DNA of 33,013 bases from Prevotella sp. (lineage in GTDB: Bacteria > Bacteroidota > Bacteroidia > Bacteroidales > Bacteroidaceae), in NCBI GenBank assembly GCA_017449675.1, contig JAFTFG010000009.1, positions 1 to 33,013 of the forward strand, in the 5' to 3' direction. The notes under the pieces were generated by a model. It did no database searches. It was given only the letters and a program-made list of their open reading frames with translations, and was not told the origin of the DNA. Positions 1-33,013 of this stretch are shown here, one piece after another; the stretch's first letter is position 1; the number at the start of each line of letters is the position of its first letter. The translations under genes and the position numbers were made by a program.

Positions 1-28
1 CATTAAATATTAAACATTAAAAATTAAT
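1..28. repeat. Heptamer tandem repeat before the exbD-like gene
   Basis: Four imperfect 7-bp units of the form YATTAAA run from the window edge into the ATG of the exbD-like gene, so the start codon is part of the last unit. No Shine-Dalgarno sequence is seen. A change in unit number would alter the spacer to the gene upstream. This is one of several short-period repeats at operon junctions in the window. Confidence 0.6.
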
Positions 29-500
29 GAGTCGTTTTCGTCGCCGCAATCATGATGTGCCGGGATTGAATCTCGCTTCGATGCCAGATTTGATCTTTAC
101 CGTCTTGTTCTTTTTTATGATTGTCACCCATATGCGACAGACCGAACTGAAGGTTCGTTATGTGGTGCCGCAAGGAACGGAATTAGAGAAGACAGGGTAT
201 AAGGGTAGTGTGGTGTATCTGTATATCGGTCGACCTGTTGATGAGCAGGGAAAGGTGATGGATGCTCCACCACGTATCCAACTCAACGACCGTATCGTCA
301 GTGTCCAAGAGATTCCTGGGGCTGTTGCTGAGGCCCGTGAGCAGATGGCATCCGAAGACCGTATGCGGATGACGGTCAGTATTCATGCCGACCGTGACGT
401 GGATATGGGACTGATGAATGATGTGAAACAGGCACTTCGTCAGGCCGGTGCCTTACGTATCAACTATTCGGCGACCAACCAAGAGGAAACGGTTGACTAA
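27..500 (+). CDS. exbD: ExbD/TolR-type biopolymer transport protein
   Basis: This 157-residue protein has the ExbD/TolR layout: a short basic cytoplasmic N-terminus (residues 1-17), one membrane helix with an early acidic residue (Asp21 in 'MPDLIFTVLFFFMIV', about 19-34), and a periplasmic domain to the end. In ExbD the membrane aspartate takes part in proton use, and the ExbB-ExbD complex powers TonB-dependent outer-membrane transport. The partner exbB and a second exbD copy, usual in Bacteroidales, would lie to the left of the window. The gene is convergent with folA and the two stop codons overlap by four bases (497-500, CTAA read on both strands). The family call is firm; whether it serves TonB or another motor is not shown. 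Confidence 0.88.
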   Translation: MSRFRRRNHDVPGLNLASMPDLIFTVLFFFMIVTHMRQTELKVRYVVPQGTELEKTGYKGSVVYLYIGRPVDEQGKVMDAPPRIQLNDRIVSVQEIPGAVAEAREQMASEDRMRMTVSIHADRDVDMGLMNDVKQALRQAGALRINYSATNQEETVD

Positions 501-973
501 CGGATATAGTCGACGAAAGCGTATTCGAAGGCATGTTTCTCGTCCTTCGGATGTTCTTCTCTCGTCTCTACTCGCCAGTCGCTATAGTCGGGGAAGAATG
601 CATCAGCCTCCTCGGGAGTGTCTGCTATCTCTGTCAGACAGAGACGGTCGGCCACGGCCATCGCCTGTTGGTAGACACTCGCTCCACCTATGATATAGAT
701 GTCTTCATCTGACCTACAACTCTTCAGTGCCTGCTCTAAGGAGGGGAATACCTCACAGCCGGGGAAGTCCTTGGTACTACGGCTCAATACAACATTCCTG
801 CGGTTGGGCAGGGCTCCCTTGGGTAACGACAGGTAGGTGTTACGTCCCATGATGATGGTATGCCCTGTGGTCAATGCCTTGAAACGTTTCAAGTCGTTGG
901 GCAACCAATACAACAGTTTGTTCTTATATCCGATGGCGCGATTCTTGGCCACGGCAGCGATAATTGAAATCAT
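497..973 (-). CDS. folA: Dihydrofolate reductase
   Basis: The 158-residue protein reduces dihydrofolate to tetrahydrofolate with NADPH in the cytoplasm. It has the usual chromosomal DHFR length and motifs: 'ISIIAAVAKNRAIGYKN' at the N-terminus, 'LPNDLKRFK' with the substrate-binding acidic residue Asp27, 'IIMGRNTYLSLP' (about 40-51) and the cofactor loop 'IYIIGGASVYQQA' (about 92-104). It follows thyA on the same strand after a 24-bp spacer. Thymidylate synthase makes the dihydrofolate that this enzyme recycles, so the two form a functional pair. The start is ATG, with a heptamer repeat in the spacer and no clear Shine-Dalgarno site. The stop TAG overlaps the stop of the convergent exbD-like gene. 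Confidence 0.96.
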   Translation of the reverse strand: MISIIAAVAKNRAIGYKNKLLYWLPNDLKRFKALTTGHTIIMGRNTYLSLPKGALPNRRNVVLSRSTKDFPGCEVFPSLEQALKSCRSDEDIYIIGGASVYQQAMAVADRLCLTEIADTPEEADAFFPDYSDWRVETREEHPKDEKHAFEYAFVDYIR

Positions 974-997
974 AACTATGAACTATGCACTAATGAA
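974..997. repeat. Heptamer repeat in the thyA-folA spacer
   Basis: The whole spacer between the thyA stop and the folA start is built from AACTATG-like units (two exact copies at 974-987, then degenerate copies to 1000). On the gene strand this reads CATAGTT repeated directly before the folA ATG. Confidence 0.6.
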
Positions 998-1792
998 CTA
1001 AACGGACACTTCGGCTTTGATATGTGGGTGTGGGTCGTAGCCTACCAGTTCGAAGTCCTCATACTTAAAGTCGAAGATGCTTTTCACGTCAGGATTGATT
1101 TTCATGACGGGTAGTGGGCGAGGCTCACGGGTGAGTTGCAACTTAGCCTGTTCGATATGGTTCAGGTAGAGATGTGTGTCACCAGTAGTATGGATGAACT
1201 CACCAGGCTTGTAGCCCGTCACCTGTGCCATCATCTGGAGCAGTAAGGCGTACGAGGCGATATTGAACGGTACCCCCAGGAAGGTATCTGCCGAGCGTTG
1301 GTAGAGTTGGAGGCTAAGACGGTCGCCAGCCACATAAAACTGGAAGATGGTATGGCAGGGAGGCAATGCCATCTTATTGACCTCCGCCACATTCCACGCC
1401 GATACGATCATACGACGGGAGTTGGGGTTGGTCTTCAACTGGTCGACGACGTATTGTATCTGGTCAATGACACCGCCGTCGTAGTCGGGCCATGAGCGCC
1501 ATTGGTGTCCGTAGACAGGTCCTAACTCCCCGTTCTCATCCGCCCATTCGTTCCAGATGCGTACCCCGTTCTCCTGCAACCAGTGTACGTTGGTGTCGCC
1601 TTTGAGGAACCAGAGCAGTTCGTAGATGATAGACTTCAAATGTAGTTTCTTGGTGGTCAGCACGGGAAAACCGTCGTCAAGGTTATAGCGCGACTGTGTT
1701 CCGAAGATGCTGATGGTACCTGTGCCAGTACGGTCGCCCTTCTGGGTACCCTCTGTCAGGATGCGGTTCAGTATGTCTAAGTATTGTTTCAT
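998..1792 (-). CDS. thyA: Thymidylate synthase
   Basis: This 264-residue enzyme methylates dUMP to dTMP using methylenetetrahydrofolate. The start [12 protein letters not shown] was chosen because it gives exactly the E. coli length and places the nucleophile at Cys146 in '[11 protein letters not shown]'. The longer reading frame to 1921 adds 43 residues unlike the family that overlap rsmF. Other conserved blocks are '[12 protein letters not shown]' (about 20-31), 'VYGHQWRSW' (93-101), 'RRMIVSAWN' (126-134), '[25 protein letters not shown]' and 'HLYLNHIEQ'. The ATG overlaps the TGA of the upstream rsmF-like gene in an ATGA junction (1789-1792), which suggests translational coupling. folA follows. 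All catalytic residues I can check are present. Confidence 0.97.
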
Positions 1793-3042
1793 ATCTCTTT
1801 TAATATAGGTTCGTAATCGTTGGGAATATGAGTGGTCTTGATCTTCCACTCCTTGGGGTAGAGGTTGTTGGCACGATTGCCGATGTTCTTCACCAGTCCG
1901 AGGGGATGACCTTGGAAGCATACCTCCACCAGACCACGGGGTGTGTCGACAGGCAATACGATAGCCTCATGTCTCAGGTACGCCATTGCCTGGGAGTAGG
2001 TTATCTCTGTCTGGTAAGGAGATGCCTGTTTAGGGGTAGTTCCCATGCTGGAAACTGTCAGTTCCCTAAGGGGAACCTGGGAGTTTGCACGGCGGAAACT
2101 GTCAGTTACCTTAGGGGAGACTGTTCGGGAACCGCCTTTCCTCAAGACGCACATAAAGAGTCCTTCCCCCCTTGTGATGCCGGGGATGAAGCGATAGACG
2201 GGTTTGTGGAAGCCATTGAGCAGTGATCCCGTGATGTTCCATTCGGGTTTTGTCTCTACCGTCAGTACCTCCGCATCGTATTCCTCCAGTATCCAGCGGA
2301 TATTCTCCTCGTTCTCCTTCGTATTAAAGGTACAGGTACTATATATGAATAGACCGCCCTCGTTGAGGCATTGCCAGGCATCACTCACAATGTCACGCTG
2401 CAGTCGCCAGCATTTCTCCACGTTCTGCGGACTCCATTCACGGATGGTCGCCTCGTCTTTGCGGAACATGCCCTCGCCAGAGCAAGGCACGTCACAGAGG
2501 ATGATATCGAAATGGAGTTTCGACCTATTGTAGTCCTTGGGGTAGGCATTCGTCACATGGCAGTTGGGATAGCCCCATTTCTGGATGTTCTCTGCGAGAA
2601 TGCTGGCACGGTTGCGGATAGGCTCATTACTAAAGAGCACACAGTCCTCTGGCAGTGCGGAGCGCAATAACGTCGACTTTCCGCCAGGAGCGGCACACAT
2701 ATCAAGGGCTGTTAGCGATTGACTGTTGGCGATTGCCGGTTGGTGTTGGCGTAATACCTCATCGAGAAACATGGAGGCAGCCTCTTGCACATAATAGCAG
2801 CCGGCATGGAAGAGGGGATCGAACGTGAAGTTCGGACGACTCTTCAGGTAATAGGCATTGCGGCACCAAGGTACTTGTTCGCCCTCTATCACCGCTAACC
2901 TCTTACCGCTACCCTCTGTCTTCTTGGGGTTCAGACGGATACTCACAGGAATATCCTCCTCGAACGATTGAAGATATCGCTCGAAGCGCTCATCGCCCAT
3001 CAGTTGGCGAGTGTAGGTGGTAAACGCAACAGGTAATTCCAT
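1789..3042 (-). CDS. rsmF: NOL1/NOP2/Sun-family RNA m5C methyltransferase (RsmF-like)
   Basis: The 417-residue protein is a SAM-dependent RNA (cytosine-5) methyltransferase, probably acting on 16S rRNA. Visible motifs are the SAM-binding loop '[10 protein letters not shown]' (about 114-123), the '[13 protein letters not shown]' motif IV with its proline-cysteine pair (about 184-196), and '[14 protein letters not shown]' motif VI with the second cysteine, giving the two-cysteine mechanism of this family. After residue about 305 there is a linker made largely of repeated DNA (2050-2120), then a C-terminal domain resembling the RNA-binding part of RsmF-like proteins. A second repeat-built segment (2708-2749) lies just before the SAM motif. 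It is the first gene of the rsmF-thyA-folA run and is divergent from the DUF6249 gene. The exact target base cannot be read from sequence. Confidence 0.9.
2050..2120. repeat. Duplicated 27-bp repeat in the rsmF linker
   Basis: Two near-identical copies begin GGAAACTGTCAGTT at 2050 and 2094, a 44-bp offset. Because 44 is not a multiple of three, the copies are translated in different frames (PKVTDSF and PLRELTVS), so the DNA rather than the peptide is conserved. Each copy contains two nearly palindromic parts, around CTGTCAG and around CCTAAGG. Confidence 0.7.
2708..2749. repeat. Heptamer tandem repeat inside rsmF
   Basis: Six 7-bp units related to GCGATTG and ACTGTTG lie in frame before the SAM-binding motif and encode [12 protein letters not shown]. 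The 13-bp string ATTGACTGTTGGC is shared with the repeat at 29837-29871 in dsbD, where it is read in a different frame. Confidence 0.65.
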
Positions 3043-3052
3043 TATTTATCGG

Positions 3053-3081
3053 CAAAGTTACAAATTATTTTCGTATTTTTG
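3053..3081. promoter_or_regulatory. Divergent promoter pair between rsmF and the DUF6249 gene
   Basis: Two -7 boxes of the Bacteroidetes TAnnTTTG type lie 13 bp apart in opposite directions: TAACTTTG on the minus strand (3060-3053), serving the rsmF operon, and TATTTTTG on the plus strand (3074-3081), serving the DUF6249 operon. The -33 boxes are weak: TTGC or GTTG for the minus strand and no clear TTTG for the plus strand. Confidence 0.55.
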
Positions 3082-3134
3082 CAACTAATTTGAAGAATAT
3101 AACGTCTAACGGATGAACAAACAATAAAAAACAG

Positions 3135-3821
3135 ATGGACATGAAAAAAGGAATATTCGTTTTAACGCTCTTGCTCACGCTGGGAATGACAGTTCCCACG
3201 ATGGCACAAAAGCACCGTCATACCCCAAGGGGGACGGAACTGGTGGACACTACCAAGCAGAGTTCTGCCGTGGATGCCTTCTCGGATACGACATCAGTAG
3301 ATAGCTTATATGATAATGGTGCGTCTCACCATAGTCATTCCGTCAGTATCGACTGGGATGGTGACGAGGATGTAGAGGAGGCTCTCACAAAGGTGTTTGA
3401 GTCCATCGGTGAGGACTCCAAACTGGCCACAGGTTTGATTATCGCTGTCGTCGCTATCGTGGTTATCTTCCTCTTGGCACCCGTCCTGATTCTCCTGCTG
3501 ATCTTCTATTTCGTCAATAAGAACCGCAAGCAGAAGATGAAGTTGGCACAGATGGCGATGGAGAAGGGACAACCGATTCCAGAGCAGTTGTTGGAGAAGC
3601 CTCAAGAGGAGGTTGGCGACGAGTATCAGAAGGGACTTCGCCAGTGCTTTGTGGGCATCGGACTTGCCATCTTCCTGGGCTATGCCGCTGGTGAGATAGG
3701 TTTCGGCATCGGTGCCTTGGTGTTCTTCATCGGTCTGGGTAAGGTGGTCGCCGCCAAGACAGCCGCTAAGAAAAATGATTTAAATGATAATAACGACTTA
3801 ATTCGACAAGATTATGACTAA
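3135..3821 (+). CDS. DUF6249-type membrane protein with signal peptide
   Basis: The 228-residue protein starts with a signal peptide ending in 'MTVPTMAQ' (about residue 25). It then has an acidic, Ser/Thr-rich exported stretch (about 26-95, with a His cluster 'ASHHSHS'), a strong membrane helix (about 99-125, 'LATGLIIAVVAIVVIFLLAPVLILLLIFYFV'), a charged cytoplasmic part 'NKNRKQKMKLAQMAMEKGQPIPEQLLEKP', and two short helices near the C-terminus (about 173-205). The 'KLAQMAMEKGQPIPEQLL' segment is typical of DUF6249. It heads an operon with PspC, a sigma factor and a small membrane protein, so a role in sensing or buffering envelope stress is plausible but unproven. The second ATG (3141) is an equally good start. 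Confidence 0.8.
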   Translation: MDMKKGIFVLTLLLTLGMTVPTMAQKHRHTPRGTELVDTTKQSSAVDAFSDTTSVDSLYDNGASHHSHSVSIDWDGDEDVEEALTKVFESIGEDSKLATGLIIAVVAIVVIFLLAPVLILLLIFYFVNKNRKQKMKLAQMAMEKGQPIPEQLLEKPQEEVGDEYQKGLRQCFVGIGLAIFLGYAAGEIGFGIGALVFFIGLGKVVAAKTAAKKNDLNDNNDLIRQDYD

Positions 3822-4008
3822 AAGACTTTATCGCTCAGACGACCGTGTGATAGCCGGTGTCTGCTCTGGTTTCGCAGAGTATATGGACTTCGACCCCGTA
3901 GCCGTTCGCTTAGGCTATGCAGCCTTGACGCTCTTTACGGCATTCGCAGGCATCCCATTCTATATCGTGGCATGGATCGTGATGCCAGCAAAAAGTAAGG
4001 TGATTTAG
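3814..4008 (+). CDS. PspC-domain protein
   Basis: This 64-residue protein is a bare PspC domain: 'KRLYRSDDRVIAGVCSGFAEYMDFDPVAVRLGYAALTL' followed by a hydrophobic helix (about 40-58) and a short basic tail. PspC proteins are small inner-membrane proteins; in Enterobacteria PspC senses envelope damage. The start codon lies inside the end of the DUF6249 gene (8-bp overlap), so the two are probably translated together. In this Bacteroidales arrangement the neighbouring sigma factor is the obvious candidate output, but this link is inferred from gene order only. Confidence 0.88.
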   Translation: MTKRLYRSDDRVIAGVCSGFAEYMDFDPVAVRLGYAALTLFTAFAGIPFYIVAWIVMPAKSKVI

Positions 4009-4048
4009 TCGAAATATCGAGATCTCGATATATCGATATATCGAAAAA
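4009..4048. repeat. Octamer tandem repeat in the pspC-sigma spacer
   Basis: Five 8-bp units with consensus TCGATATA start directly after the pspC stop. Units contain TCGA and ATCGAT, so the tract is also rich in small palindromes. A related octamer lies at 13632-13663 between cydA and cydB. Confidence 0.7.
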
Positions 4049-4059
4049 AGAACGATAGT

Positions 4060-4584
4060 ATGACAACTGACATCTCTCTTGTAGTACAGGTGGCGGTATT
4101 AGGCAACCGACGGGCTTTTGATGAACTCGTGCGCCGATACCAGTCACCCGTGCGCCGTTTCTTCTTGCATCAGACGCTGGGAGATGAGCAGTTGAGTGAC
4201 GACCTCGCACAGGACACGTTTATCAAGGCATACACCAGTATCAGTAAGTTCAAGGGCCTCGCCTCCTTCCAGACATGGCTGATGCGCATCGCCTATAATG
4301 TGTTCTACGACTATACGAGGGCTTATCGGCAGACAACGGACATGGACAATATCCCAGAGCGTACCGGTTCACAGGTGAGTCCTACGTTGAAGATGGACCT
4401 TTATCATGCCCTCGCCTTGTTGAAGCCTGACGAACGAACCTGTGTGACGCTGCAACTGATTGACGGCTATGATATCAAGAAGATCAGTGAGATTACTCAG
4501 ATGAAGGAGGGAACGGTGAAGTCGCACCTCTCCCGAGGAAAAGAGAAACTAGCAAACTATTTAAAACAGAATGGCTATGGATGA
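4060..4584 (+). CDS. RNA polymerase sigma-70 family (ECF-type) sigma factor
   Basis: The 174-residue protein has the two-domain ECF layout. Region 2 spans about 15-90 with 'FDELVRRYQSPVRRFF', 'DDLAQDTFIKAYTSISKF' and 'FQTWLMRIAYNVFYDYTR'. Region 4 spans about 115-170 with 'LLKPDERTCVTLQLIDGYDIKKISEITQMKEGTVKSHLSRGKEKL', a clear helix-turn-helix that reads the -35 element. It should redirect RNA polymerase to a stress regulon. It sits in an operon behind the DUF6249 and PspC genes and overlaps the next gene, which encodes a small membrane protein that could be its anti-sigma factor. An octamer repeat fills the 51-bp spacer before it. Confidence 0.93.
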   Translation: MTTDISLVVQVAVLGNRRAFDELVRRYQSPVRRFFLHQTLGDEQLSDDLAQDTFIKAYTSISKFKGLASFQTWLMRIAYNVFYDYTRAYRQTTDMDNIPERTGSQVSPTLKMDLYHALALLKPDERTCVTLQLIDGYDIKKISEITQMKEGTVKSHLSRGKEKLANYLKQNGYG

Positions 4585-4915
4585 ACAGAATGAGAAGTTG
4601 CTGCGACAGTTCTTTAGTGAGGCTGCCATGCGGCAGATTGAGGATAAGGGCTTCACAGAGCAGGTGATGCGCCGGCTACCGGTACGTATGAAACTTTTCA
4701 CACGGATATGGACGGCGTGTTGTATCCTTATTGCGGCCATCCTTTTCACCGTCTTTCATGGTTGGGAACTGTTGCTGGTGCAGATGGAGGTGTTCCTGCG
4801 CACCACTATAGCAGAACCGCCACAGGTGAATCCCGTGATGGTGGTCTTCGTACTCTTCAGCCTGTTGTTGATCGGGGCCTATGAGATACTTAGTTACGAG
4901 CGGGTGATTCGATGA
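4571..4915 (+). CDS. Small two-helix membrane protein, candidate anti-sigma factor (DUF5056-like)
   Basis: The 114-residue protein has a hydrophilic N-terminal part of about 40 residues ('NEKLLRQFFSEAAMRQIEDKGFTEQVMRRLP') and two predicted membrane helices (about 43-64 and 90-108). It overlaps the end of the sigma factor gene, by 14 bp from this ATG or 8 bp from the second ATG at 4577. A soluble N-terminus tied to the membrane next to an ECF sigma factor is the layout expected of an anti-sigma factor, but there is no recognisable zinc-binding anti-sigma motif. The DUF5056 label is my recollection of a Bacteroides family in the same context and is unchecked. Its 3' end overlaps the convergent PorE-like gene by 26 bp. 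Confidence 0.75.
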   Translation: MAMDEQNEKLLRQFFSEAAMRQIEDKGFTEQVMRRLPVRMKLFTRIWTACCILIAAILFTVFHGWELLLVQMEVFLRTTIAEPPQVNPVMVVFVLFSLLLIGAYEILSYERVIR

Positions 4916-6926
4916 GGCGACCTTCCTTGTCGAACATACCGTAGGTGGTACTCGTCACCCTGAACTCGGTACGACGGTTGAGTTGGTTGCAAATCTCCTG
5001 CTCTTCTGGTGTGAACGTTCTGACATAGTCTTCTGTCAGGATGTCGTTTTCTTTTAGGAAGGTGTATTTCTCTGTCAACTTCTTACGAATCTTCTTAGGA
5101 CTACCCTTGCCATAGCCTTTGGGGGTGAGGCGCTCCTTGGCGATACCCTTTTGAATGAGGTAGTTGATGACGGACTCCGCACGACGCTGGGAGAGGCGTA
5201 TGTTATATTCCTCACTACCTTTGTAGTCACAATGGGCGGCAAGTTCGATGGCGACATGCGGGTTCTCGTTCAGCAATACCACTAACTTGTCTAATGCCTC
5301 TGTCGACTCAGGACGCAGGGTGGCACGGTCGAAGTCATAGAAGATATTATCGATGAGGACGGGAGCGGTGATACTTGCTAAAGGAAACTGTAAGACGTAT
5401 TCCTCAGAGTCAGTGACGGGTTCGACACGTAGTTCCTCCTTGTGGTTCAGATAACCGGCACAGGTACCTAGCAGCACATAGTCGACGTTTGGTTTGATCT
5501 GTTGGGTAAACGAACCGTCACCCTTCACGCTGAGTTTCAGATTGGTGCCGTCATTACCTACGAGATAGACGACGGCCTGTGGCAACTCATACCCCTCCTG
5601 TTCATAGACCCAGCCCTTGACGGTCTGGATGATCTCGGGATTCTCAAACGAGTAGATATGGTCCCAGCCGTGAGCATCACCACGGTTGGAGGAGAAGAAT
5701 CCCTTGTTGAGCATCCCCTCGAAGGTCATGCCGAAGTCATCACCCTGTGAGTTCAAGGGGAAACCGGGATGCTCCAACTGCCAGCCGAAAGCGTTAGGCT
5801 TGGCGATGAAGATATCCAGTCCACCCATGCCCTCATGACCGTTACTGGAGAAATAGAGGTCACCATTTGGGCGGAAAGTGGGGAAGAGTTCATCACCAGG
5901 GGTGTTGATGGGAGCCCCGAGGTTTTCTACACCTCCCATCGAGGTCTCGGAGATACGGACACGCCAGATATCCTTGCCACCCATACCTCCCGGCATGTCA
6001 CTGACGAAATAGAGCCATTTGCCATCGGGACTAATGGCTGGATGAGCAAAGAGGGAGAGGGTGTCACGGGTGAGTTCCACCACCTGTGACTTACTCCATG
6101 CGGCATCGGAGCGTCGTGAGGTGGCTATCTGTGCATAGCGTGGATAGTTGTTGTCTGTCTTACAGACCGTCAGGTACATCGAATGCCCGTCAGGGGTCAG
6201 ACAACAGGCTCCCTCGTCATCTGCAGAGTTGAGTTCGGAGTCGATCACCTGTGGGCGTTGCCATTTACCTTGTTCGTCTTTCTGTGACATGAAGATATCC
6301 CCGTTCTTCGTTCCTGTGATACCGCTCAACTCATCACCAGTAGCCTCGTTGCGGGTGGAGGTGAAATACAGGCGGTCGTTATTGTCGCCTCCCAGACAGG
6401 GGGAGTAGTCGGAACGACGGGAATTGAAGATGTTCTCTCGCTTTACTGTGTAGCGAGAACCCTCTTGTTTCCATATTGGAGCCTGCTGTGCGGAACGTAG
6501 TCCATTCTGTGCGAGAATCTTGGCAAAGGCAGGACTTTGGGCGGCAACAGAATCAACAAGTATGTCGCCATACACCTTTATCGCCTCCTTATAACTGCCA
6601 GCCTTCAATAACTGCTGACCTAAATACAATTGTGCAAGAGAGTCTTGTTGCCCATAGCGCAAGGCATTACGGTAGGCACCAATGGCCCTTTGGGTGTAGT
6701 TGATGCGTCGATAGCAGTCGGCCATCTTCAGTGCTCGCTGTCCTCGGAGTTTCTTCTCCTTCACAGGGGTCATCGCATAGGCTCTCTTGTATTGGGTCGC
6801 CGCATCAAAATACTCGCCCAAGGCATAATACTTATCGCCTTTCTTCATCACATGGTCGACACCACATCCCGTAAGGAGGAATGTGATGGCTACTATATAG
6901 ATAAGGTGTAATGTCTTACGTGTCAT
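4890..6926 (-). CDS. porE: PorE-like OmpA-family lipoprotein (TPR, WD40-like repeats, OmpA C-terminal domain)
   Basis: The 678-residue protein begins with a lipoprotein signal (lipobox 'LLTGC', Cys21). Next come TPR-like helices (about 28-130), a beta-propeller of PD40/WD40 repeats (about 165-420: 'SDYSPCLGGDNNDRLYFTS', 'GACCLTPDGHSMYLT', 'FAHPAISPDGKWLYFVSDMPGGMGGKDIW', 'FPTFRPNGDLYFSSNGHEGMGGLDIF'), a carboxypeptidase-regulatory-like domain (about 430-520) and an OmpA peptidoglycan-binding domain (about 535-660, 'YDFDRATLRPESTEALDKL', 'LSQRRAESVINYLIQKGI'). This domain order is that of PorE, which links the type IX secretion machinery to peptidoglycan in Porphyromonas gingivalis. OmpA-like lipoproteins with the same domains exist outside secretion loci, so the exact role is inferred. 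No canonical promoter is evident in the short gap upstream. Confidence 0.85.
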   Translation of the reverse strand: MTRKTLHLIYIVAITFLLTGCGVDHVMKKGDKYYALGEYFDAATQYKRAYAMTPVKEKKLRGQRALKMADCYRRINYTQRAIGAYRNALRYGQQDSLAQLYLGQQLLKAGSYKEAIKVYGDILVDSVAAQSPAFAKILAQNGLRSAQQAPIWKQEGSRYTVKRENIFNSRRSDYSPCLGGDNNDRLYFTSTRNEATGDELSGITGTKNGDIFMSQKDEQGKWQRPQVIDSELNSADDEGACCLTPDGHSMYLTVCKTDNNYPRYAQIATSRRSDAAWSKSQVVELTRDTLSLFAHPAISPDGKWLYFVSDMPGGMGGKDIWRVRISETSMGGVENLGAPINTPGDELFPTFRPNGDLYFSSNGHEGMGGLDIFIAKPNAFGWQLEHPGFPLNSQGDDFGMTFEGMLNKGFFSSNRGDAHGWDHIYSFENPEIIQTVKGWVYEQEGYELPQAVVYLVGNDGTNLKLSVKGDGSFTQQIKPNVDYVLLGTCAGYLNHKEELRVEPVTDSEEYVLQFPLASITAPVLIDNIFYDFDRATLRPESTEALDKLVVLLNENPHVAIELAAHCDYKGSEEYNIRLSQRRAESVINYLIQKGIAKERLTPKGYGKGSPKKIRKKLTEKYTFLKENDILTEDYVRTFTPEEQEICNQLNRRTEFRVTSTTYGMFDKEGRLIESPARN

Positions 6927-6997
6927 ACCTCAAATAAAACGGAAGGAAGGCTTTTTTATTGCCTGCCTTCTGCTTTTCTTCTACAAATGGCTTGTCA

Positions 6998-7174
6998 TTA
7001 CGGGAACAGGATGTTGGGGAGCATTTCCTCTTCGTTGTCGAAGCCGAACATGCGTACTCCGGGAGGGGCATTGTCTTCACCCGGGGTGATGACATCGTTG
7101 CCTGCCAACAGGGACGTGCCGGTATGGAGGACGATTATACTCATCCATGGAGTCTCATATGTTTTCTTGCTCAT
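6998..7174 (-). CDS. Small peptide of 58 residues downstream of the secreted protein gene
   Basis: This short gene encodes 58 residues beginning MSKKTYETPWMSIIVLHTGT, then 'SLLAGNDVITPGEDNAPPGV' and an acidic C-terminal half ending 'LPNILFP'. It is supported by an unusually good Shine-Dalgarno sequence (AAAGGAGG on the gene strand, 7190-7183), rare in this phylum, and by its place 14 bp after the stop of the secreted-protein fragment. The pattern of a basic start with KxYxxP, a hydrophobic stretch, 'LLAG', then an acidic tail resembles many short uncharacterised Bacteroidales peptides encoded beside surface proteins. No function is known to me. There is no classical signal peptide, and the short hydrophobic part is weak for a membrane helix. 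Confidence 0.7.
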   Translation of the reverse strand: MSKKTYETPWMSIIVLHTGTSLLAGNDVITPGEDNAPPGVRMFGFDNEEEMLPNILFP

Positions 7175-7188
7175 AGTCCGCCCCTCCT

Positions 7189-7932
7189 TTACTTCATGAC
7201 AACCTTACGGCCATTGATGATATACAATCCCTTCGCGGGCTGTGTCACACGGCGACCCTGCAGGTCGTAGATGTCACCACTGAACTCAGTCGTCTTGTTT
7301 CTTATATCATTGATGCCTGTCGTCTCACTGCTGTCTTCGATGATGGTCAACTGTCGCGCATAGTTGACACCGTCCTTGTTGGTGGTGCGTAGTATCCAGC
7401 GGTAAGGGCTTACTGTGACCTCTGTACCGTAGCAGATGTGTCCGTCTGCACTGATATAGTAGAACGGACTTCCTGCCGTGGCGGTCACATTGTCGTAGGT
7501 GCCGTAGAAGTCATAGGTTGTCTTCGTCGTCGCTGTCGACAGCCGGATGCTGGCGTTCTTGGCAAGCAGGGTTGCGTTTTCTGTGGTGAACTCATAGTCG
7601 GTCACAGCCTCCTTCGGGCGATAGATATACGGCATGTTGCCTTTCAGCACTGCACCTGCGCTGATGGGGTTCAGGAAGACATACACGTTCTCGCTTTCTG
7701 GATTCTCGCCAGGCTCTTGTGCATTGGCAATCATGTTGACCTTGAAGAAGTCGAACTTCTCCAGGTCAGTAGCACTGACAGTATAGTCAAACGGTACGTA
7801 CCACGCCTGGAACTTACCCACACGCTCGCTGTCAAAGGTCCGCTTGTAGGTCACTTTCTCAACATCCTTGTTGATGGTCTTGCTGTATGCCTGACCTTCC
7901 GTCAGTTCCACTTCTTTAGGGGTGTATTCCAT
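7189..7932 (-). CDS. C-terminal part of a secreted surface protein, separated by a TAG stop
   Basis: The 247-residue frame has no signal peptide and no Shine-Dalgarno site. Its ATG immediately follows, in the same frame, the TAG that ends the 7933-9615 frame. It starts with 'YTPKEVELTEGQAYS', contains 'WYVPFDYTVSATDLEKFDFFKV', a segment I associate with the C-terminal half of large Prevotella exported proteins, and ends with 'TGINDIRNK...IYDLQGRRVTQPAKGLYIINGRKVVMK', which resembles C-terminal sorting or anchoring tails. The simplest reading is one gene broken by a nonsense change (for example CAG to TAG). Reinitiation at the ATG would give a protein that stays in the cytoplasm. A strict annotation could merge this and the next entry as one pseudogene. 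Confidence 0.7.
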   Translation of the reverse strand: MEYTPKEVELTEGQAYSKTINKDVEKVTYKRTFDSERVGKFQAWYVPFDYTVSATDLEKFDFFKVNMIANAQEPGENPESENVYVFLNPISAGAVLKGNMPYIYRPKEAVTDYEFTTENATLLAKNASIRLSTATTKTTYDFYGTYDNVTATAGSPFYYISADGHICYGTEVTVSPYRWILRTTNKDGVNYARQLTIIEDSSETTGINDIRNKTTEFSGDIYDLQGRRVTQPAKGLYIINGRKVVMK

Positions 7933-9615
7933 CTAGAATTTTGCACTGGGTCTATATGGTGATGTGTAATAACTATAAGAGGTGTTTGAAACCACAGCAT
8001 AACTTGAAGAACCATCACTTCCACGATAGAGTGCATAGCCTGACTTTGACGTGTAATAATACTTCAAGGTACCGTTATAACTGGATGCTGATTTGCATAT
8101 TACCACTACCAAATTGTCTGTGCCGTTGTATTCGAATACTCCGCCATTCTGATTGAACTCCAGTTTCTCCCAGCCCGTTGCGCTTCCTAACGTGGGACTC
8201 CCAGCATAGACTAATGTCAAGTTACCGCTTGGGACATAGTCGGATGAACTGGAAAAAGTTCCGGACTTATGACCCAAATAGATCTTAACATCAGATGTGG
8301 AGAAAGAACTAGAGGTGGCAACCTTAAAGGCAATGGCACGGATGTCTCCTGCTGGTCCTATTTCTGCTGGGGTGTATAGTTGTTGGGTCGTGGAGTATAT
8401 GGAATAGTTCCGGTAGGGAGTGTCATAACTGCTGTAAGAGGTATTGTTGCCGATGGTGATCTCACCGTTGTCCGAATAGGTGATATCTATCGTTGCCGTC
8501 TTGCTGGGGTCGTCATCAGCCGTAGCGGTAATGGTTGTCGTACCCGGACCTACGTAGGTGATGTCTCCGTTCTGTGCGACAGTAGCGACTTTCGTCTTGC
8601 TGCTGGTGAGTGTATAATCGGCAAAAACAGGAGTGATGCTAACAGTTACTTTTCCTGTCTCATTTGGGGAGAGGGTAGTCTTAGAAGCAGTGATGCCAAT
8701 GCTACTTATATTGAGTGTTCCGCTAATGGTCACATCAGCGTCGTCAGTAATAACAGTCTCTGCGGTAAAAGGATTGCCTCCATAGGTGAAAGCCGCATCT
8801 TGGATGCCATAAGTAGACAGCATCTCTTCGGTCGTGGGGAGACCGTCAACGACTCCCCCCTCGCCTGGGGCATAAAGCGTAAAAAGCAGATGACTATTAT
8901 AATAGAAATTGGCCTTGAGGAGTTGGATGACCTCGAACTTACCTGTAACATCAGCACGGAAACCCGATTCGTTTCCTATCCCGATGCCATTCGCTCCAGA
9001 GCCGGTACCGTATGATATGGTGGCACTCGAGATTTTTATCTGGCAGTTGCTATAGTACTTGTTGTTACTGACAGTCACATTGCTGGAAGAATAAGTACCT
9101 GCAAGAACACCGACCTTGTAATAAGAATTCTTGTTGATCCTACAGTTCTTGACCGTATTCCCAATTAGTGTTCCATAGTAAGCCTGACCAACAAGTGCTC
9201 CTACATATTGGGCGCTTCCGCCATTGATGGTGCTGTTGGAAAGGGGCAGGTTTTTGACATAACTATCCGTGTTGTCGGTATAGCCCATACAGTTAAATAA
9301 ACCACAGCATTCATCTCCCTCAATATTGTCCACCACGATATTGCTGATAGTCTTTCCGTTTCCGTTATAATGACCACCCCAATAGAAGCCAAAATTAGCA
9401 CCGTATGTTGTCTTGGAATAGCCTATAGGAACGATATGCGCCCCATCGCCGTCTATATCGTTTGTTTGTTGATAATAGAATGTGCTTCTGAAATAGTTAT
9501 AGTATTTGGAGGTCGATTCTGACAAGTCTTGCAGGTCTTGCAGGTTTGTTATCTTATAAGGATTCGATGAGGTCCCGGCACCATCGCCGCGGGTGGCAAA
9601 CGCAGGAGCCTTCAC
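7933..9615 (-). CDS. Surface protein fragment with GLUG-like repeats and a bacterial Ig-like domain; 5' truncated
   Basis: The 560-residue frame opens with GTG but has no signal peptide. Its first codons after an in-frame TAA (9654-9652) lead straight into a mature domain, 'GDGAGTSSNPYKITNLQDLQDLSE'. Residues about 15-190 resemble GLUG-type repeats ('GGHYNGNGKTISNIVVDN', 'CCGLFNCMGY', 'VGALVGQAYYGTLIGNTVKNC'). About 300-375 is a Big_2 Ig-like domain ('ITASKTTLSPNETGKVTVSI', 'VATVAQNGDITYVGPGTTTITATA'). About 380-560 is a beta-rich module with 'AEIGPAGDIRAIAFKV' and 'GWEKLEFNQ', seen in Bacteroidetes adhesin-like proteins. It ends with TAG followed in frame by the next entry. The product was probably exported to the cell surface; as it stands the gene lacks its 5' end and is likely non-functional. 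Confidence 0.7.
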   Translation of the reverse strand: MKAPAFATRGDGAGTSSNPYKITNLQDLQDLSESTSKYYNYFRSTFYYQQTNDIDGDGAHIVPIGYSKTTYGANFGFYWGGHYNGNGKTISNIVVDNIEGDECCGLFNCMGYTDNTDSYVKNLPLSNSTINGGSAQYVGALVGQAYYGTLIGNTVKNCRINKNSYYKVGVLAGTYSSSNVTVSNNKYYSNCQIKISSATISYGTGSGANGIGIGNESGFRADVTGKFEVIQLLKANFYYNSHLLFTLYAPGEGGVVDGLPTTEEMLSTYGIQDAAFTYGGNPFTAETVITDDADVTISGTLNISSIGITASKTTLSPNETGKVTVSITPVFADYTLTSSKTKVATVAQNGDITYVGPGTTTITATADDDPSKTATIDITYSDNGEITIGNNTSYSSYDTPYRNYSIYSTTQQLYTPAEIGPAGDIRAIAFKVATSSSFSTSDVKIYLGHKSGTFSSSSDYVPSGNLTLVYAGSPTLGSATGWEKLEFNQNGGVFEYNGTDNLVVVICKSASSYNGTLKYYYTSKSGYALYRGSDGSSSYAVVSNTSYSYYTSPYRPSAKF

Positions 9616-9628
9616 AAAGACAATACTC

Positions 9629-10513
9629 TTAAGATATACGGTATTTGCGGCTTAGCCCTGTCAATCGACAGAGTTGGTCACGTCCGAAATCGGGGTCTGT
9701 AAAAAGATGATGCTGATTGATGTGCCGGTCCATTTTGAGGAAAAGGTCAGATTCGACCGTCTGGTCTTCATGCTGAACAGGTGGTTGCTCCGTTTCATCG
9801 TTCACCATATCCCCTGCAGGAGCAATACGTTCTACCAATTCGTAATAGGTGTAATAGACGGCAAAGAGTGTCGGGAAGAGGTTGTGGAATATCTGGGCGG
9901 GCATCCACATGGTGAGTACCCATGTGAAGAATCCGATGCCGATGGCAACGGTGAAACAGACGTAGGTGACAATCCATCGACGGTCAGCACTCGACTTGCG
10001 CCATTGATAGGGCATCTGGAGCAGTATCAAAACAATAAAACTAGTCATGGTGATAAAGACCAGTCGGAGGATAACATTGGCTTCGCCGATATGGGCTAGT
10101 AGATCGTCAGCACTGTGGAGAGGAAAGAACCATTCTTTGAAGACGGTCGGGAAGGCAAAACTGAAGACAAATAGTACAATAAGCGTTGTTATCCGCAGGG
10201 ATGACTTAATCCATCCCGGCCGTATCACCTCGATGGCGTAAAACAGCATCAGCACGATGGTCAGAACGGAACCGAAGACTGCCGGAGGAGCCAGTACCTC
10301 GATGAACCGATTGCCTAAACCGCTGGTCATGAGTGACTGTACTTTGACAGAGAAAGGTATGACTGTCAACAGAAACAGCGTTCCTAAGATATAGCGGGAG
10401 CGGTCGGTCACATCTTTGCGGAATCTCCACATCAGATAGGCACAAACAGCATTGGTCAAGACGGCAATGGTGTCGACCTGTATCAATATCTGGGTTTGTA
10501 TATCCGGTGTCAT
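9629..10513 (-). CDS. Membrane-bound AraC-type regulator with truncated DNA-binding domain
   Basis: The 294-residue protein has about seven predicted membrane helices (roughly 13-31, 42-58, 77-99, 108-128, 146-166, 181-205 and 207-225). A soluble linker follows, then the start of an AraC/HTH_18 domain ('LFLKMDRHINQHHLFTDPDFGRDQLCRLTGLSRKY'). The family normally continues for about 70 more residues with the rest of the first and the whole second helix-turn-helix; here the frame stops at 'RIS*'. The expected remainder is not in any frame downstream, because the surface-protein fragment begins 13 bp later. The regulator therefore probably cannot bind DNA normally. The ATG overlaps the topB stop in an ATGA junction (10510-10513). 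It may once have controlled the neighbouring surface-protein gene. Confidence 0.75.
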   Translation of the reverse strand: MTPDIQTQILIQVDTIAVLTNAVCAYLMWRFRKDVTDRSRYILGTLFLLTVIPFSVKVQSLMTSGLGNRFIEVLAPPAVFGSVLTIVLMLFYAIEVIRPGWIKSSLRITTLIVLFVFSFAFPTVFKEWFFPLHSADDLLAHIGEANVILRLVFITMTSFIVLILLQMPYQWRKSSADRRWIVTYVCFTVAIGIGFFTWVLTMWMPAQIFHNLFPTLFAVYYTYYELVERIAPAGDMVNDETEQPPVQHEDQTVESDLFLKMDRHINQHHLFTDPDFGRDQLCRLTGLSRKYRIS

Positions 10514-12384
10514 TTCTTCTTTTTCTTCTTCTCTTCCTCAGGAGGCATAACAGTGATGCGGCGGTTGGAGGGATCACTCATCACATCATTGACGATAGCG
10601 GTGACCTGGTCTTTCAATTCTTGAATAAACTGGCCTGCGTCATATTTCTTGGCTTCGATATCACGGAGTTTCTTTTCCCAGATACCCGTGAGTTCACAAC
10701 TTTTGAGGAGTTCCTCACGGATGAGGTCGATGAGTTCAATACCTGTCGGGGTGGCTACCAGACGCTTACGTTCCCGTTTGATATAATGGCGCTTGAAAAG
10801 GGTCTCTATGATACTGGCCCGACTGGAGGGTCGTCCGATACCGTTCTCTTTCATGGCGGCACGCAACGTCTCGTCCTCCACAAATTTCCCAGCAGTCTCC
10901 ATGGCACGTAGCAAGGATGCCTCATTATAATAAGGTGGGGGCGTCGTCCATTTCTCCGTCAGGGTGGGCTGATGGTCGCCCGACTCTCCCTTGACGAAGG
11001 TGGGTAGGGTGCGCTCCTCTTTCTCGGAGTTTTCGGAGTTCTCTGAATACTCGGGGCTTTCGGAGATTTTATCTCTCACAACGCGCCACCCCGGGTCGAG
11101 TATCTCTTTACCAGTCACCTTGAACTCGATGCCGTCGACCTCACCCAGTACCGTTGTTGTAGAGAACTTACAGTCGGGCAGGAAGACACCGATGAACCGG
11201 CGGGCCACTAGGTCGTAGACTTTCTGCTCGGCATCACTCAGTCCCTGAGGGATGACTCCCGTAGGGATGATGGCATGGTGGTCGGTGACCTTCGAGGTAT
11301 CGAAGACACGTTTAGACTTCTTCAATGCCTTGCCGCCAATGGGTTTGATAAGTTCCGCATAGGGAGCCACGCCTCCGAACTTCGTCTGGTATAGTCCGTT
11401 AAGGGTCTGCGGACACTTGGGATAGATGTCGTCGGAGAGGTATTGCGTGTCGACACGGGGATAGGTGGTGTATTTCTTCTCGTAGAGTGCTTGGATGAGG
11501 TTGAGGGTCATCTCGGCAGAATAGCCGAACTTGCGGTTGCAGTCTACCTGTAGGGAGGTGAGGTCATAGAGTTGGGGAGGCTGTTCCTTGCCTTCCTTCT
11601 TTTCCACCTTCGTGACGGTGAAGGGCTTACCCTCGATGGTGGCGAACGCCTCTTCTCCCTCTTCTCCCTCTTCTTTACTGGTGAATTTCCCCTTTGTCGC
11701 TGTAAAGGTAGTGTCCCGATAAACGGTGGCAAGAACCCAGTAGGGTTCTGGTTTGAAATTCTCGATCTCTTTTTGTCGGTTGACAATCAAGGCGAGGGTG
11801 GGGGTTTGTACCCGTCCGATACTGAGCACCTGACGGTTCTGGCCGTATTTCAGGGTATAGAGACGGGTGGCATTCATGCCTAGCAGCCAGTCACCGATGG
11901 CACGGCTGAGGCCCGCCATATAAAGCGGTTGATAGTCGTCTTGGTCTTTGAGTTGTGAGAAACCCTCACTGATGGCCTCATCGGTCATGGAGGATATCCA
12001 CAGGCGACTGACAGGACATTTGGCTCCAGCCTTCTGCATCACCCAGCGTTGGATGAGTTCTCCTTCCTGTCCGGCATCACCGCAGTTGACAATACGGTCG
12101 GCTTTCTGCATGAGACTCTCGATGATTGAGAACTGTTTCTTGATACTGGGCTGGTCGATGAGTTTAATCCCAAAACGCTCAGGTATCATAGGCAGGGCCG
12201 TCAGACTCCATGACTTCCACATAGGGGTATAGTCATGGGGCTCCTTCAGCGTACACAGATGGCCAAATGTCCAGGTCACCTGATAACCGTTACCTTCCAT
12301 ATAACCGTCGTGGGCACTCGTCGCTCCAATGATGCGGGCGATGTCCTTGGCCACACTGGGTTTCTCTGCGATACATACTATCAT
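10510..12384 (-). CDS. topB: DNA topoisomerase III (type IA)
   Basis: The 624-residue enzyme relaxes and decatenates DNA by single-strand passage. The start 'MIVCIAEKPSVAKDIARIIGA' is the usual TOPRIM beginning and sits 9 bp after a strong -7 box; the longer frame to 12438 runs through the promoter. Further motifs are 'NCGDAGQEGELIQRW' (TOPRIM acidic residues), 'SRLWISSMTDEAI', 'GRVQTPTLALIV' and 'YTTYPRVDTQYLSDD', which carries the catalytic tyrosine. Late conserved parts are 'PPPYYNEASLLRAME' and 'GIGRPSSRASIIETL'. There is no zinc-ribbon tail; the protein ends in a run of lysines. Two stretches unlike the rest, ESPEYSENSENSEK and EEGEEGEE, are encoded by 9-bp tandem repeats. In Bacteroidales topB homologues occur both on chromosomes and on mobile elements; nothing here suggests a mobile element. 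Confidence 0.95.
   Translation of the reverse strand: MIVCIAEKPSVAKDIARIIGATSAHDGYMEGNGYQVTWTFGHLCTLKEPHDYTPMWKSWSLTALPMIPERFGIKLIDQPSIKKQFSIIESLMQKADRIVNCGDAGQEGELIQRWVMQKAGAKCPVSRLWISSMTDEAISEGFSQLKDQDDYQPLYMAGLSRAIGDWLLGMNATRLYTLKYGQNRQVLSIGRVQTPTLALIVNRQKEIENFKPEPYWVLATVYRDTTFTATKGKFTSKEEGEEGEEAFATIEGKPFTVTKVEKKEGKEQPPQLYDLTSLQVDCNRKFGYSAEMTLNLIQALYEKKYTTYPRVDTQYLSDDIYPKCPQTLNGLYQTKFGGVAPYAELIKPIGGKALKKSKRVFDTSKVTDHHAIIPTGVIPQGLSDAEQKVYDLVARRFIGVFLPDCKFSTTTVLGEVDGIEFKVTGKEILDPGWRVVRDKISESPEYSENSENSEKEERTLPTFVKGESGDHQPTLTEKWTTPPPYYNEASLLRAMETAGKFVEDETLRAAMKENGIGRPSSRASIIETLFKRHYIKRERKRLVATPTGIELIDLIREELLKSCELTGIWEKKLRDIEAKKYDAGQFIQELKDQVTAIVNDVMSDPSNRRITVMPPEEEKKKKKK
11021..11065. repeat. 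Nonamer tandem repeat inside topB
   Basis: Five 9-bp units related to TTTTCGGAG follow each other exactly. On the gene strand they encode the three-residue repeat SEN (SES-PEY-SEN-SEN-SEK). The period keeps the frame, so the copy number could vary without breaking the gene. Confidence 0.7.
11650..11676. repeat. Second nonamer tandem repeat inside topB
   Basis: Three 9-bp units, CTCTTCTCC twice and CTCTTCTTT, encode the acidic stretch EEGEEGEE. The unit is unrelated to the nonamer at 11021-11065 although it lies in the same gene. Confidence 0.65.
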
Positions 12385-12393
12385 AACAAGGGA

Positions 12394-12425
12394 CAAAGGT
12401 ACAAATAAAAAATGAGTCAACCAAA
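12394..12425 (-). promoter_or_regulatory. topB promoter (TTTG-N20-TACCTTTG)
   Basis: On the minus strand the -33 box TTTG (12425-12422) and -7 box TACCTTTG (12401-12394) are 20 bp apart, an exact match to the Bacteroidetes consensus. Only 9 bp separate the -7 box from the topB ATG. The -33 box lies in the loop of the cyd terminator. Confidence 0.8.
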
Positions 12426-12441
12426 CAGGAAGACTCATTTT
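12407..12441 (-). terminator. Intrinsic terminator of the cyd operon
   Basis: A 10-bp perfect stem (AAAATGAGTC at 12409-12418 with its complement at 12432-12441) has a 13-nt loop and, on the minus strand, a run of six T. It lies 19 bp after the cydB stop and overlaps the topB promoter. Confidence 0.8.
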
Positions 12442-12459
12442 GTTGGATATATACCTAAG

Positions 12460-13608
12460 TTAATAGGCGTGGTCGTCGATGATCTCCTGGCGGTCGAGTT
12501 TTTTCTTGTCGATAGCCCGCCAAGCATAGACGATATAGGCCAGTACGAAGGGCACGAGTAGCGACACCCAGAACATGGTGCGCAACGTGAACTCACTGCT
12601 ACATGAGTTGGCAAGGGTCAGTGATGACTGTAAGTCGGCAGTGGAGGGATAGTAGGCCGTGTGGTTCCAGGCTGAGCAGAGCAACAGGGCCAGTACCGTG
12701 AGTACGGTACCGATACCAGTCGGCCAGATGCCACCGATATAGTGATCGGAGAAGATGGTCTTTCCGATGCCGAAGAGTACGAGTACCACACCTATTAATA
12801 ATAGGATGGTCAGGTACCACATGTCAAGGAGATTGTGCAGGTACTTATACGGCTCTATAAAGATGACTCCCGTCTCTGGGTCCCAGGCATAGCCGTCCTT
12901 CAACAACAGGTGGATGAGGTAGGCCACGAAGAGGATGAGGAAGGGAATGGTGTTGCCGAGGAGACGAACCCTGCCGCGACTGCGGATTTCCTCATCATTG
13001 ACATTGTTGATGACATAGAGGATACCCAATACACGGGCCAGGAAGACCACGGCGAAACCGAATACCAGCACCCAAGGGTTGAGCAGGGCATCCAGCCCGT
13101 GTGAGGCATTGGCCCAGCGGCTGATGATGGGGGTAAACGCCCCCGCATCAATCATATTGTCCTTGGCGATGAGGAAATTGCTGCCCTCGAAGAAGGTGGC
13201 AACGGCTCCTCCCAAGAGCAAGGGACCTAGGATGCCGTTTAATGTCAAGAAGAACTGGAACGTCTTGGGACCGAGGAAATTGCCCAATTTGTTCTGGAAC
13301 TCATAACTGACGGCCTGTAGGACGAAGGTGAAGAGGATAATCATCCACAACCAGTAGGCACCGCCAAATGAGGTGGAGTAGAACAAAGGGAACGATGCGA
13401 AGAAAGCACCGCCGAAGGTAACGAGGGTCGTGAAAGTGAACTCCCACTTACGACCTGTGGAATTGTATACCAGCCTGCGGCCTTCTTCTGTGTAGCCGAG
13501 GCTGCCAGCCAGTGAATTGGCTCCCTGTACGAAAAGCAGGAATACTAATAACGCCCCCAATAGTGCTACGATAAAGCACCAGTAATGCTGTAAGAATTCG
13601 TATGTCAT
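12460..13608 (-). CDS. cydB: Cytochrome bd ubiquinol oxidase subunit II
   Basis: The 382-residue integral membrane protein forms the bd oxidase heterodimer with CydA, reducing oxygen to water with quinol at low oxygen. It has about nine hydrophobic helices and conserved CydB stretches: 'LFVQGANSLAGSLGYTEEGRRLVYNSTGRKWEFTFTTLVTFGGAFFASFPLFYSTSFGGAYWLW' near the N-terminus, and 'MFWVSLLVPFVLAYIVYAWRAIDKKKL' at the end. It follows cydA after a 52-bp spacer containing an octamer repeat and ends before an intrinsic terminator, so it is the last gene of the DUF4492-cydA-cydB unit. This enzyme gives obligate anaerobes of this order tolerance to traces of oxygen. Confidence 0.95.
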   Translation of the reverse strand: MTYEFLQHYWCFIVALLGALLVFLLFVQGANSLAGSLGYTEEGRRLVYNSTGRKWEFTFTTLVTFGGAFFASFPLFYSTSFGGAYWLWMIILFTFVLQAVSYEFQNKLGNFLGPKTFQFFLTLNGILGPLLLGGAVATFFEGSNFLIAKDNMIDAGAFTPIISRWANASHGLDALLNPWVLVFGFAVVFLARVLGILYVINNVNDEEIRSRGRVRLLGNTIPFLILFVAYLIHLLLKDGYAWDPETGVIFIEPYKYLHNLLDMWYLTILLLIGVVLVLFGIGKTIFSDHYIGGIWPTGIGTVLTVLALLLCSAWNHTAYYPSTADLQSSLTLANSCSSEFTLRTMFWVSLLVPFVLAYIVYAWRAIDKKKLDRQEIIDDHAY

Positions 13609-13631
13609 AGTTTTGTTGTTTTTTTGTTATG

Positions 13632-13663
13632 TCGATATATCGATATTCCGATATCTCGATTCA
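13632..13663. repeat. Octamer tandem repeat in the cydA-cydB spacer
   Basis: Four 8-bp units related to TCGATATA run up to and into the cydA stop codon (13661-13663). The unit is close to that of the pspC-sigma spacer at 4009-4048. Confidence 0.7.
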
Positions 13664-15298
13664 TGCTGAGTATTCCGGTCCTTTCTTGATTTGCTTCAGG
13701 AGGATGCTGATCTCCACACCGAGCATGAGGGTGAAGAGGATTAAGAAGAGGAAGAACGTAAGGGCAACGGCAGAGCCGCTGATATCACTGACACCTACCC
13801 ATGTGGGCAGCATATCCTGAATGGTCCAGGGTTGACGACCGAATTCTGCCACGAGCCATCCGCTCTCGGAGGCGATATAGGCCAGTGGGACGAGAATGAT
13901 AGCCACCCAATAGTGCCAGGCGGGTAACCCTGCGATCTCATTCATGTCTGCCTGTGTCTCTGGGATGATTCCAATAGCCGCCAGCAGACGTCGTGTGACA
14001 ATAGATGCCAACGGTATCTTGAAGGCGAGGATAGTTATCAGGGCGAAGAACACGATGAAGACACACCCTAGTCCTACCATGATACGGAAGGCCCAGAAAT
14101 TGACGGGAATATAAGGTACGACATCATGTTTGTCCTTCACGTAGCCATAGCCGAAATACGGCATGTTCTCCTTGAGTGTGGCCAACTCATTGGCAGCACT
14201 ACGCTCATTACCTGCTTTCTTGGCCTGTCGGTAGGCAGCCAGGGCTTCAATGGCTTTCTTCCCTCGTTCAATCTTCTCGTCTACGGAAGGCTCTACGGTT
14301 CCATCGGGTTTGGTATAGCCGTTGAGGATGTCATTGATGCCGGGAACATAGCCGTGTGGGTCGTTGGTGGCCATGATAGAGAGTGCGTAGGGCATATCAA
14401 TCTTCAACGGGGCGGCCTCCTGCTGCTCATAGTCTGGCTGGGCGATGGGATTCACCCAGGCAATGGCCGTCAGTCCTTGGTCGGTACCACCATTGTATAG
14501 GGCCTCCATAGCGGCAAGTTTCATGGGTTGTACCTGGGCGACCTGCTGGCCACTGATATGACCTGTCATCGCAGCACCCAGAGAGGCAATCAGTCCCACA
14601 ACAGCACCTATCTTGATACTCTCCTTGGCCAATTGTATCTCCCGTTTCTTCATCAGATACCAACAGGAGACGGCTACCACGAAGACTGCTCCGATGATCC
14701 AGGCGGAGATCACGGTATGACAGAACTTCCCGATGGCGAAGGGAGAAAGGGCCACCTCCAGGAATGATACCATCTCGTTACGCATGGTATCGGGGTTGAA
14801 CTCACAACCGACGGGGTACTGCATCCAAGCGTTGGCCACCAGAATCCACCAAGCGGAGATGGTGGCTCCCAGTCCTGTCAGCCAGGTGGAGGCTAGGTGG
14901 AATCCCTTCGATACCTTGTTCCATCCAAAGAACATGACAGCGACGAAGGTCGACTCCATAAAGAAGGCCACGATACCTTCCACGGCAAGTGGTGCTCCGA
15001 AGATGTCCCCCACGAACCAGGAGTAGTTCGACCAGTTGGTACCGAATTCAAATTCGAGGATGATACCTGTGGCGACACCCATGGCGAAATTGATGCCGAA
15101 GAGTTTCTGCCAGAACTTGGCAGTGTCTTTCCAGAAAGGCTTCTGGGTACGGTAGTAGCAGGTCTCTGCAATACCCATGATGACGGCAAGTCCCAAGGTA
15201 AGGGGTACGAACAGCCAGTGATAGATGGCTGTCAGTGCAAACTGTGCTCTGGCCCAGTTGATGGAGCCGGCATCGATGTTTAGTAATAGGTCATTCAT
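13661..15298 (-). CDS. cydA: Cytochrome bd ubiquinol oxidase subunit I
   Basis: The 545-residue membrane protein carries the haems of the bd oxidase. 'RAQFALTAIYHWLFVPLTLGLAVIMG' near the N-terminus holds the haem-ligand histidine (His27, equivalent to His19 of E. coli). 'GHISGQQVAQVQPMKLAAMEALY' corresponds to the region before the quinol-binding Q-loop, and 'EFGRQPWTIQDMLPT' contains the conserved GRQPW motif. The region of about residues 290-385 between them is hydrophilic and forms the Q-loop with a Bacteroidetes-type insert. It lies between the DUF4492 gene and cydB, with repeat-filled spacers on both sides. All expected motifs are present, so the oxidase should be active. Confidence 0.96.
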   Translation of the reverse strand: MNDLLLNIDAGSINWARAQFALTAIYHWLFVPLTLGLAVIMGIAETCYYRTQKPFWKDTAKFWQKLFGINFAMGVATGIILEFEFGTNWSNYSWFVGDIFGAPLAVEGIVAFFMESTFVAVMFFGWNKVSKGFHLASTWLTGLGATISAWWILVANAWMQYPVGCEFNPDTMRNEMVSFLEVALSPFAIGKFCHTVISAWIIGAVFVVAVSCWYLMKKREIQLAKESIKIGAVVGLIASLGAAMTGHISGQQVAQVQPMKLAAMEALYNGGTDQGLTAIAWVNPIAQPDYEQQEAAPLKIDMPYALSIMATNDPHGYVPGINDILNGYTKPDGTVEPSVDEKIERGKKAIEALAAYRQAKKAGNERSAANELATLKENMPYFGYGYVKDKHDVVPYIPVNFWAFRIMVGLGCVFIVFFALITILAFKIPLASIVTRRLLAAIGIIPETQADMNEIAGLPAWHYWVAIILVPLAYIASESGWLVAEFGRQPWTIQDMLPTWVGVSDISGSAVALTFFLFLILFTLMLGVEISILLKQIKKGPEYSA

Positions 15299-15304
15299 AA
15301 TTTA

Positions 15305-15349
15305 TTAGGTTTGTTAGGTTTGTTAGGGGAGGTAGGTTTGTTAGGGGGC
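15305..15349. repeat. Nonamer tandem repeat in the DUF4492-cydA spacer
   Basis: Five 9-bp units with consensus TTAGGTTTG fill the spacer. The last unit overlaps the stop codon of the DUF4492 gene (15341-15343). Period and unit differ from the octamer at the other end of cydA. Confidence 0.7.
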
Positions 15350-15562
15350 ACGGTCTATCATCTCCGTCGCCACGAAGTCGGACTCACCGCCTTCCTCTGC
15401 ATGGGTCTTCAGGAAATCAGGAAAGAAGAATACCTTGAGGATGGCGAACATGATAAACAGTTTGATGAGGATGATAGCCCATAAGGTACGCCCCAGGGTC
15501 ATCTGCCGGAATCCATCGTAGTAGAGGTGGAATGCCCGATACCAGAAACTGTTTTTGTTCAT
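15341..15562 (-). CDS. DUF4492 protein, small membrane partner of cytochrome bd
   Basis: The 73-residue protein has one hydrophobic helix (about 27-48, 'LWAIILIKLFIMFAILKVFFFP') after a short amphipathic start 'FWYRAFHLYYDGFRQMTLGRTLW', typical of DUF4492. In Bacteroidetes this family sits before cydA, as here. Size and position suggest a small accessory subunit, in the way CydX stabilises the enterobacterial bd oxidase, but homology to CydX is not shown. It is the first gene of the cyd operon, 30 bp after a TATATTTG -7 box. Confidence 0.85.
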   Translation of the reverse strand: MNKNSFWYRAFHLYYDGFRQMTLGRTLWAIILIKLFIMFAILKVFFFPDFLKTHAEEGGESDFVATEMIDRAP

Positions 15563-15591
15563 AATTGTCCCTTTTAACGTTAATATTGATG

Positions 15592-15599
15592 CAAATATA
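15592..15599 (-). promoter_or_regulatory. -7 box for the cyd operon
   Basis: TATATTTG on the minus strand fits the Bacteroidetes TAnnTTTG consensus, 30 bp before the DUF4492 ATG. A -33 TTTG at the ideal spacing is only approximated (GTTG at 15623-15620). It is divergent from the promoter at 15629-15660. Confidence 0.5.
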
Positions 15600-15628
15600 G
15601 TAAATTAAATCAAATCCTCCAACAAATC

Positions 15629-15660
15629 TTTGTGGTTTTCTGGGAAAAAAAGTATCTTTG
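15629..15660 (+). promoter_or_regulatory. Promoter of the coiled-coil/TolC efflux operon
   Basis: TTTG at 15629-15632 and TATCTTTG at 15653-15660 are 20 bp apart, an exact match to the Bacteroidetes promoter consensus. The ATG of the first gene follows 18 bp after the -7 box. Confidence 0.8.
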
Positions 15661-15678
15661 CACGTTAAAAAATGCATT

Positions 15679-16566
15679 ATGGACAAGAAAATCGTCACTA
15701 TTCTCTCCGTTGTCATCGGTGTCTTGGTCATCGGAATGGGTATCATGGCCTATTATCTGAACCAACAGGCACAGACGAATCGGGACATGGAGGAGTTGGC
15801 CACACTCGACAAACAGGAGATGGAAGGTGAATACCGCCAGTTTGCCGACCAGTATAGCGAGATGAAGACCCGTATCAACAACGACTCCATCATCGCCCAA
15901 TTGACCCGTGAACAGGAACGTACCGAGCAGTTGTTGCAGGAACTGAAGCACACGAAGGCTACGGATGCGGCGGAGATTACGCGTCTGAAGAAGGAACTCG
16001 CTTCTATCCGGGCCGTCCTTCGCAGTTATGTGTTGGAAATCGACTCGCTCAACCGTCTGAATCAGGCCTTGCAGGATGAGAATACACGGGTACGCAGTGA
16101 ACTGGAGGAGAGTAACCAGCAGAATCAGGCTTTGACCTCTGATAATGCGACACTCTCAGAGAAAGTAGCCATCGCGGCTCAGTTGAATGCGGTCAATATC
16201 GATATCATGATGATGTCGAAAAACAAGGAGCGTGTGAAGCATCCTCATAAGATAGGTGGCTCCTCCAACGATATGAAGGTACGTTTTGTACTTTCCCGTA
16301 ATGTGACAGCCTCCAACGGTATGCGTACCATCTATGTACGTGTCCTCACCCCGACGGGTAATGTCCTGAATACCGCAGGGCGGTGTTCCTTTGAGGACAA
16401 GGAGGTGGCCTATACGGTGATGAAGACCATTGAGTATACGGGTGAGGAGACCCCGATGGATCTCTATATCTCCAAGAAAGAAACATTGATACCGGGAACC
16501 TATCGAGTCCAGGTGATAGCCGACGGACATGAGATCGGTTCTCGCTCGATAGAACTTGAAAAATAG
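15679..16566 (+). CDS. Membrane-anchored coiled-coil protein of unknown function
   Basis: The 295-residue protein starts at the ATG of 'MDKKIVTILSVVIGVLVIG'; a longer frame opens with TTG inside the promoter and is rejected. Residues about 5-25 form a signal anchor. About 30-175 is a long predicted coiled coil rich in Glu, Gln and Arg ('QLTREQERTEQLLQELKHTKATDAAEITRLKKEL', 'LNRLNQALQDENTRVRSELEESNQQNQALTSDN'). About 180-295 is a beta-rich domain with 'MKVRFVLSRNVTASNGMRTIYVRVLTPTGNVL'. The bulk should be in the periplasm. It lies 3 bp before tolC, so it is part of the efflux operon and might act as a periplasmic spacer or accessory protein. I do not recognise a named family. Confidence 0.8.
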   Translation: MDKKIVTILSVVIGVLVIGMGIMAYYLNQQAQTNRDMEELATLDKQEMEGEYRQFADQYSEMKTRINNDSIIAQLTREQERTEQLLQELKHTKATDAAEITRLKKELASIRAVLRSYVLEIDSLNRLNQALQDENTRVRSELEESNQQNQALTSDNATLSEKVAIAAQLNAVNIDIMMMSKNKERVKHPHKIGGSSNDMKVRFVLSRNVTASNGMRTIYVRVLTPTGNVLNTAGRCSFEDKEVAYTVMKTIEYTGEETPMDLYISKKETLIPGTYRVQVIADGHEIGSRSIELEK

Positions 16567-16569
16567 GCA

Positions 16570-18099
16570 ATGAACAAGAAATTAGTGATTTTTCTGATGG
16601 CATGGGCGACCCTACCTGTTGGTGCGCAAGAACTCCAGGTAGGCGACGATACGTCGGGGATGAGACTGACACTCGACAGTTGTCGCGCCATGGCTTTGCG
16701 CAACAACAAACAGTTGAGTATCTCCCGTGTCAAACAGGATGTAGCCGCCAACATGCGCAAGTCGGCAAGAACGAAGTACCTGCCGCATGTCAGTGCACTG
16801 GGCGGTTATGAGTGGACCAGCAAAGAGTTGTCGCTGCTCAATAACGACCAGAAGTCCTTCCTGTCGAACCTAGGGACTAATACGACAACAGCCATCGGTA
16901 GTGGTATCGGTGAGGTGATGGGAAAGATTCCCCAGAATGTGTGGCAGGCCCTGGGACAGATAGGGGTTACTCCGGAACTGCTCCAGCAGCGGTTATCAGA
17001 GAGACTGGAGTCTGCTGGTCAACTGCTGAATACGGGTGGACAGCGTGTTGTCGATGCCTTCCGTACTGATACGCGTAATATCTTTGCGGGGGCTATCATG
17101 GTGACACAACCTGTCTTCATGGGTGGTGCCATCGTTGCCATGAATAAGATGGCGGATATCGGAGAACAGTTGGCTGCCAACTCTACGGAGACCAAACGTC
17201 AGCAGACACTCTATCAGATTGATCAGGCATACTGGCAGGTGGTGTCGCTGAAACATAAACAGCAACTGGCACAGGGCTATCTTGACCTGGTGAAGAAGTT
17301 AGACCATGACGTGCAGAAGATGATTGAAGAAGGTGTGGCCACCCGTTCCGAAGGACTGAGCGTCAGTGTGAAGGTGAATGAGGCGGAGATGACATTGACG
17401 CAGGTGAATGACGGACTGGTACTCTCGAAGATGCTGCTCTGTCAACTCTGTGGCCTGCCGATGAACGAACAGATCCTGCTGGCTGATGAGGACAAGGAAG
17501 ACCTGTCTGCTCCCGTACTGGCTCCGAAGGTGGATGCCGCACAGGCTGTCGACAACCGTCCGGAGGTCAGACAGTTGCAGAATATGGTGGATATGAGTCG
17601 TCAGTTGACTCGGGTGCTCAAGGCTGCCAATCTGCCGCAGGTGGCTCTTACTGGCGGGTATGCGATTTCTAATCCGAATGTGTTCAACGGGTTTGAGCGT
17701 AAGTTCGCTGGTGTTTGGAATATCGGCGTACTGGTACGCATCCCTGTATGGAACTGGGGTGATGTGGCTTATAAGGTACGTGCCTCGAAAGGGGCCACGA
17801 CCATTGCCAACCTAGAACTGGATGAGGCTCGTGAGAAGATAGAACTGCAGGTCAACCAGAGTCTCTTCCATGTCGATGAGGCCAATAAGAAGTTGGAGAT
17901 GGCGAAGGCCAGTACCCGTAAGGCTGATGAGAACTTGCGTACGGCTAACCTCGGATTCCGTGAGGGAGTGATTTCCTCCACTACCGTGATGGAGGCGCAG
18001 ACCGCCTGGCTACAGGCTCAGTCGCAGAAGATTGATGCGGAGATAGATGTCAAACTCAGTCAAGTGAACTTGCAGAAAGCACTTGGTACCTTGCAATAA
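16570..18099 (+). CDS. TolC-family outer-membrane efflux protein
   Basis: The 509-residue protein has a signal peptide ('MNKKLVIFLMAWATLPVGAQ', cleavage after about residue 20) and two OEP halves with long helices. It opens with 'MRLTLDSCRAMALRNNKQLSISRVKQDVAANMRKSARTKYLPHVSALGGYEW', and the second half contains 'RPEVRQLQNMVDMSRQLTRVLKAANLPQVALTGGYAISNP' and 'GVISSTTVMEAQTAWLQAQSQKIDAEIDVKLSQVNLQKALG'. This is the outer-membrane channel of a tripartite exporter. A segment of about 80 residues near 85-165, with 'TTTAIGSGIGEVMG', is longer than in TolC and could be an insertion. The channel is followed by its likely partners HlyD and two permeases. Confidence 0.9.
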   Translation: MNKKLVIFLMAWATLPVGAQELQVGDDTSGMRLTLDSCRAMALRNNKQLSISRVKQDVAANMRKSARTKYLPHVSALGGYEWTSKELSLLNNDQKSFLSNLGTNTTTAIGSGIGEVMGKIPQNVWQALGQIGVTPELLQQRLSERLESAGQLLNTGGQRVVDAFRTDTRNIFAGAIMVTQPVFMGGAIVAMNKMADIGEQLAANSTETKRQQTLYQIDQAYWQVVSLKHKQQLAQGYLDLVKKLDHDVQKMIEEGVATRSEGLSVSVKVNEAEMTLTQVNDGLVLSKMLLCQLCGLPMNEQILLADEDKEDLSAPVLAPKVDAAQAVDNRPEVRQLQNMVDMSRQLTRVLKAANLPQVALTGGYAISNPNVFNGFERKFAGVWNIGVLVRIPVWNWGDVAYKVRASKGATTIANLELDEAREKIELQVNQSLFHVDEANKKLEMAKASTRKADENLRTANLGFREGVISSTTVMEAQTAWLQAQSQKIDAEIDVKLSQVNLQKALGTLQ

Positions 18100-18104
18100 C
18101 CCCC

Positions 18105-18150
18105 CTATCGTATATCGTTATATCGTCATATCGCAATATCGCAATATCGC
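18105..18150. repeat. Octamer tandem repeat in the tolC-hlyD spacer
   Basis: Five full 8-bp units (TATATCGT twice, CATATCGC, AATATCGC twice) plus a partial first unit lie within the 69-bp spacer between the two genes. The ATATCG core recalls the repeats at 4009-4048 and 13632-13663. Confidence 0.7.
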
Positions 18151-18168
18151 AAAAATAACTAAAATAGT

Positions 18169-19152
18169 ATGTCAGCAAAAACACAACATAATAACATCCT
18201 GCTTGCGATTCTGGGATTCGCGGCAGCAGTAGCCATCGTAGCCTTGATAGGATTCTTTGCCTTGGGACGTGATCCCGAGTTGATCCAAGGTCAGGTGGAA
18301 GTGAGTGAGTATCGTGTGTCTAGTAAGGTCCCCGGCCGTATTCTGGAGATCCGTGTCAAGGAAGGTGACTACGTGAAGGTAGGGGATACCTTGGCTATCC
18401 TTGATGCTCCTGAGGTGCGGGCCAAGATGGAACAGGCGCAGAGTGCCGAGAATGCGGCAGCCGCTCAGGAAGAGATGGCCCGTAATGGTGCTCGCCAGGA
18501 ACAGATACAGGGTGCCTACCAGTTGATGCAGCAGGCCAAGGCGGGTCTGGAGATCGCCGAGAAGTCGTATAAGCGTGTGCAGCGTCTGTTCGACGAGGGC
18601 GTGATGAGTGCACAGAAACGGGATGAGGCTTATGCCAACTTTAAAGCGATGGAGGCCCAGGCAAAGGCTGCCGAGAGCCAGTATCAGATGGCCCGTAATG
18701 GTGCCCGCCGTGAGGAGAAGATGGCCGCTGCCGCTATGGTCGGTCGGGCTAAGGGTGCTGTTCAGGAGGTCAACTCCTATATCAACGAGACCGTGCAGAT
18801 CGCCCAGATGGAGGGTGAGGTCAGCGATGTCTTCCCGAAGGTCGGTGAACTGGTGGGTACGGGTTCTCCGATTATGAATATCTCCGTGATGAAGGATATG
18901 TGGGGAACTTTTAATGTGCGTGAGGACCAACTCAACGGACTTGCCGTCGGTAAGACCTTTGAGGCTTTTGTACCGGCTTTCAATAAGACGATTCAGATGA
19001 AGGTCTACTATTTGAAGGACCAGGGTTCGTATGCGGTATGGAAGGCTACGAAGGCTAACGGCCAGTATGACTTGAAAACCTTCGAGGTGAAAGCCCGTCC
19101 GGTAGAGAAGATGGAGGGCTTGCGTCCGGGGATGTCGCTGATAATAAGATAA
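18169..19152 (+). CDS. HlyD-family periplasmic adaptor
   Basis: The 327-residue protein has an N-terminal membrane helix (about 10-32) and the membrane-fusion layout. A lipoyl-like half comes first ('VEVSEYRVSSKVPGRILEIRVKEGDYVKVGDTLAILDAPEV', about 42-82). An alanine- and glutamate-rich helical hairpin follows (about 83-210) with the repeated element 'ARNGAR(Q/R)E' at both ends. The second half of the lipoyl domain and a beta-barrel ('GEVSDVFPKVGELVGTGSPIMNIS', 'MWGTFNVREDQLNGLAVGKTFEAFV') complete it. It should bridge the inner-membrane permeases and the TolC-like channel. No Shine-Dalgarno site is seen; an octamer repeat occupies the spacer. Confidence 0.9.
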   Translation: MSAKTQHNNILLAILGFAAAVAIVALIGFFALGRDPELIQGQVEVSEYRVSSKVPGRILEIRVKEGDYVKVGDTLAILDAPEVRAKMEQAQSAENAAAAQEEMARNGARQEQIQGAYQLMQQAKAGLEIAEKSYKRVQRLFDEGVMSAQKRDEAYANFKAMEAQAKAAESQYQMARNGARREEKMAAAAMVGRAKGAVQEVNSYINETVQIAQMEGEVSDVFPKVGELVGTGSPIMNISVMKDMWGTFNVREDQLNGLAVGKTFEAFVPAFNKTIQMKVYYLKDQGSYAVWKATKANGQYDLKTFEVKARPVEKMEGLRPGMSLIIR

Positions 19153-19162
19153 TAGATAAGGG

Positions 19163-20332
19163 ATGAGGTATCTCAGGCAGATATATGAGATCATGCTGCG
19201 GGAGTTGTCGATTCTGCGTCAGAATCACATCTACCTGTTCTGTATGGTATTGTTTCCTCTACTGATGATCTTCTTTTTCACCTCACTGATGGATGAGGGC
19301 CTGCCTACCAATATGCCGGTGGGTGTTGTGGATCTGGATAATACCTCTACCTCCCGGTCACTGGCCCGTCGACTGGATGGCTTCCAGATGTCGAAGGTGG
19401 TGGCTCATTATCCCAGTGTCACGGAGGCCCGGCGGGCTATCCAACGTAATGAGATATATGGTTTCCTCTATATCCCCAAAGGGACGACAGAGAAATTGCT
19501 GTCCAGTCGTCAACCTAAGATATCCTATTATTATTCGTATACGACACTGGCCGCCGGTGCGCTGTTGATGAAGGACTTCAAGACGATCTCCACTCTCGGC
19601 TCTGCTGCTGTAGGACAGGCGACGATGCGGGCCAGGGGATATACTGATCGGCAGATACAGGCCGCCCTGTTGCCTATTAAGGTCGACCTGCACCAGATTG
19701 CTAATCCATGGACAAACTATAACATCTATATCTCGACCATGATCGTGCCGGGAATGATCATGCTCTTTATCTTCTTGATATCCGCATACTCGTTGGGTAC
19801 GGAACTCAAGTTCGTCACAGCAAAGAAATGGATGGAGATGGCAGATGGCAACATCCTGGTGGCTCTGTTAGGCAAGTATCTGCCCCAGACGATGATCTGG
19901 CTGGCTATCGTCTTCGGCTATGAATATTATGTGTTCTATCATCTGCAGTTCCCCCATTTGGGGAGTCCCTGGCTGTTGGTCCTCTTAGGACTGATGCAGG
20001 TGCTGGCAGCACAGGGCTTTGGTATCTTTGCCTTCGGACTGATGCCCTCCCTGCGTCTGTCGATGAGTGTCTGCTCACTATGGGCGGTACTCAGTTTCTC
20101 TATGGCAGGTTCTGCCTTCCCTGTGATGGGTATGGATGCTCCGTTACAGTCATTGTCATGGCTGTTCCCGTTGCGTCATTACTATATGATCTACCAGATA
20201 TGTATCTTCAACGGTTATCCGCTGATAGAGGCGTGGTTCCACTTTGCGGCTTTGGCGGCCTTCATGCTGCTGCCTTGGCTTGTTGTCAAGAAGATTAAGA
20301 ATGCGATGCTGACCTATGTCTATATTCCGTAA
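19163..20332 (+). CDS. ABC-2 type permease, first copy
   Basis: The 389-residue protein has one N-terminal membrane helix (about 22-43), a large exported domain (about 44-180, 'MPVGVVDLDNTSTSRSLARRLDGFQMSKVVAHYPSVTEARRAIQRNEIYGFLYIPKG') and a C-terminal group of about five helices. This is the YhgE/YbhR-like ABC-2 permease layout. It starts 10 bp after hlyD and overlaps the second permease by 17 bp. No ATP-binding subunit is encoded in the operon, as is common for this gene set in Bacteroidetes; the energy source is unknown from sequence. The substrate is unknown. Confidence 0.88.
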   Translation: MRYLRQIYEIMLRELSILRQNHIYLFCMVLFPLLMIFFFTSLMDEGLPTNMPVGVVDLDNTSTSRSLARRLDGFQMSKVVAHYPSVTEARRAIQRNEIYGFLYIPKGTTEKLLSSRQPKISYYYSYTTLAAGALLMKDFKTISTLGSAAVGQATMRARGYTDRQIQAALLPIKVDLHQIANPWTNYNIYISTMIVPGMIMLFIFLISAYSLGTELKFVTAKKWMEMADGNILVALLGKYLPQTMIWLAIVFGYEYYVFYHLQFPHLGSPWLLVLLGLMQVLAAQGFGIFAFGLMPSLRLSMSVCSLWAVLSFSMAGSAFPVMGMDAPLQSLSWLFPLRHYYMIYQICIFNGYPLIEAWFHFAALAAFMLLPWLVVKKIKNAMLTYVYIP

Positions 20333-21563
20333 CCTATACGAGAAACTGTTGGATGCCTGTTATATCTGGCATAAGGAGATGGAACAGGTGGTCAAGGATG
20401 AGGGAGTACTGATCTTCTTCATCATCGTTCCATTGGTCTATCCGCTACTCTATTCCTGGATATATAATAATGAGACAGTCCATGAGGTGCCTGTCTGTGT
20501 CGTCGACCAGTCGCATAGTCAGTTGTCACGACGGTTTATCAGGATGTGTGATGCCACTGCTGATGTCCGTGTGAAATATTATGCACAGGACTTGGATGAG
20601 GCGAAGTCTCTGGTGAGTCGTCAACTGGTCAAGGGTATCTATCTCATCCCCAGTTCCTTCGAGGCGGATGTCTATGGCATGAGACAAGGGACTGTCAGTG
20701 TGTATTGTGACATGAGTCTGATGCTGACCTATAAGGCTGTGTTCCAGACGGCCCAGTTGGTGACGATGCAGATGGGAACGGACTTGCAGAAGAAGGTGGG
20801 CGGTTATTATACCCACCGTGAGGAAGTCATTGCCGCACGTCCTCTGGATTATGCGGATGTACCAATCTTCAGTCCGGCCGGTGGCTATGGCTCTTTTATC
20901 CTGCCTGGTGTGTTGATGCTGATTCTGCAACAGACCTTGGTGCTGGGTATCGGTCTGTCGGCAGGTACGGCACGTGACGAGCATCCTTATCGCAACCTGA
21001 TACCGTTGGGTGATATCCGCTATAACGCCACTTTCCCTATCGTACTGGGAAAGTTCATGTGCTATCTTATGATTTATATGGTGATGGGGGCTTGGCTGGT
21101 AGCCGGTGTACCTCATCTGTTCCATTTCCCGCAACTGGCCACGTGGCAGTCGTTGGTGGTACTGATGCTACCATATACCATCGCTTGTATCTTCTTTGGC
21201 ATGATGGTATCGTGTACCGTGAAGTATCGTGAGAATGTGATGCTGCTGGTGGTCTTCGTCTCTGTACCGCTACTCTTCCTGACGGGTATCTCATGGCCCC
21301 AGTCGAATATACCGGGCTACTGGCAGGGAGTGTCATGGCTGTTCCCCTCTACCTTCGGGGCCCGTGCCTTTGTCCGTCTGAACTCGATGGGGGCCGATAT
21401 CAGTGACGTGATGCCGGAGTTACGCATCCTGTGGATACAGGCCGTCTGCTATTTTGTACTGACGATGTGTGTCTACCGCTTCCAGTTCTATCAGGCTCGT
21501 GTCTATGCTATGGAGCGTCTCAGGTACTTGAAGCACAAGCGGGAGGCAAAGATGGAGGGATAG
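20316..21563 (+). CDS. ABC-2 type permease, second copy
   Basis: The 415-residue protein repeats the layout of the preceding permease: an N-terminal helix (about 30-50, 'GVLIFFIIVPLVYPLLYSWIY'), an exported domain (about 55-190, 'VPVCVVDQSHSQLSRRFIRMCDATADVRV') and about five C-terminal helices ('GSFILPGVLMLILQQTLVLGIGLSAG', 'ENVMLLVVFVSVPLLFLTGISWPQSNIPGYWQGVSWLFPSTFGARAFVRLNSMG'). The two proteins probably form a heterodimer. It is the last gene of the efflux operon and converges on the fic gene with a 12-bp gap; no strong terminator hairpin is visible there. Confidence 0.88.
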   Translation: MSIFRNLYEKLLDACYIWHKEMEQVVKDEGVLIFFIIVPLVYPLLYSWIYNNETVHEVPVCVVDQSHSQLSRRFIRMCDATADVRVKYYAQDLDEAKSLVSRQLVKGIYLIPSSFEADVYGMRQGTVSVYCDMSLMLTYKAVFQTAQLVTMQMGTDLQKKVGGYYTHREEVIAARPLDYADVPIFSPAGGYGSFILPGVLMLILQQTLVLGIGLSAGTARDEHPYRNLIPLGDIRYNATFPIVLGKFMCYLMIYMVMGAWLVAGVPHLFHFPQLATWQSLVVLMLPYTIACIFFGMMVSCTVKYRENVMLLVVFVSVPLLFLTGISWPQSNIPGYWQGVSWLFPSTFGARAFVRLNSMGADISDVMPELRILWIQAVCYFVLTMCVYRFQFYQARVYAMERLRYLKHKREAKMEG

Positions 21564-21575
21564 TCGTGCTTATAA

Positions 21576-22355
21576 CTAAAAGAATACTAAGGGTAGGGAG
21601 TTCCTACGTTTTTGATTCAATTCACCTTTCATGTGATTGATGGCAGTCATAAAGAAGAAAGCGACCAAGTGCTCATCGGTGCCTTCTTCACGAATCTGCT
21701 TCAAAGCGGCGATATAAGCAGCACGATCTTTCAGTTCGATAATGAGCAAGGGATAACCCTCACGAAGAAGAATGAAGTTGGAGAGCAGTCGCCCTGTCCG
21801 TCCATTACCATCACGGAATGGGTGAAGATATTCATAATAGCCATGCCATTTGGCTGCAACCACCATAGGATGCTGTCCGTCGGCAAGAGCACGTTGCGTA
21901 GAGGCCATTAAGGCGGGTACTCGTGCTATCAACGACTCATGGTCGCCAAAAATGGTATCACCAGCAGCCATGTCTTCTGTGGTATATTCTCCTGCGGCAG
22001 CCCCTGGGACTCGATAGCCCAAAGTATGTTCCGTAACCAAGCGGTTTATCTCTTTCAATAAAGTCTCATCGAAAGGACTATTTAGATGACTCACCATATA
22101 GTCAAAGGCCCTAAAATGATCTGCCATCTCCGTACACTCTAACAGCGAGCGTCCTATAGGTATCATTGCCATTCCTTGCTCGCGGAGAATTCGAGTGTCA
22201 TCGACAGTAAACGTATTGCCTTCAATAGCGCAGGAATGAGCCGAGAACAGAATCTCGTTGTATTCCATCCACTGCTGCACCCCCATCCTATCAGCAATCT
22301 CTTGCTGATAGTCCTGTCGGATACGTTCGTACTCCTCTATCTCTTTTTCGAACAT
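21576..22355 (-). CDS. Fic-family protein, class II, with N-terminal inhibitory motif
   Basis: The 259-residue protein starts at 'MFEKEIEEYERIRQDYQQEIADRMG'. The longer frame to 22442 runs through the promoter. The Fic active site 'HPFRDGNGRTGRLL' is complete (HPFxxGNGRxxR). An N-terminal '(S/T)xxxE(G/N)' inhibitory motif is present as 'SCAIEGN', placing it in class II, where the glutamate blocks ATP binding until relieved. The flap region 'GEYTTEDMAAGDTIFGDHESL' precedes the active site. Fic enzymes usually attach AMP to hydroxyl groups of target proteins, in trans or to themselves. No antitoxin gene or DNA-binding domain is seen beside it, so it is a single-gene, self-inhibited type. The target is unknown. 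Confidence 0.92.
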   Translation of the reverse strand: MFEKEIEEYERIRQDYQQEIADRMGVQQWMEYNEILFSAHSCAIEGNTFTVDDTRILREQGMAMIPIGRSLLECTEMADHFRAFDYMVSHLNSPFDETLLKEINRLVTEHTLGYRVPGAAAGEYTTEDMAAGDTIFGDHESLIARVPALMASTQRALADGQHPMVVAAKWHGYYEYLHPFRDGNGRTGRLLSNFILLREGYPLLIIELKDRAAYIAALKQIREEGTDEHLVAFFFMTAINHMKGELNQKRRNSLPLVFF

Positions 22356-22360
22356 CGCTG

Positions 22361-22392
22361 CAAAGGTAGTGTAAATCGAGTGAAATACCAAA
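22361..22392 (-). promoter_or_regulatory. fic promoter (TTTG-N20-TACCTTTG)
   Basis: On the minus strand TTTG (22392-22389) and TACCTTTG (22368-22361) are 20 bp apart. Only 5 bp lie between the -7 box and the ATG at 22355, so the mRNA should be leaderless or nearly so. Confidence 0.8.
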
Positions 22393-22540
22393 TTTCTTCG
22401 CTCATTTTTCATATCAAAGAAAATTGGATGAACTCCTTTCAAGGTCGCAATTTACGGCCATAAACAAACGTCGTCCCATCGGATTTGTACAGCCAAAAAG
22501 GAGGATTAGGAATCATCACCCCTTCCTTGTCACGGCCCGT

Positions 22541-22655
22541 ACCTCCTGCCCTCGAAGGCGGCACCTCCTGCCCTCGAAGGCGGCACCTCCTGCCCTCGAA
22601 GGCGGCACCTCCTGCCCTCGGATGCGGCACCTCCTGCCCCCGGAGGCGGCACCTC
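22541..22655. repeat. 22-bp tandem repeat, five units plus a partial
   Basis: Units start at 22541, 22563, 22585, 22607 and 22629, with a partial at 22651. Each begins ACCTCCTGCCCTCGAAGGC and ends GGC; the first three are identical over at least their first 19 bases, and the fourth and fifth differ by a few substitutions. The unit contains CCTCGAAGG, nearly palindromic. Since 22 is not a multiple of three, a frame through it would cycle through all three readings, so it is unlikely to be coding. Confidence 0.85.
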
Positions 22656-22702
22656 TATCGTTTTTCGAGACCTTTTGCCCCCATTTTTGCTCCTATCTTA
22701 CT

Positions 22703-22767
22703 CATCTGCCACCCATCTGCAACACGTAAACACCTGATTTTCAAGAAGTGTTGCAGAATGGCAGATG
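22703..22767. repeat. Imperfect inverted repeat with 22-nt spacer
   Basis: Left arm 22703-22725 and right arm 22748-22767 pair over about 19 positions with a 3-nt bulge. The inner ten pairs (TCTGCAACAC with GTGTTGCAGA) are perfect. No T-run follows on either strand. It lies in the gene-free stretch 22393-22894, whose other contents are the 22-bp tandem repeat and a small hairpin at 22858-22881 (AATGTAAA, 8-bp loop, TTTACATT) just after the last gene of the caspase operon. I see no gene in this stretch. Confidence 0.6.
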
Positions 22768-22894
22768 TTGCAGAGGATAAACATTTTTGGTAGGGATTCA
22801 ATGGTTCATGATGATATTCACCATCATGACGATGTCCGTCACATCTCTGTGCCATCAAATGTAAAGGATGGCATTTACATTGCCCCGATATAGG

Positions 22895-23644
22895 TTAGTT
22901 GAGGAGTATCACTTTTGCTGTCTGATTATCCATACCGGGCATTGACATACCGACTGATGCGTTAATATAGGTAGGATCGCAGACTACATACATAGCCCAA
23001 CGGGTCATGAAATTATCCCATATCGATGATGAAGGATACTCATCATAAAACGCTATAAGATTCTTGTTGACACACGAAGTAATATCCATATCAGGGTATC
23101 TGTCTGACTTCAAGCGTCTCTCGTCTGAGGCAACAAAATCAAACAACTGTACGCTACAATCGCTCAGAGAAAAGCGCTGTTCTTTATTGAAGCGCACTTT
23201 CATCTTTGTGCCATATACTGAAAAAAGAACCGTCTCTTTCTTGGTCGTCAACTGCTCCTCTATAGGAGCCACAGGAACTGGTTGAGGCTTTGGGGCTGGC
23301 AGTGTTATGACATCCTTTTCTATGCTCAGAAGATTATCCTTTACCGGTTTCCGCTTCTCATCATTATTTATTACGATGGGAGGGATACCCTTCTCTTCTG
23401 GCATGGGAACAGCCGGTTGGGCATCAAATAACTGCCATGACTGCTTTACATATTCCGCATACTCCCGATTGGCATGATCTCGGAAATTCCGATAATCGTT
23501 TTCTGCCTGTAACTTAAACTTCTCATAGGCGGCATGTATGGAGTCTGCCGCCTTTTGATGAAAGATATCTCTATTCTGTGCACATAGTCTTTCATCCACA
23601 AAGAACAACGAGAGGAAAAGAATAACAACAATCTGAAGCCGCAT
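22895..23644 (-). CDS. Exported protein of a transglutaminase-like family, apparently missing its catalytic core
   Basis: The 249-residue protein begins 'MRLQIVVILFLSLFF...LCAQ', a signal peptide; the ATG at 23677 overlaps the caspase gene and adds a charged lead. A helical stretch (about 24-75, 'FRDHANREYAEYVKQSWQLF') and a proline-rich linker follow. Then come short pieces of domains I recognise from much longer Bacteroidales proteins (about 500 residues): 'VLFSVYGTKMKVRFNKEQRFSLSDC', 'NKNLIAFYDEYPSSSIWDNFMTRWAMY' and 'VCDPTYINASVGMSMPGMDNQTAKVILL'. In those proteins the segments between these pieces carry the transglutaminase-like Cys and His. Here two joins (near residues 163 and 219) skip them while keeping the frame. 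The product may be inactive or a reduced binding form. It is the last gene of the caspase operon, 8 bp after the caspase stop. Confidence 0.72.
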   Translation of the reverse strand: MRLQIVVILFLSLFFVDERLCAQNRDIFHQKAADSIHAAYEKFKLQAENDYRNFRDHANREYAEYVKQSWQLFDAQPAVPMPEEKGIPPIVINNDEKRKPVKDNLLSIEKDVITLPAPKPQPVPVAPIEEQLTTKKETVLFSVYGTKMKVRFNKEQRFSLSDCSVQLFDFVASDERRLKSDRYPDMDITSCVNKNLIAFYDEYPSSSIWDNFMTRWAMYVVCDPTYINASVGMSMPGMDNQTAKVILLN

Positions 23645-23652
23645 AACAGTCT

Positions 23653-25377
23653 TTACTTTAATCTCATTTCTTTCCACTGACTTGCAATAGTGGTAGATAC
23701 ATTAATCGTAGGAGTCTGAGGTTTACCATTAACGATAATAGCACGACGAGATACTTGTGTCTTCACAAAGTTCGCAAGGTCTTCCATATTACAATTACCT
23801 TTTGATTCCTGCAACTTCTTAAGTAAAAAGTATGTAAAGAGTCCATGTCCCTTCTCTTTATAAGGATAAGCAGTTTCATCACCCTGGGCAGCCGACATGA
23901 CAACCATAGGACCATGAGGTGCTGACGGTTTTACTTTAATTGCAATACCTCGGGCAGATGCCAACATTCCGTTTCCACGCTGTGCGCCGGAAAAGCAAGC
24001 ATCCATAAAGATAGACACATTCTTTGTTTTCATTTTACCTAATGTATCATAAAGGCTGGACATCTTATAACCTGTAGCCACATTAGATCCGAGTCCGTCA
24101 ACTGGTAGAAGATAAGCATCTCTATTCGACTCATCAGGTACACCGTGACCGGCATAGTAGAAAATAACTCTTGCTTCGCCGTCAAAGACCATTGCGACCT
24201 TATTTAACCAGTCAACCTCTGCAATGATATTATTAAGTGTCGCATTCTCCTTATAATGAATATTCTCTTGAGGAACTCCCAACGTTTTCTCACAGTATTC
24301 TTTGAAAATCCTACCGTCATTAAGAGCATATTGAACATCTACTTCATTTTGGTAATTCTCATTCGCAATAATGATGGCAAAAGTATTCTCACTAACCTCT
24401 TGCGATTGCGGGATATTTATGTCAACATCAGAAAACTGGCGGGGGGAAGGAGCGGTATTTGGAACATTATTCACCTCTTTCTGCATTGGACTCTGCTGGG
24501 GTATCACTTGATTCTGGTGCTGTTGGACATAGACATCTCGGGGCTGCTCAGACACTTGTTGAACATTAGAATCTGGAACTGACTGTGTAGCGACATCCCT
24601 ATTGGACTGTATTGGGGAATTGTTTCGTAATTGACTTATATCTGGCAACGTTCCTGCGTTCTTACGAGAGATATAATAGTTATAAGAATCTTTATGTATA
24701 CCCAATTTCCCTGCCATATCCGCTGTCACCCAGTCAGGGAGGGACATCACCTCCATTTTTGAGGTTGTCCATACGCCTACACCATTTCTAAATGTATTAA
24801 AAGCATGGTCTCCTATCTGCACTACGGTACGAGGAACATATAACGTTTTTATTTTGGTACTGGGAATAATCACATTCGTGATAGGCGACAACAGTCTGAT
24901 TCCTGAAAGGAAGGCATCATGGTAGAAGAAAGCCCGCTCACCAATCACTTGTAAAGAATGGGGAAGTATCACCTCCTGAACAGGTGATTCAGAAAAGGCC
25001 TCTTCCCCTATTCTCTGCAGACCTTCTGAGAAAAACACGTTGACAAGATTCTTACAATCATTAAACGCTTTCTCTCCAATCTCTATAACCGAAGAAGGGA
25101 TATATACCTCCACGAGATATTTGTTGTTCTTAAAAGTTTTTTCCGCTATCTTGGTTACTGTATATTGCACCCCTTTATTAGTAACAGTTGAAGGTATCTT
25201 ACATACAGAAGACTTGAACTTTGCCTTTTTGTTGTATGACAATGCTACTGTATTATTACCAGAAGGTTCTGCTTTAAAATAAAATATCTGTCCTTCATAT
25301 GTAGAGAAAAACTCTTGGGCTTGCATCTGAATAACAATCAAAAGCAAGTAACCGCACATTAATAGAGCTCTTTTCAT
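23653..25377 (-). CDS. Exported caspase-family (C14) protease with BspA-type leucine-rich repeats
   Basis: The 574-residue protein has a signal peptide (about 1-21, 'IVIQMQAQ'). BspA/LRR_5-type repeats follow (about 68-195: 'VTKIAEKTFKNNKYLVEVYIPSSVIEIGEKAFNDCKNL', 'EGLQRIGEEAF', 'VVQIGDHAF'). Next are a Gln-, Pro- and Asn-rich linker (about 245-325) and a caspase p20-like domain (about 328-550). The catalytic dyad is intact: His411 in 'VIFYYAGHG' and Cys461 in 'SIFMDACFSG'. A later motif is 'GPMVVMSAAQGDETAYPYKEKGHGLFTYFLLKKL'. It should act in the periplasm or at the surface. The ATG overlaps the TGA of the DUF4384-like gene (ATGA, 25374-25377). The substrate is unknown; the leucine-rich repeats suggest binding to a protein or host ligand. 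Confidence 0.88.
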   Translation of the reverse strand: MKRALLMCGYLLLIVIQMQAQEFFSTYEGQIFYFKAEPSGNNTVALSYNKKAKFKSSVCKIPSTVTNKGVQYTVTKIAEKTFKNNKYLVEVYIPSSVIEIGEKAFNDCKNLVNVFFSEGLQRIGEEAFSESPVQEVILPHSLQVIGERAFFYHDAFLSGIRLLSPITNVIIPSTKIKTLYVPRTVVQIGDHAFNTFRNGVGVWTTSKMEVMSLPDWVTADMAGKLGIHKDSYNYYISRKNAGTLPDISQLRNNSPIQSNRDVATQSVPDSNVQQVSEQPRDVYVQQHQNQVIPQQSPMQKEVNNVPNTAPSPRQFSDVDINIPQSQEVSENTFAIIIANENYQNEVDVQYALNDGRIFKEYCEKTLGVPQENIHYKENATLNNIIAEVDWLNKVAMVFDGEARVIFYYAGHGVPDESNRDAYLLPVDGLGSNVATGYKMSSLYDTLGKMKTKNVSIFMDACFSGAQRGNGMLASARGIAIKVKPSAPHGPMVVMSAAQGDETAYPYKEKGHGLFTYFLLKKLQESKGNCNMEDLANFVKTQVSRRAIIVNGKPQTPTINVSTTIASQWKEMRLK

Positions 25378-26243
25378 AATTTAATCGTTATTGGTATTAT
25401 CCTTATATTCATTTTTTGATCATACTTTCTGCATTTAGTCAACCATTTCTGGAAATCAGAGAAAGGCAGTTCTCGTGGAAGACGTTCATTCATATTCATA
25501 TCCTTTGCTTTCACAAATTCATTCGGAGAGAAAATAACATATAATTGATTATGCTCTACTTCTTGAGAACATGTCATATAGTACTCATCAACATCCATCA
25601 TTCTGTCTTTCTCTGCTTCCTGAGTATTAAAGAAGATATACTGTTGATTGGCCTTTATTGGATATATACCCTCATCCTGTACACGATATGGGAGTAAACA
25701 GAATACATGATTATCAGAATCAACAAGATAGGCGGCAAGAAAGCCTTTTACAGGTGACAAGAAAGACAAGAAAAACTCATCGCCATTCATGAAGGTGTCA
25801 CTCTCATTTTTACTATCAATCCCGTTCTTTAATATTTTAACTGAAATATCTATCTGAGCAGTAACTAGTTCGCGCGCCTTTCCTTTGACCGTGCAAGTCA
25901 CTACGAGCATATCATCATCGTATCTGACATCAAACTTAGGTTCATCTGTCGTCTCAATCCATTCACCCTTCACTTCAGAACCGCCTACACTGAAAAAGTT
26001 AGATGCGGAAGAGTTCTTACTATTCTCAATCCGGGTAGTATTACTTTGAGTAACTATTGTTCCAAACTCATCAGCAAGTGCTTGGATCTTTGCCCGTTCT
26101 AATGCCGTACGCTTAGCGTCATCTAAACTGACATTCACTGGCACATGGTAAGTATAGGCACCTTCGACTTTCTTTATCTTTTGCGCTGACGAGAACAGAA
26201 AAGAAAAAGAGAATAATAAAATCAAAAAGATTCTTGTTACCAT
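25374..26243 (-). CDS. Exported DUF4384-like protein of the caspase operon
   Basis: The 289-residue protein has a signal peptide ('MVTRIFLILLFSFSFLFSSAQ'). An N-terminal part (about 22-135) opens with 'VEGAYTYHVPVNVSLDDAKRTALERAKIQALADEFGTIVTQ', similar in style to LPP20-type repeats. The C-terminal part (about 140-270) contains 'FMNGDEFFLSFLSPVKGFLAAYLVDSDNHVFCLLPY', a pattern I associate with DUF4384, a family often found next to caspase-like proteases. It is coupled by overlap to both neighbours: 7 bp with the upstream gene and 4 bp with the caspase gene. No enzymatic motif is visible; a structural or regulatory partner of the caspase is the reasonable guess. Confidence 0.75.
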   Translation of the reverse strand: MVTRIFLILLFSFSFLFSSAQKIKKVEGAYTYHVPVNVSLDDAKRTALERAKIQALADEFGTIVTQSNTTRIENSKNSSASNFFSVGGSEVKGEWIETTDEPKFDVRYDDDMLVVTCTVKGKARELVTAQIDISVKILKNGIDSKNESDTFMNGDEFFLSFLSPVKGFLAAYLVDSDNHVFCLLPYRVQDEGIYPIKANQQYIFFNTQEAEKDRMMDVDEYYMTCSQEVEHNQLYVIFSPNEFVKAKDMNMNERLPRELPFSDFQKWLTKCRKYDQKMNIRIIPITIKL

Positions 26244-26908
26244 CCCAGGATATCATCTAATTTCTTATGCAGTTCCTCACCTTTGTTTTCCAAATCGTCT
26301 CTAATTGCTTTTTTTACTGCACTTTTGGCCATCTTTGCATTATATGCGATACGTACTAGAACTTCTTTATTCTTATTAGAAAGTGTACGATACACTTCCA
26401 CTACAGTAATCGTTCGTCCAATACTTTGGGATATCAAGTTCTTAGCGGCCATTACACTTTTTGTCACCGTTTCGGCCTGTTCTGCTTCCAACTGACTATT
26501 TGCAACTGTGTTTTCTATTAATGCAGTTATCTCTGTCTGAATAGAACCCGCAAGATTCTGTTTTGCCAACTCCATTGCCTGCATTTTCGCACCATCATAA
26601 TTCTGGCCAACACTCATGCCTTCACCCATCATATATTTAGGAAACAAATCGTCATCATATTCCATCTGCATCAAGTACGACTTGTCAAGTTGTTTTTCTA
26701 TAGGTAGAGCACCCGGAGCAGTCTGCCATCCTTCCTTGACTAACTTCTTTGCCTCCTTATGAGCAGTTCTTGTCGCCTTCTCATTCAATTCGCTTTTTGA
26801 AAGTTTCTGATTCTCCTTCCTTTCTTTACGCAGTTCTTTCTGGCTTTGTGCATATCCCCCATAAGTTACTACCAGACATGACAATAAAACAAATAGAAAC
26901 TTTTTCAT
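26237..26908 (-). CDS. Exported LPP20-like helical protein, first gene of the caspase operon
   Basis: The 223-residue protein starts at 'MKKFLFVLLSCLVVTYGGYAQ', a clear signal peptide; an upstream in-frame ATG at 26926 only adds MLELMI. A very basic helical stretch follows ('KELRKERKENQKLSKSELNEKATRTAHKEAKKLVKEGWQ'), then 'YDGAKMQAMELAKQNLAGSIQTEITALIENTVANSQ', which resembles LPP20-type proteins that share this Ala-rich 'A..A...A...L' pattern. There is no lipobox cysteine at the cleavage site. It is first in the four-gene operon. No TAnnTTTG box lies between it and the structured RNA upstream, so its transcription probably comes from the 27263-27293 promoter. Confidence 0.72.
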   Translation of the reverse strand: MKKFLFVLLSCLVVTYGGYAQSQKELRKERKENQKLSKSELNEKATRTAHKEAKKLVKEGWQTAPGALPIEKQLDKSYLMQMEYDDDLFPKYMMGEGMSVGQNYDGAKMQAMELAKQNLAGSIQTEITALIENTVANSQLEAEQAETVTKSVMAAKNLISQSIGRTITVVEVYRTLSNKNKEVLVRIAYNAKMAKSAVKKAIRDDLENKGEELHKKLDDILGW

Positions 26909-26982
26909 AATCATTAATTCCAACAACCTATAAACACCCCTAATTCAGTAACATCAATTAGTTTTAGGTTAACTTATGATAC

Positions 26983-27258
26983 AAAAAAGGCGTAGGTGTC
27001 TGTTTCTTTGCCCATCCTGGCTCTACAGGCTCTCGCATTGCCTCGCCACACAGGATAGACAACGCAGTTAGCCCACGCCAGTACGAACTATATATTATAT
27101 ATAAGGTATATAGAAACGCACCACGTGACGCTTCGTTGTCATCTGTCTGCTGTGGCATCGGAATTTGCGAGATTCGTAGAGCACAACGACAGACGTTCGA
27201 AAACGTCTTTCTCATATATAAGACCGCCCGCTTTACCCACAATGGGCTAACAAGCGAT
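26983..27258 (-). ncRNA. Candidate structured RNA or attenuator leader upstream of the caspase operon
   Basis: A transcript from the strong promoter at 27263-27293 would contain a perfect 9-bp long-range pairing (GTTAGCCCA at 27251-27243 with TGGGCTAAC at 27075-27067), a 7-bp hairpin with a UUCG loop (27208-27191), a 7-bp hairpin (27113-27088) and a 6-bp stem (27056-27014). Its end can form an 8-bp stem (GGCGTGGG at 27079-27072 with CCTACGCC at 26996-26989, one G-U pair) followed by six U (26988-26983). The long-range stem and the terminator-like stem share four bases, so they compete. A 92-codon frame crosses the region but has no features of a real protein. Rfam's Bacteroidales-1 is one candidate family to test; I cannot identify it by eye. 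Confidence 0.55.
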
Positions 27259-27262
27259 GTTG

Positions 27263-27293
27263 CAAAGATACGAATAAGCGAGTAAAGTACAAA
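27263..27293 (-). promoter_or_regulatory. Promoter of the structured RNA and caspase operon (TTTG-N19-TATCTTTG)
   Basis: On the minus strand TTTG (27293-27290) and TATCTTTG (27270-27263) are 19 bp apart. The 22 bases at 27261-27282 are identical to those at 31281-31302 in the dsbD promoter, including most of the spacer between the boxes. Confidence 0.8.
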
Positions 27294-27383
27294 ATAAAAG
27301 AGGAACTTTTTTATTTTTACTTTCGAGCGGGAGTATCTTCAAGGCGTTGAAGAAAACTTAAAGATAGCGATTATTTCTGAAAC

Positions 27384-27424
27384 AAAAAAGAAAAAGGCAA
27401 GGATTCTGTGTGAAATCCTTGCCT
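27384..27424 (-). terminator. Intrinsic terminator after mrp
   Basis: An 11-bp perfect stem (27395-27405 with 27414-27424, core GGCAAGGATT) has an 8-nt loop and is followed on the minus strand by a T-rich tract (27395-27384). It lies 47 bp after the mrp stop and separates this operon from the structured RNA. The rest of the gap 27294-27471 is A/T-rich and I see nothing else in it. Confidence 0.88.
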
Positions 27425-27471
27425 GAATGTATGAGATGATGTCTTGGTTAGGGTATGAAGGGAGATAGTTC

Positions 27472-28605
27472 TCACTTCACCCCTACAATCTGAGTCTTGG
27501 GCAGTTCACGGTTACGCTTGTTCACTACGGTGACGACCGACTGGGCGAGGTTGATGAAGGCGATACCTGTTGCCGTGTCACTGTTGAGGGCGGCAGGAGT
27601 ACCTTGATCACCACTGTCACAGATGCCTTGAACCAACGGAATCTGGGCGAGTAGGGGAACCTTCATCTCCTCAGCGAGTTGCTTACAGCCCTCCTTCCCG
27701 AAGATATAATAACGGTTGTCGGGTAGTTCCGCAGGTGTGAACCATGCCATGTTCTCCACCAGTCCGAGGATGGGAACGTTGACCTTCTCATTGCGATACA
27801 TATCGATTCCCTTGCGGGCATCGGCGAGAGCCACCTGCTGGGGGGTCGATACGATGATGGCTCCAGTGATGGCAAGGGTCTGCAAGAGGGTCAGATGGAT
27901 ATCGGAGGTACCAGGAGGTGTGTCGAGGATCAGGTAGTCGAGTTCGCCCCAGTCAGCATCGGCGATAAGTTGTTTGAGTGCATTCGATGCCATGCCTCCA
28001 CGCCAGAGTGTCGCCGTCTCAGGACTTACGAAGAAGCCGATGGAGAGGAGTTTGACACCATACGCTTCGATAGGTTCTATGAGGTCACGACCCTCCACAT
28101 TGACAGCATAGGGACGGGCATCCTCCACCTTGAACATCTTCGGCATGGAAGGTCCGAAAATATCGGCATCGAGCAACCCCACCTTGTAACCCAGACGAGC
28201 CAAGGCAATGGCGAGATTGGCAGAGACCGTGCTCTTGCCCACGCCTCCCTTGCCGCTGCTGACGGCCACGATGTTCTTCACCTGCGGCAGGAGTTTGCCC
28301 ACCTCAGGGCGGGGCTTCGACTTGAACTCCGTCTGGATAGTCACTTCGATGTCGGCTGTTAGTTGTTTGCAATGGTATTTGATGGCTGCCTCGGCAGCCT
28401 TGACTGTGGATTTCAGGAAGGGATCCGTATCACGAGGAAACTCCAGGATGACCCCCACCTTCCATGGGTCACCCTCTTTCTGGGGTGCAGCGACAGTAGG
28501 CTGGTCGACCACCATGCCACTCTCTACCACGTTTTTCTTCGTTCCTGCATACGTCACTGTCTGCAGGGCCTCTATGATTATCTGGGGATATAATTTAGAG
28601 TTCAT
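27472..28605 (-). CDS. mrp: Mrp/NBP35-family iron-sulfur carrier ATPase
   Basis: The 377-residue protein has an N-terminal MIP18/DUF59-like domain (about 1-95) and a ParA/MinD-like ATPase domain with a deviant Walker A 'SSGKGGVGKSTVSANLA' (about 115-131), 'LLDADIFGPSMPKMF' and 'LDYLILDTPPGTSDIHLTLLQT'. Later blocks 'VSTPQQVALADARKG' and 'GLVENMAWFTPAE' are typical of the Bacteroidetes members, which lack the canonical CxxC here. Family members bind and transfer iron-sulfur clusters in the cytoplasm. It is the last gene of the dsbD/outer-membrane-protein/mrp run, with a 9-bp gap upstream and a strong terminator downstream. The ATG lies within a heptamer repeat. Confidence 0.93.
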   Translation of the reverse strand: MNSKLYPQIIIEALQTVTYAGTKKNVVESGMVVDQPTVAAPQKEGDPWKVGVILEFPRDTDPFLKSTVKAAEAAIKYHCKQLTADIEVTIQTEFKSKPRPEVGKLLPQVKNIVAVSSGKGGVGKSTVSANLAIALARLGYKVGLLDADIFGPSMPKMFKVEDARPYAVNVEGRDLIEPIEAYGVKLLSIGFFVSPETATLWRGGMASNALKQLIADADWGELDYLILDTPPGTSDIHLTLLQTLAITGAIIVSTPQQVALADARKGIDMYRNEKVNVPILGLVENMAWFTPAELPDNRYYIFGKEGCKQLAEEMKVPLLAQIPLVQGICDSGDQGTPAALNSDTATGIAFINLAQSVVTVVNKRNRELPKTQIVGVK

Positions 28606-28619
28606 AGTTTACAGTTAGA
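28596..28619. repeat. Degenerate heptamer repeat over the mrp start codon
   Basis: On the minus strand the units AACTGTA, AACTATG and AACTCTA follow each other across the end of the upstream gene and the mrp ATG, so the start codon is part of the repeat. The unit resembles that of the thyA-folA spacer. Confidence 0.45.
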
Positions 28620-29250
28620 AATTAATACCGAGACTGATAAACAAACTACGGGTATGGGCTGTATCGAAATCATCCTTGGTGATATTGGCCAGTCCGAGGT
28701 CGTAGCCCAGTTCTATATACATCATCTTATACTCTGCTCCGCAACCGGCCCGCAGTCCTCCGTCGAAGCGGTTCATGGTGTCGAAGACACTCAACGACTC
28801 CTTGGTGCCATAGTTCTTGATCTTACCACCGAGTCCAAGCGACAGGTAGCCGCCGAAGAAGGGCTGTACGAAAAAGTCATCATCGACATTGATGCTGTAT
28901 TTGACGACAATAGGTAGTTGGAGATAACTCATGCGATAGGTTACCTTGTCATTGTTCAAGTGTGTCTTACCCCCCTTTTCTGAGTAAGCCAGTCCGAGTT
29001 CCAACCAAAGAGGTGTATTCCTGGACAGTTGGATACCATAGACACCGCCGATGATCAGACCGGTACGTGGGTTGGTACTGAATTCGGTGGCATCACTACT
29101 GGTACTGGCAATATTCATACCCAGACGCAGTCCATAGTAGCGCTCTGTATCATCGCGGTTATAACGGCTTCTGTTCCTGTTGGTTTCAAATTGAGCAAAT
29201 GCAGATATCGTGAAAGTTATCACCATCATGCATGTAATGATTCTTTTCAT
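28615..29250 (-). CDS. Outer-membrane beta-barrel protein (PorT/OMP_b-brl type)
   Basis: The 211-residue protein has a signal peptide ('MKRIITCMMVITFTISAFAQ') and then alternating polar and hydrophobic strands typical of an eight-strand barrel: 'YYGLRLGMNIAST', 'TGLIIGGVYGIQLSRNTPLWLELGLAYSEKGG', 'MSYLQLPIVVKYSINVDDDFFVQPFFGGYLSLGLGGKI', 'FDGGLRAGCGAEYKMMYIELGYDLGLANI', ending 'SLFISLGINF' with the C-terminal Phe expected for assembly by the BAM complex. It resembles the large Bacteroidetes family that includes PorT, but a secretion role is not implied. It sits 12 bp after dsbD and 9 bp before mrp. Confidence 0.85.
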   Translation of the reverse strand: MKRIITCMMVITFTISAFAQFETNRNRSRYNRDDTERYYGLRLGMNIASTSSDATEFSTNPRTGLIIGGVYGIQLSRNTPLWLELGLAYSEKGGKTHLNNDKVTYRMSYLQLPIVVKYSINVDDDFFVQPFFGGYLSLGLGGKIKNYGTKESLSVFDTMNRFDGGLRAGCGAEYKMMYIELGYDLGLANITKDDFDTAHTRSLFISLGINF

Positions 29251-29262
29251 GTTCGTTTGTTT

Positions 29263-31275
29263 TTATGGTTTGATATGACGTAGACCGGCATCTAACCAGT
29301 CGATATATTCCTGGATATCCTCATTGTAGGAACGGGAGGGACCTAACAGTCTCCCATCCTCGTCAAGGAGTACGTAGAAGGGTTGGGTATTGGCACCAAA
29401 CTTGACGGCTTGCAGATGGCTCCATTTATCTCCGACAGTAAGGAGCGTATGCTTCTGACCATTCACCTCCACCTCAATAGGCTGGGGGAGTGGTGTCTTG
29501 TCATCTACATAGAGGGAGATCAGGATATAGTCGTTGGTCAGCCGTTGAGCCACTGCCTCGTCGGTCCATACCGCTGCTTCCATCTTTCGACAGTTGACGC
29601 ATCCGAATCCCGTGAAGTCTATCATGACAGGTTTGTGCTGCTCCTTGGCAGCAGTCATGCCCTGCTCATAATCCTTGAACTGGGCTTCCACCACCGTCGT
29701 CTGTACAATCTTATAGTCCTGGGTATACATAGGTGGTGTGAAAGCACTGATGGCTTTGAGAGGGGCTCCCCATAATCCAGGTATCATATAGATGGTGAAG
29801 GCGAAGGAGAGGAGTCCGAGGAAGAACCGAGGAAGGGCTATTGGCTGTTGGCCATTGACTGTTGGCTCTTCATCGTGAGGAAAATGAATCCATCCCATCA
29901 GGTAGGCACCTAACAATCCGAAGAGGGTAATCCATATAGCCAGGAATACCTCACGGTCAAGTAATCGCCATCCGTATGCCAGATCGGCGATACTCAGAAA
30001 CTTCAGGGCAAAGGCCAGTTCGATAAACCCCAACACAACCTTGATGGTGTTCATCCACCCTCCGGACTTAGGTACTGATTTAAGCCAGGAGGGGAAGAGG
30101 GCAAACAAGGCAAAGGGAATCGCCAGTCCGATGGCGAAGCCCAGCATACCGAGGGTTGGTCCAAGGATATTCCCCTGTGCCGAGAGTGCTACCAATAGGA
30201 ATCCGATAATCGGTCCTGTACAGGAGAACGATACCAATACTAATGTAAAGGCCATCAGGAAAATACTGAGCAGGCCGGTAGTACGCTCTGATTGACGGTC
30301 TATCTTATTCGACCATGAGGCAGGGAGTGTCAGTTCGAAGGCTCCCATGAAAGAGGCTGCGAAGACAATCAGTAGGAGGGCAAAGAAGATATTAAACCAC
30401 GCATTGGTCGACATGGCGTTGAGGGCATTAGCACCCATCAAGGCCGTGACCAACAGGCCCAGGGCAACATAAATGACGATAATGCTCAACCCATAGGTGA
30501 AAGCCTCCCGAACCGCATTGGCCCGTTCTTTGTTCCGTTTCAGGAAGAACGACACCGTCATGGGGATGATCGGCCACACGCAAGGTGTCAGCAGAGCCAG
30601 AAAACCTCCTAGTAGTCCTGCCAGGAAGATATACCATAGGGAATGGTCTTGTGGGTTGTCGCTGAAGGTGTCCAACTCTTTCGTGACAGGTTGCCACAGG
30701 TCATCATTCACGGTCTGTGGGGAAACGTCGACTCCTGCGGAATCCGAAGACTCCTCCACGACTTCCGTCACGTCCTTCACTTCCTTTTCTTCCTGACGCT
30801 CATCAATACGTTCTTCAGGAGGGATAGTGACTATTCCGGATTTCTTAAACTCAGCCGTTGAAGGAGGCATACACATCTCATCATTACAGCAACCGTATTC
30901 CAGATAGCAGTCGATGACGTATCTCGGTTGGGTAAACCTGATCTTCTGTACGAAGGTGGCCGTCCCCTCAAAGAAACGCACCTCCATACCAAACAACTTA
31001 TCGAATGTCTTCTGTTCGTTACCGCGAGGCTTTAACTTCCCTACGGTCTCTACTCCCTCCATTTTCACCTTATTGAAGGTTGCAGGAATGGGACCACCGC
31101 TCAAATCTGTGGAATAGACATGCCATCCGGCATCGATCTTTCCTGTAAAGATAATCTCCGCCTCATGATTGGTGAGTTCCTTCAATTGTGTCGTAAAATG
31201 CACAGGGTCTACCATCTGTGCACAGACAGGGAGCACAGCCAACCATAATATAAATAAGGTGTATAATCTTCTCAT
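29263..31275 (-). CDS. dsbD: Thiol:disulfide interchange protein DsbD
   Basis: The 670-residue protein starts at 'MRRLYTLFILWLAVLPVCAQ', a signal peptide; the ATG lies 7 bp after the promoter -7 box. Residues about 20-140 form the periplasmic N-terminal domain with 'CCNDEMCMPPS'. About 215-500 is the eight-helix membrane domain that moves electrons across the membrane ('LLGGFLALLTPCVWPIIPMTVSFFLKR' and 'VLVSFSCTGPIIGFLLVALSAQGNILGP' with the paired cysteines). The C-terminal thioredoxin-like domain (about 540-670) has the active site 'GFGCVNCRKME' (CVNC). It passes reducing power from cytoplasmic thioredoxin to periplasmic proteins. A heptamer repeat encodes 'PTVNGQQPIAL' in the loop between membrane helices. 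It leads the dsbD-barrel-mrp run. Confidence 0.94.
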   Translation of the reverse strand: MRRLYTLFILWLAVLPVCAQMVDPVHFTTQLKELTNHEAEIIFTGKIDAGWHVYSTDLSGGPIPATFNKVKMEGVETVGKLKPRGNEQKTFDKLFGMEVRFFEGTATFVQKIRFTQPRYVIDCYLEYGCCNDEMCMPPSTAEFKKSGIVTIPPEERIDERQEEKEVKDVTEVVEESSDSAGVDVSPQTVNDDLWQPVTKELDTFSDNPQDHSLWYIFLAGLLGGFLALLTPCVWPIIPMTVSFFLKRNKERANAVREAFTYGLSIIVIYVALGLLVTALMGANALNAMSTNAWFNIFFALLLIVFAASFMGAFELTLPASWSNKIDRQSERTTGLLSIFLMAFTLVLVSFSCTGPIIGFLLVALSAQGNILGPTLGMLGFAIGLAIPFALFALFPSWLKSVPKSGGWMNTIKVVLGFIELAFALKFLSIADLAYGWRLLDREVFLAIWITLFGLLGAYLMGWIHFPHDEEPTVNGQQPIALPRFFLGLLSFAFTIYMIPGLWGAPLKAISAFTPPMYTQDYKIVQTTVVEAQFKDYEQGMTAAKEQHKPVMIDFTGFGCVNCRKMEAAVWTDEAVAQRLTNDYILISLYVDDKTPLPQPIEVEVNGQKHTLLTVGDKWSHLQAVKFGANTQPFYVLLDEDGRLLGPSRSYNEDIQEYIDWLDAGLRHIKP
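29837..29871. repeat. Heptamer tandem repeat inside dsbD
   Basis: Five 7-bp units related to GCTATTG and ACTGTTG. Thirteen bases are identical to part of the repeat in rsmF (2708-2749), read in another frame. It lies in a loop between two membrane helices, a site that tolerates insertions. Confidence 0.65.
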
Positions 31276-31282
31276 CAAGGTG

Positions 31283-31324
31283 CAAAGATACGAATAAGCG
31301 AGCAAAGCGCCAAATTAATTTGGC
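31283..31324 (-). promoter_or_regulatory. dsbD promoter with palindrome over the -33 box
   Basis: On the minus strand TTTG (31314-31311) and TATCTTTG (31290-31283) are 20 bp apart. A perfect 16-bp palindrome, GCCAAATTAATTTGGC (31309-31324), covers the -33 box and could be an operator. It begins 8 bp after the lytTR stop and might also act as a weak hairpin for that gene. Confidence 0.75.
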
Positions 31325-31331
31325 ACTTTGG

Positions 31332-32063
31332 TTACTTGCCAAGAAATTTTGTGTCAAGATAACTTTGGAAGGCTTCTTTATACATATCTCCGATGGGAAG
31401 ATAGGTGTCTTCGTCCATGATGATGCGGTTCTTGTTGACCTCCTGAATCTTGTTGAGGTTGACGATATAGGAGCGGTGGATGCGCATGAAATAGTCAGGC
31501 AGCCTGTCTTCCATCTTCTTCATCGACAACAAGGTGATGATGGGTTTGTCCTCTCCTTCCAGATAAATCTTCAGGTATTCACTCATGGCCTCAATATAAC
31601 GGATGTCAGCAATGGTGATCTTGACAATACGGTATTCGGTCTTGACGAAGATGGTGTCGGACCCGCCCCCGTCCCCTCCCTGCTGAGGGAGGGAAGTTGT
31701 TGTAGTTGCCTCTAGCCGCTCCTTGATACGATTGGCGGCACGACGGAAGTCGTCCAGACCAAAGGGCTTCAGGAGATAGTCGACGGCATTGACCTTAAAG
31801 CCCTCGATGGCATATTCGCTATAGGCCGTCGTGAAGACAATCAACGGTGGAGCCTGTAGCGACTTCACAAAGTCCATACCGTTGAGGTCGGGCATGTTGA
31901 TATCGCAGAAGATGGCATCGACCGTCTCTTCTTCCAGGAACTTACGTGCTTCGAGTGCACTCTGGCATTGTGCTGCCAGTTCGAGAAATGGTACTTTCCC
32001 GATATATACTGCCAACTGCTGGAGGGCAAGCGGCTCGTCGTCAATGGCTAATACTCTTATCAT
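31332..32063 (-). CDS. LytTR-family response regulator
   Basis: The 243-residue protein has a receiver domain (about 1-118) with 'AIDDEPLAL', the phosphoacceptor Asp in 'AIFCDINMPDLNGMDF' (about residue 54) and 'DYLLKPFG'. A linker follows (about 120-140, 'TTTTSLPQQGGDGGGSD') and then a LytTR DNA-binding domain (about 141-243, 'VKTEYRIVKITIADIRYIEAMSEYLKIYLEG', 'RIHRSYIVNLNKI'). The start is the ATG at 32063, after two promoters; the longer frame to 32180 crosses them. No histidine kinase lies beside it, although such regulators usually pair with a LytS-type kinase. The linker is encoded partly by a perfect DNA hairpin. Confidence 0.93.
   Translation of the reverse strand: MIRVLAIDDEPLALQQLAVYIGKVPFLELAAQCQSALEARKFLEEETVDAIFCDINMPDLNGMDFVKSLQAPPLIVFTTAYSEYAIEGFKVNAVDYLLKPFGLDDFRRAANRIKERLEATTTTSLPQQGGDGGGSDTIFVKTEYRIVKITIADIRYIEAMSEYLKIYLEGEDKPIITLLSMKKMEDRLPDYFMRIHRSYIVNLNKIQEVNKNRIIMDEDTYLPIGDMYKEAFQSYLDTKFLGK
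31674..31693. repeat. Perfect hairpin in the lytTR linker
   Basis: CCCTCCCT (31674-31681) and AGGGAGGG (31686-31693) form an 8-bp stem with a GCTG loop. It encodes part of the low-complexity linker between the receiver and DNA-binding domains, a position where inserted repeat DNA would be tolerated. Confidence 0.65.
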
Positions 32064-32081
32064 CACAAATCTATTTGTCGG

Positions 32082-32122
32082 CAAAGTTACTGAAAAACGA
32101 GAGAAAAGCCAAATATATTTGG
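32082..32122 (-). promoter_or_regulatory. lytTR proximal promoter with palindrome over the -33 box
   Basis: On the minus strand TTTG (32113-32110) and TAACTTTG (32089-32082) are 20 bp apart, 18 bp before the lytTR ATG. A perfect 14-bp palindrome CCAAATATATTTGG (32109-32122) covers the -33 box, similar in form and place to the one at the dsbD promoter. Confidence 0.75.
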
Positions 32123-32155
32123 ACTTTTCCGAGTGCTGAGTAAGTTCGGCGAAGC

Positions 32156-32186
32156 CAAAGTTACGAAAAGTCGAGCGCAAAACAAA
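32156..32186 (-). promoter_or_regulatory. lytTR distal promoter
   Basis: TTTG (32186-32183) and TAACTTTG (32163-32156) are 19 bp apart on the minus strand, about 92 bp before the lytTR ATG. It would give a second, longer leader for the same gene. Confidence 0.6.
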
Positions 32187-32205
32187 AAAACTTATTTCTT
32201 TTTTT

Positions 32206-32415
32206 GCCGAGACAGAGTAACTTGCGGCGATTATTGGGAATCTCCCATGTGATGCACTGCCCCAAGGCGACGTTCAGACGGAACTTGGTGGACATAAACT
32301 CGTAGTATTTGTCTGGATAGCGGTTGGGCTGGCTCTTCCAGAACTCATGGCCATAGACGGTGCTTACATAGAGATTGGCAGTTAGCCGGCTTAGCGTCCA
32401 GCCGCGTTCTCCATT
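32206..32415 (-). pseudogene. Remnant of the 3' end of an unidentified gene, possibly an outer-membrane protein
   Basis: Directly after the AraC-type stop, about 70 codons read as convincing protein: 'WTLSRLTANLYVSTVYGHEF', 'WKSQPNRYPDKYYEFMSTKF' and 'RLNVALGQCITWEIPNN'. There is no start codon with an upstream gene body, no stop at the end of the protein-like part, and the frame runs on into lytTR promoter DNA. The aromatic-rich, strand-like pattern suggests the end of an outer-membrane protein. I cannot name the family. With the promoters at 32082-32186 it accounts for the gap 32064-32415. Confidence 0.5.
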
Positions 32416-33013
32416 TCATGGCTCGCTGTTCATCTGTTTGTTTCTGTACTCCATGGGTGTGCAGCCGAAGTGCTGCTTGACAAACTTGCCGAAGAACGAC
32501 GAGTTGGGCATGTCCACCCGATGGGCAATCTCCTTGGCTGACAGCGACGTGTTGAGCAGATAGTAGCGTATTTTCTCTATCAGCCGCTCGCGAATCCAGG
32601 CCGATGGGGTCTTTCCCGTTTCCTGCTTGCAGATGACGGAGAGATACTTGGGCGTGACACACAGCCTGCTGGCAAAGTATTCCACGGTGTGATGACGGCT
32701 GTCGTCCTCGGCCAGCAACATCAGGAAACGTTTCACCTTGTCGCTCTTCACCGAGGGGTACATCTCCTCATCGTGTGTGTTTGTCGCCTCCGCGGTTTCG
32801 TGTTTCCGCTTGTCGATGACGGCAAGGATGTCATATAGTATCGCCTTGTGAAGGCCGCTCATCGACTGCTCCGAATACCTCGACGCACCTTCCTCCAGTT
32901 TCTTGCCTATCAGTATCTTGTATGTCCGGAAGAGTCCACGCTGTTCCTCCGTCAGGTGTATCACGGGGTTGTCGTTGGCAAAGAAGAAATCTCGCAGCAC
33001 TTTCTCGTTGACG
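32416..33013 (-). CDS. AraC-family transcriptional regulator, 5' end outside the window
   Basis: The frame is open to the window edge and continues beyond it, so the N-terminus is missing; the GTG at 33000 is internal. The visible 198 residues include a helical region ('LTEEQRGLFRTYKILIGKKLEEGASRYSEQSMSGLHKAILYDILAVID') and a complete HTH_18/AraC DNA-binding domain. The latter has 'KVKRFLMLLAEDDSRHHTVEYFASRLCVTPKYLSVICKQETGKTPSAWIRERLIEKIRYYL' and 'LSAKEIAHRVDMPNSSFFGKFVKQHFGCTPMEYRNKQ'. The missing part is probably a cupin-type sensor domain. Its target is unknown; the gene it once preceded may be the remnant at 32206-32415. Confidence 0.88.
   Translation of the reverse strand, partial: VNEKVLRDFFFANDNPVIHLTEEQRGLFRTYKILIGKKLEEGASRYSEQSMSGLHKAILYDILAVIDKRKHETAEATNTHDEEMYPSVKSDKVKRFLMLLAEDDSRHHTVEYFASRLCVTPKYLSVICKQETGKTPSAWIRERLIEKIRYYLLNTSLSAKEIAHRVDMPNSSFFGKFVKQHFGCTPMEYRNKQMNSEP

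Follow-up and report, generated by a model that had tools for sequence, protein, structure and literature searches.

The question raised by this locus is whether the RNA encoded ahead of a caspase operon governs that operon, and through which fold. Within the window, by which we mean the whole 33,013-nt stretch of Prevotella sp. DNA that was analysed, a leader of about 290 nt is located on the minus strand between a gene for an Mrp-type P-loop protein (27472-28605) and the operon's ATG at 26914 or 26908, and it runs from a TAnnTTTG promoter to an 8-bp stem with a U6 end, upstream of the LRR_5/caspase operon. The initial annotation read this as the layout of an attenuator or riboswitch and left room for a free-standing RNA. 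The genomes compared here are mostly metagenome assemblies, and the copies found in them are divided into class A, which match over the full length, and class B, which match mainly over the 3' ~100 nt.

Elements and extent of the leader

The elements on which the initial annotation was built are the promoter, a UUCG-capped hairpin, a 9-bp long-range stem (LR) and an 8-bp terminator-like stem (TERM) followed by six U, and each of them was recovered at the positions given below together with a 5' hairpin.

27290..27293, minus strand: -33 TTTG promoter element, called from sequence by its consensus; a loosely defined -33-like box occurs in 85/90 class A copies
27263..27270, minus strand: -7 promoter element TATCTTTG (TAnnTTTG); exact box just upstream in 74/90 class A copies
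27223..27258, minus strand: 5' hairpin, outer stem 27253-27258 with 27223-27228, apical part carrying an LR strand; each pair is formed in 0.87-0.97 of about 90 class A rows, with 12 double-change cells
27243..27251, minus strand: LR 5' strand GUUAGCCCA; formed fraction 0.80-0.99 for eight of the nine pairs across class A rows and 0.51 for the remaining one
27191..27208, minus strand: UUCG-capped hairpin GACGUU-UUCG-AACGUC; 99% paired, changes almost all one-sided
27072..27079, minus strand: TERM 5' arm GGCGUGGG, sharing 27072-27075 with LR; 99.3% of cells paired in 55 rows
27067..27075, minus strand: LR 3' strand UGGGCUAAC; pairing in class A, compensatory in distant copies
26989..26996, minus strand: TERM 3' arm CCUACGCC; pairing in aligned rows and in the copy survey
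26983..26988, minus strand: U6 tract, from sequence; three or more of the six letters are T in each of 55 aligned copies, the selection of which required a run of three T

The TTTG element is separated by 19 nt from TATCTTTG. Calculated for isolated duplexes, the energies are -14.0 kcal/mol for the 9 bp of GUUAGCCCA/UGGGCUAAC and -13.6 kcal/mol for GGCGUGGG:CCUACGCC, and the two stems have in common the four bases 27072-27075, as had been claimed. A terminator-like hairpin with a U-tract is placed between the promoter and the first gene. The leader strand as a whole folds better than 200/200 dinucleotide shuffles (z -5.69), and within it the UUCG-capped hairpin competes with a pairing to about 27127-27134.

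Inspection of the sequence between the U-tract and the first gene revealed no TAnnTTTG box in the window, in line with the earlier claim, and no second promoter box was seen there that would point to a separate transcription start just upstream of 26908. Among class A copies, the exact box lies ahead of the leader in the 74/90 already given, against 5/90 in the interval from the U-tract to +75. A coding function of the leader was considered and rejected: the 92-codon frame in question is not conserved, as its ATG is found in 60/91 class A copies and 4 of those 60 reach 80 codons. The extent of the unit required correction, since its elements stood as described while its boundary had been drawn too short; the conserved part reaches a small hairpin at about 26925-26950.

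Conserved core and covariation of the competing helices

The class A alignment comprises 92 rows, with eight class B copies, L138 and L089 excluded. Without any assumed structure, the top covariation in class A falls within three elements of a conserved, pseudoknotted central core, namely P3, a pair of kissing loops and H2, so that the covariation among homologues that had been proposed as a check is indeed present.

27175..27182, minus strand: P3 5' strand, pairing with 27020-27027; 252 double-change cells, tree-aware two-set E 3.9e-5 for the best pairs
27166..27172, minus strand: loop of a GAA..UUC hairpin that kisses 27031-27037 through 7 bp; pairing 99% or higher, compensatory change at two pairs
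27151..27156, minus strand: H2 5' strand, pairing with 27045-27050; 104 double-change cells, E down to 3.9e-5
27045..27050, minus strand: H2 3' strand, with the evidence given for its 5' strand
27028..27042, minus strand: GGC-AAUGCGAGA-GCC hairpin with the kissing strand 27031-27037 in its loop; GGC:GCC does not vary among 164 rows, all of them anchored on this motif
27020..27027, minus strand: P3 3' strand, with the evidence given for its 5' strand

The P3 helix is hypervariable yet paired in nearly all class A copies, and it adjoins almost invariant elements. A tree-aware null was applied to the combined alignment of 164 sequences, which remained of 169 rows after duplicates and rows with N had been dropped and from which L105, L132, L145, L156 and L160 are missing; this null is a custom procedure modelled on the idea of R-scape, and is not R-scape itself. 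At E 0.05 or better it returned 16 column pairs; in ten of them pairing is 80% or higher, and these belong to P3, the kissing loops, H2, the GAA..UUC stem and one apical pair. No significant column pair that is at least 80% paired was found in TERM or LR by the same null in these 164 sequences.

For the two competing stems, the evidence comes from individual copies. TERM forms all 8 pairs in 226/252 copies when its 3' arm is placed at the best-pairing site before the T-run, and among 55 diverse rows two-sided changes affect two of its eight pairs, with 14 double-change cells. Exchanges of G-C to A-U in the top three TERM pairs occur in 5, 12 and 3 of 88 distant copies, in which TERM pairing is biased because they were found with the covariance model R1 of the 3' domain, a model that includes TERM; the LR partner and the loop described below lie outside R1. 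When the R1 structure was compared with 500 shuffles, none reached the observed pairing or the number of double-change cells, while 53 did so for the number of pairs with two-sided change and 128 for that of pair types.

LR has changed on both strands in many distant copies, for instance to GGGCTAATCA/TGATTAGCCC in L187 and to GGGCTAGCTG/CAGCTAGCCC in L193, and it reads GGCTAGCTG/CAGCTAGCC in L158, which is the window's own operon in another family. Across 86 distant copies, the score of each LR strand with its own partner came to 14.84, compared with 13.64 (sd 0.20) when partners were permuted (p 5e-4), and with 84 non-redundant distant copies and a wider stretch of sequence searched the values were 16.05 and 14.70 (sd 0.23; p 5e-4). 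Permutation inside genomes only, covering 70 copies of 21 genomes, gave p 3e-4. The mean rank of the own partner was 0.70 in the first set (163 copies) and 0.58 in its 94 non-consensus copies, several of which are missing a good partner (e.g., L100, L154, L159, L173, L183, L192, L207). The partner is situated 16-26 nt past the promoter box in 10/12 of the best LR cases with positions, as it is in the window. An alternative stem that excludes the terminator and shows compensatory change is found in this family, and is absent or weak in some copies. The attenuator layout proposed for the window consequently holds up: LR and TERM cannot both form fully, and both are conserved with compensatory changes in relatives. 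Another candidate antiterminator, 27123-27129 with 27071-27078, is 97% paired; it was rejected in favour of LR because its changes are almost all one-sided and its duplex in the window is weak (-6.4 kcal/mol).

A further helix, which had been missed in the initial annotation, is formed between the terminator arm and a hairpin loop before the start codon (LOOP).

26994..27001, minus strand: arm AGACACCU, overlapping the top of the TERM 3' arm; tree-aware two-set E 0.0027 at one pair, within-genome p 2e-4
26932..26939, minus strand: loop strand GGGUGUUU, complementary to 26994-27001; duplex -9.8 kcal/mol
26925..26950, minus strand: small hairpin just ahead of the start codon in which that loop sits; its stem covaries weakly (p about 0.01, two pairs)

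The stem of this small hairpin is weak in the window and stronger in many relatives. Arm and loop read AGACACC/GGUGUCU in class A and AAACUCCC/GGGAGUUU in class B, and further examples of matching sequences are GAATTCCA/TGGAATTC (L371), GGGCTTCA/TGAAGTCC (L336) and CAGACTCTC/GAGAGTCTG (L289). The helix was tested per sequence because the MAFFT alignment displaces class A and class B loops relative to each other. In the first set, its own score was 16.2, against 12.9 with leaders of another arm and 11.1 after shuffling, and it exceeded the 95th percentile of the shuffles in 109/168 copies. In 87 distant copies, the own score was 16.0 and the permuted score 13.1 (sd 0.25; p 5e-4; mean rank 0.76), and p was again 5e-4 for 85 non-redundant distant copies. 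Within genomes, the own loop fitted the arm better in 134/172 comparisons, with 7 ties (p 2e-4), which argues for action in cis. The loop hairpin was not recognisable in L119. Degenerate leaders at L375, L378 and L380 (near position 1500), the last of them doubtful, have lost the central core; what they retain is the arm of the terminator and the loop of the hairpin ahead of the start codon.

A proposed mechanism and its closest rivals

Taken together, we consider it probable that this RNA is a cis-acting attenuation leader and represents an RNA family new to Rfam, with promoter use, termination and switching being what we infer from the sequence. In the proposed course of events, the nascent RNA would form LR first, which would hold the top of the TERM 5' arm, and with LR in place the polymerase would continue into the operon. 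If the core (P3, the kissing loops and H2) perceived a signal, LR would give way, upon which TERM would form and transcription would stop at U6. In the read-through RNA, the freed 3' arm would dock on the hairpin before the start codon, where it may hold the ON fold in place and modulate translation. Since transcription reaches the loop only past the terminator, the loop cannot decide termination. The proposal allows the signal to act either as ON or as OFF.

Attenuator leaders are a known kind. T-box elements and transcriptional riboswitches are attenuators with a terminator/antiterminator pair, and the leader resembles them in having a promoter, an RNA of sensor size, a terminator-like stem with a U-tract, a competing long-range stem and an operon behind. 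It differs from them in that it has no Rfam match at ten loci and in that it adds the pairing of the TERM 3' arm with a loop beside the start codon; this arm-to-loop pairing after the terminator is, in our judgement, an unusual addition. In the cobalamin riboswitch, a loop pairing ties the core to the expression platform. The leader shares such a loop pairing, whereas its sequence and layout are different and no Rfam match was obtained. At the gathering score, Rfam 15 gave 0 matches in the window and at nine other loci, and a relaxed threshold added 8 matches in the window, with E values from 1.2 to 9.5 and for the most part to eukaryotic snoRNA and lncRNA families. Identity with Bacteroidales-1, which the initial annotation had singled out for an Rfam check, is not supported: RF01693 was matched in the control Bacteroides ihuae and found neither in the window nor in its own genome, which is 54% complete. 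Bacteroidales-1 RNA (RF01693) is described as being of unknown function, and it is found in the same order as the leader (PMC2864571).

A plain description of the leader RNA was not found among the papers listed by searches of the open-licence PubMed Central literature. The candidate RNA HMP2_1881 of Bacteroidetes is reported as being 108 bp long, located near radical SAM genes and expressed in faecal RNA-seq (PMC8040213). It resembles the leader in taxon, in a size near that of the 96-position 3' domain, and in having class B-like neighbours upstream of CXXX-repeat radical SAM genes, and it may be a fragment of the leader family, the comparison having been made by description.

A more far-reaching reading, which we regard as tentative, is that the leader is a new Bacteroidales riboswitch class or a second-messenger sensor that would co-ordinate many unlinked operons through a two-step output, namely termination and then docking of the arm on the start-codon hairpin. 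The operons concerned would be those for surface LRR proteins, for eukaryote-like kinase/FHA/phosphatase signalling and for peptide natural products. The family links many poorly understood gut and rumen operons into one candidate regulon across Bacteroidales, and if a small molecule is what the leader responds to, routine ligand screening could identify it.

Lower TERM, LR and LOOP could coexist, so that overlap alone does not prove switching. According to the strongest rival, lower TERM, LR and LOOP belong to one static fold that presents or hides the start codon and thereby controls translation, with the U-tract not serving as a regulated terminator. In keeping with such a fold, LOOP adjoins the start codon and covaries, degenerate copies lose the core and keep arm and loop, and a purine run near 27207-27212 is able to pair with the U-tract, the six pairs being each 0.85-1.00 paired with mostly one-sided changes. 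The static fold, however, has no need of the G-C to A-U exchanges seen in the top three TERM pairs (in copies found with a TERM-containing model), and a T-rich tract follows the stem; we consider this fold unlikely. Somewhat less likely again is that a dedicated antitermination protein, for example a UpxY/LoaP-type NusG paralogue, acts on the leader, which would then not be a ligand-sensing RNA. One leader is common to diverse operons, as is the case for antitermination elements, but the counts of NusG domains do not track the RNA in a small comparison that included some incomplete assemblies. Strong NusG-domain matches numbered one each in the leader-bearing genomes G001, G007 and G019, 3 in G032 and 5 in G034, and a weak match alone was present in G006; divergent paralogues could be missed by these counts. 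The attenuation leader acting in cis remains the reading that we prefer, and the two other rivals are addressed below with the distribution of the family.

Distribution of the family and genes behind the leader

In a DNA search, 130/398 genomes of the same genus had matches at E 1e-6 or better, as had 51/175 of those of good quality, and copies are undercounted here since at most two candidates per genome were scored. One leader of each class was found in the window's own genome, the class A leader of the window and a class B leader on contig 17. The latter (L153, G000 contig 17, 66680-66777) lies ahead of a CXXX-repeat radical-SAM peptide cluster, in which the precursor is just below the TIGR04117 cut-off and the maturase above the TIGR04115 cut-off. 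A gapped core pattern was found at 39 sites in 24/100 relatives, and at none with the reversed control. With a longer pattern, the GTDB collection yielded at least 117 stretches, 80 of which (81 sites) were analysed and 37 left aside; among the matches listed, nearly all have titles of Bacteroidales type, and the genera and groups include Prevotella, Bacteroides, Parabacteroides, Muribaculaceae, Limisoma, Xylanibacter and Phocaeicola. Cultured strains with a match to the pattern include Xylanibacter rarus 109, Bacteroides bouchesdurhonensis Marseille-P2653 and Phocaeicola massiliensis DSM 17679. Three core-pattern contigs among the matches listed (L187, L272, L275) are labelled Clostridia, Lachnospiraceae or Clostridium and are probably mis-binned Bacteroidales contigs. 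Two leader matches about 1 kb apart on one contig were observed at L168 (two sites) and L078.

The R1 model was matched in 56/295 genomes of the order, with up to 8 copies each. These matches sum to 149, of which 88, mostly the stronger ones, were analysed as the distant copies; none of their R1 stretches is identical to those of the earlier sets, two duplicates occur within the set, and they played no part in defining the feature. In a class-wide sample, R1 was matched in 3/197 genomes: the window's own, another from its genus and a further one from its order.

In class A, the first ORF of at least 38 codons begins at a median of 66 nt past the aligned stretch and within 90 nt in 84/92 copies; in L138 no ORF of that length was called. 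Among the distant copies, which belong to other families, 87 extend far enough for this count; such an ORF follows within 200 nt in 81 of them (median 57 nt) and within 110 nt in 74, and on the divergent side an ORF lies within 200 nt in 41/85. Because a same-strand ORF stands behind most copies, the free-standing RNA that had been offered as an alternative is unlikely. Put more specifically, as a small RNA acting in trans whose end happens to fall ahead of the operon, this alternative seems very improbable to us: the leader does make up a complete promoter-to-terminator unit with a strong fold, yet its distance to the same-strand ORF is near-constant in most copies and the loop pairing is locus-specific. 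Furthermore, a strict pattern applied to 100 genomes uncovered no solitary loop targets for a trans-acting RNA; of the 7 loop sites, 4 are behind an R1 match, 2 are accompanied by a clear leader remnant and 1 is doubtful, as judged by eye. That the leader is a mobile, MITE-like hairpin element scattered in the genus is barely credible, for although several copies per genome occur in different places, their promoter, strand and ORF distance are fixed, in other families the same operon is preceded by a leader in which both LR strands differ, and there was no match in phage and plasmid collections and no pattern match in viral contigs.

The operon behind the leader in the window consists of three genes.

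26240..26908, minus strand: first operon gene, 223 aa (225 aa from ATG 26914); no Pfam match
25374..26243, minus strand: second gene, 289 aa; weak DUF4384 match, below the curated cut-off
23653..25377, minus strand: third gene, 574 aa, with LRR_5 and caspase domains; PF13306 2.4e-21, PF00656 4.4e-20

Both ATG 26914 and ATG 26908 are possible starts of the first gene. The first two genes of the window recur behind the leader in L158, L172, L292 and L334. R1 is located just upstream of 5/9 close homologues of the first gene (E 1e-60 or lower, the window included) and of 0/20 remote ones, a count from which two weak R1 matches elsewhere in the homologue loci (L406, L407) are excluded; the link between the leader and this gene is real, and these proportions indicate that it is not obligate. 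Among the loci with called genes, 111/257 fall into one single-linkage cluster around LRR_5-type and similar surface proteins. Domain scans of chosen representatives (20 with Pfam, 10 with NCBIfam) revealed Glug, Big_2, dockerin, kinase, FHA, PP2C, PEGA and peptidase C10 domains, in addition to weak LPP20 and weak LytTR-class matches and CXXX-repeat radical-SAM systems. The first genes at L072, L086, L088, L090, L115, L123 and L130 form a small-protein family, without a Pfam match in L072, the one member scanned, and are often found just before very large surface proteins. Downstream of the caspase operon in the window, a Fic/DOC-family protein is encoded on the minus strand at 21576-22442.
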